Source: Streptomyces soli (lineage in GTDB: Bacteria; Actinomycetota; Actinomycetes; Streptomycetales; Streptomycetaceae). From it: a DNA stretch of 64,000 bases. Below the pieces are notes generated by a model, which had not been told where the DNA came from, ran no database searches, and worked only from the letters and a program-made list of their open reading frames with translations. Positions 1-64,000 of this stretch are shown piece by piece. Both the position numbers and the translations under genes were made by a program. The DNA is taken from contig NZ_RJVR01000192.1 in the NCBI RefSeq assembly GCF_003999195.1, forward strand, positions 1 to 64,000, in the 5' to 3' direction. Within the stretch, counting starts at the first letter, position 1. Every line of letters starts with the position of its first letter.

Positions 1-158
1 CGCGCCGCCGTCGCCGTACGCGCGCCAGCGCCCCCGGCGCCGTCGCCGTCGCCCAGGCCGAGCCCACGGCTGCCGTCGAGGCACCCGCCACCGACGAGCC
101 CAAGCCGGCCCGGCGCCGTCGCCGCACCCGCTCGGGCGCTGCGACCAGCGACAGCTGA
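1..158 (+). CDS. C-terminal tail of an Arg/Ala-rich protein, probably a DEAD-box RNA helicase (partial)
   Basis: Only the last 51 codons are inside the window (frame starting at base 3, stop TGA at 156-158). The tail is low-complexity and very basic, with runs such as RRRRRT and PARRRRRTRSG separated by Ala/Pro/Glu-rich spacers. Such Arg-rich tails are common on actinobacterial DEAD-box RNA helicases, where they bind RNA nonspecifically. In mycobacteria a deaD gene also lies near corA and mrp, which supports the guess. No helicase motif is inside the window, so identity is inferred. A strong terminator hairpin follows 13 bases after the stop. Confidence 0.5.
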   Translation, partial: RRRRRTRASAPGAVAVAQAEPTAAVEAPATDEPKPARRRRRTRSGAATSDS

Positions 159-170
159 CAGCCGGCTCTG

Positions 171-217
171 AACGGCGAAGGGCCGGCCACCGTCTCGGTG
201 GCCGGCCCTTCGCCGTT
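171..217 (+). terminator. Strong intrinsic-type terminator hairpin
   Basis: A perfect 21-bp inverted repeat (171-191 pairing with 197-217) has a 5-base loop, starting 13 bases after the stop at 158. No long U tract follows, as is usual in Streptomyces. It isolates the upstream gene from the EamA gene. Confidence 0.85.
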
Positions 218-302
218 TCGACGGCCCGGACAGGGCCGTGGGCCGTAACGGGCCTTACGCTGGGGAGGCCCGTCACCAGCCGTGCCCTCCGAAGGAGCCT
301 CC

Positions 303-1253
303 GTGTCAGCCGCGTCGCAGCCCACGCGCACCGCCACCGCAGCCGCCGATCGCGCCGCCGGCGGCCCGGAGCCGGAGCGGCATGCCGGGGCGACGGTGGA
401 CTTCACGCTGCTGGCGGTGGCGATCGCGGGCGTGTCGCTGTCGGCGCCGCTGATCGCGGCGACCGCCGCGCCCGCGCTGGCCATCGCCTTCTGGCGGAAC
501 GCCATGGCCGTGGGAGCGCTCAGCCCCTTCGCCCTCGTACGACACCGGGGCGAGCTGCGCCGCATGGGGCGGCGCGCCCTGCTGCTGTCCATAGCCGCCG
601 GCGCCGTACTGGCCCTGCACTTCGGGCTGTGGCTGCCGAGCCTGTCCATGACCTCGGTCGCCTCGTCGACAGCCCTGTGCACGACCACCCCGATCTGGAC
701 GACTCTCTTCCTCCGCATGCGCGGCCACCGACCCCCCACCCTTGTCTGGGCCGGCACCCTCCTCGCGGTCGTCGGCGTCGTGATCCTCACCGGCGTCGAC
801 CTGTCCCTCTCCCCCCGCGCCCTCGCAGGCGACGCCCTCGCGCTGGGCGGCGGCATCGCGGCCGCCGCGTACGTCCTCCTGGGCGCCGAAGTCCGACGCA
901 CCGTCAGCACGACCGCGTACACCTACGTCTGCTACTCGACCACCGCCGTCGTCCTGCTCGCCGCCTGCCTGGTCTCGGGCTCCGCCCTCCACGGCTACGA
1001 CGGCACCACCTGGGCCAAACTCGTCGCCCTCACCGTCGCCGCCCAACTGCTCGGCCACAGCCTCCTCAACCGCGTCGTCCGCGGCCTCGGCCCCTCCACC
1101 ACCTCCACCGCCATCCTCCTCGAAACCCCCGGCGCCGCCCTCATCGCCGCCCTGTGGCTCGGCCAAACCCCGCCGGTGGCGGCCTACCCGGCGCTCGGCG
1201 TGATCCTGGTGGGGCTGGCGCTGGTGGTGCGGGCGGGCCGGCAAAGCGCATAG
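303..1253 (+). CDS. EamA-family (DMT superfamily) membrane transporter
   Basis: The product is 316 residues with about ten hydrophobic segments arranged as two EamA repeats, for example LLAVAIAGVSLSAPLIAATA in the first half and a long series of Ala/Leu/Val-rich helices in the second. This is typical of drug/metabolite exporters in the cytoplasmic membrane. The open frame extends to a GTG at 282. I prefer GTG 303 because GAAGGAG at 291-297 lies 5 bases before it, whereas 282 has no site. The N-terminal 30 residues are hydrophilic. Substrate cannot be told from sequence. Transcription converges with corA, and a palindromic repeat fills the spacer. Confidence 0.85.
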   Translation: MSAASQPTRTATAAADRAAGGPEPERHAGATVDFTLLAVAIAGVSLSAPLIAATAAPALAIAFWRNAMAVGALSPFALVRHRGELRRMGRRALLLSIAAGAVLALHFGLWLPSLSMTSVASSTALCTTTPIWTTLFLRMRGHRPPTLVWAGTLLAVVGVVILTGVDLSLSPRALAGDALALGGGIAAAAYVLLGAEVRRTVSTTAYTYVCYSTTAVVLLAACLVSGSALHGYDGTTWAKLVALTVAAQLLGHSLLNRVVRGLGPSTTSTAILLETPGAALIAALWLGQTPPVAAYPALGVILVGLALVVRAGRQSA

Positions 1254-1295
1254 CCCACCGCACGGCCCCGGGCACCCCGGCCCGACGGAGGGGGC

Positions 1296-1379
1296 ACTCT
1301 CCCCCAGACTCCGTCCGGGGGGACCCCCACCCAGCCTTCGGCCGGAGGACCCCCACCCAGACGGAGTCTGGGGGAGAGT
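1296..1379. repeat. G/C palindromic intergenic repeat, copy 1, between convergent genes
   Basis: A 19-bp perfect inverted repeat (1296-1314 with 1361-1379) encloses a second hairpin near 1331-1346. Related sequences occur at 20583-20666, 21655-21775, 37015-37099, 51391-51450 and 59941-59978. It lies between the ends of the EamA gene (1253) and corA (1436), so it probably also works as a bidirectional terminator. Confidence 0.8.
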
Positions 1380-1435
1380 CCGGCGCAGCCGCCCCGAAGC
1401 CTGCGAAGCAGTGAGTGCGAGGACGGCAGAAGGGA

Positions 1436-2569
1436 TCAGAGCCAGCCGTTGCGGCGAAAGCCGCGGTGGATGGCGAAGCAGACGGAGAGCATGCCAATGA
1501 GGACGACGGGGTAGCCGAAGCGGGTGTGGAGCTCGGGCATGTGGTCGAAGTTCATGCCGTAGACGCCGGTGATCATGGTGGGGACGGCGAAGATGGCGGC
1601 CCAGGCGGTGATCTTGCGCATGTCCTCGTTCTGGACGACGGTGGCCTGGGCGAGGTTGGCCTGGAGGATGGAGTTGAGGAGGTCGTCGAAGCCGATGACC
1701 TGCTCGTGGACGCGGGCGACGTGGTCGGCGACGTCGCGGAAGTACTTCTGGATCTCGGGGTCGACGACCCGCATGGGCCGCTCGCTGAGCAGCTGCATGG
1801 GCCGCAGCAGAGGCGAGACGGCCCGCTTGAACTCCAGTACCTCGCGCTTGAGTTGGTAGATGCGGCCCGCGTCGCCGCCGCTGCGCGGGGTGCGGCCCTG
1901 CACCGCGGAGAAGACGTCGATCTCGACCTCGTCGATGTCGTCCTGGAGGGCGTCGGTCACCGCAAGGTAGTCGTCGACGACCTGGTCGGCGATGGCGTGG
2001 AGGACGGCGGAGGGGCCGTGGGCGAGCAGCTCGGGGTCGTCCTCGAGGCGGTGACGGAGGGCGCGGAGCGAGCCGTGGCCCCCGTGCCGGACGGTGATGA
2101 CGAAGTGCCGGCCGGTGAAGACCATGACCTCGCCGCTCTCGACCACCTCGCTGGTGGCGGTGAGTTCGGCGTGCTCGACGTAGCGGATGGTCTTGAAGAC
2201 CATGAAGAGCGTGTCGTCGTAGCGCTCCAGCTTCGGCCGCTGGTGCGCCATCACCGCGTCCTCGACCGCCAGCGGGTGCAGTCCGAAGACCTCAGCGATG
2301 CCGGAGAACTCCTGCTCCGACGGCTCGTGCAGGCCGATCCACACGAAACCCTTGTCGCCGCTGCTGTCGCCACCCCGCACCTGGTCCAGGGCCTCGCGCG
2401 GGCTCAGGTGGTCGCTGGCGCGGCGGCCGTCGCGGTAGACGGCGCAGTCCACGACCGAGCTGGGGACGGCCGGGCGGCCGGCGGTCGGGCCGTAGTCGTA
2501 CGAAGCGTGGCTCTTGCGCAGGCTGGGGCGCGGGCGGACGACTGCGCGCAGGTCGCGGATCATCGACAT
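1436..2569 (-). CDS. corA: CorA-family magnesium/divalent cation channel
   Basis: The product is 377 residues and imports Mg2+ (or Co2+/Ni2+) as a homopentamer in the cytoplasmic membrane. The diagnostic selectivity-filter motif is present near the C-terminus as VYGMNFDHMPEL, between two transmembrane helices (ITAWAAIFAVPTMITGVYG and PVVLIGMLSVCFAI). A long charged cytoplasmic domain with coiled-coil helices precedes it. The frame runs open to 2710, but ATG 2569 is chosen because AGGAG at 2576-2580 lies 6 bases upstream. The basic last residues (HRGFRRNGWL) are typical of CorA. No Mg2+-sensing leader was recognised. The gene converges with the EamA gene. Confidence 0.95.
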   Translation of the reverse strand: MSMIRDLRAVVRPRPSLRKSHASYDYGPTAGRPAVPSSVVDCAVYRDGRRASDHLSPREALDQVRGGDSSGDKGFVWIGLHEPSEQEFSGIAEVFGLHPLAVEDAVMAHQRPKLERYDDTLFMVFKTIRYVEHAELTATSEVVESGEVMVFTGRHFVITVRHGGHGSLRALRHRLEDDPELLAHGPSAVLHAIADQVVDDYLAVTDALQDDIDEVEIDVFSAVQGRTPRSGGDAGRIYQLKREVLEFKRAVSPLLRPMQLLSERPMRVVDPEIQKYFRDVADHVARVHEQVIGFDDLLNSILQANLAQATVVQNEDMRKITAWAAIFAVPTMITGVYGMNFDHMPELHTRFGYPVVLIGMLSVCFAIHRGFRRNGWL

Positions 2570-2993
2570 GGCAAGCTCCTTCACGGACTGGCCGACGGCG
2601 TGACGACGCCGTACTGAAATGCTGATCAATGCAGGGTGATCACAGCGCAGTTCAGGGAGCTCTTCCGGTGCGTGGTGCGTGCGTCCGTATGACGGCGACG
2701 CAGACAGCACGTGGCGACTGCCACTCGCGGAAAGTCAGAGATTCCGGGATTCCGGGTTTCGCGGCTGGGAGGCCGGGAAGGGAAGCGTGGGGATCAGTGC
2801 GAGAGTCGCCGGGCGGAAGAGCTGCCGGTACTGCACGGTCGACTAGGATCCATTGCAGCCCCCACCTCCTCCTGCCGATCCCCGCTTGGGGAAGACCTGT
2901 TGGCGATTTACTCAGCCAGCGGCCCAGCCTACCAGGGGGCTGAGGCGTTACCTCGGCACTTTGCCCGTTCGATACGCGCTCTATGCTCGCGTC
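2570..2993. other. 424-base divergent intergenic region, corA / SUFU-domain gene
   Basis: Short open frames here have no ribosome-binding site or recognisable product. The right end contains a candidate -10 box, TATGCT at 2982-2987, six bases before the ATG at 2994, which suggests a leaderless transcript. The left end should hold the corA promoter. I see no M-box or other riboswitch fold. Confidence 0.5.
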
Positions 2994-3587
2994 ATGGTCG
3001 AGGTACTGGAGCTGGTGGAGGCGCGGCTGCGCATGGCGTTCGGCGAGCCGGACGCCCGGGCGGCGGTGACTTTCCTCGGTACGGAGCGGATCGAGGTGCT
3101 GCGTTTCGTCGACGGCGACATGCTGCGTTACGTCACCCTCGGCATGTCGCGCGAGCCGATGAACGATCCCCTGGCCGCCGTCGCCGACCCCCTGCGCGGG
3201 CCGCGCGCCGAGCTGGTGCTCTCCCTCCGGGCGGGTCGGGCCTCCGGCGCCGACACGGACAAGGTGCTGCGGCCGCTGGCGGTCCTCGCCGCATCCCCCC
3301 GGGTCGAGGGTGTCGTCGTCGCCCCGGGCAACTCGCTCGACGTCGGCGAACCCCTGTGGCCCGCGGCGCCGTTCTCGGCGGTGCTCGTGGCCGAGCCCGG
3401 CGGCCTGGTGGAGGCCCTGGCCCTGGAGGCGCCGCTCGATCCGGTGCGCTTCTTCCCGCTGCTGCCGATGACGCATACGGAGGCCGCCTGGAAGCGGGTC
3501 CATGGCGCGGCCGCGTTGCAGGAGCGGTGGCTCCAGCACGGCACGGATCTGCGTGACCCGGTACGCGGCCCGGTGTCGCTCGGCTGA
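2994..3587 (+). CDS. Suppressor-of-fused (SUFU) domain protein
   Basis: The product is 197 residues, beginning MVEVLELVEARLRMAFGEPD. The pattern (short N-terminal helix, then RIEVLRFVDGDMLRYVTLGMS and later HTEAAWKRVHG) fits the bacterial SUFU-like domain family common in Streptomyces. Bacterial members have no established biochemical role; some act as immunity or partner proteins. The frame extends upstream to 2853, but ATG 2994 is preferred because it begins the conserved part and has TATGCT 6 bases before it. It stands alone, divergent from corA. Confidence 0.75.
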   Translation: MVEVLELVEARLRMAFGEPDARAAVTFLGTERIEVLRFVDGDMLRYVTLGMSREPMNDPLAAVADPLRGPRAELVLSLRAGRASGADTDKVLRPLAVLAASPRVEGVVVAPGNSLDVGEPLWPAAPFSAVLVAEPGGLVEALALEAPLDPVRFFPLLPMTHTEAAWKRVHGAAALQERWLQHGTDLRDPVRGPVSLG

Positions 3588-3687
3588 GGCGATCCGCGGA
3601 GACGCTCGGGAAGCCCGGCGCGCCGATCCGTGCCGGACGGGTGATCGTCCTTGACGCGGGCACGGCGCGGGAGGACTGTTGGGCGGT

Positions 3688-4323
3688 ATGAGGGGCGAAC
3701 CCAGTTGCCCGAAGTGCGGTGGCCGGGTCCGAGCGCCCGGCCTCTTCTCCGATTCCTGGCAGTGCGACGAGCACGGCGCCGTCCATCCACTGCAGCCCGT
3801 CGTCCCGCCGAGCGTCGAGGCGCTGAGCGTGGTCGTGAACCGCGCGCATGTGCCGGTGTGGATGCCGTGGCCGCTGCCGGTCGGCTGGCTGTTCACCGGC
3901 GTGGCGTCGGCGGGCGACGACCGAAGCGGCGGGCGGGCGACGGCTGTCGCGTGCTCGGGCCCCGGGCCGCTGGGCGGTCCCGGTGAGATGGTACTGGTGG
4001 CCGAAGAGCTGGGAGTCGGGCTCGGTGCCCGCTTCGCGGGCATTCCGGGACCCGATCCGGGTCCACAGATGTGTATCGGCAGGCCGCCGGCCGCCAAGGT
4101 GATCGCCGCGGGGCGGGTGACGCCGCTGTGGCATGTGGCCGGCGTGCCGGCCGATCGCGCGGTCTTCGCAGGTGAGTCGTTCGGACTGTGGCTGTGGGCG
4201 GTGGTCTGGCCGGAGGAGGCCGGGCTGCTGATGTACGACGAGTTGATACTGACCGATCTGCGGGATGCCGGCGCGGAGGTCGAGCTCGTGCCGTGCGGGG
4301 CGCTCTCACCACGTCTGTTGTAG
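3688..4323 (+). CDS. Conserved Streptomyces zinc-ribbon protein (DUF6758-like)
   Basis: The product is 211 residues. Residues 7-29 hold a compact metal-binding knuckle (C7-x2-C10, then C26-x2-H29), followed by an Ala/Gly/Pro-rich globular part with no membrane segment. It resembles an uncharacterised family conserved in Streptomyces (I believe DUF6758), and no function is known. The ATG at 3688 is used; a TTG at 3679 is in frame, but GGAGGA at 3670-3675 is too close to it. The PHP gene follows 102 bases downstream in the same direction. Confidence 0.65.
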   Translation: MRGEPSCPKCGGRVRAPGLFSDSWQCDEHGAVHPLQPVVPPSVEALSVVVNRAHVPVWMPWPLPVGWLFTGVASAGDDRSGGRATAVACSGPGPLGGPGEMVLVAEELGVGLGARFAGIPGPDPGPQMCIGRPPAAKVIAAGRVTPLWHVAGVPADRAVFAGESFGLWLWAVVWPEEAGLLMYDELILTDLRDAGAEVELVPCGALSPRLL

Positions 4324-4425
4324 TGAACGCTCTGCGGACAGGTCCCTGGAATTCAAAGGCGTCCAAGGCCGTTATCCTGGTATTCGCATCCCCGCATCTA
4401 TAGCCGACCGCCTTGGAGTTCAACC

Positions 4426-5283
4426 GTGCGCATCGACCTGCACACCCACTCCACGGCATCTGACGGCACCGACACCCCGGCCGAGCTGGTCCGCAACGCG
4501 GCCGCCGCGGGCCTGGACGTCGTCGCCCTCACCGACCACGACACGGTGGGCGGATATGCGGAGGCCCAGAAGTCCCTGCACGAGCTGACGGTCCCGCTCA
4601 CCCTGGTGACCGGCGCCGAGTTGTCCTGCCGGATCGACGGTGTGAGCCTGCACCTGCTCGCGTACCTCTTCGACCCGCGCGAGCCCGAGCTGTTCCGCGA
4701 GCGCGAGCTCGTACGGGACGACCGGGTGCCGCGCGCCCGCGCCATGGTCGCGAAGCTGAACGAGAACGGCGTCCCGGTCACCTGGGAGCGCGTCGCGCAG
4801 ATCGCCGGGGACGGGGCGGTGGGCCGCCCGCACATCGCGCAGGCGCTGATCGAGGCGGGCCTGGTCGGCAGCATCTCCGAGGCCTTCACTCCGCAGTGGA
4901 TCGGCCCGGGCGGACCGGCGTACGTCGAGAAGCACGAGCTCGACCCCTTCGAGGCAGTACGCCTGGTCAAAGGCGCTGGCGGCGTGACGGTCTTCGCCCA
5001 CCCGGCGGCCGTGAAGCGCGGCGTGTGCGTGCCGGACAGCGTCATATCCGACCTCGCGGCGGCCGGCCTGGACGGCATCGAGGTCGACCACATGGACCAC
5101 GACGAGCCCACCCGGGCCCGACTGCGGGGCCTCGCGGGGGAACTGGGTCTGCTGGCCACGGGGTCGAGTGACTACCACGGCACCCGCAAGACGTGCCGGC
5201 TCGGCGAGTACACGACGGACCCGGAGGTATACGGCGAGATCGCGCGGCGCGCCACGGGCGCCGTGCCGATCAGCGCCGTCTAG
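4426..5283 (+). CDS. PHP-domain phosphoesterase (RNase AM / nucleotide 3',5'-bisphosphate phosphatase type)
   Basis: The product is 285 residues. The PHP metal ligands are visible in order: DLHTHST at residues 4-10, TDHDT near 38-42, GAELSC, FAHP near 190 and a C-terminal SSDYHG. This architecture matches the YciV/TrpH family, which hydrolyses 3',5'-bisphosphonucleotides and trims RNA 5' ends in the cytoplasm. The start is a GTG at 4426 with a weak TTGGAG about 8 bases before it. It is followed at 72 bases by the MarC-type gene in the same direction. The exact substrate in Streptomyces is an inference. Confidence 0.85.
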   Translation: MRIDLHTHSTASDGTDTPAELVRNAAAAGLDVVALTDHDTVGGYAEAQKSLHELTVPLTLVTGAELSCRIDGVSLHLLAYLFDPREPELFRERELVRDDRVPRARAMVAKLNENGVPVTWERVAQIAGDGAVGRPHIAQALIEAGLVGSISEAFTPQWIGPGGPAYVEKHELDPFEAVRLVKGAGGVTVFAHPAAVKRGVCVPDSVISDLAAAGLDGIEVDHMDHDEPTRARLRGLAGELGLLATGSSDYHGTRKTCRLGEYTTDPEVYGEIARRATGAVPISAV

Positions 5284-5355
5284 CGCGATTCCCCTCCGGC
5301 CCCCGTCCCTCCCTCAACCCCGCCTGTCCGCAAACGCCGGACGGCCTGAAAGCTC

Positions 5356-5970
5356 ATGAACCTCTTCGACCCGACCCTCTTCGGGTCCGTCTTCGTCACG
5401 CTCTTCGTGATCATGGACCCGCCCGGCATCACGCCGATCTTCCTCGCCCTCACCTCCGGCCGTGCCACGAAGACCCAGCGGAAGATGGCCTGGCAGGCCA
5501 CCCTCGTCGCACTCGGCGTCATCACCATCTTCGGCATCTGCGGCCAGCAGATCCTGGACTACCTGCATGTGTCGGTGCCCGCGCTGATGATGGCGGGCGG
5601 GCTGCTCCTGTTGCTGATCGCGCTCGATCTGCTCACCGGCAAGGCGGACGAGCCGACGCAGACCAAGGACGTCAATGTCGCGCTCGTGCCGCTCGGCATG
5701 CCGCTGCTGGCGGGGCCGGGGGCGATCGTGACCGTGATCCTGGCGGTGCAGAAGGCGGACTCGGTGGGGCAGCAGGTGTCGGTGTGGGTGGCGATCGTGG
5801 CCATGCATGCCGTGCTGTGGCTGACGATGCGCTATTCGCTGCTGATCATCCGTCTGATCAAGGACGGCGGTGTGGTCCTGGTGACCCGGCTGTCCGGGAT
5901 GCTGCTCTCGGCGATCGCCGTGCAACAGATCGCCAACGGCATCTTCGGCTTCATCCGCGGCGAGGGGTAG
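5356..5970 (+). CDS. MarC-family integral membrane protein
   Basis: The product is 204 residues with six predicted membrane helices. The MarC/UPF0056 signature is in the first helices (LFVIMDPPGITPIFLALTSG, and later PLLAGPGAIVTVILAV). Despite its name, MarC does not confer multiple antibiotic resistance and its function is unknown. The ATG at 5356 begins directly with the first helix. It probably shares a transcript with the PHP gene. A terminator hairpin lies 18 bases after the stop. Confidence 0.9.
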   Translation: MNLFDPTLFGSVFVTLFVIMDPPGITPIFLALTSGRATKTQRKMAWQATLVALGVITIFGICGQQILDYLHVSVPALMMAGGLLLLLIALDLLTGKADEPTQTKDVNVALVPLGMPLLAGPGAIVTVILAVQKADSVGQQVSVWVAIVAMHAVLWLTMRYSLLIIRLIKDGGVVLVTRLSGMLLSAIAVQQIANGIFGFIRGEG

Positions 5971-5988
5971 CTCGTAGTGGGTAGCCAA

Positions 5989-6018
5989 AGGGCCCTGTAC
6001 GTCCTCGTACAGGGCCCT
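5989..6018. terminator. Hairpin terminator between convergent genes
   Basis: A 12-bp perfect stem (5989-6000 with 6007-6018, AGGGCCCTGTAC) has a 6-base loop. It lies between the stop of the MarC gene at 5970 and the stop of the small minus-strand gene at 6039, so it can serve both. Confidence 0.8.
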
Positions 6019-6038
6019 ACTGCGTAAAGCTGTCTCCC

Positions 6039-6179
6039 CTACTCCGCCGGGCGGATGTAAAGGCGCTGGCCGGTTTCGGCAGCCTGCTGAACGATCTTCT
6101 TGACGGAGGCGGCGTCCACGACCGTGCTGTCGACGGCGGTGCCGTCCTGGTCGTTGAGGCGCATGATTTCGAAGCGCAT
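6039..6179 (-). CDS. 46-residue conserved small protein, unknown function
   Basis: This reading frame encodes MRFEIMRLNDQDGT followed by AVDSTVVDAASVKKIVQQAA and ends in LYIRPAE. It has a good ribosome-binding site (GGGAG about 8 bases before the ATG at 6179), a bounded length and strong third-position G/C bias. It looks like a folded beta-alpha-beta mini-protein, with no signal or membrane segment. Proteins of this kind are widely conserved in Streptomyces but unnamed. The 247 bases between it and the divergent NYN gene are relatively AT-rich and should hold both promoters. Confidence 0.7.
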   Translation of the reverse strand: MRFEIMRLNDQDGTAVDSTVVDAASVKKIVQQAAETGQRLYIRPAE

Positions 6180-6426
6180 GGGCTTCTCCCTTCGTCCGGG
6201 CACTCCTCCATTGGAGCGGTGAGCTGCTTCACAGCCATTGCTTGTCCGTTAAGTCTGGATTGCGAGGCGCACTTGTCGCATCTCGGATCCCCACTTACAT
6301 GACTGAACAACGAAGCTGCCCAGGAAAACATTCCCTACGCTAACGAAATCCTTTCGGAGCCTAACTACTCGCCGGTAGCTGCTCCGGTTGTGCGCGCACG
6401 GCGGGCCGCCGGACAATGTGACCTCT

Positions 6427-7326
6427 ATGAACGACGACGTCCTGGCCGCCATCGAGCGGACCAACGAGCTCCTGCAACGCGTGCTCGCCGAGGTCGCAAC
6501 CACCCCGGCCACCCATGCGGTCTTCGTCGACGCCGGGTATGTGTACGCCGCCGCCGGCCGCCTCGTCGCGGGCACCGAGGACCGGCGGGCCTTCGAGCTG
6601 GACGCCGAGGCGATCATCGAGGCCTTCATCGACAAGGCCCGCGCGCTCTTCCCCGACAGCCGGCTGCTGCGGGTCTACTGGTACGACGGCGCCAGGCGCC
6701 GCATCCACACCCCCGAGCAGGAGCGGATCGCCGAGCTGCCGGACGTCAAGGTGCGGCTCGGCAACCTCAACGCCAGCCGGCAGCAGAAGGGCGTCGACTC
6801 GCTCATCCGCTCCGACCTGGAGTCACTCGCCCGGCACCGGGCCATCAGCGACGCCGTGCTGATCGGCGGCGACGAGGACCTGGTCTCCGCGGTCGAGGCC
6901 GCGCAGGGCTACGGCGCCCGGGTCCACCTGTGGGGCATCGAGGCCGACAGCGGCCGCAACCAGGCCGACCCGCTGCTCTGGGAGGTCGACAGCCAGCGCA
7001 CCTTCGACCTCGACTTCTGCAAGCCGTACATCACCCGGCGCTCCACCCCCGCCTATGGCAGCGACCTGCCCGGCAGCCCGGGGATCATCCCGACGCGCGA
7101 GGACGTGCACTTCGTCGGCGCCCGGGTCGCCGCGCAGTGGCTGTCCACCCGCGGCCGCGAGTCGCTCGCCGAGCTGCTGCCGGGCCACCCGTATCTGCCG
7201 CCCGCGTACGACCAGGAGCTGCTGGTCGAGGCCGAAGGAATGCTCAACATCTCCCTGCGCGGCCACGCCGACCTGCGGCGCGTCCTGCGCGACGGCTTCT
7301 GGGAGCACCTGCAGGCGCAGCTTTAG
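6427..7326 (+). CDS. NYN-domain (PIN-like) putative RNase
   Basis: The product is 299 residues. An N-terminal helix is followed by the NYN fold: VFVDAGYVY with acidic D35, KGVDSLIRSDL, and VLIGGDEDLVSAVEAA, giving the conserved acidic triad of this PIN-related nuclease superfamily. About 100 C-terminal residues (from TREDVHFVGARVAAQWL) form a helical domain that may bind nucleic acid. NYN proteins are thought to process or degrade RNA, but the target is unknown. ATG 6427 is chosen; an in-frame GTG at 6388 lacks support. No Shine-Dalgarno is visible at 6427, so the mRNA may be leaderless. The stop codon lies inside the inverted repeat 7323-7390. Confidence 0.8.
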   Translation: MNDDVLAAIERTNELLQRVLAEVATTPATHAVFVDAGYVYAAAGRLVAGTEDRRAFELDAEAIIEAFIDKARALFPDSRLLRVYWYDGARRRIHTPEQERIAELPDVKVRLGNLNASRQQKGVDSLIRSDLESLARHRAISDAVLIGGDEDLVSAVEAAQGYGARVHLWGIEADSGRNQADPLLWEVDSQRTFDLDFCKPYITRRSTPAYGSDLPGSPGIIPTREDVHFVGARVAAQWLSTRGRESLAELLPGHPYLPPAYDQELLVEAEGMLNISLRGHADLRRVLRDGFWEHLQAQL

Positions 7327-7390
7327 GGCCTGTCTTGTTGATCTCCGTGGGGAAGGAGCGGGGTCTGGTAATCCACAAGACAGGCCCTAA
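7323..7390. repeat. 68-bp inverted-repeat element spanning both convergent stop codons
   Basis: Sixteen bases at 7323-7338 (beginning TTAGGGCCTGTCTTGT) are perfectly complementary to 7375-7390, separated by 36 bases. The left arm contains the NYN stop codon and the right arm contains the stop of the alpha/beta-hydrolase gene. The long spacer and GGGCCTGTCTTGT ends look more like a tiny transposon-derived element than an ordinary terminator, but it may act as one. Confidence 0.6.
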
Positions 7391-8259
7391 ACGCTTGCCC
7401 AGAAGGCGGTCAGCGCCTCGGCGGTGGCGGCGGGCTGCTCGGAGTTCGGGGAGTGCTCGGCGCCGTCGATCACCACCCGTACGGCGGAGAGGCGCTCGGC
7501 CATGTCGTCCAGCCAGGGGCAGGGCCAGGCGTGGTCCGCGGCACCGGAGATGACCAGCTTCGGGAGCGGAACGGCGGCCAGTTCGGCGACCCGGTCGGGC
7601 TCGGAGATCAGCTGCCGGCCGGTGACGACGAGCAGCTCCGGGACGTTGGCGAGCCAGCGGCGGTGCATGAAGTCGTCGACGGCGCCGGTGACTTCGGGCA
7701 CGGTGGCAGGGACGCCGGCGTCCTCCACGTCCAGTTCGCGCATGGCCTGCCAGACGGTCTCCATGTCGGCGACCGCGAGCGCTTCGAGCAGCATCTTCGT
7801 ACGGGCCTGCTGCTCGGCCTCGATCGCGGCCGGGCCCGAGCTCATGACCGTCAGCGACGCCCACCCCTCCGGTCCCGTCTCCAGCACCGCCCTGCGGGCC
7901 ACCAGGCCGCCCAGGGAGTGCCCCAGCAGGTGCACCGGGCCGGGCAGTGCCTCGGCCTGGGCGACCACGTCGGCCGCCAACTCGGCCTGGGCGTAGGGCG
8001 CCTCGGAGCGCGGGCCGCCTGTCTCGTGCTGGCCGCGGCCGTCCACGGCGATCGTACGGAAGCCGAACGCCGCCAGCGGTTCGAGCAGCGCGATGAAGTC
8101 CTCCTTGCTGCCCGTGAAGCCCGGGACCAGCAGCGCCGTGCCCCGGACAGCTGTCCCGGCGGGCGGCGTCGCGTCCAGTACCGCGAAGGACCCGCGGGCC
8201 GTCTCCAGCCGGTGGGCGCGGGCGTTGTCGGGCAGCGTGAGGAAGGGAGGCCTGCTCAT
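7387..8259 (-). CDS. Alpha/beta-hydrolase fold protein
   Basis: The product is 290 residues with a classical alpha/beta-hydrolase layout: an oxyanion strand region (TALLVPGFTGSKEDF), the nucleophile elbow LLGHSLGGLVARR containing GHSLGG, an acidic residue in the strand around ISGAADHAWPC, and the catalytic histidine in DGAEHSPN near the C-terminus. There is no signal peptide, so it is cytoplasmic. The substrate is unknown; candidates include esters, lactones and acyl groups. The start is the ATG at 8257-8259. It is divergent from the gene at 8332, with only 72 bases between starts. Confidence 0.85.
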   Translation of the reverse strand: MSRPPFLTLPDNARAHRLETARGSFAVLDATPPAGTAVRGTALLVPGFTGSKEDFIALLEPLAAFGFRTIAVDGRGQHETGGPRSEAPYAQAELAADVVAQAEALPGPVHLLGHSLGGLVARRAVLETGPEGWASLTVMSSGPAAIEAEQQARTKMLLEALAVADMETVWQAMRELDVEDAGVPATVPEVTGAVDDFMHRRWLANVPELLVVTGRQLISEPDRVAELAAVPLPKLVISGAADHAWPCPWLDDMAERLSAVRVVIDGAEHSPNSEQPAATAEALTAFWASV

Positions 8260-8331
8260 GCGGTCGAGGCTAGCGGTGCCGGGTTACGGGCCCCGAGCCG
8301 GACTCCATCCATCAGGCAATAGGCTGCAGAC

Positions 8332-8892
8332 ATGACGGAGACGGAGACGGCGGCCATCAGTCAGGCGCTGCTCGACCAGGCACTGGTCGAGGAGGCCCTG
8401 AAGAAGTCCGGCCTCGTGTGGGTCGCGGCGGGCGCGGGCGCCGAGGCGGCCGCACCGCAGGCCCTGTGGCACGCCTGGGTGGACGGCGCCGTCTGCGTCG
8501 TCGGGGACGGCGAAGGCGAGCAGCCGCTGCCCGGCCTCACCGACGGCGGTACGGCCACCGTGACCGTACGCAGCAAGGACAAGGGCGGTCGCCTCGTCGC
8601 CTTCCCCGCCAAGGTCGTCGAGCTGGAACCGCGCGGCGAGGCCTGGTCGGCCGCCGTCGACGAGCTCAAGGGCAAGCGCCTCAACGCCCCCGACGCCGAG
8701 ACCATGACCGACCGCTGGGCCCGCGAGTGTCGCGTCCTGCGCCTCGAGCCCGCCGGCGAGCTCACGCAGCACCCCGGTGCCATGCCCGACGGTGGTGGCG
8801 CAGCGGCGCCGGTGCCGACCTCGGCCACCACCCGCCAGGCCATTCCGGCCGGCCTGCCGAAGCTGCTCTTCCGCCGCAAGCGCCGGGCCTAG
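8332..8892 (+). CDS. Conserved hypothetical protein, possibly flavin-binding split-barrel
   Basis: The product is 186 residues, mostly beta and Ala-rich, with segments such as ALWHAWVDGAVCVVGDGEGEQ and TVTVRSKDKGGRLVAFPAKV. These resemble the substrate-binding half of pyridoxamine-oxidase-like proteins, but no cofactor motif is certain. The C-terminus is short and basic (FRRKRRA). The ATG at 8332 has TAGGCT at 8320-8325 exactly 6 bases before it and no ribosome-binding site, consistent with a leaderless message. I cannot assign a function. Confidence 0.6.
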   Translation: MTETETAAISQALLDQALVEEALKKSGLVWVAAGAGAEAAAPQALWHAWVDGAVCVVGDGEGEQPLPGLTDGGTATVTVRSKDKGGRLVAFPAKVVELEPRGEAWSAAVDELKGKRLNAPDAETMTDRWARECRVLRLEPAGELTQHPGAMPDGGGAAAPVPTSATTRQAIPAGLPKLLFRRKRRA

Positions 8893-9007
8893 CCGGGCTG
8901 TGCCGGCCGCCGACGCGCCTGCGGCCACCACCGTCGGAGGCGCGCTCGTTGCCGGGCGCGGGCCGGTTGGGCCGGCCTCCCCCGAAGCTTCCTTTGGGTG
9001 ATGGGGA

Positions 9008-9029
9008 GGACGGCCTACCCCCAACCCGG
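9008..9029. repeat. Short dispersed repeat (GGACGGCCTACCCCCAACCC type), copy 1
   Basis: The 22 bases starting GGACGGCCTACC recur almost exactly at 21784-21804 and 60099-60120. Here they lie between convergent genes (8892 and 9031). The flanking 8960-9007 stretch contains degenerate CCCCC/GGGG hairpin material like the other palindromic repeats. Confidence 0.65.
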
Positions 9030-9030
9030 G

Positions 9031-9735
9031 CTATGACGTGACTGACTTGCCGTAGTCCACGACGTGATCCGCGTCCGGCGCGCGCAGCGTGAAGTCCTTG
9101 CCCCAGTCCGCCAGTGTGAGGGTGCCCGCGCCGCCTGCGCGCTCGTAGCGCAGCGGGTACGGCTTGCCCTCCAGGGACACGTCCAGCGTGCCGCCGGAGC
9201 CGCCCGCGCCGGTGAGAGCGATCGTGCGGGTGCCGCCGACGGAGCGGTGGTCGCCGATCGCCAGGTCGCCGTCCAGGACGAAGAGGCCGTCGAGCAGGAC
9301 CTTCTTGTCGGTGAAGCCGCTGAACTGCTTGTAGGCGGGGTCGCCGGTGGGCACCTTGACGTACTTGTTCTTGAGCTTGTCGCCGACCTCGTCGCCGTAG
9401 AAGCCGGCCCCGGCCTTGAGGTACAGGTCGTCGCCGACCCGCAGCAGCTGGAAGGTGCTGCCCTTGGCCGTGACCTGCCCGAGGCCGCCGTTGCCGCGCA
9501 AGCGCATGTCCAGCTTGTACGTGCTGCCGTTGCTGGAGACCGTGCCGGACAGCCGGACCGTGGCGGCCGCGTCGGCGGCGGAGCGGGCGCGCTGCTCGAT
9601 GGTTTTGGGCGGGAGCTTGGCGACGCCGTTGGTTCCCGCGTCCGGATCGCCCGCGCATCCCGTCGTACCCACGAGCGCGAGTCCCGCGCACATCACCCAC
9701 CAGAGGAAAGCGGCTGACCGGCGGCCGGGAAACAC
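9031..9735 (-). CDS. LppX/LprAFG-like (LolA fold) lipoprotein
   Basis: The product is 234 residues. The N-terminus carries a signal with cysteine C27 after GLALVGTTG (a slightly atypical lipobox), so it should be membrane-anchored and outward-facing. The mature part (STYKLDMRLRGNGGLGQV, FQLLRVGDDLYLKAG, PLRYERAGG) follows the LppX_LprAFG pattern, a hydrophobic-pocket fold that carries lipids in mycobacteria. The cargo in Streptomyces is unknown. GTG 9735 is chosen because GGAGGAAG at 9743-9750 is 7 bases upstream, although the frame is open to 9879. A related membrane/lipoprotein gene also neighbours mrp and mgtE-like genes in mycobacteria. Confidence 0.8.
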   Translation of the reverse strand: MFPGRRSAAFLWWVMCAGLALVGTTGCAGDPDAGTNGVAKLPPKTIEQRARSAADAAATVRLSGTVSSNGSTYKLDMRLRGNGGLGQVTAKGSTFQLLRVGDDLYLKAGAGFYGDEVGDKLKNKYVKVPTGDPAYKQFSGFTDKKVLLDGLFVLDGDLAIGDHRSVGGTRTIALTGAGGSGGTLDVSLEGKPYPLRYERAGGAGTLTLADWGKDFTLRAPDADHVVDYGKSVTS

Positions 9736-9941
9736 GTGGGATCTTCCTCCTACGGCAAAAAGCGTGCGCGAAGCGGGCCCGAAGCTACCGCAGCGTACCG
9801 CCGTCGCACGAGACCCCCTACGGGACCCAAGGAGCCGTCCGGCGCGCCCCCCATGATCCTGGCGAGCTAGCCTGAACACGCGTCATCGCCGGAAAGCCAC
9901 GCAGCAGAACGCCAGGAACACCGCGAAGAGGAGGTCACCGC

Positions 9942-11192
9942 ATGCCTGCCGGTACCTTCCGGGTCTTCGTCTCGCATCTCGCCGGCGTGCCGGTGTTCGA
10001 CCCCAACGGCGACCAGGTCGGCCGGGTCCGGGACGTGGTGGTGATGCTGCGCGTGGGCGGACGCCCGCCGCGCGTGCTGGGCCTGGTGGTGGAGGTCGTG
10101 AGCCGCCGGCGCATCTTCCTGCCCATCACCCGCGTCACCGGCGTGGAATCGGGCCAGGTCATCACCACCGGCGTAGTGAACATGCAGCGCTTCGAGCAGC
10201 GCCCCACCGAGACCCTGGTCCTGGGCGAGCTGCTCGACCGGCGCGTCCGCCTCACCGAGACCGGCGAGGAGGTGACCGTCCTCGATGTGTCGATGGTGCG
10301 TCTGCCGGCCCGCCGCGACTGGGAGATCGACAAGGTCTTCGTACGGAGAGGCAAGGGCGGTGCGCTGCGGCGGCGCGGGGAGACGCTGACCGTCGAGTGG
10401 TCGGCGGTCACCGGCTTCTCGCTCGACGAGCAGGGGCAGGGCGCGGCGGCGCTGCTCGCGACCTTCGAGCAGCTGCGCCCGGCCGACCTGGCGAACGTGC
10501 TGCACCACCTCACGGCCAAGCGCCGCGCCGAGGTCGCGGCGGCCCTGGACGACGACCGGCTCGCCGACGTGATGGAGGAGCTGCCGGACGACGACCGGGT
10601 CGAGATCCTCGGCAAGCTCAAGGAGGAGCGCGCGGCCGACGTCCTGGAGGCGATGGCCCCGGACGACGCGGCCGACCTGCTGTCCGAGCTGCCGGAAGCG
10701 GACAAGGAGAAGCTCCTCGCCCTCATGCAGCCGCACGACGCGGCCGACATGCGGCGCCTGCTGGCGTACGAGGAGCGGACGGCCGGCGGTCTGATGACCA
10801 CCGACCCGATCGTGCTGCGCCCCGACGCCACCGTCGCCGACGCCCTCGCGCGGGTCCGCAACCCGGACCTGTCCCCCGCGCTGGCCGCGCAGGTCTACGT
10901 CTGCCGGGCCCCGGAAGAGACGCCGACCGGCAAGTACCTGGGCACCGTGCACTTCCAACGGCTGCTGCGCGACCCGCCGTTCACCCTCGTCGGCTCGATC
11001 GTCGACAGCGACCTGCGGCCGCTGACGCCGGACAGCTCGCTGCAGGGTGTCACCAGCTATCTGGCGACGTACAACATGGTCGCGGCTCCCGTCGTCGACG
11101 AGAGCGGCTCACTGCTCGGCGCGGTCACCGTCGACGACGTCCTCGACCATCTGCTCCCCGAGGACTGGCGGGAGACCGACTATGGCCGATGA
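9942..11192 (+). CDS. Soluble MgtE N-terminal-domain/CBS protein
   Basis: The product is 416 residues. Residues 1-160 contain two PRC-barrel-like beta domains (NGDQVGRVRDVVVML). About 180-280 form the helical MgtE_N domain with repeated ADLL/ADVL units (LANVLHHLTAKRR, RVEILGKLKEERAADVL). Residues 290-410 are a CBS pair (GGLMTTDPIVLRPDATVADAL and APVVDESGSLLGAVTVDDVL). The MgtE membrane channel domain is absent, so this is a sensor or regulatory protein, not a transporter. It overlaps the next gene by 11 bases. RBS GAGGAGG precedes the ATG. Mycobacteria have an equivalent gene near mrp. Confidence 0.88.
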   Translation: MPAGTFRVFVSHLAGVPVFDPNGDQVGRVRDVVVMLRVGGRPPRVLGLVVEVVSRRRIFLPITRVTGVESGQVITTGVVNMQRFEQRPTETLVLGELLDRRVRLTETGEEVTVLDVSMVRLPARRDWEIDKVFVRRGKGGALRRRGETLTVEWSAVTGFSLDEQGQGAAALLATFEQLRPADLANVLHHLTAKRRAEVAAALDDDRLADVMEELPDDDRVEILGKLKEERAADVLEAMAPDDAADLLSELPEADKEKLLALMQPHDAADMRRLLAYEERTAGGLMTTDPIVLRPDATVADALARVRNPDLSPALAAQVYVCRAPEETPTGKYLGTVHFQRLLRDPPFTLVGSIVDSDLRPLTPDSSLQGVTSYLATYNMVAAPVVDESGSLLGAVTVDDVLDHLLPEDWRETDYGR

Positions 11193-11700
11193 CCGCCCCC
11201 GCGTCCGCCTGGACCAGCCACGGGTTCGGCGGCGCAATCTGCTGCCCACCTACGACCCCGAGGCGTTCGGGCGGCTGTCGGAGAAGATCGCCCGCTTCCT
11301 GGGCACCATGCGCTTCATCGCGTGGATGACGGCGGTCATCATCGCCTGGGTGCTGTGGAACGCCTTCGCGCCCGCCCATCTGCGCTGGGACCCCTACCCG
11401 TTCATCTTCCTGACCCTGATGCTGTCCCTGCAGGCCTCGTACGCCGCTCCGCTGATCCTGCTCGCCCAGAACCGCCAGGACGACCGCGACCGCGTCAACC
11501 TGGAGCAGGACCGCAAGCAGAACGAGCGCAGCATCGCGGACACCGAGTATCTGACCCGTGAGGTGGCGTCGCTGCGGATGGGACTCGGCGAGGTCGCGAC
11601 CCGCGACTGGATGCGCTCCGAGCTCCAGGATCTGGTCAAGGAGTTGGAAGAGCGGCGTCTGGTCGACGCGGGTGACGAATCCGACGACCGGGCCTCCTGA
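11182..11700 (+). CDS. DUF1003 membrane protein
   Basis: The product is 172 residues. Two adjacent membrane helices (FIAWMTAVIIAWVLWNAF and PFIFLTLMLSLQASYAAPLIL) are followed by the characteristic LLAQNRQDDRDRVN and a charged helical C-terminus that probably forms a coiled coil. This is the DUF1003 family, of unknown function. Its ATG overlaps the MgtE_N/CBS gene by 11 bases, so the two are translationally coupled. The pairing suggests the soluble CBS protein works with this membrane partner, perhaps in divalent-cation response; that is inference. Confidence 0.88.
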   Translation: MADDRPRVRLDQPRVRRRNLLPTYDPEAFGRLSEKIARFLGTMRFIAWMTAVIIAWVLWNAFAPAHLRWDPYPFIFLTLMLSLQASYAAPLILLAQNRQDDRDRVNLEQDRKQNERSIADTEYLTREVASLRMGLGEVATRDWMRSELQDLVKELEERRLVDAGDESDDRAS

Positions 11701-11722
11701 CCCGAGCCGTACCATCGACGGT

Positions 11723-12877
11723 ATGGCTACCGAAACGTACACCCCCCCTACCGCCGACGCGGTGCGCACCGCGCTCGCGACGGTGAACGACCCGGAGATC
11801 CACAAGCCAATCACCGACCTCGGCATGGTGAAATCGGTCGACATCGCCGAGGACGGTGCGGTCAAGGTGGCCGTCTACCTGACGGTGTCGGGGTGTCCGC
11901 TGCGGGACACGATCACGCGTGAGGTCACCACGGCGGTGTCGGCGGTCGCCGGTGTGACCGGTGTGACGGTCGAGCTGGACGTGATGAGCGACGAGCAGCG
12001 TCGTGAGCTGACCTCCTCGCTGCGCGGCGGCCAGGCCGAGCGCGAGATCCCCTTCGCCCAGCCCGGCTCGCTGACCCGGGTCTACGCGGTCGCCTCCGGC
12101 AAGGGCGGCGTCGGCAAGTCCTCGGTGACGGTGAACCTCGCCGCCGCGATGGCGGCGGACGGGCTGAAGGTCGGTGTCGTCGACGCCGACATCTACGGCC
12201 ACAGCGTCCCGCGCATGCTCGGTGTGGACGGCCGGCCCACCCAGGTCGAGAACATGATCATGCCGCCGTCCGCGAACGGCGTGAAGGTCATCTCGATCGG
12301 CATGTTCACCCCCGGCAACGCCCCCGTGGTGTGGCGTGGCCCGATGCTGCACCGCGCCCTCCAGCAGTTCCTGGCGGACGTCTACTGGGGCGACCTGGAC
12401 GTGCTGCTGCTCGACCTGCCGCCGGGCACCGGTGACATCGCGATCTCGGTGGCCCAGCTGGTACCGAACGCCGAGATCCTGGTCGTCACCACCCCGCAGC
12501 AGGCGGCGGCCGAGGTCGCCGAGCGGGCCGGCTCCATCGCCGTACAGACCCACCAGAAGATCGTCGGCGTCGTCGAGAACATGTCGGGCATGCCCTGCCC
12601 GCACTGCGACGAGATCGTCGACGTCTTCGGCTCGGGCGGCGGCCAGAGCGTCGCCGAGGGCCTGACCCGCACGACCGGCGCCACGGTGCCGGTCCTCGGC
12701 CAGATCCCCATCGACGTCCGCCTCCGCGAAGGCGGCGACGACGGCCGCCCGGTGGTGCTGACGGACCCCGAGTCCCCGGCCGGCTCCGCCCTGCGGGCCA
12801 TCGCCGGCAAGCTCGGCGGCTGCCAGCGCGGCCTCGCGGGGCTGTCGCTGGGGATCACGCCGCGCAACAAGTTCTGA
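11723..12877 (+). CDS. mrp: Mrp/NBP35-family iron-sulfur cluster carrier ATPase
   Basis: The product is 384 residues. An N-terminal MIP18/DUF59 domain (about 10-90, with VSGCPLRD) is fused to a P-loop domain with the deviant Walker A SGKGGVGKSS at 125-134, VVDADIYG, and LLLDLPPGTGD. The CPHC motif near residue 287 binds the bridging Fe-S cluster between dimer subunits. It delivers [4Fe-4S] clusters to apoproteins in the cytoplasm. The ATG at 11723 has no ribosome-binding site but has TACCAT at 11710-11715, so a leaderless start is likely; the frame also extends upstream to 11558. It converges with the next gene over a terminator. Confidence 0.95.
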   Translation: MATETYTPPTADAVRTALATVNDPEIHKPITDLGMVKSVDIAEDGAVKVAVYLTVSGCPLRDTITREVTTAVSAVAGVTGVTVELDVMSDEQRRELTSSLRGGQAEREIPFAQPGSLTRVYAVASGKGGVGKSSVTVNLAAAMAADGLKVGVVDADIYGHSVPRMLGVDGRPTQVENMIMPPSANGVKVISIGMFTPGNAPVVWRGPMLHRALQQFLADVYWGDLDVLLLDLPPGTGDIAISVAQLVPNAEILVVTTPQQAAAEVAERAGSIAVQTHQKIVGVVENMSGMPCPHCDEIVDVFGSGGGQSVAEGLTRTTGATVPVLGQIPIDVRLREGGDDGRPVVLTDPESPAGSALRAIAGKLGGCQRGLAGLSLGITPRNKF

Positions 12878-12888
12878 CGGCTCTCGCA

Positions 12889-12924
12889 GCTGACGCCGGG
12901 GCGGGCTTCGCCCCCGGCGTCAGC
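12889..12924. terminator. Bidirectional terminator hairpin
   Basis: A 13-bp stem (12889-12901, GCTGACGCCGGGG, pairing with 12912-12924) lies after mrp and overlaps the stop region of the convergent gene ending at 12920. Confidence 0.75.
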
Positions 12925-13537
12925 CGGCGCACGCTGTGATGTCCTTGACGACGGCCAGCCCGAGCCCGTACGCGCTCATCCCGCGCCCGTACGCGCCCAG
13001 GTGCACCCCCCGCGCGGATCCGGCCAGGACCCACCCGTACTCGGACTCGCGGTAGTGGAACGCGGTAGGCACGCCGTCCACCGGCAGGGTGAGCGCCGAC
13101 CATCCCGGGCCGTCGAGCGCGTCGGCCAGGTCCCAGGCGATGGCCGTCTGCTGGTCCAGCCAGGCCTGACGGAGGTGGCGCTCCATCATGGTCGGCCAGG
13201 TGCAGGACAGCAGGCCGGACCCGGCGAGCCAGGCAGCGGACGAGACGGATGTGGCGTCGAGCACACCGGTGCCGTCGGCGCTGCGCCGTAGGGGCCGGTC
13301 GGCGACGGACACCACGACCGCGAAGCGGCGGGTTTCCGGGGTCGGCTCGACCTTCACCGAGGGCTCGTCACCATGGCCCACGGAGCCGTGCTCCACAGTG
13401 CCGTCGGCGCTCATGCCGATTGGGGTGAGCCAGCGAGGGCCGGTGAAAGCCTCGTCCAGCCCGTACCAGGGGAAATCGGCCTTGAGATAGCCGTCGATCG
13501 GACGGGAACGTTCCGCTGTATCAGCTGTCGTCTCCAC
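12920..13537 (-). CDS. Conserved hypothetical protein, unknown function
   Basis: The product is 205 residues, cytoplasmic, with no signal or membrane segment. Visible features are Trp-rich stretches (FPWYGLDEAFTGPRWL, SCTWPTMMERHLRQAWLDQQ) and a C-terminal Gly/Tyr-rich strand region (GAYGRGMSAYGLGLAVVKDI). GTG 13537 is preceded by GAGGAGG with an 8-base spacing. It lies between mrp and tatB on the same strand as tatB. I recognise it only as an unnamed Streptomyces-type protein. Confidence 0.6.
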   Translation of the reverse strand: METTADTAERSRPIDGYLKADFPWYGLDEAFTGPRWLTPIGMSADGTVEHGSVGHGDEPSVKVEPTPETRRFAVVVSVADRPLRRSADGTGVLDATSVSSAAWLAGSGLLSCTWPTMMERHLRQAWLDQQTAIAWDLADALDGPGWSALTLPVDGVPTAFHYRESEYGWVLAGSARGVHLGAYGRGMSAYGLGLAVVKDITACAG

Positions 13538-13612
13538 GCGCGGCGCCTCCTCAATAGGGCAAACAAAGGGAGAATAGCCACTCGCGGTGCCTGATCGGGG
13601 CAGGGGCCCCGA

Positions 13613-14047
13613 TCAGGTGGCGTCGGAGTCGTACGGCGGGGGCTCACCGGGGTCGAGACGGTCTCGCTTGCGCAGCATGTCCGGCGTGTCGGACGAGGCC
13701 GAGGAGGACCCCGACGAGGAGTCCCGGCCGTGCACCGCGTCGGTCAGCGTGGCCGCTTCCTCGCGGAAGTCGAAGCCGTTGCGGATGTCCTTCAGCCCCA
13801 GCTCGTCGTTGTCCATCAGCTGCTTGCGGACGAACGTCTTGGGGTTGAGGTCCTCGAACTCGAAGTCCTTGAACTCCGGGCCCAGCTCCTTGCGGATGTC
13901 CTCCTTGGCGCTGTCCGAGAACGCCCGCACCTTGCGGATGAAACTCGAGACGTCCTGGATGACCTTCGGCAGCTTGTCCGGGCCGAAAACGAGCACGGCA
14001 AGGATCGCGAGCGCCACTATCTCCAGCGGGCCTATGTCGAAGAACAC
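13613..14047 (-). CDS. tatB: Sec-independent translocase protein TatB
   Basis: The product is 144 residues. A short N-terminal membrane helix (MFFDIGPLEIVALAILAVLV) runs into the FGPDKLP hinge, followed by an amphipathic helix (VIQDVSSFIRKVRAFSDSAK) and an acidic, Ser-rich tail. The Glu in the membrane helix and the hinge match TatB, the twin-arginine precursor receptor acting with TatC. The start is a GTG at 14047 with AGGAGCTGCAGG before it. Position next to the HtrA protease, anti-sigma and sigma genes is conserved in actinobacteria and links protein export to the envelope-stress regulon. Confidence 0.92.
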   Translation of the reverse strand: MFFDIGPLEIVALAILAVLVFGPDKLPKVIQDVSSFIRKVRAFSDSAKEDIRKELGPEFKDFEFEDLNPKTFVRKQLMDNDELGLKDIRNGFDFREEAATLTDAVHGRDSSSGSSSASSDTPDMLRKRDRLDPGEPPPYDSDAT

Positions 14048-14157
14048 CCTGCAGCTCCTACGTAAACGAACCGGCAGACCTCACCGTACCTGGCGACCCT
14101 GGCAAAGCGGGAGGGGCCGCCCTTGTCAGCTTGTTGTGGCGTCGGCTTCGTGTGGCG

Positions 14158-15567
14158 TCAGCTTCCTGAGGCGCTGCCGAGCGTAAGTTGTGCGGTGTGT
14201 TGCTCGCCGTTGCGCGTGAGGGTCAGCGTGAGGTGGTCGCCCGGGCGGTTGCTGCGGATGCGCACGATCAGCTCCGCGCCGCTGTGCACGCTCTTGCCGT
14301 CGACCGCGGTGATGACGTCGCCCTTCCTGATGCCCGCCCGGTCGCCCGGGCCGCCCTTGGTCGGCTCTTCGCTGACCTGGGCGCCGTCGCCGCTGTACTG
14401 CATGTTGACGCTGACGCCGATGACCGGGTGGGTGGCCTTGCCGGTGCTGATCAGCTCTTCGGCGACCAGCTTGGCCTGGTTGATCGGGATGGAGAAGCCG
14501 AGGCCGATACTGCCGCCCTGGCTGCTGCCGCCGAACGGGTCGGAGCCGGGGTCGGCCGAACGGATGGCGCTGTTGATGCCGATGACCAGGCCGCCCTCGT
14601 CGACCAGGGGGCCGCCGGAGTTACCGGGGTTGATGGGGGCGTCGGTCTGGAGGGCGTCGACATAGCTGACGTCGGTGCCGTCGCTCTGGCTACCCGCGGT
14701 GATGGGGCGGTGGGTGGCACTGATGATGCCGGAGGTGACGGTGCCCTCCAGGTCGTAGGGGGCGCCGATGGCCACGACGGGGTCGCCGACCCTGACCGCG
14801 TCGGAGTCGCCGAGGGCCAGCGGGCGCAGGCCGGTGGACCCGGAGACCTTGATGACAGCGAGGTCGTAGCCGCTGTCCCGGCCGGTGACCTCGGCGTTCT
14901 TGATGACCTGGCCGTTGTTGAAGGTCACGGAGATGCCGCCGCTCGTGGCGGACTCCACGACATGGCTGTTGGTGAGGATGTGGCCCTGGCCGTCGAGTAC
15001 GAAGCCGGTGCCGGTGGCCTCGCCGCTGTCGGTCTTGACGTGGATGTAGACCACCCCGGGCAGTGTCCTGGCGGCTATACCCGCGATGCTCTGCGGCGCC
15101 CGTGCCTCCGCCTGGGCGGAGGCGGAGGCGGTCGCCTGCGGCAGGCTCACCCGGCTCCCCCCGTCGCCGTTGTGCGACCGTACGTACGCTCCGGCGGCCC
15201 CGCCCAGCACTCCGGCCGCCAACGCGACCGCCAGCAGCCCGGCGACCGTCCGGCGCCGCCGCCGCCGTTCAGGGGTGGGCGAGGGCGAGGGCTGGGACGG
15301 CGTCCAGGGGTCGTACGCCTGCCAGTGGCCGACGGAAAGCGGCTGCACGGGCGGGGCGGGCGCCCAGGGGCCGGGCGGCCCGTAGGGCGGGGTGTCGTAC
15401 GGGTCCGGGGTGTGGCGCGGCACGGGCGACAGCGCCGCCTGTACGGGCTCTGGGGCGGCCTCTACGGCCTCGGGGGCAGCAGGGGGTGCGGCGGGCTCGG
15501 TATCCGGCCCTGCGGTCGGTTCCGGGCGGCTCCACCACTGCGGCCCGGCGGCCTTCCCCACGCTCAT
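14158..15567 (-). CDS. HtrA/DegP-like membrane-anchored serine protease with PDZ domain
   Basis: The product is 469 residues. Residues 1-106 are a Pro/Ala-rich cytoplasmic region ending in six Arg, and about 107-128 form one membrane helix. The trypsin-like domain follows with triad H202 (LTNSHVVESA), D235 (SGYDLAVIKV) and S317 (NPGNSGGP). A C-terminal PDZ domain covers about 375-469. It degrades or trims misfolded extracytoplasmic proteins. ATG 15567 is used; a GTG two codons later is better spaced from GGGGAG. It belongs to the sigma/anti-sigma/protease/tatB cluster and is probably under that sigma factor, as with mycobacterial SigE-RseA-HtrA. Confidence 0.92.
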   Translation of the reverse strand: MSVGKAAGPQWWSRPEPTAGPDTEPAAPPAAPEAVEAAPEPVQAALSPVPRHTPDPYDTPPYGPPGPWAPAPPVQPLSVGHWQAYDPWTPSQPSPSPTPERRRRRRTVAGLLAVALAAGVLGGAAGAYVRSHNGDGGSRVSLPQATASASAQAEARAPQSIAGIAARTLPGVVYIHVKTDSGEATGTGFVLDGQGHILTNSHVVESATSGGISVTFNNGQVIKNAEVTGRDSGYDLAVIKVSGSTGLRPLALGDSDAVRVGDPVVAIGAPYDLEGTVTSGIISATHRPITAGSQSDGTDVSYVDALQTDAPINPGNSGGPLVDEGGLVIGINSAIRSADPGSDPFGGSSQGGSIGLGFSIPINQAKLVAEELISTGKATHPVIGVSVNMQYSGDGAQVSEEPTKGGPGDRAGIRKGDVITAVDGKSVHSGAELIVRIRSNRPGDHLTLTLTRNGEQHTAQLTLGSASGS

Positions 15568-15653
15568 GCACTCCCCTACGACGGACGACCTGCGGACGAC
15601 GACCTGCACTCACTGGGATTGAACCAGGAGTCGGCGCCGCCCGCAGCCGTCGG

Positions 15654-16562
15654 TCAGGGGGTGGCCGAGGCGTTGCCCAGCAGCGGGATCGGGGAGTCCA
15701 GCAGTGCGGGCACGGTGGGAGTGACCGTGGGGGTCGGGCTGGCGGAGGAGGTCGCGCGGGACCCCTTCCGGGGGGTCGTGGTGACCAACTGTCCGGTGTC
15801 CGGAAGGACCAGCGGGCGGGCCACCGACACCACAGGTGTGCTCGCGACCCCGGGCGAGGCCGGACCGGCCGCCGAGGCGGACGGGGAAGCCGACGGCACA
15901 GGCGCCGACACCGGGCTGACCGCATCGCCGGCCTGCCCCCGTGTGCCGCGCACGCCCCGCACATCGGCGACGTCGGAGGCCCGTGCGCTCAGCGGCGTCA
16001 CCGCAGAGCCCGGGTCGTCCGAGCCAATGTCGGCCGCGCCTTCGAGCGGCAGCGCGCCACCGAGGGCGATCGCCGCCATGGAGAAAGCGCCGGCCGCTGC
16101 GAAGGCGAACCGCCGGCCCCGCTTGGCGTTCCCGGGCCGCTCGACCTCGTGTATGCGGAAGCCGCTGGTCGGCTCGGGCGCCGGGATGAAGCCGTCGCGC
16201 CGCCTGCCGAAGACATTGCCGCTGAGCCGCTGGCCGCCGAGGCTGGTCGCCTCGATCACGCCTTCGCGCTGGTCGTCCTTGTCTCCGCCGCCCTTGCCGC
16301 CACTGCTGCCATGGTCGTCACCGCCGGGCAGTCCCTGGAGCCGGGCCAGCAGGTCGGCGGACAGGGCGGGCGGGGCCGCGGCGGCCACCGCGTTCTTCAA
16401 CTGCCGCTGATCGTTCGCGGCCGCTTTGCAGCCCGGGCAGGTGGCGAGGTGCGCGAGCACCCGTTCCCGGGCGTCGTCGTGCAGCTCTCCATCGACAAAG
16501 GCGGCGAGGCGGTCGCCGAGGTGATGTTCGGCAGGCGTGAGGTGCTCGCCGGTCCCGTTCAC
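15654..16562 (-). CDS. Zinc-type anti-sigma factor (RseA-like) with transmembrane segment
   Basis: The product is 302 residues. The N-terminal anti-sigma domain has the ZAS signature H38-x3-C42-x2-C45 (HLATCPGC). An acidic/Gly-rich linker leads to one membrane helix at about 152-174 and a Ser/Pro/Ala-rich extracytoplasmic tail. It should hold the adjacent ECF sigma factor inactive until envelope or redox stress. The start is a GTG whose last two bases overlap the sigma stop (GTGA), giving translational coupling. In mycobacteria the orthologous RseA is phosphorylated and degraded under surface stress; whether that applies here is unknown. Confidence 0.9.
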
Positions 16563-17341
16563 GTTCTCCCGCCCTCCAGGCCCGGCTGGTGGGTCGCGAG
16601 GGCCGGCGCCTCCCCGGGGCGGGCGGCGGGGGCTCGGTGCTCCAGTGCCTTGCGCAGGTGCGAGCGGCCACGGTGGATCCGGCTGCGCACGGTGCCGAGC
16701 TTCACGCCGAGCGTCGCCGCGATCTCCTCGTACGAAAGGCCCTCGATGTCACAGAGCACGACGGCGGCACGGAACTCCGGCGCAAGGGTGTCCAGCGCCT
16801 GCTGCACGTCGGCGTCGAAATGCGTGTCCGCGAAGTGCTGGGCGGGCGACGGCTCACGGCTGGGCAGCCGCTCCGCCGCGTCGTCGCCGAGCGCGTCGAA
16901 ACGGATCCGCTGACGACGGCGCACCATGTCCAGGAAGAGGTTGGTGGTGATGCGGTGCAGCCAGCCCTCGAAGGTGCCGGGCGTGTACGTCGACAGCGAA
17001 CGGAAGACCCGGACGAAGACCTCCTGAGTCAGGTCCTCGGCGTCGTGCTGGTTACCCGTCAGGCGGTACGCCAGGCGGTAGACCCGTGCGCTGTGCGTGC
17101 TGACGATCTCCTCCCACGAGGGAGGGGTCCAAGCCTGTCCGTCCCCGTCGGTGGCGAAAGTCGCGGTCGTAGGCGCGGTCGCGGTCTCGGAGTCGTCAGT
17201 GGACGGCCGGTCGTCAGCAGTATCGGTCACGGATTTCGGCTCGCCGGCCGACCTGCGGAAGCGCTTCAGCACTCCCCGGTCCTCCGCCGCAGCCGCACCT
17301 CCCCTGTCGGCTCTGGTGGTCTCCAGTAGAGCCCCTACCAT
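16559..17341 (-). CDS. ECF RNA polymerase sigma factor (mycobacterial SigE type)
   Basis: The product is 260 residues. An acidic, Thr/Ser-rich N-terminal extension of about 75 residues precedes sigma region 2 ([14 protein letters not shown], then [18 protein letters not shown]) and region 4 ([20 protein letters not shown], a helix-turn-helix). It directs transcription of an envelope-stress regulon with the downstream anti-sigma and protease. This is the M. tuberculosis SigE family, not the CseBC-controlled SigE of S. coelicolor. ATG 17341 is preferred over the in-frame ATG at 17380, which would overlap the start of the divergent methyltransferase frame. Confidence 0.9.
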
Positions 17342-17374
17342 ATCCACCTCGCCCGTTAGCTCCGGATAAGGGCG

Positions 17375-18157
17375 ATGCATGCGACCGCCCCCTGCTTTCT
17401 CTGCTACGTATCACTGTCTCTAACGCGCAGTCCCATCTGCGGGTTCCCGACGGCAGCGGATACAGTCGCCAACGCGAGTGCACAAGCGATACGGGGACAG
17501 CACGGGGACAGGGAGAGGGCGATTACCGGCAACCGGCAGGCGAGCTGGGCGTTCGCGGACGCCTTCGTCGCCGAGGACGACGCGCTGATACGCGCCCGCG
17601 CCCGTGCCCGGGAGGCCGGAATGCGGGTCGTCTCGCCCGGCACCGGCGCGGCCCTGCGGCTGCTCGCCGCCACCGCGGACGCCAAGGCCGTCGTGGAGAT
17701 CGGCACCGGCACCGGCGTCTCCGGCATCCATCTGCTGCACGGCATGCGCCGCGACGGCGTCCTGACCACCGTCGACTCCGAGCCCGACCGCCAACAGCTC
17801 GCCCGCGCCGCCTACCGCGAGGCCGGCTTCGCCACGAATCGCGCCCGCTTCATCCCCGGCCGCGCGCTCGACGTTCTGCCGCGCCTCGCCGACGGCGGCT
17901 ACGACCTCGTCTTCTGCGACGGCGACCGGCTCGAGTACCCCGAGTACCTAGCCGAATCGTTGCGTCTGCTCCGTCCGGGTGGCCTGGTCTGCTTCGAGGG
18001 CACCTTCGCCCAGGGCCGCGCCATGGACGCCGCCCACCAGGAGCCCGAAGTCGTACGCCTGCGCGAGCTGATGCGCTCCGTACGCGACCACTCCGCCCTG
18101 GCCCCGGTCCTGCTCCCCACGGACGACGGCCTGCTGTGCGCGGTGCGCCGGGGCTGA
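17375..18157 (+). CDS. SAM-dependent O-methyltransferase, start uncertain
   Basis: The catalytic part (from about 17522) is a class I methyltransferase: SAM motif [24 protein letters not shown] for the ribose-binding acid, and YDLVFCDGD. It resembles caffeoyl-CoA O-methyltransferase-like proteins found divergent from the SigE-type gene across actinobacteria. The acceptor is unknown. The only canonical start in this frame is ATG 17375, giving 260 residues, but its first 45 residues look non-coding and overlap the sigma promoter region. An ATT at 17522 has GGGAGAGGG at 17511-17519 just upstream and begins the conserved ITGNRQ. Confidence 0.85.
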
Positions 18158-18165
18158 AAAGCCGA

Positions 18166-18206
18166 CGGCTCCCGGCTGCACGTGTTTTACGTACAGCCGG
18201 GAGCCG
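18166..18206. terminator. Bidirectional terminator hairpin
   Basis: A 13-bp perfect stem (18166-18178, CGGCTCCCGGCTG, with 18194-18206) has a 15-base AT-richer loop. It lies between the convergent methyltransferase (stop 18157) and DUF3117 gene (stop 18229). Confidence 0.8.
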
Positions 18207-18228
18207 CGAGGAATTCGGTTCGCCGGTG

Positions 18229-18396
18229 TCAGGCGATGGCCTTCTTCAGCGCCTCTCCGAGCGCATCCGCCTCGTCGGGTGTCAGCTCGACGACAAGCCG
18301 TCCGCCGCCCTCGAGCGGAACTCGCATGATGATGCTCCGCCCCTCCTTGGTCACCTCGAGCGGGCCATCACCCGTCCGCGGCTTCATGGCCGCCAT
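18229..18396 (-). CDS. DUF3117 small protein (55 residues)
   Basis: The sequence begins MAAMKPRTGDGPLEVTKEGR and continues to a Glu/Ala-rich C-terminus (TPDEADALGEALKKAIA). This is the actinobacterial DUF3117 family, a single small beta-beta-alpha unit of unknown function that is almost invariant in length. GAAGGGGAA lies just before the ATG at 18396. Its frame is open further upstream, but conservation starts here. It lies next to the sigma/methyltransferase block as in other actinobacteria. Confidence 0.9.
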   Translation of the reverse strand: MAAMKPRTGDGPLEVTKEGRSIIMRVPLEGGGRLVVELTPDEADALGEALKKAIA

Positions 18397-18673
18397 GCTC
18401 GTTCCCCTTCCTGAAACCAGCTTCCGCAACCGGGGGCCAGGCGCCACCGGACTCGAACACATTGGTTCTCGGCCATTATCCCGCATCGTGTGACCCGATG
18501 ACCAACGTCGGTTCCCATCCGTTCGAGAACCGGGTCCCACAAAACCGTTCATTTCGGTGATCACGATTGATGCACGTCACAGGTTCTGCCGCTCTGCTCC
18601 CGTATTCGCCCCCGGTGATCTCCGGCATGCTGACCCTCGTACGTGAGCCGCGACGAAGGGAACGACGACCGAT

Positions 18674-19465
18674 ATGGCCGACACCGTGCTGTACGACGTG
18701 AGCGACGGGCTCGCCACGATCACCCTGAACCGGCCGGACGCGATGAACGCGCTCAACATCGAGACCAAGGTCGCCCTGCGGGACACGCTGCGGGCGGCGG
18801 CCGAGGACCCGGCGGTGCGGGCGGTGCTGTTCACGGCGACCGGGCGGGCCTTCTGCGTCGGGCAGGACCTCAAGGAGCACGTCGGCCTGCTGGCCCAGGC
18901 GGACGGCAAGCAGGTCATGACGACCGTGAGCGAGCACTACAACCCCATCGTCACCGCCATCACCACCATGCCGAAGCCGGTCGTGGCCGGGGTCAACGGG
19001 GTCGCGGCGGGCGCGGGCGCCGGGTTCGCCTTCGCCGCCGACTACCGGGTCGTCGCCGAGACGGCGTCCTTCAACACGTCCTTCGCGGGCGTCGCCCTCA
19101 CCACCGACTCCGGCGCGTCCTGGACCCTGCCGCGCTTGGTCGGCCCCGGCCGGGCGGCTGACCTGCTCTTCTTCCCGCGTACGATCCCGGCCGCCGAGGC
19201 GCTGGAGCTGGGCATCGCCAACCGGGTCGTACCGGCGGACGAGCTGGCGGGCGAGGCGGCCGCCGTGGCGCGGACGCTCGCTGAGGGCCCGACGGTCGCG
19301 TACGCGGCGATCAAGGCGTCGCTGGCGTACGGGGCAAACCACTCGCTCGTGGAGACCCTGGAGAAGGAGGACGAGTTGCAGACCCTGGCCGGCGCCTCCG
19401 AGGACCACCGCATCGCGGTGGACGCCTTCCTGAAGAAGGAGCGGCCCCGCTACGTCGGCCGCTGA
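18674..19465 (+). CDS. Enoyl-CoA hydratase/isomerase (PaaG-like)
   Basis: The product is 263 residues of the crotonase fold. The CoA oxyanion-hole segments are visible: TATGRAFCVGQDLKEH and GVNGVAAGAGAGFAFAADYRV. The catalytic position has an acidic residue in TTDSGASWTLPRLVG, which resembles PaaG-type isomerases more than classical hydratases with two Glu. The likely role is in fatty-acid or phenylacetyl-CoA-like catabolism. GAAGGGAACGACGACC precedes the ATG. The 277 bases upstream to the DUF3117 start hold no other gene. The gene ends 15 bases inside the convergent tag gene. Confidence 0.85.
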   Translation: MADTVLYDVSDGLATITLNRPDAMNALNIETKVALRDTLRAAAEDPAVRAVLFTATGRAFCVGQDLKEHVGLLAQADGKQVMTTVSEHYNPIVTAITTMPKPVVAGVNGVAAGAGAGFAFAADYRVVAETASFNTSFAGVALTTDSGASWTLPRLVGPGRAADLLFFPRTIPAAEALELGIANRVVPADELAGEAAAVARTLAEGPTVAYAAIKASLAYGANHSLVETLEKEDELQTLAGASEDHRIAVDAFLKKERPRYVGR

Positions 19466-20085
19466 CGTGCGTGGCAGCCCGCCAGGTGGTCGTTGACCAG
19501 GCCGCAGGCCTGCATCAGCGCGTAGGCCGTGGTGGGGCCGACGAAGCGGAAGCCGCGCTTCTTGAGGTCCTTGGCCAGGGCCGTGGACTCCGGGCTGACG
19601 GCCGGGATGTCGGCGAGCGTGCGCGGGACGGGGCGGGTGGCGGGATCCGGGGCGTAGGACCAGATGAGCGCGTCGAGGCCACCGTCGTACGCCTCGCGCA
19701 GCGCCTGCACGGCGCGGGCGTTGGCGATGGTGGCGTCGATCTTGGCGCGATTACGGATGATGCCCGCGTCCGCGAGCAGCCGCTCGCGGTCGGTATCGGT
19801 GAAGGCCGCGACCTCGTCCGGCTCGAAGCCGTGGAAGGCCTTCCGGAAGCCCTCGCGGCGCCGAAGGATCGTGATCCACGACAGCCCGGACTGGAAGGCC
19901 TCCAGGCACACCCGCTCGAACAGCGCGTCCTCCCCGTGCACCGGGCGGCCCCACTCGGTGTCGTGGTACGCCACGTAGTCCTCGGTGGACAGCCCCCAGG
20001 GGCACCGCAGCAGCCCGTCCGGCCCGGCGACCGCGCCCCGGGCCGGCAGGGGCTGCGCCTGCGGCTGCTCAGCCATGTGAGCCAT
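19450..20085 (-). CDS. tag: DNA-3-methyladenine glycosylase I
   Basis: The product is 211 residues and removes 3-methyladenine from alkylated DNA in base excision repair. The family landmarks are present: RCPWG near the N-terminus, YHDTEWGRPVHGEDALFE, FQSGLSWITILRRREGFRKAF, and the C-terminal zinc ligands in NDHLAGCHAR. Two ATGs (20085 and 20076) are possible and both overlap the end of the upstream DivIVA-like gene (stop 20069), so the genes are coupled. The same pair (DivIVA-like, tagA) neighbours folP2 in mycobacteria. Its 3' end overlaps the enoyl-CoA hydratase gene by 16 bases. Confidence 0.95.
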   Translation of the reverse strand: MAHMAEQPQAQPLPARGAVAGPDGLLRCPWGLSTEDYVAYHDTEWGRPVHGEDALFERVCLEAFQSGLSWITILRRREGFRKAFHGFEPDEVAAFTDTDRERLLADAGIIRNRAKIDATIANARAVQALREAYDGGLDALIWSYAPDPATRPVPRTLADIPAVSPESTALAKDLKKRGFRFVGPTTAYALMQACGLVNDHLAGCHARQRPT

Positions 20086-20428
20086 GCGCCTGGCCGTTCT
20101 CCGGCTCCTTGACCAGGGACGGCGTGCTCAGCGCGGACGCCTGCGCCCCGGCCCGCTCGGCCTCCAGCTCGGCGATCCGGGCGTCCCGCTCGGCCAGTTC
20201 GGCCCCGAGCCGGTCCAGCACCTCGTCCACGTCCACCATGCGATAACCCCGTATGGCCACCGGCAGCCGCAGGTGGTCGATGTCGGCGCGCTCCACCGGG
20301 CGCTCCCCCGGCAGCCGGTCGTCCAGCCGGTCGGGCTCCACATCGCGCAACACCCCGCCGTCGCCGAGCACGGCGAGTGCCACCGCGGCGACCACCGCGA
20401 CCAGGGCGACGAGCATGAACCAGAACAA
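20069..20428 (-). CDS. Small membrane-anchored DivIVA-domain protein
   Basis: The product is 119 residues. An N-terminal membrane helix (MFWFMLVALVAVVAAVALAV) leads to a short linker and a DivIVA N-terminal-like motif (LPVAIRGYRMVDVDEVLDRL), then a coiled coil (LGAELAERDARIAELEAERA). Such proteins probably sit at curved or growing membrane and recruit partners, but no partner is known here. It overlaps tag. In mycobacteria a counterpart lies between gpgS and tagA; here no glucosyl-phosphoglycerate synthase gene lies beside it, only a repeat-containing spacer. Confidence 0.82.
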   Translation of the reverse strand: MFWFMLVALVAVVAAVALAVLGDGGVLRDVEPDRLDDRLPGERPVERADIDHLRLPVAIRGYRMVDVDEVLDRLGAELAERDARIAELEAERAGAQASALSTPSLVKEPENGQAHGSHG

Positions 20429-20773
20429 GACGATCTCCCGGTGGTCCGGACGGACGTGTACGCCACGATCGTGCCACGCCGCGCTGTGATTCGGCAGCGA
20501 CAGTCAAGGGCCCGACTCCCACCGCCCTCCTCGCACTGCTCAGCCCCAGGGGGCCTTCCCACGCTTCGGATGGCTGCGCCCGACTCTCCCCCGGCCGAAG
20601 GCTGGTGGGGGTCCTCCCCCTGGCTTCGCCGGGGGTACCCCCACCGGACGGAGTCTGGGGGAGAGTGCCCACCTCCGGTGATCCGGCGAGGCGCCGTCGG
20701 CCACGGCGCAGACGCCTCAGCGACTAGGGTCGCTGGCAGGCCACTCGGCGGCCACTTCGAGGAGGACTGCGCA
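20429..20773. other. 345-base divergent spacer containing a palindromic repeat
   Basis: It holds the promoters of the DivIVA-like gene (left, near 20440-20490) and folP-like gene (right, 20690-20770), with repeat copy 2 between them. Long open frames crossing it have no start or codon support. Confidence 0.6.
20583..20666. repeat. G/C palindromic repeat, copy 2
   Basis: The ends are ACTCTCCCCC (20583) and GGGGGAGAGT (to 20666). The interior holds a second hairpin, CCCCCTGGCTTCGCCGGGGG. The right half shares ACGGAGTCTGGGGGAGAGT with copy 1, and the left flank GGCTGCGCC also matches. Unlike most copies it lies in a divergent spacer. Confidence 0.8.
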
Positions 20774-21634
20774 ATGCTACGGCTGGGGACACGGGAATTC
20801 GCCCCGCACGAGCCCGTGATCATGGCGATCGTGAATCGCACGCCCGACTCGTTCTACGACCAGGGCGCGACGTTCACCGACGAACCCGCCCTGCAGCGCG
20901 TGGCGCAGGCGGTGTCGGAGGGCGCCGCCATCATCGACATCGGCGGGGTGAAGGCAGGTCCCGGCGAGGAGGTGTCGGCGGAGGAGGAGATCCGCCGGAC
21001 GGTTGCCTTCGTCGCGGAGGTCCGGCGGCGGCACCCGAACGTCGTGATCAGCGTCGACACCTGGCGGCACGAGGTCGGCGAGGCCGCCTGCGAGGCCGGC
21101 GCGGACCTGCTCAACGACGCGTGGGGCGGCGTCGACCCGAAGCTCGCCGAGGTCGCGGCGCGGCATCGGGCCGGCCTGGTCTGTACGCACGCCGGCGGCG
21201 CGGAGCCGCGGACCCGGCCGCACCGGGTCGCGTACGCGGACGTCATGGCGGACATCCTCAAGGTGACCGTCGGCCTCGCCGAGCGCGCCGCCGGCCTGGG
21301 CGTCCGCCGCGACGCGATCCTCATCGACCCGGGGCACGACTTCGGCAAGAACACCCGCCACTCGCTTGAGGCGACCCGGCGGCTGCCCGAGATGGCGGCG
21401 ACGGGGTGGCCGGTGCTCGTCTCCCTGTCCAACAAGGACTTCGTCGGCGAGACGCTCGACCGGCCGGTCAAGGAGCGGCTGATCGGGACGCTCGCGACGA
21501 CCGCGGTGTCGGCGTGGCTCGGGGCGCAGGTGTATCGGGTGCACGAGGTGGCGGAGACGCGGCAGGTGCTTGAGATGGTGGCGTCCATCGCGGGCCACCG
21601 CGCGCCCGCGGTAGCCCGGCGCGGCCTGGCCTGA
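20774..21634 (+). CDS. Dihydropteroate synthase homologue (FolP2 type, motifs degenerate)
   Basis: The product is 286 residues with the pterin-binding TIM-barrel layout: IMAIVNRTPDSFYDQG, IIDIGGVKAGPGEEVS, VISVDTWRHEVGEAAC, LLNDAWGG, and ILIDPGHDFGKNTRHSLE. Two substrate-binding loops deviate from true dihydropteroate synthase: NRTPDSFYD instead of N-V-T-P-D-S-F-S-D, and GGVKAGPG instead of GGESTRPG. Mycobacterial FolP2, in the same gene neighbourhood, is reported to lack the folate activity. I therefore infer a different or lost function. GAGGAGG precedes the ATG well. The convergent neighbour is the LOG gene, separated by a repeat. Confidence 0.85.
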   Translation: MLRLGTREFAPHEPVIMAIVNRTPDSFYDQGATFTDEPALQRVAQAVSEGAAIIDIGGVKAGPGEEVSAEEEIRRTVAFVAEVRRRHPNVVISVDTWRHEVGEAACEAGADLLNDAWGGVDPKLAEVAARHRAGLVCTHAGGAEPRTRPHRVAYADVMADILKVTVGLAERAAGLGVRRDAILIDPGHDFGKNTRHSLEATRRLPEMAATGWPVLVSLSNKDFVGETLDRPVKERLIGTLATTAVSAWLGAQVYRVHEVAETRQVLEMVASIAGHRAPAVARRGLA

Positions 21635-21645
21635 CAGCGCGGGTT

Positions 21646-21806
21646 GTGGGAGAACGTTCCGCTGGGGGTCCTCCCCCAGCCTGGCGGCTGGGTGGGGGCA
21701 CTCCCCCGGCCGAAGGCTGGGGGAGTGCCCCCACCCCCAGACTTCGTCCGGGGGACCCCCACCTCGCTTCGCTCGCCTCAGGCGGACGGCCACCCCCAAC
21801 CCGGAG
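21646..21806. repeat. Composite palindromic repeat, copy 3, between convergent genes
   Basis: Several nested hairpins (GGGGGTCCTCCCCC, GGGGGCACTCCCCCGGCCGAAGG with GGGGGAGTGCCCCC) run from about 21655 to 21775. They are followed by the separate short repeat GGACGGCCACCCCCAACCCGG at 21784-21804. The block fills the spacer between the folP-like stop (21634) and the LOG stop (21810). Confidence 0.8.
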
Positions 21807-21809
21807 GGC

Positions 21810-22607
21810 CTACGTCGCCGCTTCCTTCGTCATCAGGGCGACCGCCTCGTCCACGTCGTCCGTCAGATGCAGGAGCTCCAAATCGATCGCGGAGGCCTTG
21901 CCGCCGTCGACGACGGTGTGGCGGACCCAGTCGATGAGGCCCTGCCAGTAGGAGGTGCCGAAGAGGACGATGGGGAAGCGGGTGACCTTGCGGGTCTGGA
22001 CGAGGGTGAGGGCCTCGAAGAGCTCGTCGAGGGTGCCGAAGCCGCCGGGGAGGACGATGAAGCCGGAGGCGTACTTCACGAACATCGTCTTGCGGACGAA
22101 GAAGTAGCGGAAGTTGACGCCGATGTCGACGTAGGGGTTGAGCCCCTGCTCGAAGGGCAGCTCGATGCCGAGCCCGACCGAGACCCCGCCGCCCTCGACG
22201 GCGCCCCTGTTGGCGGCCTCCATGGAGCCGGGGCCGCCGCCGGTGATGACGCCGAAGCCCGCTTCGGCCAGGGCGCGGCCGATGCCGACGCCGGTCTCGT
22301 AATCGGGGGAGCCGGGCTGGGTGCGGGCGGAGCCGAAGACGCTGACGGCAGGGCCGAGTTCGGCGAGGGAGCCGAAGCCTTCGACGAATTCGGACTGGAT
22401 CCGCATGACCCGCCAGGGGTCTTGGTGCACCCAATCCGACGGCCCCCGGGTGTCCAGCAGGCGCTGGTCCGTCGTGGACGGCTGCACCTGGCCCCTGCGG
22501 CGTACGACGGGGCCCGTCTGCCGCTCCGGCCACGCCTGGCCGTGAGTGCGGCCCTGGGCCGCCGCGTTCTCCGCTACCGCGGCATCTTCCGCGTCTGAGC
22601 TGCTCAT
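21810..22607 (-). CDS. LOG-family protein (cytokinin riboside 5'-monophosphate phosphoribohydrolase-like)
   Basis: The product is 265 residues. After a charged N-terminal extension of about 70 residues comes the Rossmann-like LOG core: AVSVFGSARTQPGSPDYE, VITGGGPGSMEAANRGA and the hallmark LPGGFGTLDELFEAL. These motifs define phosphoribohydrolases formerly annotated as lysine decarboxylases, which release a free base from nucleoside monophosphates. The natural substrate in Streptomyces is unclear. ATG 22607 follows AGGAG at about 8 bases. A LOG gene also sits beside folP2 and dapE in mycobacteria. Confidence 0.9.
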   Translation of the reverse strand: MSSSDAEDAAVAENAAAQGRTHGQAWPERQTGPVVRRRGQVQPSTTDQRLLDTRGPSDWVHQDPWRVMRIQSEFVEGFGSLAELGPAVSVFGSARTQPGSPDYETGVGIGRALAEAGFGVITGGGPGSMEAANRGAVEGGGVSVGLGIELPFEQGLNPYVDIGVNFRYFFVRKTMFVKYASGFIVLPGGFGTLDELFEALTLVQTRKVTRFPIVLFGTSYWQGLIDWVRHTVVDGGKASAIDLELLHLTDDVDEAVALMTKEAAT

Positions 22608-22706
22608 GTCGCGCTCCTTCCGCTGCGGATCGTGCCGCCAGGGTACGCACGCCGTACGGGGGTGGATCAAGAACGCGCCGTTTAATTGCGCGTTACGTAC
22701 ACGCGG

Positions 22707-23774
22707 CTAGGAGAGCCACGCCTTGAGCTTCTCCTCGGCCTCCAGCACCGCCGCGACCGCGACGTGCTCCTCACGGGTGTGGGCCAGCTTGGGGTCCCCG
22801 GGGCCGTAGTTGACCGCGGGCACGCCGAGCGCGGAGAAGAGGGCGACGTCGGTCCAGCCGTCCTTGGGCGCCGGCTCCAGGCCGAGGGCGTCGACGAAGG
22901 CCACGGCGGAGGGGTGCGAAAGGCCGGGGAGGGCGCCGGGGGCGCTGTCGGTGAGCACGACGTCGTAGCCGTCGAAGACCTCGCGTACGTGGGCCAGCGC
23001 CTCCTCTTCCGAACGGTTGGGCGCGAAGCGGTAGTTGACGGTCACGGCGCAGAAGTCCGGGATGACGTTCGTGGCGTGGCCGCCCTCGATCAGGACCGCG
23101 TTCAGCCCCTCGCGGTAGGTCAGGCCGTCGACGGGCACCTGGCGCGGTTCGTACGCGGCGAGCCGGGCCAGGATCGGCGCTGCCTTGTGGATGGCGTTCT
23201 CGCCGAGCCAGGCACGGGCGGAGTGCGCACGCCGGCCCTTCGTCTCCACCCGCACTCGCATGGTGCCCTGGCAGCCGCCCTCGACCTTGCCGTCGCTGGG
23301 CTCGAGCAGCACCGCGAAGTCCCCGGCCAGCCAGTCGGGGTGTCTCTCGGCCAGCCGCTTCAGGCCGTTGAACTCGGCGGCGATCTCCTCGGCGTCGTAG
23401 AAGACGTACGTGACGTCGCGGTTCGGGGCGGGGAGGGTCGCGGCGAGCCGCAGCTGCACGGCGACGCCGGACTTCATGTCCGAGGTGCCGCAGCCCCACA
23501 GGATGCCGTCCGCGTCGAGCCGGGAGGGCAGGTTGTCGGCGATCGGCACGGTGTCGAGGTGGCCGGCCAGGACGACGCGCTCGGCGCGGCCCAGGTTCGT
23601 ACGGGCCACGACCGAGTCGCCGTCGCGGTCGACGGTGAGGTGCGGCAGGGCACGCAGGGCCGCCTCGACGGCGTCGGCGAGGTGCTTCTCCTCCAGGCTC
23701 ACGGAGGGGATGTCGACGAGCTGCGCCGTCACGGCGGCGGCGTCCTGACTGAGGTCGAGTACGGGCTGCTCCAT
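22707..23774 (-). CDS. dapE: Succinyl-diaminopimelate desuccinylase
   Basis: The product is 355 residues of the M20 metallopeptidase family. Metal and catalytic residues are visible: LAGHLDTVP with H72, GTSDMKSG with D99, DAEE at 128-131, and the C-terminal [16 protein letters not shown]. It yields LL-diaminopimelate for lysine and peptidoglycan synthesis, the step after DapC, whose gene is 1.8 kb away. The start ATG 23774 lacks a good ribosome-binding site but has TAGTGT at 23782-23787 on the minus strand, 7 bases upstream, implying a leaderless transcript. The reading frame is open upstream to 24143 but that overlaps the divergent gene. Confidence 0.93.
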
Positions 23775-23781
23775 GCCCCCG

Positions 23782-23831
23782 ACACTACCCACCCCTCCGG
23801 ACGACGCGTCCACAGACGCCTTGGGTACGGT
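23782..23831. promoter_or_regulatory. Back-to-back leaderless promoters between dapE and the divergent gene
   Basis: On the minus strand TAGTGT (23787-23782) lies 7 bases before the dapE ATG. On the plus strand TACGGT (23826-23831) lies 7 bases before the GTG at 23839. Neither gene has a Shine-Dalgarno at these starts, and only 64 bases separate the two start codons. Confidence 0.45.
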
Positions 23832-23838
23832 GAGCGCC

Positions 23839-24771
23839 GTGCCGAAGTCACAGTCGACGCCAGCCAAGGGCGCCCCGAAGAAGAAGCGGGGACGCCTCTT
23901 TCGCTTTGTGACGGCGACCCTCGTACTGATCGGGCTCGCCGGATACGCCGTGCACCACTTCACGACCAGCACGCCGCAGCAGCCCGGATGCACGGTGACG
24001 GCGGAGGGCCGCACCCTCACGCTGGAGCCGCAGCAGGCGGCGAACGCGTCGACGATCGCCGCGGTGGCGTCGTCGCGGGATCTTCCGGAACGGGCGGTGA
24101 CGATAGCCCTGGCGACGTCGATGCAGGAGTCGGGGCTGCGCAATCTGGATCACGGCGACCGGGATTCCAGAGGGCTCTTCCAGCAGCGCCCTTCGCAGGG
24201 TTGGGGCACAGCGGCGCAGATCATGGACCCGGTGCACGCCTCGAACGAATTCTTCGACGGTCTGGTCAAGATCCGGGGATATTCGCGTCTCCCGCTCACC
24301 GTGGCCGCCCAGAAGGTGCAGAAGAGCGGCTTTCCGCAGGCATACGCGAAGCACGAGCCGGACGCCACACTGCTGGCCTCCGCGCTGACCGGCCGGGTGT
24401 CGGCGGCCCTGAGCTGCACGACCGCGTCCGGCCGTACGACGGTCACGGGCGGCGATCCGGCCGCCGTACGGGCCCGGCTCACGCGGGAGTTCGGCTCGCG
24501 CGTGGCGCCCAAGGCCTTGGCGACGACGACTCACGCGGTCGCCGTGCCGTCGGCCGCGCCGGGCAACGAGACGCAGGGCGCAGAGCAGCAGCGCGGCTGG
24601 GAGCTGGCGCAGTGGGCGGTGGCACACGCGCACGAGCTGAAGGTCGAGAAGGTCAGTTTCCGGGACCGTGAATGGCAGGCGTCGGATTCCGCCAAGGGCT
24701 GGCAGAAGGCGAGCACGGGGACGGGGTCGGTAACCGCCGCCGGGGACGTCACTATCACCGTCGCTCAATAG
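23839..24771 (+). CDS. Membrane-anchored lysozyme/transglycosylase-like protein
   Basis: The product is 310 residues. Basic N-terminus (PKKKRGR), one membrane helix ([19 protein letters not shown]), then an extracytoplasmic domain. The segment [20 protein letters not shown] followed by [14 protein letters not shown] matches the lysozyme-like/SLT pattern, with the Glu of QES as candidate acid. It is therefore likely to act on or bind cell-wall glycan. Streptomyces relatives are often labelled heavy metal transporter, which nothing in the sequence supports. GTG 23839 is chosen over ATG 23773, which would overlap dapE's start. Confidence 0.7.
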
Positions 24772-25046
24772 TGCGGGCATTCACCCTCAGGGGGATGACT
24801 GATAGGGCAAAACCATCAGATGTGAAATCACTGCGTGAGCCGCGGAAATCCCTTGTGGATCAAGGGATCTGACGTTTCACCGCAGCATAGCGAGGTGTCC
24901 GGATGGTCCTGGTTTATTCGAAACCCGAAAGAGTCTGCATTACCAACTCTTTACCTCGAACGGCCGCAACCTTACGGCTTCTCACGCGGTAGTCAAGGCG
25001 TCCGCCCCGCGGGCATGTCACGTCGTCTCTCCGTAAAAGGAGCACC

Positions 25047-25484
25047 ATGTCCCTCCCCCTTACGCGTCGGATCGCCCGGGCCGCCCTGCTCGTCGGCGCG
25101 GCAGCCGCTCCTCTGGTCGGCGCGGGTGCCGCGTCCGCCGCGGAGCTGCCGCAGGCCGCCGACCTGGGTGGACTGACCAACCTGGACAAGACCGCCGACC
25201 TCAGCCACACCGTGGAAGGCGTCGCCAAGGAGGCCGGCGCGGTGAAGTCCGTCCAGAAGGCGCTGCCCGACCCGGGGAAGACTCTCAGCAGTGCCGCCAA
25301 GACCGCCGTGCCGGTCGCCAAGAAGGCCGCGGTGGACGCCGCCGGAGCCCTCAAGGGTGCCACCACCGGCGTCGCCAGGACCGCCAAGGGCGCCGGCAAC
25401 GCCGACCCGCTGGGCGCCCTGCCGGTCAGTCAGCTCCCCGTGGGCCAGGTGCCGCTCGCCGGTGGCCTCCCGATCGGCGGCTGA
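25047..25484 (+). CDS. Secreted Ala/Lys-rich protein, unknown function
   Basis: The product is 145 residues. A clear Sec signal peptide (RRIARAALLVGAAAAPLVG, cleavage after GAASA) precedes a mature part rich in Ala, Lys and Gly with heptad-like segments (LSSAAKTAVPVAKKAAVDAA) and a Pro/Leu/Gly tail. The sequence is low-complexity and probably extended or amphipathic. AAAGGAGCACC precedes the ATG. The 275-base upstream region is AT-rich for this genome and holds its promoter. Similar proteins are conserved in Streptomyces without a named role. Confidence 0.72.
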   Translation: MSLPLTRRIARAALLVGAAAAPLVGAGAASAAELPQAADLGGLTNLDKTADLSHTVEGVAKEAGAVKSVQKALPDPGKTLSSAAKTAVPVAKKAAVDAAGALKGATTGVARTAKGAGNADPLGALPVSQLPVGQVPLAGGLPIGG

Positions 25485-25500
25485 CCCCCACAGCCGCAAC

Positions 25501-25534
25501 GAGGGCCCGGAAAGCTTCCGCTCTCCGGGCCCTC
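25501..25534. terminator. Terminator hairpin between convergent genes
   Basis: An 11-bp perfect stem (GAGGGCCCGGA 25501-25511 with 25524-25534) has a 12-base loop. It lies between the secreted-protein gene (stop 25484) and dapC (stop 25566). Confidence 0.85.
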
Positions 25535-25565
25535 GGCCTTTGGTCGTCCGCCCTTGCGTCACCGC

Positions 25566-26660
25566 CTACTTGAGGCGGCGCACCGCTTCGTCCACCCGGT
25601 CGTCGGTCGCCGTGAAGGCGACGCGTACGTGGTTCTCGCCCGCCGGGCCGTAGAAGTCCCCGGGGGCCACCAGGATTCCGAGCTCGGCGAGTTCGGCGAC
25701 GGTGTCCCAGCAGGAGTCCCCGCGCGTCGCCCACAGGTAGAGGCTGGCCTCGCTGTGCTCGATCCGGAAGCCCGCGCCCTCGAAGGCGGCGCGCAAGGCG
25801 GCCCGGCGGCGGGCGTAGCGCTCGCGCTGCAGAGCCACGTGACCGTCGTCGCCGAGCGCCGCGATCGTCGCCGTCTGCACCGGAGCGGGCACGATCATGC
25901 CGCCGTGCTTGCGGATCTGCAGCAGCTCGCCCAGCACGCCCGGGTCGCCGAGCAGGAAGGCGGCCCGGTAGCCGGCCAGGTTGGACCGCTTGGACAGCGA
26001 GTGGACGGCCACGATGCCCTCGTACGACCCGCCGGAGATCTCCGGGTGCAGGACGGAGACCGGTTCGGCCTCCCAGCCGAGCTCCAGGTAGCACTCGTCG
26101 CTGAACAGCAGCACACCATGCTCGCGCGCCCAGGCCACGGCGGTGCGCAGCTCGTCCTTGCTCAGAACGCGACCGGTGGGGTTGGAGGGGCTGTTGAGCC
26201 AGAGCAGCTTCAGGCCCGCCGGGTCCAGCTCCGTGGGGTCGTCGTACGCGATGGGCTCGGCGCCCGCGAGCCGCGCACCGACCTCGTACGTCGGGTAGGC
26301 GAGGCGCGGGTAGGCGACCCGGTCGCCGGGGCCGAGGCCCAGCTGCGTCGGGAGCCAGGCGACCAGCTCCTTGGAGCCGATCACGGGCAGCACGTTGGTG
26401 TCGCCGAGCCCCTGCGCGCCCAGGCGGCGCGCCGCCCAGCCGGTGATCGCCGCGCGCAGCGCCGCCGTGCCCCACACCGTGGGGTACCCGGGGCTGTCCG
26501 CAGCCGCCGCCAGGGCGTCCTGGACGATCTCCGGGACCGGGTCCACGGGGGTGCCCACCGACAGGTCGACGACACCGCCGGCGTGCGCGGCGGCCTGAGC
26601 CTTGTACGGTTCGAGCCGATCCCAGGGGAAGACCGGGAGGCGGGCGGAGACTGGCGGCAC
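25566..26660 (-). CDS. dapC: N-succinyldiaminopimelate aminotransferase
   Basis: The product is 364 residues, a fold-type I PLP aminotransferase. SPSNPTG lies at 157-163, FSDECYLELGW near 186-196, and the PLP lysine K224 is in SLSKRSNLAGYR. The conserved Arg is near the C-terminal ENHVRVAFT. It transaminates N-succinyl-2-amino-6-ketopimelate in the lysine/DAP pathway and acts just before DapE. Related enzymes also serve prephenate, so dual use is possible. GTG 26660 begins the typical VSARLPVFPWDRL; the frame is open to 26792 but that overlaps fdxA. It follows fdxA at 88 bases, the same fdxC-dapC pair as in mycobacteria. Confidence 0.92.
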   Translation of the reverse strand: MPPVSARLPVFPWDRLEPYKAQAAAHAGGVVDLSVGTPVDPVPEIVQDALAAAADSPGYPTVWGTAALRAAITGWAARRLGAQGLGDTNVLPVIGSKELVAWLPTQLGLGPGDRVAYPRLAYPTYEVGARLAGAEPIAYDDPTELDPAGLKLLWLNSPSNPTGRVLSKDELRTAVAWAREHGVLLFSDECYLELGWEAEPVSVLHPEISGGSYEGIVAVHSLSKRSNLAGYRAAFLLGDPGVLGELLQIRKHGGMIVPAPVQTATIAALGDDGHVALQRERYARRRAALRAAFEGAGFRIEHSEASLYLWATRGDSCWDTVAELAELGILVAPGDFYGPAGENHVRVAFTATDDRVDEAVRRLK

Positions 26661-26748
26661 GGCGGTGCTCTCTTTCAGCAGTACGGCGGGACCCGCACGG
26701 CAGGGTGCGCCATGCGGGGCCCGCCCGATGCGGCTCTTCTGTCCTTTA

Positions 26749-27069
26749 TCAGCCGTTCTGCGGAGGCAGGGCGGCGATGAACGGGTGGTCACGCTCGATC
26801 AGCCCGAGCTTGGAGGCACCACCGGGCGAGCCGAGTTCGTCGAAGAACTCGACGTTCGCCTTGTAGTAGTCCTTCCACTCCTCCGGGGTGTCGTCCTCGT
26901 AGAAGATGGCCTCCACCGGGCAGACCGGCTCACAGGCGCCACAGTCGACGCATTCGTCCGGGTGGATGTACAAGGACCGCTTGCCCTCGTAAATGCAGTC
27001 GACGGGGCACTCCTCGATGCACGCCTTGTCCTTGACGTCCACACAAGGCTGCGCGATGACGTAGGTCAC
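26749..27069 (-). CDS. fdxA: Seven-iron ferredoxin
   Basis: The product is 106 residues. Eight cysteines (9, 17, 21, 25, 40, 43, 46, 50) follow the [3Fe-4S][4Fe-4S] pattern, in CIEECPVDC and CVDCGACEPVC. The C-terminal helical extension (EEWKDYYKANVEFFDELG) is typical of actinobacterial seven-iron ferredoxins that donate electrons to P450s and other oxidoreductases. GTG 27069 has GAGGAACGACAGC upstream. It is transcribed ahead of dapC, and divergent from the GNAT gene with 107 bases between starts. Confidence 0.95.
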   Translation of the reverse strand: MTYVIAQPCVDVKDKACIEECPVDCIYEGKRSLYIHPDECVDCGACEPVCPVEAIFYEDDTPEEWKDYYKANVEFFDELGSPGGASKLGLIERDHPFIAALPPQNG

Positions 27070-27176
27070 GCTGTCGTTCCTCCTCGATCAGGGCCATTCG
27101 CGCGGGAGCGCGGCGTCGTCGATGCCCGCCCCTAGTATCTCCGTTCCTGGGCATCAGACGAACAGGAGGGGCCGCG

Positions 27177-28166
27177 ATGAGCATGGATTTCGCCGCTAGA
27201 GGACGGCCTGAACTACACCTTACCGTCTCTGACGTGGGCAAACGGGTCTCTGTGCGGCGGATTGCGGAGGTCGTGGCGGGTCGCCCGGTGTTCCGCGACG
27301 CGGTCGGGGTTCTCACATCGTGGAATGACGGAGTGCTCATCGTCACGCGCCGGACCGGCGAAGCCGTCCACATCGCGGAAAACTCGGTCGTCGCCGGCAA
27401 GGTCGTCCCCGACACGCCGCTCCGGCGCGGCATCCGTGCCCCCCGCGCCACCGCTCAGGAACTGCAGGAGATCGCCTCGCGCGACTGGCCCGCCCAGGAG
27501 ACCGAGCGGCTCGGCGACTGGGTCCTGCGGGCCGCCGGTGGCTTCACCCGGCGGGCCAACTCGGTGCTGCCGTTCGGCGACCCCGGCATACCGGTGGCGG
27601 CCGCCGCCGGGCGCATCGTGGAGTGGTACGCGGCCCGGGGCCTGCCCGGCTGCGTCCAGGTCACCGACGAGGGGCTGGACGCAGAACTGGCCGCCCTCGG
27701 CTGGACGAACGAGGCCGAGGCCCTGCTGCGCACGGCGCCGCTGCCGCCGCTGGCCAACCTGCCCGGCGCGGAGCGCGTACGGCTGTCGCGGGAGGTCGAC
27801 GCGGACTGGCTGGCGCGGTATCACCGGACGGGCGCGCTGGGTGAGGAGGCGGTCAAGGTCCTCACGGGTGGGCCGTCGGTGTGGTTTGCGACGGTGCCGG
27901 GCACCGAGGGGCCCGCGGCCATCGGGCGCTGCGTGGTGGACGGGGCCTGGGCGATGTTCGGGGCGGTCGAGGTCGATCCGGCGGCGCGGCGGCAGGGGCT
28001 GGCCACGGCGGTGATGGCGGCGCTGGCGCTGCGAGCGGTGGCGGAGGGCGCCTCCGGGGCGTATCTGCAGGTCGAGGCGGACAACGAGGGCGCGGGGAGC
28101 ATGTACGACCGGCTGGGCTTCACGACGCACCACGCTTACCACTACCGACGCGCGCCGAAGGGGTAG
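27177..28166 (+). CDS. GNAT-family N-acetyltransferase
   Basis: The product is 329 residues. Residues 1-80 form a small beta domain (RVSVRRIAEVVAGRPVF, VLIVTRRTGEAVHI). A middle region resembles a first degenerate acetyltransferase half, and residues 240-329 carry the active GNAT fold with the acetyl-CoA loop ARRQGLATAVM and LQVEADNEGAGSMYDRLGF. The substrate is unknown. The gene begins ATGAGCATG after AGGAGGGGCCGCG. The next gene follows 9 bases later, so they form an operon. Confidence 0.87.
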   Translation: MSMDFAARGRPELHLTVSDVGKRVSVRRIAEVVAGRPVFRDAVGVLTSWNDGVLIVTRRTGEAVHIAENSVVAGKVVPDTPLRRGIRAPRATAQELQEIASRDWPAQETERLGDWVLRAAGGFTRRANSVLPFGDPGIPVAAAAGRIVEWYAARGLPGCVQVTDEGLDAELAALGWTNEAEALLRTAPLPPLANLPGAERVRLSREVDADWLARYHRTGALGEEAVKVLTGGPSVWFATVPGTEGPAAIGRCVVDGAWAMFGAVEVDPAARRQGLATAVMAALALRAVAEGASGAYLQVEADNEGAGSMYDRLGFTTHHAYHYRRAPKG

Positions 28167-28175
28167 ATCCCCTTT

Positions 28176-29006
28176 ATGGCCATGGACGACACCGTCAGGC
28201 ATCGGTTCGCGGAGGCGGCGCGCGAGGAGCGGCCCGACCTCGCCGCGCTGTGCCTGCTCGTCGGCGCCGAGGCCGACCCGGCGCTCGGTGAGGCCGGACT
28301 CGACGCCGCCCAGATCGAGCTCGACCGGCTGGCCGGGCTCGTTCCGTACGGCCTCGTACGGCCCCTGGACTGGGCGAACGCCACCGCCGACCTACTCGGC
28401 GCCCGCAACGGCTTCCACGGCACCCCGGCGGACTACCGGCGGCTGGAGTCCTCGCTGCTGCCCGAGGTGCTGCGTCGGCGGCGGGGCCTGCCGATCCTGC
28501 TGTCGGTCGTCTGGATCGAGGTCGCCCGCCGGGCCGGCGCCCCGGTCTACGGGGTCGCCCTGCCCGGCCACTTCGTCGTGGGCTTCGGCGATCCCGGGGG
28601 CTCCTTCGTCCTCGCCGACCCCTTCGACGGCGGGCGAATCCTGGGCGACGACGACGTGAGGCTGCTCGTCGCCGGCGCGACCGGCGCCCCGCCGTCCGCC
28701 GCGATGCTCACGCCGGCCGACCCCCTGGACATCGTCATGCGGATCCTCAACAACATCCGTGCCTGGGCGTCCGCCCGCCCCGAGCACCTCCGCGTCCAGC
28801 TCTGGGCCGTAGAGCTCTCGCTGCTCCTCCCCCGCCATCCGGCCCGCCTGCGGTACGAGCATGCCCAACTGCTCGTGCGCACCGGTGACTTCGCGGGCGG
28901 GGCGGCGGAGATGGACGCCTACGCGGACGTCGTCGCCGAGGTCGAGCCCGCGTCGGCCGCCGCCATCCGGGGGCAGGCCCGGGCGGCCCGGGCGCTGCTG
29001 AACTGA
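28176..29006 (+). CDS. SirB1-family/transglutaminase-like protein
   Basis: The product is 276 residues. The N-terminal helical part and the core segment YRRLESSLLPEVLRRRRGLP followed by ILLSVVWIEVARRAGAPVYGVALPGHFVV match the SirB1_N/transglutaminase-like family, with a conserved His (GHFVVGF) and Asp (LADPFDGG). The usual catalytic Cys is not obvious. A C-terminal TPR-like helical pair (RYEHAQLLVRTGDFAGGAAEM) completes the family layout. Its biochemical role is unknown. It overlaps no gene but follows the GNAT gene by 9 bases and is probably co-transcribed. Confidence 0.83.
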   Translation: MAMDDTVRHRFAEAAREERPDLAALCLLVGAEADPALGEAGLDAAQIELDRLAGLVPYGLVRPLDWANATADLLGARNGFHGTPADYRRLESSLLPEVLRRRRGLPILLSVVWIEVARRAGAPVYGVALPGHFVVGFGDPGGSFVLADPFDGGRILGDDDVRLLVAGATGAPPSAAMLTPADPLDIVMRILNNIRAWASARPEHLRVQLWAVELSLLLPRHPARLRYEHAQLLVRTGDFAGGAAEMDAYADVVAEVEPASAAAIRGQARAARALLN

Positions 29007-29034
29007 CGCTGCCGTTGTCTCTTCCGGGCTTTGA

Positions 29035-29640
29035 TCAGAGCCAGCCGCGCTCTCGGGCGATCCGTACCGCCTCGGCGCGGTTGCGGGCGGCCGTCTTCTG
29101 GATCGCGGTGGACAGGTAGTTGCGTACGGTGCCCTCCGACAGGTGCAGTGCCCTCGCGATGTCGGCGTTGGCGCGCCCGTCCGCCGCCGCCCGCAGTACG
29201 TCCCGCTCGCGCGGCGTCAGCGGATCCGCGCCCTCGGCGAGGGCGGCGGCGGCCAGGGCCGGGTCGATGACCCGCTCGCCGCGCAGTACACGCCGTACGG
29301 CGTCGGCGAGTTGCGCGGCCGGGGCGTCCTTGACCAGGAAGGCGTCGGCGCCGGACTCCATGGCCCGGCGCAGGTAGCCGGGGCGGCCGAAGGTGGTCAC
29401 GATGACGATCCGCACGCCCGGCAGCGCCTTGCGGAGCGCAGCCGCCGCGTCCAGGCCCGTCATGCCGGGCATCTCGATGTCGAGCAGGGCGACATCGGCG
29501 CCGCTGTCGCGTGCCGCGGCGATGACCTCGTCGCCGCGGCCTACCTGGGCGACGACCTCGATGTCCTCCTCGAGACCGAGGAGTGTGGCGAGTGCCTCCC
29601 GCACCATCGACTGGTCCTCAGCGAGCAGCACCCTGATCAT
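29035..29640 (-). CDS. NarL/FixJ-family response regulator
   Basis: The product is 201 residues. The receiver domain carries the acidic pocket LAEDQ and the phospho-acceptor Asp in VALLDIEMPG, with VKDAPAAQL containing the conserved Lys. The C-terminal LuxR helix-turn-helix is LTPRERDVLRAAADGRANADIARALHLSEGT. ATG 29640 lies 23 bases inside the upstream histidine kinase gene, so the pair is translationally coupled. It should regulate transcription, most likely of the adjacent ABC exporter genes; that target is inference from operon structure. Confidence 0.93.
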   Translation of the reverse strand: MIRVLLAEDQSMVREALATLLGLEEDIEVVAQVGRGDEVIAAARDSGADVALLDIEMPGMTGLDAAAALRKALPGVRIVIVTTFGRPGYLRRAMESGADAFLVKDAPAAQLADAVRRVLRGERVIDPALAAAALAEGADPLTPRERDVLRAAADGRANADIARALHLSEGTVRNYLSTAIQKTAARNRAEAVRIARERGWL

Positions 29641-30862
29641 GCGGTGCAGCGTAGCCGCTGAGGCGCAGCGGCACCCAGGCGCACAGCGTGAAGCCGCCAC
29701 CGGCCCGGGAGGAGGTGCTGAGGCGGCCGCCCGCCAGCAGCAGCCTCTCGTCCAGCCCGGTGAGGCCGTGGCCGGGGCGGTGGCCCGGGTCGAGGCCGCG
29801 GCCGTCGTCGCTGACGGTCAGGCTGAACTCGTCGCCGTCCTCCCCGAGGGCCAGGCGGCAGCGGGCGGCGCCGCTGTGCCGTACGACATTGGTCACCGCC
29901 TCGCGCAACGCCCAGGCCAGGGCGGCCTCGTCGTCGGGCGCGAGCCGGTCGTGGCCCATCCACTGCACCGGGTCGAAGTCCGCCTCGATGCCGGCGGCAC
30001 GCAGGGCGGCCGAGGTACCGGCCAGTTCGACGGCGAGGGTGGGGCGCCGGTAACCGCCGACCGCCTCGCGGACGTCGACGAGGGCCTGCCTGCTGACCCG
30101 CTCGATGTCGGCGACCTGGACGGCCGCGTCGTCGGGCCGGTCGGGGAGCATGCGGCCTGCGAGCTCGCTCTTGAGGGTGATCAGGGAGAGCGAGTGGCCG
30201 AGCAGGTCGTGCAGGTCACGGGCGAGCCGCAGCCGCTCCTCGTTCGCGGCCAGGTGCGCGATCGTCTCCCGCGCCTCCCGCAACGCCCGCATCGCGCTGA
30301 CCAGTTGCCGGATCCCGACCATCGCGAAGCCGCTGAGGAAGCAGGGAATGCCGAGCGACAGGAGGGTGTCCGACCCGGCATGGATCAGAACGCCGGTGGC
30401 GAAGAGCAGGCCCGTGACGACGGCGATGGCCCATCGGGAGCGGTCCGGCCGGAGGACGGATCCGCAGGCGACGGCCGCGTAGACGAAGAGCCCCAGCCAG
30501 GAGTCGCCGAGGGTGAGCGACAGCGCGACGGCGAGGACACCGAGCAAGACCAGCGTGACGTGGACCCAGCGCGGCTGGTCGGGCTGGTTGGTGCGGAAGA
30601 ACACCAGGGCGAGGTAGGCGAGGACGAAGCCGGTCAGTCCGGTCCAGCCCAGGACCAGGGCCGGGAGGCCGTGGTGACCGTGGACGAGGTTGTCGAGCGG
30701 ATAGGCGAGATAGACCATCCACATGGCGATCCACAGCAGCTTCACCCACGCCTGGCGGCGGGTCTCCGGGGCATGTCCCATGCCCAGCGCGTCGTCGGCC
30801 GCCGTGGCCGCCGCGCCACGCCACGGCGGCCACGGCGGCCAGCTCTGCTTCCGTACAGGCAT
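29618..30862 (-). CDS. DesK/NarX-like sensor histidine kinase
   Basis: The product is 414 residues. Six hydrophobic segments in the first 190 residues form the sensor, without a large external domain, which fits detection within the membrane. The HisKA_3 dimerisation motif RLARDLHDLLGHSLSLI contains the phospho-acceptor His. The ATPase domain shows REAVTNVVRHSGA and VSDDGRGLDPGHRPGHGLTG. It phosphorylates the overlapping response regulator. The gene starts 9 bases after the permease stop, placing ATPase, permease, kinase and regulator in one operon. Confidence 0.92.
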   Translation of the reverse strand: MPVRKQSWPPWPPWRGAAATAADDALGMGHAPETRRQAWVKLLWIAMWMVYLAYPLDNLVHGHHGLPALVLGWTGLTGFVLAYLALVFFRTNQPDQPRWVHVTLVLLGVLAVALSLTLGDSWLGLFVYAAVACGSVLRPDRSRWAIAVVTGLLFATGVLIHAGSDTLLSLGIPCFLSGFAMVGIRQLVSAMRALREARETIAHLAANEERLRLARDLHDLLGHSLSLITLKSELAGRMLPDRPDDAAVQVADIERVSRQALVDVREAVGGYRRPTLAVELAGTSAALRAAGIEADFDPVQWMGHDRLAPDDEAALAWALREAVTNVVRHSGAARCRLALGEDGDEFSLTVSDDGRGLDPGHRPGHGLTGLDERLLLAGGRLSTSSRAGGGFTLCAWVPLRLSGYAAPHDQGAAR

Positions 30863-30871
30863 GACTCTTCC

Positions 30872-31612
30872 TTACGCCTTCGCCGTGTCCTTGCGGTACA
30901 TCCAAGCCGCCCCGCCCGCGAAGAGTACGAGGTAGAAGGCCAGCACCGCGATGTCCTTCAGATGCGGCGCGCTGCCGAACTCGATGGCCTGGCCCAGCGC
31001 CGCGTAGGGCCGCGCCGGCAGATAGTCGGCGATGGTCTGCAGCCAGCCCGGGAAGAGGGTGAAGGGCGCCCACAGGCCGCCGAGCGCCGCGAGCACGAAG
31101 TACGCGATCATCGCGATCGGCCGCGCCACGTCGGCAGTGGCCACATACCCGATGGCCACGCCCAGCGCGGCGAAGACGAAGCTGCCCGCCCAGCTGCAGA
31201 GCAGGATCCCGGCCCACTGCCAGGCATCGAGCCGCACCTGCTTCACGGACGCCGCGACCAGCATGACGAGGATGATCGACGGCAGGCTGATGGTCGCGGC
31301 GGAGGCGATCTTCGCGGTGACGTAGCCGCGCCCCGGGAGGGCGGTGAGGCGCAACTGCCGCACCCAGCCCTTCTCGCGTTCGCGGGAGATGCGCTCGGCG
31401 TTGCCCATGAGCACGGCGGTCATCGCGCCGAAGGCGCACATCGCGACCATGTAGTACGCGACGACGGTGATGCCGAGGCCGTCGAGCTTCTTGTGCGCGT
31501 CCTGGCCCGCCGTCAGGAGGAGGAAGAGCACGGGAGGGTAGATCACCGAGAAGAACATGAATTTCCGGTTGCGCAGCACGCGCAGGATCTCCAGCTTGAT
31601 CAGGGTCTTCAT
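30872..31612 (-). CDS. ABC-2 type exporter permease
   Basis: The product is 246 residues with six membrane helices in the ABC-2 layout: an N-terminal MKTLIKLEILRVLRNRKFMF, first helix FFSVIYPPVLFLLLTAG, and a cytoplasmic ERISREREKGWVRQLRLTAL coupling segment. It forms the membrane channel of an exporter with the ATPase encoded just upstream (4-base ATGA overlap). Gene pairing with a DesK-like system resembles efflux or membrane-stress modules. The substrate cannot be deduced. Confidence 0.9.
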   Translation of the reverse strand: MKTLIKLEILRVLRNRKFMFFSVIYPPVLFLLLTAGQDAHKKLDGLGITVVAYYMVAMCAFGAMTAVLMGNAERISREREKGWVRQLRLTALPGRGYVTAKIASAATISLPSIILVMLVAASVKQVRLDAWQWAGILLCSWAGSFVFAALGVAIGYVATADVARPIAMIAYFVLAALGGLWAPFTLFPGWLQTIADYLPARPYAALGQAIEFGSAPHLKDIAVLAFYLVLFAGGAAWMYRKDTAKA

Positions 31613-32607
31613 CGGTTGGCCGCTTCCTCTTCCGCGGTGATGGCCAGGAACGCCTGCTCCAGGCCGAGTCCGGCGACTTCCAGATTGCGGGGGTACAGGC
31701 CCGCCGCGTAGACGGCGTGTACGGTGGCGTCCGCGTCGGTGGACCGGATCCGGACCGTACGGCCGGAGATCTCCAGCCCGGCCAGGTGCGGCAGGGCGTT
31801 GAGGACGGCCTCGGGGGTCTCGCCGCTCGGGTCGTCCCGGTCCTCCCGGTCCTCGCGGTCCTCCAGGCCCTCCAGGTCGAAGACGATCCGCCGGGCGCCG
31901 GCCCGCGCCTTGATCTCGGCGGCCGTTCCGTCGGCCAGCAGCCGGCCCCGGTGCAGCACCAGGACGCGGTCGGCGATCGCGTCCGCCTCCTCCAGGTAAT
32001 GGGTCGCGAACAGGACCGTCCGGCCCTCCGCCGCCTGCGCGCGCATGGTCGCCCAGAAGGCCTGCCGGGCCGACACGTCCATCCCCGTCGTCGGCTCGTC
32101 CAGCACGATCAGCTCATTCGCCCCCGCCGTCGCCAGCGCGAAGCGGACCCGCTGCTCCTGGCCCCCCGACAGCTTGTTGACCTTCCGCCCCGCGATCTCC
32201 GTGAGGTCCGCGGTGGCCAGCACCTGGTCCACGGGGTGCGCACGCGGATGCAGGTCGCACGCCAGCTGGACGACCTCGCGTACGGTCACGTCCTCCATCA
32301 GGCCGCCGCTCTGCAGCATCGCGCCGACCATGCCCCGCGCGATCGCCTGCCGCGGGCTTCCCCCGAACAGCTCGACCGTCCCGGTGTCGGGCATCCTCAG
32401 GCCCAGCAGCAGGTCCAGTGCCGTCGACTTGCCCGCCCCGTTCGGGCCGAGCAGCGCCACGGTCTCGCCGGGGTGGAGTTCGAGGGTGAGATCTGCGACG
32501 GCCTGCACGTCGCCGAAGCTCTTGCTCACGCCGTTGAAGCCGACCACGGTGGTGGTCTCTGCCGTTGTGGACGTTGTGGACGTCTTCCGTGTCGCGGTTG
32601 CGGTCAT
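31609..32607 (-). CDS. ABC exporter ATP-binding protein
   Basis: The product is 332 residues. Walker A is LLGPNGAGKST, the signature is LSGGQEQRVRF, and Walker B with catalytic Glu is LIVLDEPTTGMD; HYLEEAD supplies the switch His. The C-terminal extension (about residues 225-332) is typical of drug or antibiotic exporter ATPases. Note the signature reads SGGQEQR instead of the commoner SGGQ-x-R-R. The ATG at 32607 is chosen; an in-frame ATG at 32679 lies further upstream. It is the first gene of the four-gene exporter/two-component operon. Confidence 0.92.
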   Translation of the reverse strand: MTATATRKTSTTSTTAETTTVVGFNGVSKSFGDVQAVADLTLELHPGETVALLGPNGAGKSTALDLLLGLRMPDTGTVELFGGSPRQAIARGMVGAMLQSGGLMEDVTVREVVQLACDLHPRAHPVDQVLATADLTEIAGRKVNKLSGGQEQRVRFALATAGANELIVLDEPTTGMDVSARQAFWATMRAQAAEGRTVLFATHYLEEADAIADRVLVLHRGRLLADGTAAEIKARAGARRIVFDLEGLEDREDREDRDDPSGETPEAVLNALPHLAGLEISGRTVRIRSTDADATVHAVYAAGLYPRNLEVAGLGLEQAFLAITAEEEAANR

Positions 32608-32746
32608 GCGGCAAGCTTCGCCCGGCGGCGGGGGGCGCGGCAGTGCGCGGGATCCTGTCCTCGGGGTGACAGATGTCATGGGTGGGGGAAGTGCCCCTGT
32701 CTGCCCCCTGGCCGGAGGAATCGCTTCCGTCCGGCCAGGGTGGCTG

Positions 32747-34729
32747 CTACGGGACCGCGTTCGAAAACGTGACGGTCTTCTTCGTGGCGTCGGCGGTCTG
32801 CAGAGCCGGAAGCATCGCGCTGGCCACGTCCTGGGGGGTGACGGCCGTCTTCGAGCCGTCCCCCCGCTGGAGCAGGATGCCGTCGAAGGCGTGCCCGTAG
32901 AGGCCCTTCAGGACGGTCAGGTCGATGTGCGGGGTGAGTTCGCCGTTCACGGCGACCATCGTGAGGAACTTCGGCAGTGACTTCTGCGGGCCGAAGGCGA
33001 TCAGGGACACTCCGCTGGAGTTCTTGAACGTGACCATCTTCGACATCGCGGTCTTGCCGAAGCCGTTGACCGCCGCGTCGAGCTTGGCCTGGGTGACCTT
33101 GGGCTGGACGGTGGTGACGGGGAGGGGGACGGCGGTGCTGCTGCCGGTCTCCAGGTGGGTGCGGTAGGCGGCGGCGACCTTGGCGAGGGAGGCGTCGACG
33201 TTGATGGCCTGGTGGGCGCTGCCAGGGACGGCGACGGCCTTGCCGCTCTCGAACTTGACCATGCCGTCGGTGCCGGTGCTGCCGGTGTTGAGCTGGTCGG
33301 AGAGGGTGTTGAGGCGGGCCCGGAGCTTTTCCTCGTCGGTGACCATGGTGGGCTCGGCCTGGCGGGTGCCGCCGAAGAGGGAGCCTATGACGGTGACGGG
33401 GTTGTAGTCGCGGTGGGCGACGCTGCTGACGGTGGCGTCTATGTCGACGTCGAGGCCGGCGGAGGAGGGCTTGATCTTCTCCTCGGTCTTGCCGACGGTG
33501 ACGGTCAGCGGGGCGGTCTCGCGGTCGCCGAGTACGGAGCCGAGCGCGGCGACGGCGTCGCTCCGGGACTTGCCGCCGATGTCGATGCCGAGGACGGTCG
33601 TGCCGGCCGGGACGTCTGCGTGGTCCATCAGCAGGCCGGCGCCGTACGCGAAGCCGGCCACGACGAGGAGGGCGACGCCGGCCAGGATCACCTTCGAGCG
33701 GCCCTTGGGTGCGGGCTTCTCTCCGGGCTGCGCCGGCTTGGTGACCGGCGGCCCGGCGGGCGGCACGGCCGGGATGCCGCTGACCACGGTGTCGCCGGAG
33801 AGCCGGTCGCGGTCGCCGGGGAAGCCGGCCGGGGGGACCTGCATCTCGCCGGTGACCGGGCCGGCGGTGGGCCCGGCGGGCGGCTGGTAGCTCGGGAACG
33901 GCGTGCTGCCCGGGCCGCCCGGCGCGCCGGTGGTACCCGGGAAGGGCCGGGGGCCCTCGCCGGTGGTGCCCGGGAAGGGCCGGGGGCCGGGACCGGGGCG
34001 CGGACCCTGGGCGGGGCCTATGGTCGGACCGGCGGGGCCCTCGTTGAGGTACGGAATGGTGGGGCGGCGGCCCTGCGGCGGCGGGGCGGCCGGGCCGCCG
34101 GCGGGACCGGAGGCCGCGAAGTCGCCGAGGCTGAGCGGCTGCGTGGCCTCGGGCGCCTGCGGGAACGGAGACGGGGCCGGCGCCGGAGCCGGGATCTGCT
34201 GCGTGGTCTCAGCAGGGGCAGGGGCCGGAGCCGGAGACTTGCGGGGCGCGAACCAGTCGCTCGGGGCCTTCTCCGCCTCGGCGGCCGGAGCCGGAGCCGG
34301 TGCAGGCGCAGGCGCCGGGGCCCTTGCCGGAGCAACCGGAGCCGAAGGCACGACCCCGGGCGGGGGCGTCGGGTCGCCACCGACCGTCCAGCCGGACGGG
34401 AGTTCCGTCGGCTCGGCCGCGAACTCCGCACCGGGCGCCCCGTCAACCGGCGTACGGACGACCACCGGCGGAATCGGCCGGGACCCGGGGATGTTGATCC
34501 GTACCCGGGTGGTCAGCGTGGTCTCGGTCTTGGGCTCGTCCGTGGCAGGCGGGGCGGCGTGGACGGCGTCGTCCGCCACCTCGCCCTCGCGCGGCCGCTC
34601 CTGCGGGTGCAGCGACGGAAACGGCCTGGTCCCGTACGGCGGGGTGCCGGACGGATACGCGGCTCCGCCACGACCACCCTGCGGCCCGGGGGCAGCATCA
34701 GGGGACGAACTGTCAGTTTCACGACTCAA
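32747..34729 (-). CDS. Large membrane protein with YoaR-like putative peptidoglycan-binding domains
   Basis: The product is 660 residues. The first 340 residues are Pro/Ala/Gly-rich and disordered, with tandem repeats (APAPAPAPAPA; PRPFPGTTG twice). One membrane helix lies near 343-367 (VILAGVALLVVAGFAYGAGLL). The extracytoplasmic part contains two copies of the PG_binding_4 type domain (TAPLTVTVGKTEEKIKPSSA and a second after VTQAKLDAAV). No VanW domain follows. It probably connects the envelope to a cytoplasmic disordered tail. The TTG at 34729 has GGGAGAG 6 bases before it, the best start in the frame. Confidence 0.8.
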   Translation of the reverse strand: MSRETDSSSPDAAPGPQGGRGGAAYPSGTPPYGTRPFPSLHPQERPREGEVADDAVHAAPPATDEPKTETTLTTRVRINIPGSRPIPPVVVRTPVDGAPGAEFAAEPTELPSGWTVGGDPTPPPGVVPSAPVAPARAPAPAPAPAPAPAAEAEKAPSDWFAPRKSPAPAPAPAETTQQIPAPAPAPSPFPQAPEATQPLSLGDFAASGPAGGPAAPPPQGRRPTIPYLNEGPAGPTIGPAQGPRPGPGPRPFPGTTGEGPRPFPGTTGAPGGPGSTPFPSYQPPAGPTAGPVTGEMQVPPAGFPGDRDRLSGDTVVSGIPAVPPAGPPVTKPAQPGEKPAPKGRSKVILAGVALLVVAGFAYGAGLLMDHADVPAGTTVLGIDIGGKSRSDAVAALGSVLGDRETAPLTVTVGKTEEKIKPSSAGLDVDIDATVSSVAHRDYNPVTVIGSLFGGTRQAEPTMVTDEEKLRARLNTLSDQLNTGSTGTDGMVKFESGKAVAVPGSAHQAINVDASLAKVAAAYRTHLETGSSTAVPLPVTTVQPKVTQAKLDAAVNGFGKTAMSKMVTFKNSSGVSLIAFGPQKSLPKFLTMVAVNGELTPHIDLTVLKGLYGHAFDGILLQRGDGSKTAVTPQDVASAMLPALQTADATKKTVTFSNAVP

Positions 34730-34890
34730 AGCAGGCTCTCCCGGTTCGCTTCGCCACCCGTCACGGCCATCCGCGGGCGGCCCGGCGGCGCGCACCACCA
34801 TACTGGGCTCCGCCGAGCGGGTACCCATCGTCCACCACTGAATCGGGCGACAACCGGCTTCCGTCCGGCGATACGGCGCTACGTTGGCGC

Positions 34891-35247
34891 CTATCGTGCA
34901 CCAGTTGATCTGCCGTCCGTGAAGCCGGGCTGGGCAAGCGTGGCGCACATCACTCCCGCCATCGCCCCGCCCAGCAGATACAGATACGGTGCGACGCCGT
35001 TCGCGAAGAGGAAGTCGCCCTCCGGCCGGGACGAGCTGAGGAACAGCACTGTGGCCAGCCACAGCCCCGCCGGCACGATGGCGCCCACCCGGTTCCGGGT
35101 GAGCTTCGAACCGCCCCAGAACAGCGCCCCGCTGCCCGCGAGGGCGAGCAGCAGCCCGCCCGGGAACCACGCGTCCTGCACCAGCGCCCCGGCGACGGCG
35201 ACGGCCACCCCGAGCACGGCGAGCGCCAGGTAGGCGACGTACCTCAT
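34891..35247 (-). CDS. DUF6113-like small membrane protein
   Basis: The product is 118 residues with four membrane helices ([76 protein letters not shown]). It belongs to an unnamed Streptomyces family (I believe DUF6113). Its start codon overlaps the mshB stop by 4 bases (ATGA), so the two are translated together, which hints at an envelope or thiol-metabolism link without showing a function. Confidence 0.78.
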
Positions 35248-36107
35248 ACGCCCACCCCCGCGAAGAGGTCGTCCTCCGGCTCGGCACCGGCGACGCCCCG
35301 CACCAACTGGTAGTACTCGGCGCCGAAGAGCGGCTGCCCGAGGTCGTTCGACAGGGCGAAGAAGAAGCCGTCGACCGCGATCTGGCTCAGGTGGGCGCGC
35401 ATCGCCGCCGTCTTGCGCTCGGCGTACGCCCCCTCCTTGTCGATGACCGCGGTGTACTCGGAGTCCTCCACGACGCCCGGCAGATCGTCCGGTGTCGCGA
35501 CGCCCTCGAAGGGGGCTTTCTGTCCGGCGGCCCGCAGCCGTTCGAAGCCCGCCTCGACCTCGGAGCGCGGCATGCAGTTCCAGTAGACCTTCGCGATGTC
35601 GATGCCCTCGTCCGCCGCCAGTTCGGCGGCGCGCATCGCGACCCGGTGCGCCTGGATGTGGTCGGGGTGGCCGTAGCCGCCGTTCGGGTCGTACGTCACC
35701 AGCACCTGCGGCCGCACCTCGCGGATGACCTCGAGGAGGTGTCCGGCCGCCTCGTCGAGGTCGGCCTGCCAGAAGCAGTCCGGCCGCTCGTTCTGGGGGA
35801 CGCCCATCATCCCGGAGTCGCGGTAGCGCCCGGGGCCGCCGAGGAACCGGTGGTCGGTGACCCCCAGTTCGGCCATGGCGGCGGCCAGTTCCCCGATGCG
35901 GTGCGGGCCGAGGGTGTCGTCCCGGTCGGGGGCGAGGTGCGCCAGCTCGGGCGGGATCACCTCGCCCTCCTCGCCGAGGGTGCAGGTCACGAGCGTCACA
36001 TGGGTGCCCTCGGCCGCGTACTTGGCCATGGTCGCGCCGTTGTTGATCGACTCGTCGTCCGGGTGGGCGTGGACGAGGAGCAGCCGACGGCCGGAAGTAA
36101 CTGTCAC
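35244..36107 (-). CDS. mshB: Mycothiol biosynthesis deacetylase MshB
   Basis: The product is 287 residues. It removes the acetyl group from N-acetylglucosaminyl-inositol in mycothiol synthesis. The zinc motif HAHPDDE lies at about residues 13-19 and the second ligand in [26 protein letters not shown] is a family hallmark. The length and the [12 protein letters not shown]-like segment match MshB better than the conjugate amidase Mca. GTG 36107 opens the conserved [13 protein letters not shown]; the longer frame to 36518 has no support. It is followed by the overlapping DUF6113 gene. Confidence 0.93.
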
Positions 36108-36124
36108 AGGACAGAGCCTACGGC

Positions 36125-36319
36125 TCAGAAGTTGATGTTCCCGATCATGCTGGCGACGTTGTTCGTGAGCTCCGTGATCGTCGGTGCCATCGACGACTTC
36201 GCCACGTAGAAACCGAGCAGCACACAGACCACCGCGTGTCCCCCCTTGAGTCCTGACTTCTTGACCAGGAGGAAGACGACGATCAGCAGCAGCACCACCG
36301 CCGAAATCGAAAGTGCCAC
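36125..36319 (-). CDS. 64-residue single-helix membrane protein
   Basis: An N-terminal hydrophobic helix ([15 protein letters not shown]) is followed by [21 protein letters not shown], a second shorter hydrophobic part, and a polar C-terminus ([13 protein letters not shown]). GTG 36319 has GGAGGTGAG with about 5 bases spacing. The layout is common in Streptomyces, including on plasmids and in phage-like regions, but no function is known. It lies 17 bases upstream of mshB in the same direction. Confidence 0.72.
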
Positions 36320-36540
36320 AGCGGCTCACCTCCAGGGCCTCAGGGTCCGACAGCAGTTGCCAAGCGGTTATTACCCACTCTCGGCAACGGATCATAACTT
36401 TGTGTCGTACCGCATAGGTCGGAGCACGGAAGCATGCGGGGGCGCATGGCCGGAATCCGTCGCCGCCGCTCACAACGCGCCCGCAACGCGCCCGCCGGAG
36501 TGCACCCCGGGGGCGCATACCGGGGGCCTACGCTCGCCGC

Positions 36541-38760
36541 ATGACCGAACCGCTGTCGTTCCCCCGCCAGTACGCCCGGACCCAGCGCTTCACCCTGGGC
36601 GCACCCCGGTCGTTCGCCGTCTCGCCGGACGGGGAGCGGGTGGCCTTCCTCCGCTCCCGTACGGGGACGGACCGGGCGCACCTGCTCTGGGTCCTCGACC
36701 TCGCCACGGGTGAGGAGAGGATCGCCGCCGACCCCGCCGCCCTTCTCGCCGGCGCCGGCGAGGAACTGTCCCCCGAGGAGCGCGCCCGCCGCGAGCGCAG
36801 CCGTGAGGGCTCCGCCGGCGTCGTCGGCTACGCCACGGACGACGCCGCCGAGCTCGCCGCGTTCGCCCTCTCCGGCCGCCTGTTCGTCGCCGATTTGCGC
36901 GCCGGAACCGCCAGGGAACTGGAGGTTCCGGGTCCGGTCGTGGACCCGCGCCCCTCGCCGGACGGCCGGCGGGTGGCGTACGTCTCCAAGGGCGCCCTGC
37001 GCGTCGTGGAAGTTGGGGCACTCCCCCGGACTCCGTCCGGTGGGGGTGCCCCCGGCGAAGCCAGGGGGAGCACCCCCACCCAGCGTCCAGTTGGGGGAGG
37101 GACGGCGGACCGGGCGCTCGCCGAACCGGAGGGCAAGAACATCACGTACGGCCTCGCGGAGTTCATCGCCGCCGAGGAGATGTCCCGCAGTCGTGGCTAC
37201 TGGTGGTCCCCGGACGGCACCGCGCTGCTGACCGCCCGGGTCGACGACTCCCCCGTCGACCGCTGGTGGATCGCCGACCCGGCCAACCCCTCGCAGCCCC
37301 CCGCCGAGGTCGCGTACCCGGCCGCCGGAACGGCGAACGCCGAGGTCACCCTCACCCTCATCCGCCTCGACGGCTCCGCCACCCCCGTCACCTGGGACCG
37401 TGAGGCCTACCCCTACCTCGCCCAGGTCCACTGGTCCCCCGCCGGGCCGCCGCTGCTGCTCGTACAGGCCCGCGACCAGCGCAGTCAGCTCTACCTGACG
37501 GTCGACCCGGGCACAGGCAACACCAGTGCCACGCACAGCGACGAAGACGAAATCTGGCTTGATCTTTTCCCCGGTGTCCCGGCCTGGACCAAAGATGGAC
37601 GACTCCTGCGGATCACGGACGAAAGCGGAGCAAGGGTCGTCGCGGTCGGCCAACTCCAGCTCACCGGGCCGGAGTTGCACGTACGCGCGGTCCTCGACAT
37701 CGCCGATGGCGACATCCTGGTCGCGGCCTCGGCGGGTTCGGCCGCCGCTCTGCCGGAGACCGGCGAGATCCATGTGTACCGGGTCCCGCTCTCCGGCGAT
37801 GCCGGCGCTGTCCGCTTGTCGGAGACCCCCGGGGTCCACTCCGCCGTCCGCTCCGGTGCGGTGACCGTGCTCGCGTCCTCGTCGCTGGACCGGCCCGCGC
37901 CCCTGGTGCGCGTCCTGCACGAGGGCGGCCCCGACAAGCCGCTGGCCGAGATCGCCTCGTACGCCGAGACCCCCGTCCTCACCGCCCGCCCGCTCCTGGA
38001 CGCCGCCGGCGACCGCCGGATCCCGTCCGCCGTCGTCCTGCCCACCGGCTACCGGGAGGGCGACGGACCGCTGCCCGTCCTGATGGACCCGTACGGCGGC
38101 CCGCACGGCCAGATGGTGGTCAGCGCCGGCCGCGCCTACCTCGAGTGCCAGTGGCTCGCCGACCAGGGCTTCGCCGTCGTCGTCGCCGACGGCCGCGGCA
38201 CCCCGGGCCGCTCCCCCGCCTGGGAGAAGGCGATCGCCCACGACTTCGCCGGCGTGACCCTGAACGACCAGGTCGACGCCCTGCGCGCCCTCGCCCGTAC
38301 GTATCCGCTGGACTTGACCCGCGTCGGCATCCGCGGCTGGTCGTACGGCGGCTACCTGGCAGCCCTGGCGGTGCTGCGCCGCCCGGACGTCTTCCACGCG
38401 GGCGTCGCCGGCGCCCCCGTGACCGACTGGCGGCTCTACGACACCCACTACACCGAGCGCTACCTCGGGCACCCCGACGAGCGCCCCGAGGTCTACGCCG
38501 CCAACTCCCTGGTCACCGACGAGGGCCTGTCCGGCGCCGCCGACCGCCTCCGGCCGCTCATGATCATCCACGGCCTCGCCGACGACAACGTGGTCGCCGC
38601 CCACACCCTGCGGCTGTCCTCCGCCCTGCTGGCCGCCGGCCGCCCGCACGAGGTGCTCCCGCTGTCCGGGATCACCCACATGACCCCGCAGGAGCAGGTC
38701 GCCGAGAACCTGCTGCTGCTCCAGGTCGCCTTCCTCAAGCGGTCCCTGGGCGTGGCGTAG
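36541..38760 (+). CDS. S9 (prolyl oligopeptidase/DPP IV-like) serine peptidase with a repeat-derived insertion
   Basis: The product is 739 residues. The first 460 form the beta-propeller-like domain; the rest is an alpha/beta hydrolase. The triad is S601 (GWSYGGYLAA), D681 or D682 (HGLADDN) and H713 (SGITHMT). No signal peptide, so it is cytoplasmic and probably trims Pro-containing peptides. Residues about 160-187 (from ALPRTPSGGG to PVGGG) are encoded by an in-frame palindromic intergenic repeat at 37015-37099, foreign to the family. The ATG at 36541 has TACGCT at 36529-36534, so the mRNA may be leaderless. Confidence 0.9.
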   Translation: MTEPLSFPRQYARTQRFTLGAPRSFAVSPDGERVAFLRSRTGTDRAHLLWVLDLATGEERIAADPAALLAGAGEELSPEERARRERSREGSAGVVGYATDDAAELAAFALSGRLFVADLRAGTARELEVPGPVVDPRPSPDGRRVAYVSKGALRVVEVGALPRTPSGGGAPGEARGSTPTQRPVGGGTADRALAEPEGKNITYGLAEFIAAEEMSRSRGYWWSPDGTALLTARVDDSPVDRWWIADPANPSQPPAEVAYPAAGTANAEVTLTLIRLDGSATPVTWDREAYPYLAQVHWSPAGPPLLLVQARDQRSQLYLTVDPGTGNTSATHSDEDEIWLDLFPGVPAWTKDGRLLRITDESGARVVAVGQLQLTGPELHVRAVLDIADGDILVAASAGSAAALPETGEIHVYRVPLSGDAGAVRLSETPGVHSAVRSGAVTVLASSSLDRPAPLVRVLHEGGPDKPLAEIASYAETPVLTARPLLDAAGDRRIPSAVVLPTGYREGDGPLPVLMDPYGGPHGQMVVSAGRAYLECQWLADQGFAVVVADGRGTPGRSPAWEKAIAHDFAGVTLNDQVDALRALARTYPLDLTRVGIRGWSYGGYLAALAVLRRPDVFHAGVAGAPVTDWRLYDTHYTERYLGHPDERPEVYAANSLVTDEGLSGAADRLRPLMIIHGLADDNVVAAHTLRLSSALLAAGRPHEVLPLSGITHMTPQEQVAENLLLLQVAFLKRSLGVA
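37015..37099. repeat. Palindromic repeat copy 4, in frame inside the S9 peptidase gene
   Basis: About 85 bases contain two hairpins: CCCCCGGACTCCGTCCGG with its GGGGG partner, and GTGCCCCCGGCGAAGCCAGG followed by GGGAGCAC. They match copies 1-3 in intergenic spacers. The copy is open in the peptidase frame and adds roughly 28 codons without disrupting the downstream catalytic domain. Confidence 0.82.
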
Positions 38761-38785
38761 GCCGCCCCCGGCAGCCGCCCGCGGC

Positions 38786-39853
38786 TCATCTGCGTCGCGG
38801 CGGCGGCCGCAGACACCCCGCCACTCCCGGGGGCGGCCCCGGGGGCGGCGGGGCGCTGGACCAGTTCCCGTAGGCCGGCATGGTCTGCGTGTCCTGCGTC
38901 GCCGTCGCCTCGGCGTCGTACGCCGTGCTGCCGTACTGCATGCCGTACCCGGACTCGTCCAGGGCGCTGAACGGCCCCTCCGCCCTCGGCACGAGCAACA
39001 GCGCCACCACCACGGCCACCACCACGGCGAAGCCCGCCGCGAACTGCCCCACCGTCACCGCCGGCGGCTTCGCCGTCGCGATCACCGGCACCGCCAGCGG
39101 CACCAGCAGCCACCCCACCGCGATCCCCAGCGGCCTCGCCACCAGCGTCCGCCTCAGCGCCGCCGCCCCGGCCGCCGCGCACAGCGCAGCCGTCGACCAC
39201 GACAGCCACCCGAACGGCGCACCGAGCAGCGAATTGACCAGATATCCGCCGGTTACCGTCCGCCAAAAGAACCCGGGCGGCTGCGCCTGCGTCCCGTCGC
39301 TCAGCCCCGTCCCGTAGATCCGGTCGAGCTGCCACACCGCCGTCATCAGCGCCACGATCAGCAACAACAGCCCCGCCAGCACCCCCGCCGCCGGCCTCGG
39401 CGGCGCCGGGTCCCAGCCCGGCAGCACCCTCCGCCGGTTCACCGCGATGCTCAGCAGCGCCACCGCCCCCACCACCTCGGCCGCCGCCGTCAGCACCAAC
39501 TGCCCCTGGATGTCCAGCCGCCCGTTCCACTGGCCGCCCAGAATCAGCACCGTCGGCGCCCGCAGTAACAGCGTCACCGCCCCCACCGCCCCGAACGCCC
39601 CGGTCGCCACCGGCCGCGTCGACGCCCCGATCGCCCCCACGTACAGCCCGAGCAGCGCCAGATCCACCACCGACGTATTCAGCGGCCCGCCCCCCAGCGG
39701 CACCGCCAGCCCCGCCCAGACCTGCCACAGCCCGTCCGCCCCCACCAGCCCTACATCCCGCATCACCCATCCGGCCTCGACCAGCACGAGCACCCCGCAC
39801 ACCGCCGCCCCCGCCCACCTCGCCGGGCGCGCAAGCGCGAATCCCTCCCGCAT
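38786..39853 (-). CDS. Polytopic membrane protein, unknown function
   Basis: The product is 355 residues with about eight membrane helices (WAGAAVCGVLVLVEAGWVM, ALLGLYVGAIGAS, VLAGLLLLIVALMTAVWQLD, FAAGFAVVVAVVVALLLVP) and a Gly/Pro-rich cytoplasmic C-tail (SSAPPPPGPPPGV). No catalytic or transport motif is recognisable. ATG 39853 is preceded by AGGAGG at 5 bases; the open frame upstream to 39976 is ignored. It converges with the S9 peptidase gene over 25 bases. A 35-base palindrome lies 100 bases upstream of the start. Confidence 0.65.
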   Translation of the reverse strand: MREGFALARPARWAGAAVCGVLVLVEAGWVMRDVGLVGADGLWQVWAGLAVPLGGGPLNTSVVDLALLGLYVGAIGASTRPVATGAFGAVGAVTLLLRAPTVLILGGQWNGRLDIQGQLVLTAAAEVVGAVALLSIAVNRRRVLPGWDPAPPRPAAGVLAGLLLLIVALMTAVWQLDRIYGTGLSDGTQAQPPGFFWRTVTGGYLVNSLLGAPFGWLSWSTAALCAAAGAAALRRTLVARPLGIAVGWLLVPLAVPVIATAKPPAVTVGQFAAGFAVVVAVVVALLLVPRAEGPFSALDESGYGMQYGSTAYDAEATATQDTQTMPAYGNWSSAPPPPGPPPGVAGCLRPPPRRR

Positions 39854-40286
39854 GGCGACCTCCTGGACTCCGGGCAGCAGCTCGTCCAGCCACCTGTTCC
39901 AGGTGATACGGCACATCCACACGCCACGTTCACCGGAGTCGCCCCAAACGGCAGCCGGCCGGGGTGACAATGTCACCCCGGCCGGCTTACGGCACCCGCA
40001 CGGCCGTACGCAGTTCAGCGTGCCGCGTCCGTATATCGGTGAGGCGACAGTTACGTTGCCGCCACGTTACGGAATTTGATCCCACTTCAGCACGAGATGT
40101 CCGATTTCAAAGAAGCGTGTCAAGCACGATCAAGCGACGATCTAAACAATCTTCGCTCAAGATGCACACTGTAGGGTTATCCCCACCCCTTTTGCTCTTG
40201 ACTGAGCGCTTAATCCATTGCGACAGTCCGCTCAACCACGGCGTTCATACACGCCACGAGTCTCTTTGGTGTGAAGGCAGATCTTT
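39854..40286. other. 433-base divergent regulatory region upstream of opp operon 1
   Basis: It contains a 35-base near-perfect palindrome at 39953-39987 and then about 250 AT-richer bases (40040-40286) before the operon 1 start. I see TTGACT at 40198-40203 but no convincing -10 partner. There is no coding evidence. GAAGG at 40273-40277 is the ribosome-binding site for the first operon gene. Confidence 0.55.
39953..39987. repeat. 17-bp perfect inverted repeat with a 1-base centre
   Basis: The left arm 39953-39969 (AGCCGGCCGGGGTGACA) pairs exactly with 39971-39987. The near-absent loop (TGACAATGTCA centre) is unlike a normal terminator and fits a dimeric regulator's operator or a cruciform. 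It lies between divergent genes. Confidence 0.7.
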
Positions 40287-41315
40287 ATGTCGAGTCCAAC
40301 CACGGCCGCGACCGAGCCTGAGCCGGTCCCGGCCGAAGCTCCGGCTGCCACCGAAGGGACAGGCAAGAGCAGCGACGAACACGTCGGACGCTCTCCAGGC
40401 CAGCTGGCCTGGCTCCGCTTCAGGCGTGACCAGACAGGTATAGTCTGTGCCGTCGTCGTTGGCATCTTTATTTTGGTCGCGATCGCGGCACCGCTGATCT
40501 CGAAGATCTACGGAAAGAACGCGTACAACCTCTACGGTCAGGACGACGGGCTGCTGAACAGCTACGGTCTGCCGATCGCCCCCAATGGCGGCATCAGCGC
40601 CCAGCACTGGTTCGGCATCGAACCCCAGCTGGGCCGCGACGTGTTCATGTTGCTGATCTACGGCATCCGCACCTCACTGCTGATCGCGCTCGCGGTCACC
40701 GTGCTCTCTGTGGTCACAGGTGTGTTGTACGGCCTTACCCAGGGGTACCTGAGCGGGAGGACCGACTACCTGTTGGGCCGGTTCTCCGACTTCATGCTGT
40801 CCTTTCCGTCCCAGTTGTTCTTCATCGCCTTCTCACCGGTGGCCATCTCGCTCTTTGTGGGCGTCGGCGATCAGGAGCCCTGGTGGGTGCGCCCATTCGT
40901 GCTCATCACCTTGCAGTTCCTGCTCGGCTGGATGGGCCTCGGCCGCCTGGTGCGGGCCCAGGTGCTGAGCCTGCGCGAGCGGGAGTTCGTCGAGGCAGCC
41001 CGGATCAGTGGCGCGTCTTCCCGGCGCATCATCCTCAAGGAACTGCTGCCGAACATCTGGAGCACCATCCTGGTGCAGTCCACCCTGATGCTGCCGGTGT
41101 TCGTCACTGCCGAGGCGGGCTTGTCCTTCCTCGGTGTCGGCATCCTCCCGCCGACACCGGACTGGGGCCTGATGTTCCAGACGGGTGCGACTTACTACCA
41201 GAACGACATCACCTTCATGTTCTTCCCCGGCATCGCGATGGTGATCTTCGTGGTCGCCTTCAATCTGCTCGGGGACTCGGTCCGGGACGCTCTCGACCCC
41301 AAGACCCTCCGCTAG
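40287..41315 (+). CDS. Oligopeptide ABC transporter permease, OppC/DppC type (bldKA position)
   Basis: The product is 342 residues. A cytoplasmic N-terminus of about 50 residues is followed by a first helix (IVCAVVVGIFILVAIAAPLI), an external loop and five more helices. The EAA loop (REFVEAARISGASSRRIILK) contacts the ATPases. It is one of two membrane subunits of a peptide importer. Its place as first gene, ahead of the binding protein, equals the S. coelicolor bldK order (permease, binding protein, permease, ATPase, ATPase). bldK imports an extracellular peptide signal needed for aerial growth; identity with it is inference from order. Confidence 0.88.
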   Translation: MSSPTTAATEPEPVPAEAPAATEGTGKSSDEHVGRSPGQLAWLRFRRDQTGIVCAVVVGIFILVAIAAPLISKIYGKNAYNLYGQDDGLLNSYGLPIAPNGGISAQHWFGIEPQLGRDVFMLLIYGIRTSLLIALAVTVLSVVTGVLYGLTQGYLSGRTDYLLGRFSDFMLSFPSQLFFIAFSPVAISLFVGVGDQEPWWVRPFVLITLQFLLGWMGLGRLVRAQVLSLREREFVEAARISGASSRRIILKELLPNIWSTILVQSTLMLPVFVTAEAGLSFLGVGILPPTPDWGLMFQTGATYYQNDITFMFFPGIAMVIFVVAFNLLGDSVRDALDPKTLR

Positions 41316-41422
41316 TGCGCTAGCTCGATCAAAGTTTGTTCAGGTCGTCGGCACCGGCCCCAGCTCAGGCGGCGCGGACCTCGGCATCGATGGCAGACAA
41401 AGTCACTGACAGGCAGGATTCC

Positions 41423-43198
41423 ATGAGAAACAGCAGAGCTCGCTTGGCGGCGGCCATCCTGGCGGCCGGCGCGCTGTCGCTCACCGCGGCGTGCAGCAGC
41501 GGCGGCGGCGGCGGCACAAGTGGCGGGGGCGCGGCTCCCTCCAAAGCTCCCGTTCCGAACTACGGCCTGGGAACCGCGGCCGACTCCACCGGTCCTGCCC
41601 CCGCGGTCCCCGGTGCGGTCAAGGGCGGCACGGTCCAGGACCTGGACCAGGCCGGCTTCGACTACCTCGACCCGGCCCAGCAGTACGTCAGTGACCAGCT
41701 GTCGGTGTCAGCGCTCTACGCCCGTACGCTCACCGGCTACAAGATCGACCCGAAGACCGGGAAGACGATCCTCGTCGGCGACCTCGCCACCAACACCGGC
41801 AAGCAGTCGGACGGCGGCAAGACCTGGACGTACACGCTCAAGGATGGCCTGAAGTTCGACGACGGCACGCCGATCACGTCGACGGACATCAAGTACAGCA
41901 TCGAGCGGCTCTACGCGAGCTTCGAGACCCAGGGTCCGCAGTACATCCAGTCCTGGTTGTACGGCCCCGACTACCGCAAGCTGTACACCGGCCCGTACAC
42001 CGGTAAGTCGATCCCGGACACCATCCTGGCGGCACCCAACTCGAAGACCATCGTCTTCCACTTCAAGTCCGCGCACGCGGACGCCCCGTACGCGATGGCC
42101 ATGCCGGTCACCGCCCCGGTGGAGAAGTCCAAGGACGACAAGGCGGCGTACAACAACCACCCGGTGTCCAGCGGTCCGTACAAGATCTCCAGCTACCAGC
42201 CGGGCAAGTCCCTCACCTTCGTGCGCAACCCTTACTGGGACCCCAAGACGGACCCGATCCGCAACGCCTACCCGGACTCCTGGAACTTCCAGCTGGGCAT
42301 TCAGCAGCCGGGTCTGACCCAGCGCATCATGGCCGGCTCCGGCACGGACAAGAACGCCCTCGACCTGTCCGGTGTGGCCGACCCGTCGCAGATGACCTCA
42401 CTGCTCAGCTCGAAGTACAAGTCGCGCACGATCAACCAGTACCAGCCGTACGTCGAGACCCTCAACATCAACACCAAGCGCATCACGGACGTCCGGGTCC
42501 GCCAGGCCATCGCCTACGCGTTCCCGATGTCGCAGGTGCAGCAGGCGTTCGGCGGCGCAGCCCAGGGCGACCTCGGTACCACGCTGCTCAGCCCGACCAT
42601 CGAGGGCTGGAAGAAGTATGACCCGTTCGGCAAGCTCGCCAAGCCCACCGGTGACATCGCGAAGGCCCAGCAGCTGCTGAAGGCGGCCGGTCAGCCGCAC
42701 CCGAAGCTGGTCTACGCCTACGCCAACACGCCGAAGTGGCAGGCCATCTCGCTGACCGTGGCGAACGCGCTGCAAAAGGCGGGCTTCCAGGTCGTCCGCA
42801 AGGCGATCGACCCGACCTCCTACTACACGGTCGTCGGCAAGGTGAACAACCAGTACGACATCTACCGCACCGGCTGGGGCGCGGACTGGCCGAACGCCTC
42901 GACGGTGGTCCCGCCGACGATGGACGGCCGTAACCTTCAGGACGGCACGAACAACTACTCGTTCCTGAACGACCCGCACATCAACTCGGAGATCGACCGG
43001 ATTCAGAAGGAGACGGACCTCACCAAGCAGGCCGCTGACTGGGAGGCCCTGTCGGAGTACGCGCTGCAGCACGACACCGCGCAGGTGCCGTTCATTTTCG
43101 ACAAGTACTTCAACGTCTACGGTTCCGGCCTGGGTGGCATCACCTTCAACTCGGTGTCGGGCGTCATCAACGCCAGCACCGTGTACGTCAAGAAGTAG
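41423..43198 (+). CDS. Oligopeptide-binding lipoprotein (SBP family 5; bldKB position)
   Basis: The product is 591 residues. The signal peptide ends at the lipidated cysteine C24 (LSLTAAC), followed by a Ser/Gly-rich linker. The SBP_bac_5 domain shows WTYTLKDGLKFDDGTPITST, SGPYKISSYQPGK and VRQAIAYAF, all typical of OppA/DppA. It captures peptides outside the membrane for the flanking permeases. ATG 41423 is used; the 107-base gap before it suggests extra expression control. A stable hairpin follows the stop, consistent with higher levels of this subunit than the others. Confidence 0.9.
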   Translation: MRNSRARLAAAILAAGALSLTAACSSGGGGGTSGGGAAPSKAPVPNYGLGTAADSTGPAPAVPGAVKGGTVQDLDQAGFDYLDPAQQYVSDQLSVSALYARTLTGYKIDPKTGKTILVGDLATNTGKQSDGGKTWTYTLKDGLKFDDGTPITSTDIKYSIERLYASFETQGPQYIQSWLYGPDYRKLYTGPYTGKSIPDTILAAPNSKTIVFHFKSAHADAPYAMAMPVTAPVEKSKDDKAAYNNHPVSSGPYKISSYQPGKSLTFVRNPYWDPKTDPIRNAYPDSWNFQLGIQQPGLTQRIMAGSGTDKNALDLSGVADPSQMTSLLSSKYKSRTINQYQPYVETLNINTKRITDVRVRQAIAYAFPMSQVQQAFGGAAQGDLGTTLLSPTIEGWKKYDPFGKLAKPTGDIAKAQQLLKAAGQPHPKLVYAYANTPKWQAISLTVANALQKAGFQVVRKAIDPTSYYTVVGKVNNQYDIYRTGWGADWPNASTVVPPTMDGRNLQDGTNNYSFLNDPHINSEIDRIQKETDLTKQAADWEALSEYALQHDTAQVPFIFDKYFNVYGSGLGGITFNSVSGVINASTVYVKK

Positions 43199-43208
43199 TT
43201 CCCGCGAC

Positions 43209-43247
43209 GGGCGGCCGGCCCCGGATCACCACCGGGGCCGGCCGCCC
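43209..43247 (+). terminator. Intra-operon hairpin after the operon 1 binding-protein gene
   Basis: A 16-bp perfect stem (43209-43224 with 43232-43247) has a 7-base loop, placed between the binding protein (stop 43198) and the next permease (start 43300). It probably stabilises the upstream mRNA or terminates partially. Confidence 0.75.
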
Positions 43248-43299
43248 CCGGATCTGACCGCGCGGCCGCCACCCGCGCCCCCACGGAAGAGCCTCACCG

Positions 43300-44283
43300 A
43301 TGCTCCGTTTCCTCGCACGACGCGCCCTCGGCGCGGCCGTCATCATCCTGGCCATCAGCCTCATCACGTATCTCCTGTTCTTCGTGCTGCCGACGGATCC
43401 GGCTCAGCTCGCCTGCGGCAAGAACTGCTCCAACACGCAACTGGTCGCGCAGATCCATCACAACATGGGCTTGGACCTTCCGGTCTACCAGCAGTACTGG
43501 GATTACATACGCGGCATCTTCGTCGGCCGCAGCATGCCCAGCGGGCAAAGCTGCCCGGCCCCATGCTTCGGCTTCTCCTTCGCCAACGACCAGCCGATCT
43601 GGCCGCTCATCCAGAACCGGTACCCGACCACGCTGTCGCTGGCCATAGGCGGGTCCGCCGCCTTCCTCCTCATCGGTGTCGGCCTGGGCATGCTGTCCGC
43701 CTGGCAGCAGGGCAAGACCTTCGACCGCGTCGCCAGTTCCGTCTCGCTGGTCGGCAACTCGGTCCAGATCTACTTCATCGGCCCGCTGGCCATCGCGCTC
43801 TTCGCCGACAAACTGGGCTGGCTCCCCCACGGAAGCGACCCGACGTGGTCCTCCGACCCCATCGGCTCGCTCACCAACATGATCCTGCCCTGCCTGGTCA
43901 TGTCGGTCATCTTCTGGTCCAACTACAGCCGCCAGACCCGCTCCCTGATGATCGAGCAGCTTTCCGAGGACCACATCCGCACCGCACGCGCCAAGGGCAT
44001 GTCGTCGAGGTACGTGTTCTACCGGTACGCGCTGCGCGGTGCCGCCGCCTCCATTATCACCATCTTCGGCATCGACCTCGGTACCGTCCTCGGCGGCGCG
44101 ATCATCACCGAGGCTACGTTCGGCCTGCACGGCCTGGGCATGCTCGCCGTCAATGCGGTGGGCTCGCTCGATCTGCCGCTGGAGATGGCCGTGATGCTCA
44201 TCAGCGCGAGCTCCATCGTGATCGTCAACGTCATCGTCGACGCCTGCTACGCCGTCATCGACCCGCGGGTCCGGCTCGCCTGA
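43300..44283 (+). CDS. Oligopeptide ABC transporter permease, OppB/DppB type
   Basis: The product is 327 residues. It begins MLRFLARRALGAAVIILAIS, the usual OppB-type first helix, followed by a loop with paired cysteines (CGKNC; CPAPC), five further helices, and the EAA loop in DHIRTARAKGMSSRYVF. With the permease at 40287 it forms the channel. In the bldK order it is the third gene. The start codon lies in CACCGATG with GGAAGAG upstream. Confidence 0.9.
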   Translation: MLRFLARRALGAAVIILAISLITYLLFFVLPTDPAQLACGKNCSNTQLVAQIHHNMGLDLPVYQQYWDYIRGIFVGRSMPSGQSCPAPCFGFSFANDQPIWPLIQNRYPTTLSLAIGGSAAFLLIGVGLGMLSAWQQGKTFDRVASSVSLVGNSVQIYFIGPLAIALFADKLGWLPHGSDPTWSSDPIGSLTNMILPCLVMSVIFWSNYSRQTRSLMIEQLSEDHIRTARAKGMSSRYVFYRYALRGAAASIITIFGIDLGTVLGGAIITEATFGLHGLGMLAVNAVGSLDLPLEMAVMLISASSIVIVNVIVDACYAVIDPRVRLA

Positions 44284-44339
44284 GCGCGGCCCGACCCCCA
44301 ACCGTGATCAGCGCACCACCCCGGTAGGAGAACCCGCCC

Positions 44340-45401
44340 GTGACCACTTTGACGAAGCCCGAGGCCGAGCCCACGCCTCAAGAATCCGAGCACTTCCTTT
44401 CCGTGCGCGATCTGTACGTGCAGTTCGCCACGGAGGACGGCGTTGTGAAAGCCGTCGACGGGCTGTCCTTCGACCTCGACCGGGGTAAGACCCTGGGCAT
44501 CGTGGGCGAGTCCGGCTCCGGCAAATCGGTCACCAACCTGGCGATCCTGGGACTGCACAACCCGCGCAACACCACCGTCGCCGGCGAGATCGTGCTCGGC
44601 GGCCAAGAGCTGACCGGCGCCTCCCCGAGGACACTGGAGAAGCTTCGCGGCAAGAAGATGGCGATGATCTTCCAGGACTCGCTGACCGCCCTGTCGCCGT
44701 ACTACACCGTCGGCCGGCAGATCGCCGAGCCGTACATGAAGCACAACGGCGCCTCCAAGAAGGAGGCCAAAAACCGGGCCATCGAGATGCTCGCCAAGGT
44801 CGGCATCCCCCAGCCGCAGACCCGGGTGGACGACTACCCGCACCAGTTCTCCGGCGGTATGCGGCAGCGCGCGATGATCGCGATGGCGCTGGTCTGCGAT
44901 CCCGACCTGGTGATCGCGGACGAGCCGACCACCGCGCTCGACGTGACCGTGCAGGCGCAGATCCTGGACCTGCTCAAGGACCTGCAGCAGGAGACTGGCA
45001 CCGCAATCATCCTGATTACGCACGACCTCGGCGTGATCGCCAACACCGCCGACGACGTCGTGGTGATGTACGCGGGCAGAGCCGTTGAGCGCGGCACCGT
45101 GCGGGACATCCTCAAAACGCCGGAGCACCCTTACGCATGGGGCCTGCTCGGATCGATCCCGCGGCTGTCGGCCGACGTGGACGTGCCGCTCGCGCCGATC
45201 CCGGGCTCCCCTCCGAGCCTGCTGAACCCGCCGCCCGGCTGCCCGTTCCACACCCGGTGCGCCTTCACCGACACGGTGGGCGGCGACCGGTGCCGCACCG
45301 CCCGGCCGCAGCTTCCGGCCGGGCGGGGATCGGCCTGCCACCTGACGCAGGACCAGAAGCGTGACATCTTCATCGAGCAAATCCAGCCGCGGCTGCGCTG
45401 A
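44340..45401 (+). CDS. Oligopeptide ABC transporter ATPase, OppD/DppD type
   Basis: The product is 353 residues. Walker A GESGSGKS is at about 56-63, Q-loop [10 protein letters not shown], signature FSGGMRQR, and Walker [13 protein letters not shown], with ITHD for the switch His. The C-terminal oligo_HPY domain carries the cysteine-rich CPFHTRCAF, which in relatives binds a [4Fe-4S] cluster. It pairs with the next gene to energise import. The GTG at 44340 has TAGGAG about 10 bases upstream. Confidence 0.93.
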
Positions 45402-45422
45402 CCAGAGTCGAGGGAACAAGCA

Positions 45423-46565
<1,143 letters not shown>

Positions 46566-46594
46566 CCGGGGCTCCGCCCACTTCTGCTCAGCAA

Positions 46595-46630
46595 CATGGC
46601 CCGCATCCGAGACTCCGGATGCGGGCCATG
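46595..46630 (+). terminator. Terminator of opp operon 1
   Basis: A 15-bp perfect stem (CATGGCCCGCATCCG 46595-46609 with 46616-46630) has a 6-base loop, beginning 30 bases after the oppF stop. A slightly diverged copy lies at 47521-47555. Confidence 0.88.
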
Positions 46631-46681
46631 CCCGTTCGAGTGAACCTCTCGCGGAGCGCGCAAGGACTGGACCCTCGCCGG

Positions 46682-46687
46682 TATGAT
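46682..46687 (+). promoter_or_regulatory. Consensus -10 box of the VapBC-like cassette
   Basis: TATGAT lies 7 bases before the ATG at 46695, so transcription should begin at or next to the start codon (leaderless). No good -35 is seen around 46659-46665. Confidence 0.5.
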
Positions 46688-46694
46688 TTCGAGT

Positions 46695-46970
46695 ATGAGC
46701 CTTGAGCGCGTCACGATCACTATCCCAAGCGAGATCCTTTCTGCCGCCAAGGAGGCGGCAGAGCGTGAGGGTCTGAGCGTGTCGGCATGGCTCTCCAGGG
46801 CGGCAGAGCACGCGGCAAAGATCGAGGCAGGTCTGGCGGAGGCAGAGGTCGTCCTCGCGGAGATCGGCCCGCCGACCCCTGAGGAGCAGGCCTGGGTGGA
46901 CGGCTTCATGGAGTTGGTTACGCAGCCAGCGACTGGCGTAAGCGCCGCCTCCGAGCACAACGCGGCCTGA
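46695..46970 (+). CDS. RHH-type antitoxin-like protein (VapB-like)
   Basis: The product is 91 residues. It starts MSLERVTITIPSEIL, a ribbon strand, followed by two helices (AKEAAEREGLSVSAWLSRAA), which is the ribbon-helix-helix DNA-binding pattern. An acidic C-terminal part (AEAEVVLAEIGPPTPEEQ) would neutralise the toxin. An ATG 12 bases earlier (46683) overlaps the -10 box and is not preferred. The codons use more A and T (GCA, GAG/CGT mixes) than the flanking opp genes, suggesting transfer. The toxin-like gene starts 24 bases later. Confidence 0.75.
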   Translation: MSLERVTITIPSEILSAAKEAAEREGLSVSAWLSRAAEHAAKIEAGLAEAEVVLAEIGPPTPEEQAWVDGFMELVTQPATGVSAASEHNAA

Positions 46971-46994
46971 GCCGTGGTGGGGAGGGAGGCGCGG

Positions 46995-47396
46995 ATGAGC
47001 GGGTTGCGCGTGGTGGTCTACGACGCGGGAATGCTGATTGCCGCCGAAGGGTCCGACGCCAAGGTCTGGCGTAGCCACCGGGCTTACCTGACCGCAGGCG
47101 GCGTACCGCAAGTGCCCGCGCCTGTTGTCGCCCAGGTGTGGCGCAACGGCTCACGGCAAGCGCGTCTGGCGCAGTTCCTGAAGGGATGCGATGTCGTGCC
47201 CCTGGAGGACACTTTGGCGCGGGAAGTCGGCAAGCTTCTTGGCAAGGCAGGGTCGGATGACACGGTCGATGGAGCCGTCAGCGTGCTGGCGGCCCGATCT
47301 GGGGCGGTCGTGGCCACATCCGATCCGGATGACATCCACCGGCTGCTTGATCACTTGGGTGAGCGCGGCAAGAGGGCCCAGATCCAGCCGGTCTGA
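46995..47396 (+). CDS. PIN-domain toxin-like protein (VapC-like)
   Basis: The product is 133 residues. The PIN fold is suggested by the N-terminal VVVYDAGMLIAAE with D10 and E18, the central LARE, and DDTVDGAVSVLAARSGAVVATSDPDDI, which supplies further acids. VapC toxins are Mg2+-dependent RNases that often cut tRNA or rRNA. GGAGGGAGG precedes ATG 46995 by 5 bases. Together with the gene upstream it forms a complete type II toxin-antitoxin-like unit between the two copies of the oppF tail. Activity is inferred. Confidence 0.75.
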   Translation: MSGLRVVVYDAGMLIAAEGSDAKVWRSHRAYLTAGGVPQVPAPVVAQVWRNGSRQARLAQFLKGCDVVPLEDTLAREVGKLLGKAGSDDTVDGAVSVLAARSGAVVATSDPDDIHRLLDHLGERGKRAQIQPV

Positions 47397-47454
47397 GCAG
47401 ACCGTCGCCCGAAAGGCCGTTGCCCGGTGATGACCGGGGGATCGGGCGAGGCGA

Positions 47455-47555
47455 TCGAAGAGGCCCAGGACGAAGGCAAGACACTCTGACCGGGGCTCCG
47501 CCCATTTCGGCTCAGCACCAAGGCCCGCATCCGAGACCTTCGGATGCGGGCCATG
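47455..47555 (+). repeat. Direct repeat B: displaced copy of the oppF 3' end and terminator
   Basis: In frame, the left part reads AIEEAQDEGKTL and a stop, matching oppF's ALEETQAEGKTL. It continues with the same GACCGGGGCTCCGCCCA stretch and the same hairpin. No upstream coding sequence of oppF accompanies it, so this is a remnant, not a gene. Confidence 0.85.
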
Positions 47556-47671
47556 TACGTTGGCGGCGCGTAAAGGGGGTGCCAGGGGCCCGGGCGTCTT
47601 GGGTGCTGATCGCTCCCGGGTGACACGGGCCGTGAGACCCCGACACGTCCCTGCCCCATCCGCCGGATAGC

Positions 47672-47920
47672 TCAGTTAGCCCAGACCACCCTCACGATGA
47701 CGATCAGTTGACGGCTCTCGACCGGCAAGAACCACAACATCGCGCCGCCATCGATATCAACGACACGCAGCCGACTGCCGGTGCCCACCTCGCGTGCGTC
47801 CCGACCCAGCGCGGCAAGCTGCCCGGCGGCATGCTCGACTGCTGCGATGACTGGTACGGGCAGACCGGCAACAACGTGGGCGCGGTCCGGGTCGTACTCC
47901 CACGTCCAGGTGTCACTCAC
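47672..47920 (-). CDS. 82-residue RelE/ParE-like protein of a DUF6247-linked pair
   Basis: The sequence (WTWEYDPDRAHVVAGLPVPV, then AAGQLAALGRDAREVGTG, RLRVVDIDGGAMLWFLPV, LIVIVRVVW) has the beta-alpha-alpha-beta-beta-beta outline of RelE/ParE toxins, although the usual catalytic residues are not evident. It is translated from a GTG that overlaps the upstream stop (GTGA). Such pairs with DUF6247 proteins recur in Streptomyces. That it is a toxin is inference from size and gene arrangement. Confidence 0.6.
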   Translation of the reverse strand: MSDTWTWEYDPDRAHVVAGLPVPVIAAVEHAAGQLAALGRDAREVGTGSRLRVVDIDGGAMLWFLPVESRQLIVIVRVVWAN

Positions 47921-48276
47921 AGCGCCCTGACCTCGGCCTCGGCCGCGTCGAGAATCCGGTGGATCTCCGCGAGCGCTGCCCGCATCTCGTCGTCGTCAGC
48001 CGTCTCGGAGGCGATCAGCTCGTGCTCCCGCAGACGGGAGGCCCGGTCGGGCCACCGCTCGATCGCGACGATCATGCCCCAGTGCAGGGAGAAGAGGCGC
48101 AGCGGATCAAGGCTCTGCTGGTCGCGGGCCTGGTGCATCGCCCGTGCCATGTGGCGGTCGAATTCCGGCCTGCGGGTCGGCGCTATCGTCTCCACGGCCG
48201 CGCGTAGGGACTCGGCATCCAGCGCGGGCATGGGAATGAGCGGTCCCCCGCCGTTCGCTAGCGGCTGACTGGTCAT
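47917..48276 (-). CDS. DUF6247-family protein, candidate antitoxin or partner
   Basis: The product is 119 residues, helical and charged. The segment LRAAVETIAPTRRPEFDRHM followed by LFSLHWGMIVAIERWPDRASRLREHE is characteristic of what I recognise as DUF6247. The C-terminus is acidic and heptad-like (DDDEMRAALAEIHRILDAAE). GGGAGGTACCAGCG precedes the ATG at 48276. It is the first gene of a two-gene unit with the RelE-like gene, overlapping by 4 bases, an arrangement typical of antitoxin-first modules. Confidence 0.65.
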   Translation of the reverse strand: MTSQPLANGGGPLIPMPALDAESLRAAVETIAPTRRPEFDRHMARAMHQARDQQSLDPLRLFSLHWGMIVAIERWPDRASRLREHELIASETADDDEMRAALAEIHRILDAAEAEVRAL

Positions 48277-48644
48277 CGCTGGTACCTCCCGTCCGGTCCG
48301 GCCTCAAAGTCTATGACGCAGCGCTCGTAACATGCCGCTGATCGCCGACCATCTGCTGGATCTGCCGGTAGAGGAGGTGGCCTGGGATTCGGAGGGGTCG
48401 AGCTGCGCGATGCGGACACGGTTGAGTCGGGTCCGGAAGATCCTCGGCGAGCGACTCAAGGAGACCGGCACCGGCAGGCACAGGGGGTCGCTGCGCCGGC
48501 CGACCGACCCACCTGGGGTGCGCTGCGCCGAATCGGTGACACGACTGCGTTGGTGTCCTACTTGCGGTGCCATGGGGAACAAAGTGTCTTTTGTAACCCA
48601 TGACATATGAGCCATGAAGCCATGACTCCACAAGGAGGCACCCG
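48277..48644. other. 368-base region between the accessory island and opp operon 2
   Basis: An open frame at 48332-48610 contains AMRTRLSRVRKILGERLKET, resembling the C-terminal helix-turn-helix of PucR-type regulators. It has no good start or full domain and is probably a remnant. The right end holds a 30-base imperfect palindrome (48572-48601) and the ribosome-binding site AAGGAGG for the binding protein. Confidence 0.5.
48572..48601. promoter_or_regulatory. Imperfect palindrome, candidate operator of opp operon 2
   Basis: ATGGGGAACAAA (48572-48583) and TTTGTAACCCAT (48590-48601) pair at 10 of 12 positions around a 6-base centre. It lies 43 bases before the binding-protein ATG, in the expected promoter-proximal zone. 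Confidence 0.5.
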
Positions 48645-50288
48645 ATGCGCGGAGCCACGCGCTACAAGTGGGCCGCCTGCGCGGCGACGACCGTCGTGCT
48701 GGCGGCCACGGTGACGGCCTGCGGCGGTGGTGGCGGGGGCGGTGGCGGCGGGAGCAGCGCCACGGGGGTGTTGAGTGCGTCGTGGACGGACCCGCAGAAC
48801 CCGTTGGAGCCGGCCAACACCAATGAGGTGCAGGGCGGCAAGGTGCTGTCAATGATCTTCCGGGGGCTGAAGAAGTACGACCCCCAGACGGGCGCGGCGC
48901 AGAACATGATCGCCAGCTCGATCGGCACGAAGGACTCGCAGAACTTCACGATCAAGCTCAAGAACGGATGGACCTTCAGCAACGGACAGAAGGTCACCTC
49001 CGCCTCCTTCATCGACGCCTGGAACTACGCGGCGGTGACGTCGAACAAGCAGATCAACGCCTCCTTCTTCTCCTACATCGACGGCTTCGACAAGGTCCAC
49101 CCGGAGACCGGCTCCCCCTCCGCCAAGACGATGAGCGGGCTGAAGAAGACCGGCGACCTGAGCTTCACCGTCAAGCTCAACCAGAAGTTCTCGACCTGGC
49201 CGGACACGCTCGGCTACTCGGCCTTCATGCCGCTGCCGCAGTCGTTCTTCACCGACCACGCCGGCTGGCTGCAGAAGCCGATCGGCAACGGCCCGTACGA
49301 GGTGCAGTCGTACACCAGGGGCACCGGCATCAAGCTGCGCAAGTGGAGCGGTTACAAGGGCGACGACAAGGCCGTCAACGGCGGGGTCGACCTCCAGGTC
49401 TACACGGACAACAACACCGCGTACACCGACCTGCAGGCGGGCAACCTCGACCTGGTCGACGACATCCCGGCCACGCAGCTGAAGAACGTCAAGAGCGACC
49501 TGGGCGGCCGCTACCTCAACACCCCGGCGGGCATCATCCAGACCCTGGGCTTCCCGCTCTACGACAAGAACTGGAAGGGCGCCAACTCGGCGAAGGTGCG
49601 CCAGGGCATCTCGATGGCGATCAACCGCCCGCAGATCACCAAGACGATCTTCCAGAACACCCGTACGCCCGCCACCGACTGGACCTCGCCGGTCCTCGGC
49701 TCCGCCGGCGGCTACCAGAGCGGCGTCTGCGGGAGCGTCTGCACCTACAACCCGACGCAGGCCAAGAAGCTGATCAAGGATGGCGGCGGGATCCCCGGCG
49801 GCACCCTCAAAATCGGCTACAACGCGGACACCGGCTCGCACAAGGACTGGGTCGACGCGGTGTGCAACAGCATCAACAACGCGCTCGGCAACGACAACGC
49901 CTGCGTCGGCAGCCCGACCGGCACCTTCGCGGACTTCCGCAACAAGATCACCAACAAGCAGATGACTGGGCCCTTCCGGGCCGGCTGGCAGATGGACTAC
50001 CCGCTGATCCAGGACTTCCTGCAGCCGCTCTACTACACCGGCGCCTCGTCCAACGACTCGCACTTCAGCAACGCGGCCTTCGACAAGCTGGTCGACCAGG
50101 CCAACGCCGAGAACGACAGCGCGAAGGCCGTGCTGAAGTTCCAGGACGCCGAGCGGATCCTCGCCCAGGAGGTCCCGGCCATCCCGCTCTGGTACCAGAA
50201 CGGCAGCGCCGGCTGGTCGAGCCGGCTCTCCAACGTCGCGCTCGACCCGTTCAGCGTCCCCGTCTACAACGAGATCAAGGTCAGCTGA
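48645..50288 (+). CDS. Oligopeptide-binding lipoprotein (SBP family 5) of operon 2
   Basis: The product is 547 residues. The signal peptide ends at C26 (ATVTAC), followed by a run of Gly. The mature domain has the OppA hallmarks NFTIKLKNGWTFSNGQKVTS, GNGPYEVQSYTRGTG and VRQGISMAINRPQITKTIF, plus the C-terminal AQEVPAIPLWYQNG. It differs clearly from the operon 1 protein and resembles classical OppA for longer peptides. ATG 48645 has AAGGAGG with a 6-base spacing. It is first in operon 2. Confidence 0.92.
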   Translation: MRGATRYKWAACAATTVVLAATVTACGGGGGGGGGGSSATGVLSASWTDPQNPLEPANTNEVQGGKVLSMIFRGLKKYDPQTGAAQNMIASSIGTKDSQNFTIKLKNGWTFSNGQKVTSASFIDAWNYAAVTSNKQINASFFSYIDGFDKVHPETGSPSAKTMSGLKKTGDLSFTVKLNQKFSTWPDTLGYSAFMPLPQSFFTDHAGWLQKPIGNGPYEVQSYTRGTGIKLRKWSGYKGDDKAVNGGVDLQVYTDNNTAYTDLQAGNLDLVDDIPATQLKNVKSDLGGRYLNTPAGIIQTLGFPLYDKNWKGANSAKVRQGISMAINRPQITKTIFQNTRTPATDWTSPVLGSAGGYQSGVCGSVCTYNPTQAKKLIKDGGGIPGGTLKIGYNADTGSHKDWVDAVCNSINNALGNDNACVGSPTGTFADFRNKITNKQMTGPFRAGWQMDYPLIQDFLQPLYYTGASSNDSHFSNAAFDKLVDQANAENDSAKAVLKFQDAERILAQEVPAIPLWYQNGSAGWSSRLSNVALDPFSVPVYNEIKVS

Positions 50289-50298
50289 CGCATCGCAG

Positions 50299-50324
50299 CG
50301 GCCCGGGGCCTTCTCCGGGCCGCC
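50299..50324 (+). terminator. Intra-operon hairpin after the operon 2 binding-protein gene
   Basis: A 9-bp stem (GCGGCCCGG 50299-50307 with 50316-50324) lies 11 bases after the stop. It parallels the hairpin at the same place in operon 1. Confidence 0.65.
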
Positions 50325-50373
50325 GCCAGGCCCTCACCCGACCCGCCACCCGACCCGCTCCCGGGAAGGCCCC

Positions 50374-51297
50374 ATGGGACGCTATGTGATCCGCCGTCTG
50401 CTGCAGATGATCCCGGTGTTCATCGGCACGACGCTGCTGATCTTCTTCATGGTGTACGCCCTCGGCGACCCCGTCGCCGCCAAGTGCGGCGAACGCGCCT
50501 GCGACCCCGCCACCGCCGCGCAGATCCGCAAGGACCTCTACCTCGACCACCCCCTGTGGCAGCAGTACCTGCACTACATGGGCCAGATCTTCCAGGGTGA
50601 CTTCGGCACCGCCTACAACGGCCAGCAGGTCACCGCGCTGATGGGGAGCGCCTTCCCGGTGACGCTGCGGCTCACCATCGTCGCGATCCTCTTCGAGATC
50701 ATCATCGGCATCACGCTCGGCGTCATCACCGGCATGCGGCGCGGCCGGCCTGTCGACACCGGCGCCCTGCTGCTGACCCTGATCGTGATCTCCATCCCGA
50801 CCTTCGTCACCGGCTATGTGCTTCAGTACCTGCTCGGCGTCAAATGGGGCGTCATCTCACCCTCGGTGTCCACGGGGGCGCCCTTCAACGAGCTGATCAT
50901 CCCCGGCCTCGTCCTCGCGCTGGTCTCCCTGGCGTACGTCACCCGGCTCACCCGTACCTCCATCGTCGAGAACGCCCGCGCCGACTACGTACGTACCGCC
51001 ATCGCCAAGGGCCTGCCGCGCGGCCGGGTCATCACCCGCCACCTGCTGCGCAACTCCCTCATCCCGGTGGTCACCTTCATCGGCACCGACATCGGGGCGC
51101 TCATGGGTGGCGCCATCGTCACCGAGCGGATCTTCAACATCCGCGGCGTCGGCTTCCAGCTCTACCAGGGCATCCTGCGCCTCGACTCGGCGACCGTCGT
51201 CGGCTTCGTGACCATCCTCGTCATCGTCTTCCTGGTGGCGAACCTCCTCGTCGACCTCCTGTACGCAGTTCTGGACCCGAGGATCCGCTATGCGTAG
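50374..51297 (+). CDS. Oligopeptide ABC transporter permease, OppB/DppB type (operon 2)
   Basis: The product is 307 residues: MGRYVIRRLLQMIPVFIGTT first helix, external loop with two cysteines (CGERAC), then five helices and the EAA loop (ADYVRTAIAKGLPRGRVIT). Typical OppB length is about 306. It forms the channel with the permease at 51618. The start follows CGGGAAGG by 7 bases. The downstream gap of 320 bases, where a MITE-like element lies, is unusual for this operon. Confidence 0.92.
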   Translation: MGRYVIRRLLQMIPVFIGTTLLIFFMVYALGDPVAAKCGERACDPATAAQIRKDLYLDHPLWQQYLHYMGQIFQGDFGTAYNGQQVTALMGSAFPVTLRLTIVAILFEIIIGITLGVITGMRRGRPVDTGALLLTLIVISIPTFVTGYVLQYLLGVKWGVISPSVSTGAPFNELIIPGLVLALVSLAYVTRLTRTSIVENARADYVRTAIAKGLPRGRVITRHLLRNSLIPVVTFIGTDIGALMGGAIVTERIFNIRGVGFQLYQGILRLDSATVVGFVTILVIVFLVANLLVDLLYAVLDPRIRYA

Positions 51298-51326
51298 GCC
51301 GCTGCGCGGCCAGGAATCCGCATTTA

Positions 51327-51544
51327 AGAGGCCGCGCAAATTGGTGGGTGGGGGAAGGAGCGGTGTCCGGGCCGAGTCTGGCAAGGCGGTGGGGCACTCC
51401 CCCAGCCTTCGGCCGGGGGGACCCCCACCAGCCGCCAGGGCTGGGGGAGAGGGAGGCACCCTGGTTTTGGGTGGCGACCGACGACAACGCCGCCAGGCGA
51501 GAGTCCGGGCGCCGCGACGCCGCCCACCAATTTGCGCGGCCTCT
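51327..51544. mobile_element. MITE-like element with 22-bp perfect terminal inverted repeats, copy 1
   Basis: The ends at 51327-51348 and 51523-51544 are exact reverse complements (outer bases AGAGGCCGCG). The 218-base element encodes no protein. Its interior carries GCCGAGTCTGGCAAGGCGG and GACCGACGACAACGCCGCCA, both also present in copy 2 at 59879-60057. A nested palindromic repeat lies at about 51391-51450. No clear target duplication was seen. It separates two permease genes of one operon. Confidence 0.8.
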
Positions 51545-51547
51545 AAG

Positions 51548-51568
51548 CCTGCCCGCAGCGCGGGCAGG
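51548..51568 (+). other. Small hairpin after the MITE-like element
   Basis: A 9-bp stem (CCTGCCCGC 51548-51556 with 51560-51568) and 3-base loop follow the element and precede the next permease by 50 bases. It may be an original intra-operon structure displaced by the insertion. Confidence 0.5.
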
Positions 51569-51617
51569 GCGCTGGAGAGGCCTGCGCAGCCGGGCCTGAC
51601 CGACCTGAGGACTCCTT

Positions 51618-52604
51618 ATGCCTGAGCCCGATAATCACCGCGACGAAGCGATTGAGCCCGCGGGCGGGACCGGCGCGAGCATAAACCTCGCGCAGGACGA
51701 GGCACGGTCCCTGGAACGCCGGCCCGGCGGCGGGCAGGCTCCGGGCGGGCCGGCGGAGAAGCCGCGCAGCCTGTGGTCGGACGCGTGGCGGGATCTGCGG
51801 CGCAACTCGATCTTCGTCATCTCGGCGCTGGTGATCATCTTCCTGGTCGTCATCTCGCTCTGGCCGAGCCTGATCGCCAGCGGCAACCCGCTCAGCTGCA
51901 ACCTCGGCAACTCCCAGAAGGGCTCGACGCCCGGCCACCCCTTCGGCTTCGACAACCAGGGCTGCGACGTGTACACGCGGGTCGTCTACGGCGCCCGCGC
52001 CTCCGTCACCGTGGGCGTCTGCGCGACGCTGGGCGCGGCGATCCTGGGCAGTGTGCTGGGCGGGCTGGCCGGGTTCTTCGGCGGCTGGGGGGACGCGATC
52101 CTGTCCCGGGTCAGCGACATCTTCTTCGGCATCCCGATCGTGCTGGGCGGGCTGGTCTTCCTGTCCGTGATCACCAACACCACCGTCTGGCCGGTGGTCG
52201 GCTTCATCGTGCTGCTGGGCTGGCCGCAGATCGGCCGCATCGCGCGCGGCTCGGTCATCACCGCCCGCCAGAACGACTACGTACAGGCCGCGCGGGCGCT
52301 CGGGGCGGGCAACTCCCGGCTGCTGCTGCGGCACATCGCGCCCAATGCGGTGGCCCCGGTGATCGTGGTCGCGACGATCGCGCTCGGTACGTACATCTCG
52401 CTGGAGGCCACGCTGTCGTACCTCGGGGTCGGGCTGAAGCCGCCGACCGTGTCCTGGGGCATCGACATCTCCCAGGCGTCCAGCCAGATCCGCAACGCGC
52501 CGCACATGCTGCTGTGGCCGGCCGGGGCGCTGAGCGTGACCGTGCTCGCCTTCATCATGCTCGGCGACGCGGTGCGCGACGCCCTCGACCCCAAGCTGCA
52601 CTGA
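51618..52604 (+). CDS. Oligopeptide ABC transporter permease, OppC/DppC type (operon 2)
   Basis: The product is 328 residues. A cytoplasmic N-terminus of about 55 residues ends at SLWSDAWRDLRRNSIFVISA, typical for OppC. Six helices follow, with the EAA loop in NDYVQAARALGAGNSRLLLR and the terminal MLGDAVRDALDPKLH. GAGGACTCCTT precedes the ATG. It pairs with the permease at 50374, from which the MITE-like insertion separates it. Confidence 0.92.
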   Translation: MPEPDNHRDEAIEPAGGTGASINLAQDEARSLERRPGGGQAPGGPAEKPRSLWSDAWRDLRRNSIFVISALVIIFLVVISLWPSLIASGNPLSCNLGNSQKGSTPGHPFGFDNQGCDVYTRVVYGARASVTVGVCATLGAAILGSVLGGLAGFFGGWGDAILSRVSDIFFGIPIVLGGLVFLSVITNTTVWPVVGFIVLLGWPQIGRIARGSVITARQNDYVQAARALGAGNSRLLLRHIAPNAVAPVIVVATIALGTYISLEATLSYLGVGLKPPTVSWGIDISQASSQIRNAPHMLLWPAGALSVTVLAFIMLGDAVRDALDPKLH

Positions 52605-52615
52605 CGGAGGCGTCG

Positions 52616-53638
52616 ATGACGACCACTGAGGTATCGGCCGAGGGGACCGCCCGGCCGTCGGCGCCCTTGCTGGACGTACGGGATCTGCATGTCGAGTTCC
52701 GTACGAGGGACGGGGTCGCGCGCGCGGTCAACGGAGTCAGCTACACCGTGAAGGCCGCCGAGACTCTCGCCGTGCTCGGGGAGTCCGGCTCCGGGAAGTC
52801 GGTGACCGCGCAGGCGATCATGGGCATTCTGGATTCGCCGCCCGGCTTTGTGACGAAGGGGGAGATCCTCTTCCAGGGCCGGGACCTGCTGACGATGAAC
52901 GCCGAGGAACGCCGCAAGGTGCGTGGCGCGAAGATGGCGATGATCTTCCAGGACGCACTGTCCGCACTGAACCCGGTAATGAGTGTCGGCGACCAGCTCG
53001 CCGAGATGTTCATCGTGCACGAGGGCCTGTCGCGGAAGGACTCCAAGGCCAAGGCGATCGAGCTGATGGACCGGGTACGGATCCCGGCGGCCCGGGAGCG
53101 GGTCGGGCAGTATCCGCACCAGTTCTCCGGCGGTATGCGGCAGCGCATCATGATCGCGATGGCGCTGGCGCTGGAGCCCGAGCTGATCATCGCCGACGAG
53201 CCGACGACGGCGCTCGACGTCACCGTGCAGGCGCAGGTCATGGAGCTGCTGGCGGAGCTGCAGCGCGAGTACAGCATGGGGCTCATCCTCATCACCCACG
53301 ACCTGGGGGTGGTGGCCGACGTCGCCGACTACATCGCCGTCATGTACGCCGGCCGGATCGTCGAGACCTCCCCGGTGCACGACATCTACCGGCGCCCGGC
53401 CCATCCGTACACCAAGGGCCTGCTCGCCTCCATCCCGCGCCTGGACCAGAAGGGCCAGGAACTGTACGCGATCAAGGGCCTGCCGCCGAACCTCCTGCAC
53501 ATCCCGCCGGGCTGCGCCTTCAACCCGCGCTGCCCCATGGCGCAGGCCGTGTGCCGCACGGACGAGCCGCCGCTGTACGACGTGAGCCCCACCCGGGCCA
53601 GCGCCTGCCACTTCTGGAAGGAGTGCCTCGATGGCTGA
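52616..53638 (+). CDS. Oligopeptide ABC transporter ATPase, OppD/DppD type (operon 2)
   Basis: The product is 340 residues. Walker A GESGSGKS at about 55-62, Q-loop [13 protein letters not shown], signature FSGGMRQR and Walker [13 protein letters not shown] are intact. A Cys-bearing oligo_HPY tail ([14 protein letters not shown]) may bind an Fe-S cluster. The ATG at 52616 lies 11 bases after the permease stop with CGGAGG upstream. It overlaps the next ATPase gene by 8 bases. Confidence 0.93.
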
Positions 53639-54710
53639 ATCGATCCTTCAAGTGCGCGGCCTGGTCAAGCACTTCCCGCTGACCCAGGGCATCCTGTTCA
53701 AGAAGCAGGTCGGAGCCGTTCAGGCCGTCGACGGCGTCGACTTCGACCTCTACGCAGGCGAGACGCTCGGCATCGTCGGCGAGTCGGGCTGCGGCAAGTC
53801 GACGGTCGCCAAGCTGCTGATGAACCTGGAGCGGCCCACCGCCGGCGAGATCATCTTCAAGGGCGACGACATCACCAAGCTGTCCGGGCGTGCGCTGAAG
53901 GCGGTGCGGCGCAACATCCAGATGGTCTTCCAGGACCCGTACACCTCGCTGAATCCCCGGATGACGGTCGGCGACATCATCGGCGAACCGTACGAGATCC
54001 ATCCCGAGGTCGCGCCGAAGGGCGAGCGCCGGAAGAAGGTCCAGGACCTGCTGGACGTCGTCGGCCTCAACCCGGAGTACATCAACCGCTATCCGCACCA
54101 GTTCTCCGGCGGCCAGCGCCAGCGCATCGGCATCGCGCGCGGGCTGGCGCTGCGGCCGGAGATCATCGTCGCCGACGAGCCGGTGTCGGCGCTGGACGTC
54201 TCGGTGCAGGCCCAGGTCATCAACCTGATGGAGCGGCTGCAGGACGAGTTCAGCCTCTCGTACATGTTCATCGCCCACGACCTGTCCATCGTCCGGCACA
54301 TCTCCGACCGGGTCGGGGTGATGTACCTCGGCAAGATCGTCGAGATCGGCGACGACGCCCAGATCTACGAGCACCCCACCCACCCCTACACCCAGGCCCT
54401 CCTGTCCGCTGTCCCCGTCCCCGACCCCGACGCCCGCGAACACCGCGAACGCATCGTGCTGTCCGGCGACGTCCCCTCCCCCGCCAACCCCCCCTCCGGC
54501 TGCCGCTTCCGCACCCGCTGCTGGAAGGCCCAGGAACGCTGCGCCTTCGAAATCCCTCTGCTCGCCGTCCCGGCGGTCTTCCGGGGCCTCGACTCGCCGG
54601 CCGCGCACGACAGCGCCTGCCACTTCGCGGAGGAGAAGCCCACGGTCGTCCCCCCGGAGGCGCCACCGGTGGAGCCCCCGCATGAACCCCCGCCGGACAA
54701 GCAGCCGTGA
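53631..54710 (+). CDS. Oligopeptide ABC transporter ATPase, OppF/DppF type (operon 2)
   Basis: The product is 359 residues: Walker [10 protein letters not shown] at about 50-58, [13 protein letters not shown], signature [10 protein letters not shown], Walker [13 protein letters not shown]. The oligo_HPY tail has [14 protein letters not shown], and the end is Pro/Glu-rich. It completes operon 2. The tail shows none of the duplication seen for the operon 1 oppF. A terminator hairpin follows at once. Confidence 0.93.
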
Positions 54711-54715
54711 AACGC

Positions 54716-54751
54716 GACGGCCCGGCATCCCACGGGGGGCGCCGGGCCGTC
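54716..54751. terminator. Bidirectional terminator between opp operon 2 and typA
   Basis: An 11-bp stem (GACGGCCCGGC 54716-54726 with 54741-54751) begins 6 bases after the oppF stop and precedes the convergent typA stop at 54769. Confidence 0.8.
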
Positions 54752-54768
54752 GTACGTACGTCAGTACG

Positions 54769-56634
54769 TCAGCGCTTCGCGCGCGACGCCGTGCGGCCGC
54801 GCTCCTTCTGGTCAAGGACGACCTTGCGGATGCGGACGGTCTCGGGGGTGACCTCGATGCACTCGTCGTCGCGGCAGAACTCCAGGGACTGCTCCAGGGA
54901 GAGCTTGCGCGGCGGGACGACGTTCTCGGTGTTGTCGGCCGAGGCGGCGCGCATGTTGGTGAGCTTCTTCTCCTTGGTGATGTTCACGTCCATGTCGTCG
55001 GAACGCGAGTTCTCACCGATGATCATGCCCTCGTAGACCTCGGTGCCGGGCTCGACGAAGATGACGCCCCGCTCCTGGAGGTTGATCATCGCGAAGGGGG
55101 TCACCGAACCCGAACGGTCCGCCACCAGCGAGCCGTTGTTACGGGTGCGCAGCTCGCCGAACCAGGGCTCGTGTCCCTCGAAGATGGAGTGCGCGATGCC
55201 GGTGCCGCGGGTCTGGGTCAGGAACTCGGTACGGAAGCCGATGAGGCCACGGGACGGCACGATCCACTCCATGCGGACCCATCCGGAGCCGTGGTTGGTC
55301 ATGGTCTCCATACGGCCCTTGCGGGTCGCCATCAGCTGCGTGATCGCGCCGAGGTACTCCTCGGGGGAGTCGATCGTCATGCGCTCGATCGGCTCGTGCG
55401 TCTTGCCGTCGATCTGCTTGGTGACCACCTGGGGCTTGCCGACGGTCAGCTCGAAACCTTCCCGGCGCATGGTCTCGATGAGGATGGCCAGCGCCAGCTC
55501 ACCACGGCCCTGGACCTCCCAGGTGTCGGGGCGCTCGGTCGGCAGGACGCGGAGCGAGACGTTACCGATCAGCTCGCGGTCCAGGCGGTCCTTCACCAGG
55601 CGGGCGGTGACCTTGTGGCCCTTGCCGCCCTTGCCGACCAGCGGCGAGGTGTTCGTACCGATGGTCATCGAGATCGCGGGCTCGTCGACCGTGATCAGCG
55701 GGAGGGCGATCGGGTTCTCCGGGTCGGCCAGGGTCTCGCCGATCATGATGTCCGGGATACCGGCGACCGCGCAGATGTCACCGGGGCCGGCCGACTCGAC
55801 GGGCTTGCGGGTGAGGGCCTCGGTCATCATCAGCTCGGTGAGCCGGACGTTGGAGATCGTGCCGTCACGCTTGATCCAGGCGACGGTCTGGCCCTTCTTC
55901 AGGTGGCCCTGCTCGACACGCAGCAGCGCGATACGTCCGAGGAAGTTGTCGGCGTCGAGGTTGGTGACGTGGGCCTGGAGCGGGGCCGCGTCGTCGTAGA
56001 CCGGCGCCGGGACGGTGTCCAGGATCGTGGAGAAGAACGGCTCCAGGCTGTCGCTGTCGGCCGGGACGGTGCCGTTCTCCGGCTGGGTCAGGGAGGCGAC
56101 GCCGTCGCGGGCGCAGGCGTAGACGATCGGGAACTCGATCTGCTCCTCGGTCGCGTCCAGGTCCAGGAAGAGGTCGTACGTCTCGTCGATGACCTCGGCG
56201 ATCCGGGAGTCCGGGCGGTCCGTCTTGTTGATGCAGAGGATCACCGGGAGCTTGGCCTGCAGCGCCTTGCGCAGCACGAAACGGGTCTGGGGCAGCGGAC
56301 CCTCGGAGGCGTCGACGAGGAGGACGACCGCGTCCACCATCGACAGACCGCGCTCCACCTCGCCGCCGAAGTCGGCGTGGCCGGGGGTGTCGATGATGTT
56401 GATGGTGATCACGTCGCCACCACCCTTGGGGTGGTACTTGACGGCGGTGTTCTTCGCGAGAATGGTGATGCCCTTCTCGCGCTCCAGGTCGTTGCTGTCC
56501 ATCATGCGGTCGTCGAGGTGCTGATGGGCCGCGAAGGCGCCCGCCTGCTTCAGCATGGCGTCGACGAGGGTCGTCTTGCCGTGGTCGACGTGGGCGACGA
56601 TGGCGACGTTACGAATGTCGTGGCGCGTGGGCAT
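54769..56634 (-). CDS. typA: Translational GTPase TypA/BipA
   Basis: The product is 621 residues, the usual TypA length. The G domain shows [15 protein letters not shown] (G1), the [15 protein letters not shown] (G3) and [10 protein letters not shown] (G4). Elongation-factor-like domains II-V and a TypA-specific C-terminus ([20 protein letters not shown]) follow. It binds ribosomes and supports assembly and stress or cold growth. ATG 56634 begins [20 protein letters not shown]; the frame upstream to 56685 is not needed. GGGAG lies about 12 bases upstream. It converges with opp operon 2. Confidence 0.95.
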
Positions 56635-56867
56635 ACTGCGGCGCTTCTCCCGGGTTGGTGGGTGGCGGCGCGCCCTCATCGGCACGCCTGCCCGCCGGGC
56701 GAGTCAAGCCACGGCCTCACCCAATGGTACGGGGCCCGGGCCGACTCGGCCGCCCGGGCAGGTTCCGCAGGGGGCCCCGGGAGCCGTGAAACCGCACACC
56801 ACGGGCTGCGTCATGGTTCCGTAAACGCGCTGTCCGCCGGGATCACTCGTCTGTCATGATCCCGGCC

Positions 56868-58043
56868 ATGTCCAGCAGCGCATCGAACACATTGCCGCCC
56901 GCGCCCGCCAAGAAGCGGCGCCGCATGGCCGCCCAGCGGCTCCTCATTGTCCCGGCGGCCACCCTGGGGGCATACATGGGCATCCGTGGGGCCGACGCGG
57001 GCGGGCCGGTGGGGCCGCTGACCCTCTTCCTCGGGACGGTGCTGGGGCTGGAGCTGCACGTCCTGTTGTCGCTGGCGCTGAGCCGGTGGGCGGGGATGGC
57101 GCTGGTGTCGATGTCGGTCGGGGCCGGGAAGTGGCTGGGCTCGACGCGAGCGGCGGGGCGGTTGCTGGTGTTCAGGCTCGTGCCGATCGTGCCGTTCATG
57201 ACGTGCCTGCTGCTGGTACGGGCGCGAAAGTGGCGGCTGTGGACGGCAGTGGCGGGCGTGCTGGCTGTGGAGGCGGCGGTGGCGGTGGCGACGTACACGA
57301 TCCGGCCGGCGCTGGGCGCGGGGTTCGGGTTCGTGGTCCTGGCAGTGCTGCTGAGCAAGCCGGGGACGCCGATGTCCGCGTTCTGGACGCTGTTCCGGCT
57401 GCCGTTCGGCGACCAGGAGCGGCGGCTGGAGGAGTGGACGTACAGCCCCGCAGTGCTGGCGGCGACGAAGGAGATGCTGGCGGGCCGTATCGAGGCGGCG
57501 CGCGCGGCGCTGGGAGAGTCGGACGGGACGCAGCGGTGGCTGGGGACGGCGTGCACGCTGGCGCTCGCGGAAGGGCGGTTCGCGCAGGCGGCCGAGCAGG
57601 CGAACGAGCTGTACACGAGGTCCGAGGCGGCGCAGCTCAAGGCCGGGGCGCTGGCGGTGTACGCGGGGGCGATGGCGGACGGAGTGGCGGCGGGGCACTG
57701 GCAGCCGCATGAGGCGCTGCCGCAGTTCGCGGCGACGATGCAGACGATCCGGGACACGCAGCCGCTGCTGCTGCGGGTGACCGACCTGGGGGCGATCGAG
57801 TCGCTGCTGAAGCAGTGGCCGGCGCAGGCGGCCAAGCAGGCCGCGAACGCCGCCGGGATGGCGCCGGACGCGGTGTCGCGGGCGCGGGCACTGTGCACGC
57901 AGGCCGTGGCGCTGGCGTACCTCGGCAGGGCGGCGAAGGCCCGCGAGGTGCTGGCGGCGGCGGAGCGCACCGCGCCCGGGCTGGCCCGGGTCGCGGTGGT
58001 GGGTCAGCTGCTGGACCCTACGGCTGTGGTCACTACTTCCTGA
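56868..58043 (+). CDS. Membrane protein with C-terminal TPR-like region, unknown function
   Basis: The product is 391 residues. A basic N-terminus (AKKRRRMAAQR) leads to five or six helices in the first 190 residues (LLIVPAATLGAYMGIRG, LTLFLGTVLGLELHVLLSLAL, GFGFVVLAVLLSK). A cytoplasmic helical-repeat part (TYSPAVLAATKEMLAGRIEAARAALGES) resembles TPRs to the end. No enzyme motif is seen. The ATG at 56868 has CATGAT at 56855-56860, 7 bases upstream, and no Shine-Dalgarno. It overlaps the convergent binding-protein gene by 11 bases. Confidence 0.65.
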   Translation: MSSSASNTLPPAPAKKRRRMAAQRLLIVPAATLGAYMGIRGADAGGPVGPLTLFLGTVLGLELHVLLSLALSRWAGMALVSMSVGAGKWLGSTRAAGRLLVFRLVPIVPFMTCLLLVRARKWRLWTAVAGVLAVEAAVAVATYTIRPALGAGFGFVVLAVLLSKPGTPMSAFWTLFRLPFGDQERRLEEWTYSPAVLAATKEMLAGRIEAARAALGESDGTQRWLGTACTLALAEGRFAQAAEQANELYTRSEAAQLKAGALAVYAGAMADGVAAGHWQPHEALPQFAATMQTIRDTQPLLLRVTDLGAIESLLKQWPAQAAKQAANAAGMAPDAVSRARALCTQAVALAYLGRAAKAREVLAAAERTAPGLARVAVVGQLLDPTAVVTTS

Positions 58044-59745
58044 AGCCGAGGTCCTGGTACCGCGGGGTCGCGAAGCCGAAGGCGCCGGCATTGGCGATCC
58101 CCGTACGCAGGGCGACGAGCTGGGGGCGCTGGTAGAGGGGGATGGAGCCGGCGGCGGCCCAGATGCGGGCGTCGGCGCGGGCGGTGAGGTCCCGGGCGGC
58201 GCCGTGGTCGAGTTCGCCGGCGGCCTGGTCGAGGAGCTGGTCGATCTGGTCGGTGCCGACGCGGGTGTAGTTCTGCTCGACGGTAAGGGTGCCGTCGGCG
58301 GCCGGCTCCGGCTTGGCGAAGATCGGGCGGTCGTCGGTGGCCGGGAAGGCGGTGCCGGGCCAGGAGTAGAGGGCCAGGTCGAAGTCGCCGGAGGCGATGT
58401 GGTCGCGGAAGAAGCTGTCGTCGGCGACCCGGGTGATGTCGGTACGTACGCCGATGGCGGCGAGCATGCGGGCGATCCGGACGCCCACCTGGTTGAGGGT
58501 GAGGGACGACTCCGGCAGGATGAAGCGCAGGGTGAGGGCCTTGCCGGTCCTGACGCTGCGCATGGCCGGCGCCGCGCCCTTCGCCGCAGGCTGTACCTTG
58601 GCGGGCCGCCAGCCCGCGTCGGCGAGCAGCGCCCGCGCGGAGGCGGCGTCCGCCGTGCCGAGGGCGGAGCTGTGGTCGGCGTAACCTTCCTGCGTCGCGA
58701 GCAGCAGGTGGTTGCCGAGCGGTTTCGAGGGCAGGCCGAGCGGCTTGAGGACGGCGTCCGCGATGGCCCGGCGGTCGATCGCGCGGGCCACGGCGTGGCG
58801 TACCCGTTCGTCGGCGAGCGGGCCGGCGGCGCCGTTGAGGGCGAGCTGGGACCAAGCGGCCTCGGCGACCTTGCGGATGGACAGCTTCGGGCTCTTGGCG
58901 TCGGCCTGCTTGCGCAGGTTGGCGTACGCGGACGGCTCGAATTCCGCCACGTCCAGCGTCCCGGCGGCCACCGCGGCGGGCCGCTTCGCCACCGGCACGG
59001 CGGCCAGCACCAGCGCGTTCAGCTTGGCCCGGTCGCCCCACCAGGAGGGGTTGCGGGCCAGGGTGATGGTGCCGCCCTTCGGGGACACGTTACGTACGGA
59101 GAAGGGCCCGGCGGAGACGGGGAGGTTGTGCCGGGCGGCGTCGTTGAAGGCCCTGGCGCTGCCGGTCACGGAGGCCGGGTACAGCGGCGCGAAGAGCGAC
59201 TGCCAGTCGGCGTACGGCTTGGCGAAGGTGACCCGGACCTCGTGGGGCTCCTTGCCGGGCTCGACCGAGGCGATGCGGTCGTAGCCGGCGTTGCGGGCGG
59301 TCCAGTAGGCGTCGTTGTCGCCGCGCAGGGCCTTCCACTGGGCGGCGAAGTCCCCGGCGCCGATGGCCCGGCCGTCGCTCCAGCGCGCCTTGGGGTTGAT
59401 CCGGTACGACACGACCTGCCTCGGCTCCGTGGTTACGACGTCCGCCGAGTCGAGGTAGTCGGCGTCCCGCTGCGATCGTCCCCGGCCGTCCAGCCGGAAC
59501 AGCGTCGGCAGTACGGCGTCGGCCACCAGGCTTGTGGTGCCGTCGGCGTCCGCCTGGAAGGCGTTCAGGGTCGCCGGTACGGAGTCGACGGCCCAGCGCA
59601 TGGTGCCGCCGTCCCGTACGGCGTCGCGCGGTGCCGTCGCGACATCGGTGCCGGCGGCGTCGCCACCGCCGGACGAGCAGCCGGCGAGGGCGAGCGCGGC
59701 GACGGCGGCGATTGCGGTGCCGGTGGTGGTGACGCTGCGGGACAT
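58033..59745 (-). CDS. Orphan family-5 substrate-binding lipoprotein
   Basis: The product is 570 residues. A perfect lipobox (LAGC, cysteine C23) and Ser/Gly linker precede an SBP_bac_5 domain (VSYRINPKARWSDGRAIGAG, HNLPVSAGPFSVRNVSPKGG, VRHAVARAIDRRAIADAVL). It probably binds peptides or other medium-sized ligands. No permease or ATPase gene adjoins it, so it may feed one of the nearby opp importers or have another role. ATG 59745 has GGAGGT 7 bases upstream. A MITE-like element lies 134 bases upstream. Confidence 0.88.
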   Translation of the reverse strand: MSRSVTTTGTAIAAVAALALAGCSSGGGDAAGTDVATAPRDAVRDGGTMRWAVDSVPATLNAFQADADGTTSLVADAVLPTLFRLDGRGRSQRDADYLDSADVVTTEPRQVVSYRINPKARWSDGRAIGAGDFAAQWKALRGDNDAYWTARNAGYDRIASVEPGKEPHEVRVTFAKPYADWQSLFAPLYPASVTGSARAFNDAARHNLPVSAGPFSVRNVSPKGGTITLARNPSWWGDRAKLNALVLAAVPVAKRPAAVAAGTLDVAEFEPSAYANLRKQADAKSPKLSIRKVAEAAWSQLALNGAAGPLADERVRHAVARAIDRRAIADAVLKPLGLPSKPLGNHLLLATQEGYADHSSALGTADAASARALLADAGWRPAKVQPAAKGAAPAMRSVRTGKALTLRFILPESSLTLNQVGVRIARMLAAIGVRTDITRVADDSFFRDHIASGDFDLALYSWPGTAFPATDDRPIFAKPEPAADGTLTVEQNYTRVGTDQIDQLLDQAAGELDHGAARDLTARADARIWAAAGSIPLYQRPQLVALRTGIANAGAFGFATPRYQDLGFRK

Positions 59746-59878
59746 CTGACGTACCTCCGCACGCGGGGCCATGATCACTTCGCGGTATTTGCCGGTTATC
59801 GCACCTACTGAAAGTGGTGCGCGGCGTGGCGCCGCCCCGACACGGCGTACGCGGGGCGCGCTGCCACCCGGGCGGCTT

Positions 59879-60057
59879 AGAGGCCGCGCAATTAGGTGGG
59901 GCGGAGGAAGGAGCGGGGCGAGGGCCGAGTCCGGCAAGGCGGTGGGGGCACTCCCCCACCCAGCCGCCAGGCTGGGTGACGTCGTCGACCGACGACAACG
60001 CCGCCAGGCGAGAGCCACCGGCACGCGACACCGCCCCACCCATTCGCCGCGGCCTCT
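59879..60057. mobile_element. MITE-like element, copy 2 (shorter, ends less perfect)
   Basis: The left end AGAGGCCGCGCAATTAGGTG and the right end (reverse complement of 60031-60057) match imperfectly. The interior shares GGGCCGAGTCCGGCAAGGCG and GACCGACGACAACGCCGCCA with copy 1. A palindrome core (GGGGGCACTCCCCC) is present but smaller. At 179 bases it is 39 shorter than copy 1. Confidence 0.75.
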
Positions 60058-60098
60058 CTATGCGATGCGCCCCCGGCGAGCGGCCCTGGACCTCAGGC

Positions 60099-60120
60099 GG
60101 ACGGCCTACCCCCAACCCGG
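60099..60120. repeat. Short dispersed repeat (GGACGGCCTACCCCCAACCC type), copy 3
   Basis: It matches 9008-9029 over its whole length and 21784-21804 with one gap. The preceding CCTCAGGC is shared with the 21776 copy. Confidence 0.65.
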
Positions 60121-60259
60121 ATGGATGCGCGGCGCGGGGCGCCTGTGACGCCTGCGTGGGAGAATCGGTGCAGATCTCTTCCCAAGCGCGACTGTGACGC
60201 GCGACACTCTCCTGGCGTCGGCATCGCGCACCCGCAAAGAGGCGGAGGTGAGGGCAGCC

Positions 60260-60559
60260 ATGTCCCTGCAGGACGACCTTTCATCGGTTCAGCGTCGGCT
60301 CGACGATCTCAACAAGGCCGTCGCGCGGCTGGAGCAGCACGTCGGCAGTGCCAGCGTCGACATGCGCCGCGTACGTGCCGATACCGATCATCTGCGCGAG
60401 GACCTCGCGCTTCTCCGGCAGAGCGCGCCGCTGGGCGGCAGCGCGGGGGCGCAGGACCGCCCGGAGATGGTGACGATCCCGGACGCGCCGTACGACCGGA
60501 AGCTGTGGTCCGGGGCGGAGGACGAGGGGCTGGGATCGCCTTACGGGCACGCGCCGTAG
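60260..60559 (+). CDS. Small coiled-coil protein, unknown function
   Basis: The product is 99 residues. It begins MSLQDDLSSVQRRLDDLNKA and continues as one amphipathic coiled coil with heptads (VARLEQHVGSASVDMRRVRA, DTDHLREDLALLRQSA), then a polar Pro/Asp-rich tail. GAGGTGAGG precedes ATG 60260; the frame extends to 60194 without support. It lies 74 bases upstream of the succinate dehydrogenase operon in the same direction, so co-transcription is possible. No function can be assigned. Confidence 0.7.
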   Translation: MSLQDDLSSVQRRLDDLNKAVARLEQHVGSASVDMRRVRADTDHLREDLALLRQSAPLGGSAGAQDRPEMVTIPDAPYDRKLWSGAEDEGLGSPYGHAP

Positions 60560-60633
60560 GCGGCACGCGCGCGCCGCGTAGGCGGCGCGAGACGCCGCCG
60601 TAACCCCCCACCCGCACTCCCCGGGAGTGATCC

Positions 60634-61461
60634 TTGGCCACCGGAACAGAGCCCCATACCGATGCCGCGCGCCGCGGCGTACTCACGACGGGGCGCGCGG
60701 CGATCGCCGCCCGGCATCTGCGGACCGATCGGTGGTGGGTGCCGCCGCTGGTTACGGCGCTGGGGCTGGGGGCGTTCGTCGTGTATTCGACATGGCGGGC
60801 GTTCGCCAACAGCAACTACTACAGCGAGCCGTATGTCTCGCCCTTCTACTCCCCCTGCCTGGGCGCGAACTGCGTGGACATGCCGCTGGGCGCGCGCTGG
60901 CCGCTGTTCGGCGAGTGGTGGGGGCTGTCGCCCGCCCTGCTGGTGCTGATCTTCCCGCTGGGCTTCCGGCTGACGTGCTACTACTACCGCAAGGCGTACT
61001 ACCGGGGCTTCTGGGCCTCGCCGCCCGCCTGCGCGGTGGCCGAGCCGCACGCCACGTACACCGGCGAGACCCGCTTCCCGCTGATCCTGCAGAACATCCA
61101 CCGCTACTTCTTCTACTTCGCGATCCCGGTGGCGGGGATCCTGACGTACGACGTCGTGCTGGCCTTCCGCGACACGCACGGCCACTGGGGGCACGCGGGG
61201 CTGGGCACCCTGATCCTCCTGATCAACATCGTGCTGATCTGGGCGTACACCTTCTCCTGCCACTCCTGCCGGCACATCGTCGGCGGCCGTCTCAAGCACT
61301 TCTCCAAGCACCCCGTCCGCTATCGCCTCTGGTCCTGGGTCGGGAAGCTCAATGCCCGTCACATGCTGCTCGCGTGGGCGTCCCTGATCAGCGTGGCGGT
61401 CGCGGACTTCTACGTCTTCCTCGTCGCGAGCGGCGCCTTCGATGATCCGAGGTTCTTCTGA
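60634..61461 (+). CDS. Succinate dehydrogenase/fumarate reductase cytochrome b (membrane anchor) subunit
   Basis: The product is 275 residues with five membrane helices (WWVPPLVTALGLGAFVVYST, LSPALLVLIFPLGFRLTCYYY, YFFYFAIPVAGILTYDVVL, LILLINIVLIWAYTFSCHSC, MLLAWASLISVAVADFYVFL) and several His near helix ends (NIHRYFF, HSCRH, ARHMLL) that could bind haem. Such large single anchors belong to the actinobacterial Sdh1-like quinone reductase. The TTG at 60634 has GGGAG 6 bases upstream. Its stop overlaps the flavoprotein ATG by one base. Confidence 0.87.
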   Translation: MATGTEPHTDAARRGVLTTGRAAIAARHLRTDRWWVPPLVTALGLGAFVVYSTWRAFANSNYYSEPYVSPFYSPCLGANCVDMPLGARWPLFGEWWGLSPALLVLIFPLGFRLTCYYYRKAYYRGFWASPPACAVAEPHATYTGETRFPLILQNIHRYFFYFAIPVAGILTYDVVLAFRDTHGHWGHAGLGTLILLINIVLIWAYTFSCHSCRHIVGGRLKHFSKHPVRYRLWSWVGKLNARHMLLAWASLISVAVADFYVFLVASGAFDDPRFF

Positions 61462-63371
61462 TGACGCAGGTCGAACGGCATACGTACGACGTCGTGGTGA
61501 TCGGCGCGGGCGGGGCCGGGCTGCGCGCGGCCATCGAGGCGCGGGAGCAGGGGCTGCGGACGGCCGTGATCTGCAAGTCGCTGTTCGGCAAGGCGCACAC
61601 CGTGATGGCCGAGGGCGGAATCGCGGCGAGCATGGGCAACGCCAACTCCAGCGACAACTGGCAGGTCCACTTCCGGGACACCATGCGCGGCGGCAAGTTC
61701 CTCAACCAGTGGCGGATGGCGGAGCTGCACGCCCGCGAGGCGCCGGACCGCGTATGGGAGCTGGAGACCTGGGGCGCGCTCTTCGACCGTACGAAGGACG
61801 GCCGGATCTCGCAGCGCAACTTCGGGGGCCACGAATACCCCCGGCTGGCGCATGTCGGTGACCGCACCGGCCTTGAGCTGATCCGGACCCTCCAGCAGAA
61901 GATCGTCTCGCTGCAGCAGGAGGACTTCAAGGAGCTCGGGGACTACGAGGCCCGGCTGAAGGTCTTCCAGGAGTGCACGGTCACCCGGGTGCTGAAGGAT
62001 GGCCCAAAGGTCTCTGGGGTCTTCGGCTACGTACGCGAGAGCGGGCGCTTCTTCGTCATCGAGGCGCCCGCCGTGGTGCTGGCGACGGGCGGCATCGGCA
62101 AGTCCTTCAAGGTGACGTCCAACTCGTGGGAGTACACCGGGGACGGGCACGCGCTGGCGCTGCTGGCGGGGGCACCGCTGATCAACATGGAGTTCGTGCA
62201 GTTCCACCCGACCGGGATGGTCTGGCCGCCGTCGGTGAAGGGGATCCTGGTCACGGAGTCGGTGCGCGGCGACGGCGGGGTGCTGCGCAACAGCGACGGC
62301 AAGCGGTTCATGTTCGACTACATCCCGGACGTCTTCAAGGAGAAGTACGCGCAGAGCGAGGACGAGGCCGACGGCTGGTACGCGGACCCCGAGCACCACC
62401 GCCGCCCACCCGAGCTGCTGCCCCGCGACGAGGTGGCCCGCGCCATCAACTCCGAGGTCAAGGCGGGCCGTGGCTCTCCGCACGGCGGGGTCTTCCTGGA
62501 CGTGTCCACCCGGCTGTCGGCGGAGGAGATCAAGCGCCGGCTGCCCAGCATGCACCACCAGTTCATGGAACTGGCCGACGTCGACATCACCGCCGAGCCC
62601 ATGGAGGTCGGCCCGACCTGCCACTACGTCATGGGCGGCGTCGATGTCGACCCGGATTCGGCAGCCGCGACCGGCGTTCCCGGCCTGTACGCCGCCGGTG
62701 AGGTCGCCGGCGGCATGCACGGCTCCAACCGGCTCGGCGGCAACTCGCTGTCCGACCTGCTGGTCTTCGGCCGCCGGGCCGGGCTGCACGCCGCGCAGTA
62801 CGCCGCCGGGCTGGGCGCGGCCGACCGCCCGCTGGTCGCCGACGAGCAGATCGACGCGGCCGCCGCCGAGGCCCTGCGGCCCTTCAGCGCGGAGGGCGGC
62901 GACCCGGCGGCCCCGGAGAACCCGTACACCCTGCACCAGGAGCTGCAGCAGACCATGAACGACCTGGTCGGCATCATCCGCCGGGCCGACGAGATGCGCG
63001 AGGCCCTCACCCGGCTCGCGGCGCTGCGGCTGCGGGCCCGGCGGGCGGGGGTGGAGGGCCACCGGCAGTTCAACCCCGGCTGGCACCTCGCGCTGGACCT
63101 GCGGAACATGCTGCTGGTCAGCGAATGCGTCGCCCGCGCCGCTCTGGAGCGTACCGAGTCACGCGGCGGCCACACCCGCGACGACCACCCCGAGATGGAC
63201 CGGCGCTGGCGCAAGGTCAACCTGGTGCTGGGAATCGCCGAGGCCGAGGACGATCTCGGGCAGGTCTCCCTCGTCCGGCGGGACATGCCGCCCATCCGCG
63301 GTGACCTGCTGACGCTCTTCGAGAAGGACGAACTGCTCAAGTACCTGACGGACGACGAGGTCGACGCGTGA
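61461..63371 (+). CDS. sdhA: Succinate dehydrogenase/fumarate reductase flavoprotein subunit
   Basis: The product is 636 residues. The FAD-binding VVVIGAGGAGLRAAIEA is at about 9-25, and KAHTVMAEGGIAASMGN contains the His that carries covalent FAD. VQFHPTGM, the active-site Arg region RGDGGVLRN and GEVAGGMHGSNRLGGNSLSD are all typical. It oxidises succinate to fumarate and passes electrons to SdhB. TGATG coupling joins it to the membrane anchor and GTGA joins it to sdhB. Confidence 0.95.
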   Translation: MTQVERHTYDVVVIGAGGAGLRAAIEAREQGLRTAVICKSLFGKAHTVMAEGGIAASMGNANSSDNWQVHFRDTMRGGKFLNQWRMAELHAREAPDRVWELETWGALFDRTKDGRISQRNFGGHEYPRLAHVGDRTGLELIRTLQQKIVSLQQEDFKELGDYEARLKVFQECTVTRVLKDGPKVSGVFGYVRESGRFFVIEAPAVVLATGGIGKSFKVTSNSWEYTGDGHALALLAGAPLINMEFVQFHPTGMVWPPSVKGILVTESVRGDGGVLRNSDGKRFMFDYIPDVFKEKYAQSEDEADGWYADPEHHRRPPELLPRDEVARAINSEVKAGRGSPHGGVFLDVSTRLSAEEIKRRLPSMHHQFMELADVDITAEPMEVGPTCHYVMGGVDVDPDSAAATGVPGLYAAGEVAGGMHGSNRLGGNSLSDLLVFGRRAGLHAAQYAAGLGAADRPLVADEQIDAAAAEALRPFSAEGGDPAAPENPYTLHQELQQTMNDLVGIIRRADEMREALTRLAALRLRARRAGVEGHRQFNPGWHLALDLRNMLLVSECVARAALERTESRGGHTRDDHPEMDRRWRKVNLVLGIAEAEDDLGQVSLVRRDMPPIRGDLLTLFEKDELLKYLTDDEVDA

Positions 63372-64000
63372 GCACGTACACAGCGCACTTCAAGGTATGG
63401 CGGGGCGACACCGAGGGCGGCGGCCTGCAGGACTTCGACGTCGAGGTCAACGACGGCGAGGTCGTCCTCGACATCATCCACCGCCTCCAGGCCACGCAAG
63501 CCCACGATCTCGCCGTGCGGTGGAACTGCAAGGCGGGCAAGTGCGGTTCGTGCAGCGCGGAGGTCAACGGACGGCCGCGTCTGCTGTGCATGACCCGCAT
63601 GTCGCTCTTCGGCGAGGACGAGGTCATCACGGTCACGCCGATGCGCGCCTTCCCGATCGTGCGGGACCTGGTGACGGACGTGTCCTTCAACTACGCCAAG
63701 GCGCGGGAGGTGCCGTCCTTCGTGCCCCCGGCCGGGCTCGCGCCGGGCGAATACCGGATGGCGCAGGAGGACGTCGCGCGCTCGCAGGAGTTCCGCAAGT
63801 GCATCGAGTGCTTCCTGTGCCAGGACACCTGCCACGTGGTCCGCGACCACGAGGAGAACAAGGCGGCTTTCGCCGGCCCCCGCTTCCTCATGCGCATCGC
63901 GGAGCTCGACATGCATCCGCTCGACGCGGCGCAGGAGGCCGGCCTGGACCGGAAGTCCTCCGCGCAGGACGATCACGGGCTCGGGTACTGCAACATCACC
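63368..64000 (+). CDS. sdhB: Succinate dehydrogenase/fumarate reductase iron-sulfur subunit (3' end outside window)
   Basis: The first 211 codons are present, with no stop before the window edge. The [2Fe-2S] cysteines C54, C59, C62 and C74 (CKAGKCGSC, then LLCMTRM) and the next cluster C145, C148, C151, C155 (CIECFLCQDTC) are intact. GTG 63368 overlaps the sdhA stop (GTGA). It carries electrons from the flavoprotein to quinone. Only about the last 35-40 residues should be missing, judged from the usual 240-250-residue length. Confidence 0.93.
   Translation, partial: MSTYTAHFKVWRGDTEGGGLQDFDVEVNDGEVVLDIIHRLQATQAHDLAVRWNCKAGKCGSCSAEVNGRPRLLCMTRMSLFGEDEVITVTPMRAFPIVRDLVTDVSFNYAKAREVPSFVPPAGLAPGEYRMAQEDVARSQEFRKCIECFLCQDTCHVVRDHEENKAAFAGPRFLMRIAELDMHPLDAAQEAGLDRKSSAQDDHGLGYCNIT

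Follow-up and report, generated by a model that had tools for sequence, protein, structure and literature searches.

A FolP2-type dihydropteroate synthase paralogue in Streptomyces soli: residue pattern, gene context and candidate function

FolP2 was found unable to replace FolP1 and has remained an orphan ever since, yet it is annotated automatically as a dihydropteroate synthase (DHPS). Such a gene lies in the window analysed here, the first 64,000 nucleotides of contig NZ_RJVR01000192.1 of Streptomyces soli (Table 1), and raises the question of which reaction, if any, is carried out by a DHPS paralogue whose substrate loops are altered. The answer matters also because loss of FolP2 alters sulfamethoxazole (SMX) sensitivity in mycobacteria. 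Ligand binding by the M. tuberculosis protein, Rv1207, was reportedly tested in a paper of 2008.

Table 1. Features of the FolP2 locus, in window coordinates.
Feature	Position	Strand	Basis or remark
DivIVA-domain protein, divergent from FolP2	20069..20428	-	profile match
AGGAGG ribosome-binding site of FolP2	20760..20765	+	read in sequence
FolP2-type DHPS paralogue, 286 aa, ATG start	20774..21634	+	ORF reading, PDB match 2vp8, tree clade
FolP2 loop 1 NRTPDSFYD (residues 21-29; canonical NVTPDSFSD)	20834..20860	+	V28R; N27, F33 and D35 equivalents kept
FolP2 loop 2 GGVKAGPG (residues 57-64; canonical GGESTRPG)	20942..20965	+	E65V, S66K, T67A, R68G
FolP2 Asp189 (= BaDHPS G188)	21338..21340	+	Asp in 80/80 FolP2, Gly in 30/30 FolP1
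FolP2 SNKDF (residues 219-223)	21428..21442	+	S218 and K220 equivalents kept; S/R221 to Asp
FolP2 RVH	21536..21544	+	R254 and H256 equivalents kept
LOG/TIGR00730 family protein, convergent with FolP2	21810..22670	-	synteny conserved
dapE	22707..23765	-	TIGR01900, 527 bits

Identity and spread of the window gene

The product of the window gene matches the Pfam Pterin_bind profile across the whole domain (219 bits) and scores 271 bits against TIGR01496, the NCBIfam DHPS equivalog, whose cut-off is 162.6; because of these two scores and the conservation of the loops, the reading frame is not a chance one. As FolP2 stands so far above the TIGR01496 cut-off, automatic annotation would call it a DHPS, and this shows that the model is unable to tell FolP2 from DHPS. 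The exception models for Sul1-4 gave 68-149 bits, far below their cut-offs of 475-600. Sul1-Sul4 share with FolP2 the DHPS fold and an altered pABA region, although Sul1-3 still produce dihydropteroate, according to a section of PMC10328974.

The best sequence match in the PDB is 2vp8, M. tuberculosis Rv1207 or 'dihydropteroate synthase 2' (329 bits, the next DHPS reaching 170), in which the NRTPDSFYD, GGVKAGPG and SNKD loops are all identical to those of the window protein, so that the loops are marks of the family and not peculiar to the window's genome. The sequence-only reading had given the first two loops exactly as they stand in the translation and had pointed to mycobacterial FolP2, a relationship that is now seen to be direct. 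The loops used as a family test, NRTPDSF(Y/F)D, GGVKAGPG and S(N/R)KD, are all found in the window protein, and in a tree of 66 sequences the 34 FolP2 rows formed one group (support 100/99), apart from the 30 FolP1 rows. The window gene is almost certainly a FolP2 orthologue and not the main DHPS of its genome. The protein itself is not new, being the orthologue of mycobacterial FolP2, and a paralogue unable to replace FolP1 has already been published.

The genome of the window (G000, 99.66% complete) holds five Pterin_bind matches. The search for a true folP elsewhere, which the sequence-only reading had proposed, led to contig C39, where a frame with NVTPDSFSDGG and GGESTRPG is followed by an ORF of folB type (named from its sequence); the window gene is therefore not the only folP of its genome. 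Two further matches are the two frames of a third DHPS on C46, which adjoins a folD-like ORF, and the match on C15, in a frame of 1191 aa, is taken to be metH. Among 46 chosen genomes searched for FolP1, a second DHPS was found in 43 of the 45 that carry FolP2, the other two being 88% and 83% complete, so that FolP2 is carried in addition to FolP1, not in its place. Were FolP2 a second, redundant DHPS, its passing of TIGR01496 would follow directly; this is highly improbable, however, since GGESTRPG is gone, since another DHPS is present in the genomes just counted, and since M. leprae folP2, in the kind of complementation data that had been suggested as a check, failed to rescue an E. coli folP mutant (as stated in an excerpt of PMC1971073).

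FolP2 was present in 192 of 256 genomes drawn from the window's class, each at least 95% complete, with the cut for FolP2 placed between best E-values of ~1e-55 and ~1e-46; of the 64 genomes without it, 27 belong to one reduced-genome family. Families outside the class have FolP2 as well. The three motif loops are identical in 79/79 Streptomycetaceae proteins (the window and 78 of the 80 loci) while most of the motif codons vary, and in the 78 pairs of the window gene with the folP2 genes of this family the median dN was 0.072, dS 0.649 and dN/dS 0.11, a substitution pattern that shows, at the level of sequence, long-term purifying selection on FolP2.

Some relatives depart from these forms. 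The third DHPS of the window's genome occupies overlapping frames at G000:C46:5221-6020 (loci L003, L005, L008 and L009), through either a true frameshift or an assembly error. Locus L077 (G116) was considered as a FolP2 and rejected, being canonical-like and grouping with FolP1 in the tree, whereas L078 (G366) is a deep FolP2 row on a long branch with GGVKAGPG but SNKTCLGV. In Nonomuraea gerenzanensis (L292:12001-12852) loop 2 of FolP2 has diverged further, to GGFAFSAA, with SNKDF, NRTP and DPGHD kept.

Residue pattern of the active site and predicted structure

Residues were compared, in B. anthracis numbering, across an alignment of 80 FolP2 rows (79 from the loci and the window; L077 left out) and 30 FolP1 rows. 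FolP2 shares with canonical DHPS (FolP1: B. anthracis 1tws/3tyd, Y. pestis 3tyz) the TIM barrel and the residues that serve pterin, Mg/PPi and catalysis: N120, D184, K191, S218, K220, R254 and H256 are kept in 80/80 FolP2 rows, and N27 (79, with one gap), F33 (79), D35 (77) and D101 (74, with six Glu) in most. D35 acts in the SN1 step of DHPS. FolP2 differs from canonical DHPS in loop 2, where ESTR becomes VKAG (E65V in 76 of the 80 rows, S66K in 75, T67A in 70, R68G in 71), in loop 1 (V28R, 74), and at R148G (72), G188D (80, against 0/30 in FolP1) and residue 221 (Asp in 78); M145 is also altered. Whereas S66, T67, R68 and G188 are kept in all 30 FolP1 rows, the pABA-contacting loop GGESTRPG with its T67 and R68 occurs in 0/80 FolP2 rows.

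In S. aureus DHPS, F17, P53, F172 and K203 make up the pABA pocket and T51 contacts an oxygen of PPi as well as the amino group of pABA (a passage of PMC6057106); in our own mapping these residues correspond to F33, P69, F189, K220 and T67 of B. anthracis. Ser214 of Sul2 meets the pABA carboxylate, and sulfa selection yields an insertion between residues 186 and 189 of E. coli DHPS, both as described in part of PMC10328974. When set against the mapped pABA contacts, the changes cluster on the acceptor side, at residue 221, in the turn at 188 and in loops 1 to 3. The family-wide changes thus sit in loops or helix ends of the pABA site, and the parts that serve pterin, Mg/PPi and the SN1 step stay, a pattern that suggests transfer of a pterin to a different acceptor. 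This acceptor would probably again be aromatic, since the ring sandwich formed by F33, P69, F189 and K220 is mostly kept (P69 in 74/80 rows, F189 in 71/80, the other two as above), and would not be a benzoate, because the residue on the carboxylate side is Asp. The earlier suggestion that the protein binds a pterin-like ligand and performs another reaction fits this pattern; G188D and R148G, however, alter the pocket too, and with M145, R148 and G188 changed the pterin itself may differ.

The same residues bear on two alternatives. If FolP2 were a non-catalytic pterin-binding or regulatory protein, active in pterin sensing or storage, the disappearance, in all rows, of the contacts that loop 2 makes with pABA and PPi would be understandable, as would the prediction, given in a portion of PMC7809127, that M. 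tuberculosis FolP2 is defective in dihydropteroate synthesis. Such a role is unlikely, though, as the Mg/PPi and catalytic residues N27, D35, K220, R254 and H256 come close to the conservation seen in FolP1, and the altered loops 1 and 2 are themselves conserved, with no decay. Hydrolysis of DHPPP or a related pterin pyrophosphate, with water as the acceptor, would suit an intact PPi/Mg side and the loss of polar acceptor contacts, but a hydrolase would have no need of the ring sandwich, and we consider this quite improbable. The AlphaFold2 model built on 52 rows of FolP2 reached a pLDDT of 94.4; among the 50 structural matches listed, its best TM-scores were to 3tyz and 3tzf, both closed complexes from Y. 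pestis (0.89-0.90), with 2vp8_B at 0.74.

Gene neighbourhoods and co-occurrence

The LOG, DivIVA-like and dapE genes, to which the sequence-only reading had drawn attention as neighbours, are indeed present and conserved, being retained at 78, 80 and 78, respectively, of 80 Streptomycetaceae loci. Together with tag, they all lie on the minus strand in the window, FolP2 standing alone among them on the plus strand, so that FolP2 is not co-transcribed with them and they are not the informative partners; although the synteny is old, the window neighbourhood was therefore rejected as an operon clue. The dapE-LOG-FolP2-DivIVA-DUF3117 gene set is likewise grouped in Tsukamurella, which belongs to the order of M. 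tuberculosis; there FolP2 is flanked by gpgS and an acyl-CoA synthetase gene, all on one strand, whereas FolP2 of the window lies between opposite-strand genes. A search of plasmid records returned nine, three of them actinobacterial, with informative annotation only in Tsukamurella. In high-GC Gram-positive bacteria folP2 clusters with cell wall genes (from the part of PMC1971073 that treats them).

Intergenic repeats resembling GGGGGAGTGCCCCCACCCCC occur at 21688-21738, 37008-37027 and 59938-59957, with four matches in the window against 0.06 expected, and a related repeat lies on the opposite flank of FolP2, at 20586-20620.

The informative partners, a LigB-like gene and an Rv2671-type RibD_C gene, appear only in other families, where FolP2 is the first gene of operons that include them. 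Among 83 FolP2 loci, the window included, a RibD_C gene (Rv2671-type or related) is found directly downstream, in the orientation of FolP2, at 16 (f8 8/8, f7 5/9, f18 2/3, f86 1/1) and a LigB-like gene directly downstream at 10 (f7 7/9, f4 1/1, f5 1/3, f86 1/1), the operon fraction of f7 being biased because four of its nine loci were chosen via nearby RibD_C coordinates. Four of the f8 loci were picked from RibD_C matches, and the f8 set comprises all eight FolP2-bearing f8 genomes of the presence survey; the LigB-like gene is absent in f8. Both partners occur at 6 of the 83 loci, in the order FolP2, LigB-like, RibD_C, and neither was found elsewhere within these loci. No single FolP2 operon common to the whole phylum was found, the context varying by family: it is fadD6-FolP2-gpgS in f3, and in several families outside the window's class genes for a ferredoxin-like protein and HPPD lie downstream. 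Loci L040, L046, L049, L050, L060 and others (f16, f47, f69) have FolP2 followed by a small Cys-containing ferredoxin-like protein (our own naming) and an HPPD-like gene. A NUDIX hydrolase gene adjoins FolP2 on the other strand in 6/6 loci of f9 (L059, L065, L069, L070, L071 and L075); the NUDIX enzyme FolQ belongs to the pterin branch of folate synthesis.

Of the 110 genomes of family f7, 81 have FolP2, and the LigB-like gene was found in 78 of these, directly downstream in 41 and elsewhere, unlinked, in 37; it was found in 2 of the 29 genomes without FolP2, one of these two at only 28 bits (Fisher p 4e-20, phylogeny ignored). Where FolP2 and the LigB-like gene are mostly unlinked, as in genus g10, two of the three genomes without FolP2 are also without the LigB-like gene. 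Among the genomes chosen across the class, the counts were 22/28 with FolP2 and 2/18 without; outside the class they were 2/11 and 2/9, so that there is no such link there. The link of the LigB-like gene to FolP2 is strong within the class. RibD_C was found in 37/39 genomes with FolP2 and 21/41 without at 1e-15, and in 25/39 and 17/41 at a threshold of at least 100 bits, a weak association; in f8 it was found in 8/8 genomes with FolP2 and 0/5 without, and over the phylum in 137/396 genomes, many of which are without FolP2. Taking operons and presence together, the reductase link is strong by operon and weak by presence. All these co-occurrence comparisons ignore phylogeny. In part of the class, FolP2 is judged to act alongside both the LigB-like protein and a reductase of the Rv2671 type, and this conserved set provides FolP2 with specific candidate partners. 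The three genes are unlinked in Streptomycetaceae, those of the window's genome lying on three contigs.

The operons also have a bearing on whether FolP2 might protect from sulfa drugs or natural pABA analogues, by decoy or by consumption. Deletion of folP2 in M. tuberculosis H37Ra raises SMX sensitivity, the same being cited for M. smegmatis (a section of PMC7809127), and 8 of 10 TMP-SMX-evolved Nocardia strains carried folP2 mutations (an extract of PMC7058287). Against such protection, which we regard as decidedly unlikely, stand the wide conservation of FolP2 in the class, the loss of the amine contact T67, and operons that carry reductase and LigB-like genes, not resistance genes.

Candidate partner proteins and the proposed reaction

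For the FolP2-linked RibD_C proteins tested from f8 and f86, the best PDB match is Rv2671 (4xrb), as it is for the RibD_C of the window's genome (C409, L209); the RibD_C of f18 belongs to another subfamily. The DHFR activity of Rv2671 is quite low, according to a passage of PMC10812664. Canonical DHFR was present in all four f8 operon genomes tested, so that the FolP2/RibD_C pair is extra to folate synthesis. A literature search for both Rv2671 and Rv1207 found no paper linking them.

The LigB-like protein, of ~160-270 aa and with a conserved GDGSARRxxKAPG...APYGVGYxVA, had no significant family in Pfam and PDB sequence searches. Its predicted structure (pLDDT 96.2) has its closest fold in 2-aminophenol 1,6-dioxygenase (3vsg_A, TM 0.73, E 4e-12), with other LigB-type dioxygenases and MEMO ranked lower, and the protein may thus be called LigB-type by modelled structure only. 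In class III extradiol dioxygenases a conserved His of the N-terminal PHPP motif binds metal. This His is found in just 10 of 24 LigB-like rows, so that the action of the LigB-like protein as a dioxygenase appears doubtful. In the window's genome its gene (L270:1498-2193, minus strand) lies between ORFs read as miaB and miaA. A cytokinin or tRNA connection, suggested by this position and by LOG beside FolP2, was set aside; a literature search for LigB with miaA/miaB gave no paper.

The transferase reading of FolP2 can be set out with these partners as follows. FolP2 would keep the DHPS half of the reaction, binding 6-hydroxymethyl-7,8-dihydropterin pyrophosphate with Mg2+ and expelling pyrophosphate to give the dihydropterin cation, and its pABA half would have been rebuilt for a different acceptor, to which we infer that the dihydropterin-CH2 group is transferred. 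The resulting conjugate would then be reduced by the Rv2671-type reductase, which has the DHFR fold, and the LigB-like protein may be an acceptor-handling or scaffold subunit. As a whole, the statement that FolP2 transfers dihydropterin-CH2 to an acceptor other than pABA, acting with these two partners, is one for which we see the chances as evenly balanced. If right, it points to an undescribed reduced-pterin compound, and the three-gene set would place Rv1207 and Rv2671, both of them puzzling proteins related to antifolates, in a single pathway.

A tentative and rather doubtful extension is a so far unrecognised shadow-folate pathway in Actinomycetota, in which FolP2 would join the dihydropterin to a non-carboxylated aromatic acceptor and the Rv2671-type enzyme would turn the product into a non-folate tetrahydropterin cofactor. 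The acceptor could be aminophenol-like, because the modelled LigB-like protein folds closest to an enzyme acting on 2-aminophenol. Such a pathway, if true, would also supply the natural role of Rv2671.

Canonical DHFR (PF00186) was not found in 4 of 12 genomes (G000, G107, G087 and G109), two of which are Streptomycetaceae-like; the RibD_C of Rv2671 type, represented by L209 in the genome of the window, could supply the absent DHFR activity.

Follow-up and report, generated by a model that had tools for sequence, protein, structure and literature searches.

An opp-operon insertion of Streptomyces soli as a probable IS5-mobilised MITE with a conserved hairpin core

We propose that the insertion that separates oppB from oppC in Streptomyces soli is a MITE moved in trans by an IS5-family transposase, and that its interior is one member of a family of ~160-bp hairpins, spread among actinobacteria, whose folded core is conserved. 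On the sequence evidence presented below, we give this reading a probability of roughly 85%. The common view of MITEs is that of decayed insertion sequences with conserved ends and a filler middle. The family described here is the reverse of that picture: conservation of its middle extends over several genera and, weakly, over classes, and it is the ends that change.

Results

Boundaries and parts of the element

The window, that is, the whole stretch analysed, covers 64,000 nucleotides of contig NZ_RJVR01000192.1 (assembly GCF_003999195.1). Domain matches to SBP_bac_5, OppB, OppC, OppD and OppF confirmed that the genes around the insertion form an opp operon. The oppB permease gene (50374-51297, + strand; PF00528 and PF19300) lies upstream of the element, and the oppC permease gene (51618-52604, + strand), recognised by domain matches and comparison with relatives, lies downstream. 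A first-pass annotation of this DNA had described a non-coding element with perfect 22-bp terminal repeats. Indeed, positions 51327-51348 and 51523-51544 are exact reverse complements, and the body is non-coding, with no transposase gene inside. Comparison with other copies showed that the outermost A and T of these 22-bp ends are part of a TAA target duplication (51325-51327 on the left, 51544-51546 on the right), so that the element proper is the 216 bp at 51328-51543. Its sequence, a covariance model and RNA folding describe it as a single long hairpin, whose sense (+) strand is that of the opp genes.

The left terminal inverted repeat, GAGGCCGCGCAAATTGGTGGG (51328-51348, + strand), is of the IS5 type, and its exact reverse complement forms the right repeat (51523-51543, - strand). 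Between the repeats, alignments and the covariance model delimit the two arms of the conserved core on the + strand: a 5′ arm (GGGGAAGGAGCGG ... CTGGCAAGGCGG, 51351-51389) comprising an outer internal loop and a mid stem, and a 3′ arm (GACCGACGACAACGCCGCCAGGCG ... GCGCCGCGACGCC, 51476-51520). Also on the + strand, the covariance model and the fold place at 51450-51475 the apical hairpin GCACCC-TGGTTTT-GGGTGGC together with AGGGAG, which is what remains of the conserved purine-rich loop strand; this hairpin resembles those of loci L356 and L375. The copy thus retains the core arms and the apical hairpin, and a palindromic insert of ~60 bp (TGGGGCACTCCCCCAGCCTTCGGCCGGGGGGACCCCCACC ..., 51390-51449, + strand), revealed by copy comparison and by folding with and without it, occupies the 5′ side of the inner loop. 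Such modules differ in number between copies and also occur alone in relatives. The palindromic module GGTGGGGGCACTCCCCCAGCCTTCGGCCGGGGGGACCCCCACC was seen single, nested and paired, both within MITEs and by itself in related genomes (window 51390-51449; L315-L318; L080, L082, L078), and may be a separate REP-like repeat. In the window copy (51328-51348 and 51523-51543), L009 and L309/L310, the two arms carry shared deviations from the family consensus, which suggests arm-to-arm correction.

Copies, target duplications and empty sites

A second copy reported in the window proved to be real. It spans 177 bp (59880-60056, + strand), has diverged ends with TTA on its left flank and TCT on its right, and carries palindromes in place of the apical domain. 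A covariance model built without both window copies matches them at 51338-51535 (E=4e-16) and 59891-60046 (E=2.4e-13). Across the genome, the ends gave 81 matches with at most three mismatches, against 0 for a reversed control pattern, and the whole element matched 80 stretches. When the ends were paired, 31 complete copies emerged in addition to the second one of the window; they measure 58-360 bp, and the most similar pairs are 98.7-98.8% identical. Of these 31 scored copies, 23 have the same 3 bp on both sides; shuffling the flanks among copies 10,000 times gave 10.6 such copies on average and never more than 20. TNA accounts for 52 of the 62 flanks. Copies of 58 and 72 bp that do not have the core nevertheless show target duplications; the core is thus not obviously needed for movement, which would require the ends only, unless these copies lost their core after insertion. 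In most GAGGCC-ended copies of this genome, palindromic inserts replace the purine-rich loop strand. A further element with inverted repeats, whose ends read AGTGGCTCGTNGCGCAACCT and whose centre is related, was seen at L314 and L322 (contigs C22 and C268 of this assembly).

At the opp locus, the oppB/oppC junction is without the element in all 29 congeners inspected. The oppB stop and the oppC start overlap by 8 nt (TATGCCTGA) in 28 of 29 relatives inspected; in the closest relative (G029), 23 bp separate the two genes. This overlap is lost in the window genome, where the spacer reaches 320 bp, of which the element and one duplication make up 219 bp. These empty sites rule out an old structural element at this spot. 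When the joined flanks of twelve other insertions were searched against G029, five (L003, L006, L012, L021 and L028) aligned continuously across the junction, and this unbroken alignment marks them as empty sites in that genome. The MITE copy at L028 interrupts a different palindromic repeat midway (GGTTCTGGACGCTCCGCATATTTGTG...), and G029 has ~10 copies of that repeat.

Altogether, the copies, TNA duplications, empty sites and matching IS5-family ends support the non-autonomous transposon proposed by the first-pass annotation. Of the two observations that it had named as contrary, presence at the same spot in distant Streptomyces and lack of further copies, neither was made: the element is absent from this spot in relatives, and its further copies are many. 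The sequence features by which bacterial MITEs are recognised are all present, namely short length, no transposase gene, terminal inverted repeats, a target duplication, multiple copies and empty sites.

IS5-family transposases and the ends

The parent transposase family, which the first-pass annotation had not recognised, is the IS5 family (NF033580/PF13340): a search for a transposase with matching ends found one whose ends are close, not identical, to those of the MITE. In this genome, a 169-aa fragment matches NF033580 (2e-30, 106.2 bits, just below the cut-off of 110) and PF13340 (9.7e-13). On contig C370, a right end TTA-GAGGCCGCGCGGACAGGCGG adjoins an IS5-family transposase gene, and at C214:8377-10393 such a gene lies between matching ends in a 2,017-bp element with TAA on both sides. 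In these closest two copies, the transposase is split over two frames, which may reflect decay or programmed frameshifting, as proposed for other IS5 groups (PMC3281130). The 2,017-bp element (L119 1478-3494) looks like an IS with a passenger gene, its downstream frame resembling a metallo-beta-lactamase-fold hydrolase (HWHEDHTGS motif). An obviously intact helper transposase with exact ends was not found in the assembly, a weak negative given its 412 contigs with IS copies at contig ends.

Across 80 loci from named genomes, elements of this transposase group are ~967 bp long, carry GAGGYCGCGCRGATAGGYG ends and adjoin TNA, the two flanks being not always identical. Near-matching IS5 ends occur in named Streptomyces loci (L239, L229 and L238). 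The end of the window copy is unusual (GAGGCCGCGCAAATTGGTGGGT) and shares 20 of 22 bases with an IS end from Streptomyces sp. SID486 (L300). More generally, the terminal repeats of these IS5-family IS (NF033580, DUF4096/DDE_Tnp_1) mostly share 16-19 of 22 bases with the MITE consensus end, and both target TNA. The IS encode a transposase and have no core sequence, whereas the reverse is true of the MITE; among 151 transposase loci, no parental IS carrying the core was found.

A conserved core between changing ends

The first-pass annotation had also missed that the interior is conserved, structured and common to elements with unrelated ends. In the alignment of copies, the left and right parts are constant, the centre varies and contains nested palindromes, and the same interior is present between other terminal repeats. 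By similarity search, the 115-bp core of a compact copy matches 77 of 150 Streptomycetaceae genomes. The covariance model matches 73 of 247 genomes of the class. In a draw across the phylum it matches 13 of 198, and at least two of these distant matches (L386 and L391) visibly contain the loop motif, the other weak ones being unconfirmed. No phage carrying the core was found.

At least ten kinds of terminal repeat flank the core, in elements with a total length of ~160 bp; examples begin with GAGGCCGCGC, GACCGACCGGC, GGGCCTGTC, CAGGCCCCGGACGATG, CGACCTCGCCC and GTGCTGGCGTGAAAATT. In a locus of another genus (L324), the core is 95% identical and the ends are different, and the genome of S. soli itself also has the core with CTAGGGCCTGTCCGGCCGATCTCCG ends (L355, E=6e-23). 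Some of the other end types match transposase-bearing elements too, as in L306, which has GACCGACCGGC ends with TAA, and in two transposase-bearing loci of this genome (L155 and L161), whose CTAG-GGCCTGTT ends are like those of another core end type. Because it occurs with so many terminal repeats, the core appears to have repeatedly exchanged one transposase partner for another.

The consensus folds into one long hairpin of ~160 bp. In a first alignment of 28 sequences, 87.3% of cells pair, both sides have changed in 39 of 50 pairs, and covariation reaches 0.521; shuffled controls give 0.163, and slid ones no more than 0.152. A second alignment of 30 sequences from the class-wide search (A2) gave 0.677 against 0.190 shuffled, this alignment being fitted to the model. 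The outermost helix is expected to covary because it consists of the terminal repeats, a reason that does not hold for the mid and apical helices. The stems are variable and covarying, and the internal loops GGCGGAGGAGGGAG / CGACCGACGACAACGCC are near-invariant: per-column identity is 98% in the inner loops and 51% in the terminal stems. Set opposite one another, GAGGAGGGAG and CGACCGACGA would allow three tandem G·A modules, with G-C pairs between them. The apical loop C-GGA-G is invariant in the first alignment, and other lineages have different apical loops. G-U cells outnumber A-C cells by 123 to 32 (~4:1) on one strand, from which we infer selection on a folded single strand, either RNA or single-stranded DNA. 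As RNA, the window copy folds at -161.4 kcal/mol in the sense direction (z -10.7) and at -132.0 in antisense. Searches of Rfam 15 at gathering and relaxed thresholds gave no family match, only chance miRNA matches. On 15 Streptomyces plasmids, no annotated RNA overlaps the core, a weak observation as the gene table holds no RNA genes.

Discussion

The element is most likely a transposase-dependent parasite, whose core may act, as a folded strand, to the advantage of the element itself. An IS5-family transposase would move it in trans by binding the ~20-bp ends and inserting it into TNA, and through different terminal repeats the conserved core would switch transposase partner time and again. 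The folded single strand of the core, as RNA or single-stranded DNA, would be under selection, and since orientation relative to neighbouring genes is random, the core would mainly serve the spread or persistence of the element rather than the host operon. We see about even odds for a more specific version, in which an old actinobacterial hairpin with a conserved tandem G·A core survives by repeatedly acquiring terminal repeats that fit different transposases, the core being a folded RNA or single-stranded DNA.

All the MITE features listed above would also be expected of an ordinary IS5-derived MITE with a neutral filler interior, whose shared core would reflect recent spread and the maintenance of palindromes by DNA hairpin correction. 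The unbiased gene orientation fits this as well, and so do the non-consensus bases repeated in both arms of several copies, as templated arm correction gives. However, arm correction leaves unexplained why the loops are so much more conserved than the ends and why G-U exceeds A-C fourfold, and the motif survives in other families and classes; we consider such a neutral interior unlikely. Recognition of the core as a DNA hairpin in transposition or replication, through its G·A-rich loops and GGA apical loop, seems possible though doubtful. The element has strand polarity without a gene orientation bias, and the apical loop that is invariant in the first alignment resembles GNA DNA mini-hairpins, but the apical loops differ in other lineages.

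A host-exapted mRNA element, in which the hairpin tunes transcript stability, for instance by RNase III processing, and attenuates oppC-oppF, appears quite improbable. It would suit the very stable sense fold, the location of the element sense strand on the opp gene strand and the loss of the oppB/oppC overlap, and the Correia elements of Neisseria offer a precedent for a transcript-stability hairpin with RNase III processing (PMC10969869). However, around 82 loci, a simple GC3 gene finder placed neighbouring genes 32 times in the element sense and 35 times in antisense; a general host-mRNA role is therefore not supported, and this unbiased orientation argues against a simple mRNA role.

Compared with known systems, the transposase-dependent parasite that we favour resembles IS5-family MITEs in being short and non-coding, with perfect terminal repeats, a TNA duplication and IS5-matching ends, but differs by its conserved structured core, also found with unrelated ends. 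Correia/NEMIS, ERIC and bcr1 elements are likewise intergenic, MITE-like, ~100-200 bp long and present in many copies with long hairpins; they belong to other hosts and are set beside the core family by description, not sequence. To our knowledge, no exchange of terminal repeats around a single core is described for them. The small palindromic modules of the window copy recall REP/BIME palindromes, being short and abundant and in part occurring on their own, whereas the element itself differs by its terminal inverted repeats, target duplications and family length of ~160 bp. A conserved core with exchanged ends was not described in the literature searched, in which subscription journals were few and ISfinder was outside scope; a 2024 review of prokaryotic MITEs (PMC10969869) does not mention the core, and a text search of it for actinobacterial names returned nothing. 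The insertion is thus a member of the known IS5 MITE kind, with a structured core with exchanged ends that is apparently undescribed. It offers a testable case of a non-autonomous element outliving its transposases, and brings to light a structured sequence that is common in antibiotic-producing actinomycetes, their plasmids included.

For the opp operon itself, the insertion is probably tolerated in the spacer, with a modest polar effect at most. The oppC gene has its own ribosome-binding-like upstream sequence, GAGGA, which also speaks against the mRNA role discussed above, as does the window element, in which no T-run terminator after the stem and no sigma-70-like promoter were found. Two small perfect hairpins, GGCCGCTGCGCGGCC and CCTGCCCGCAGCGCGGGCAGG, flank the insertion (51297-51311 and 51548-51568), in a spacer that is absent in relatives.
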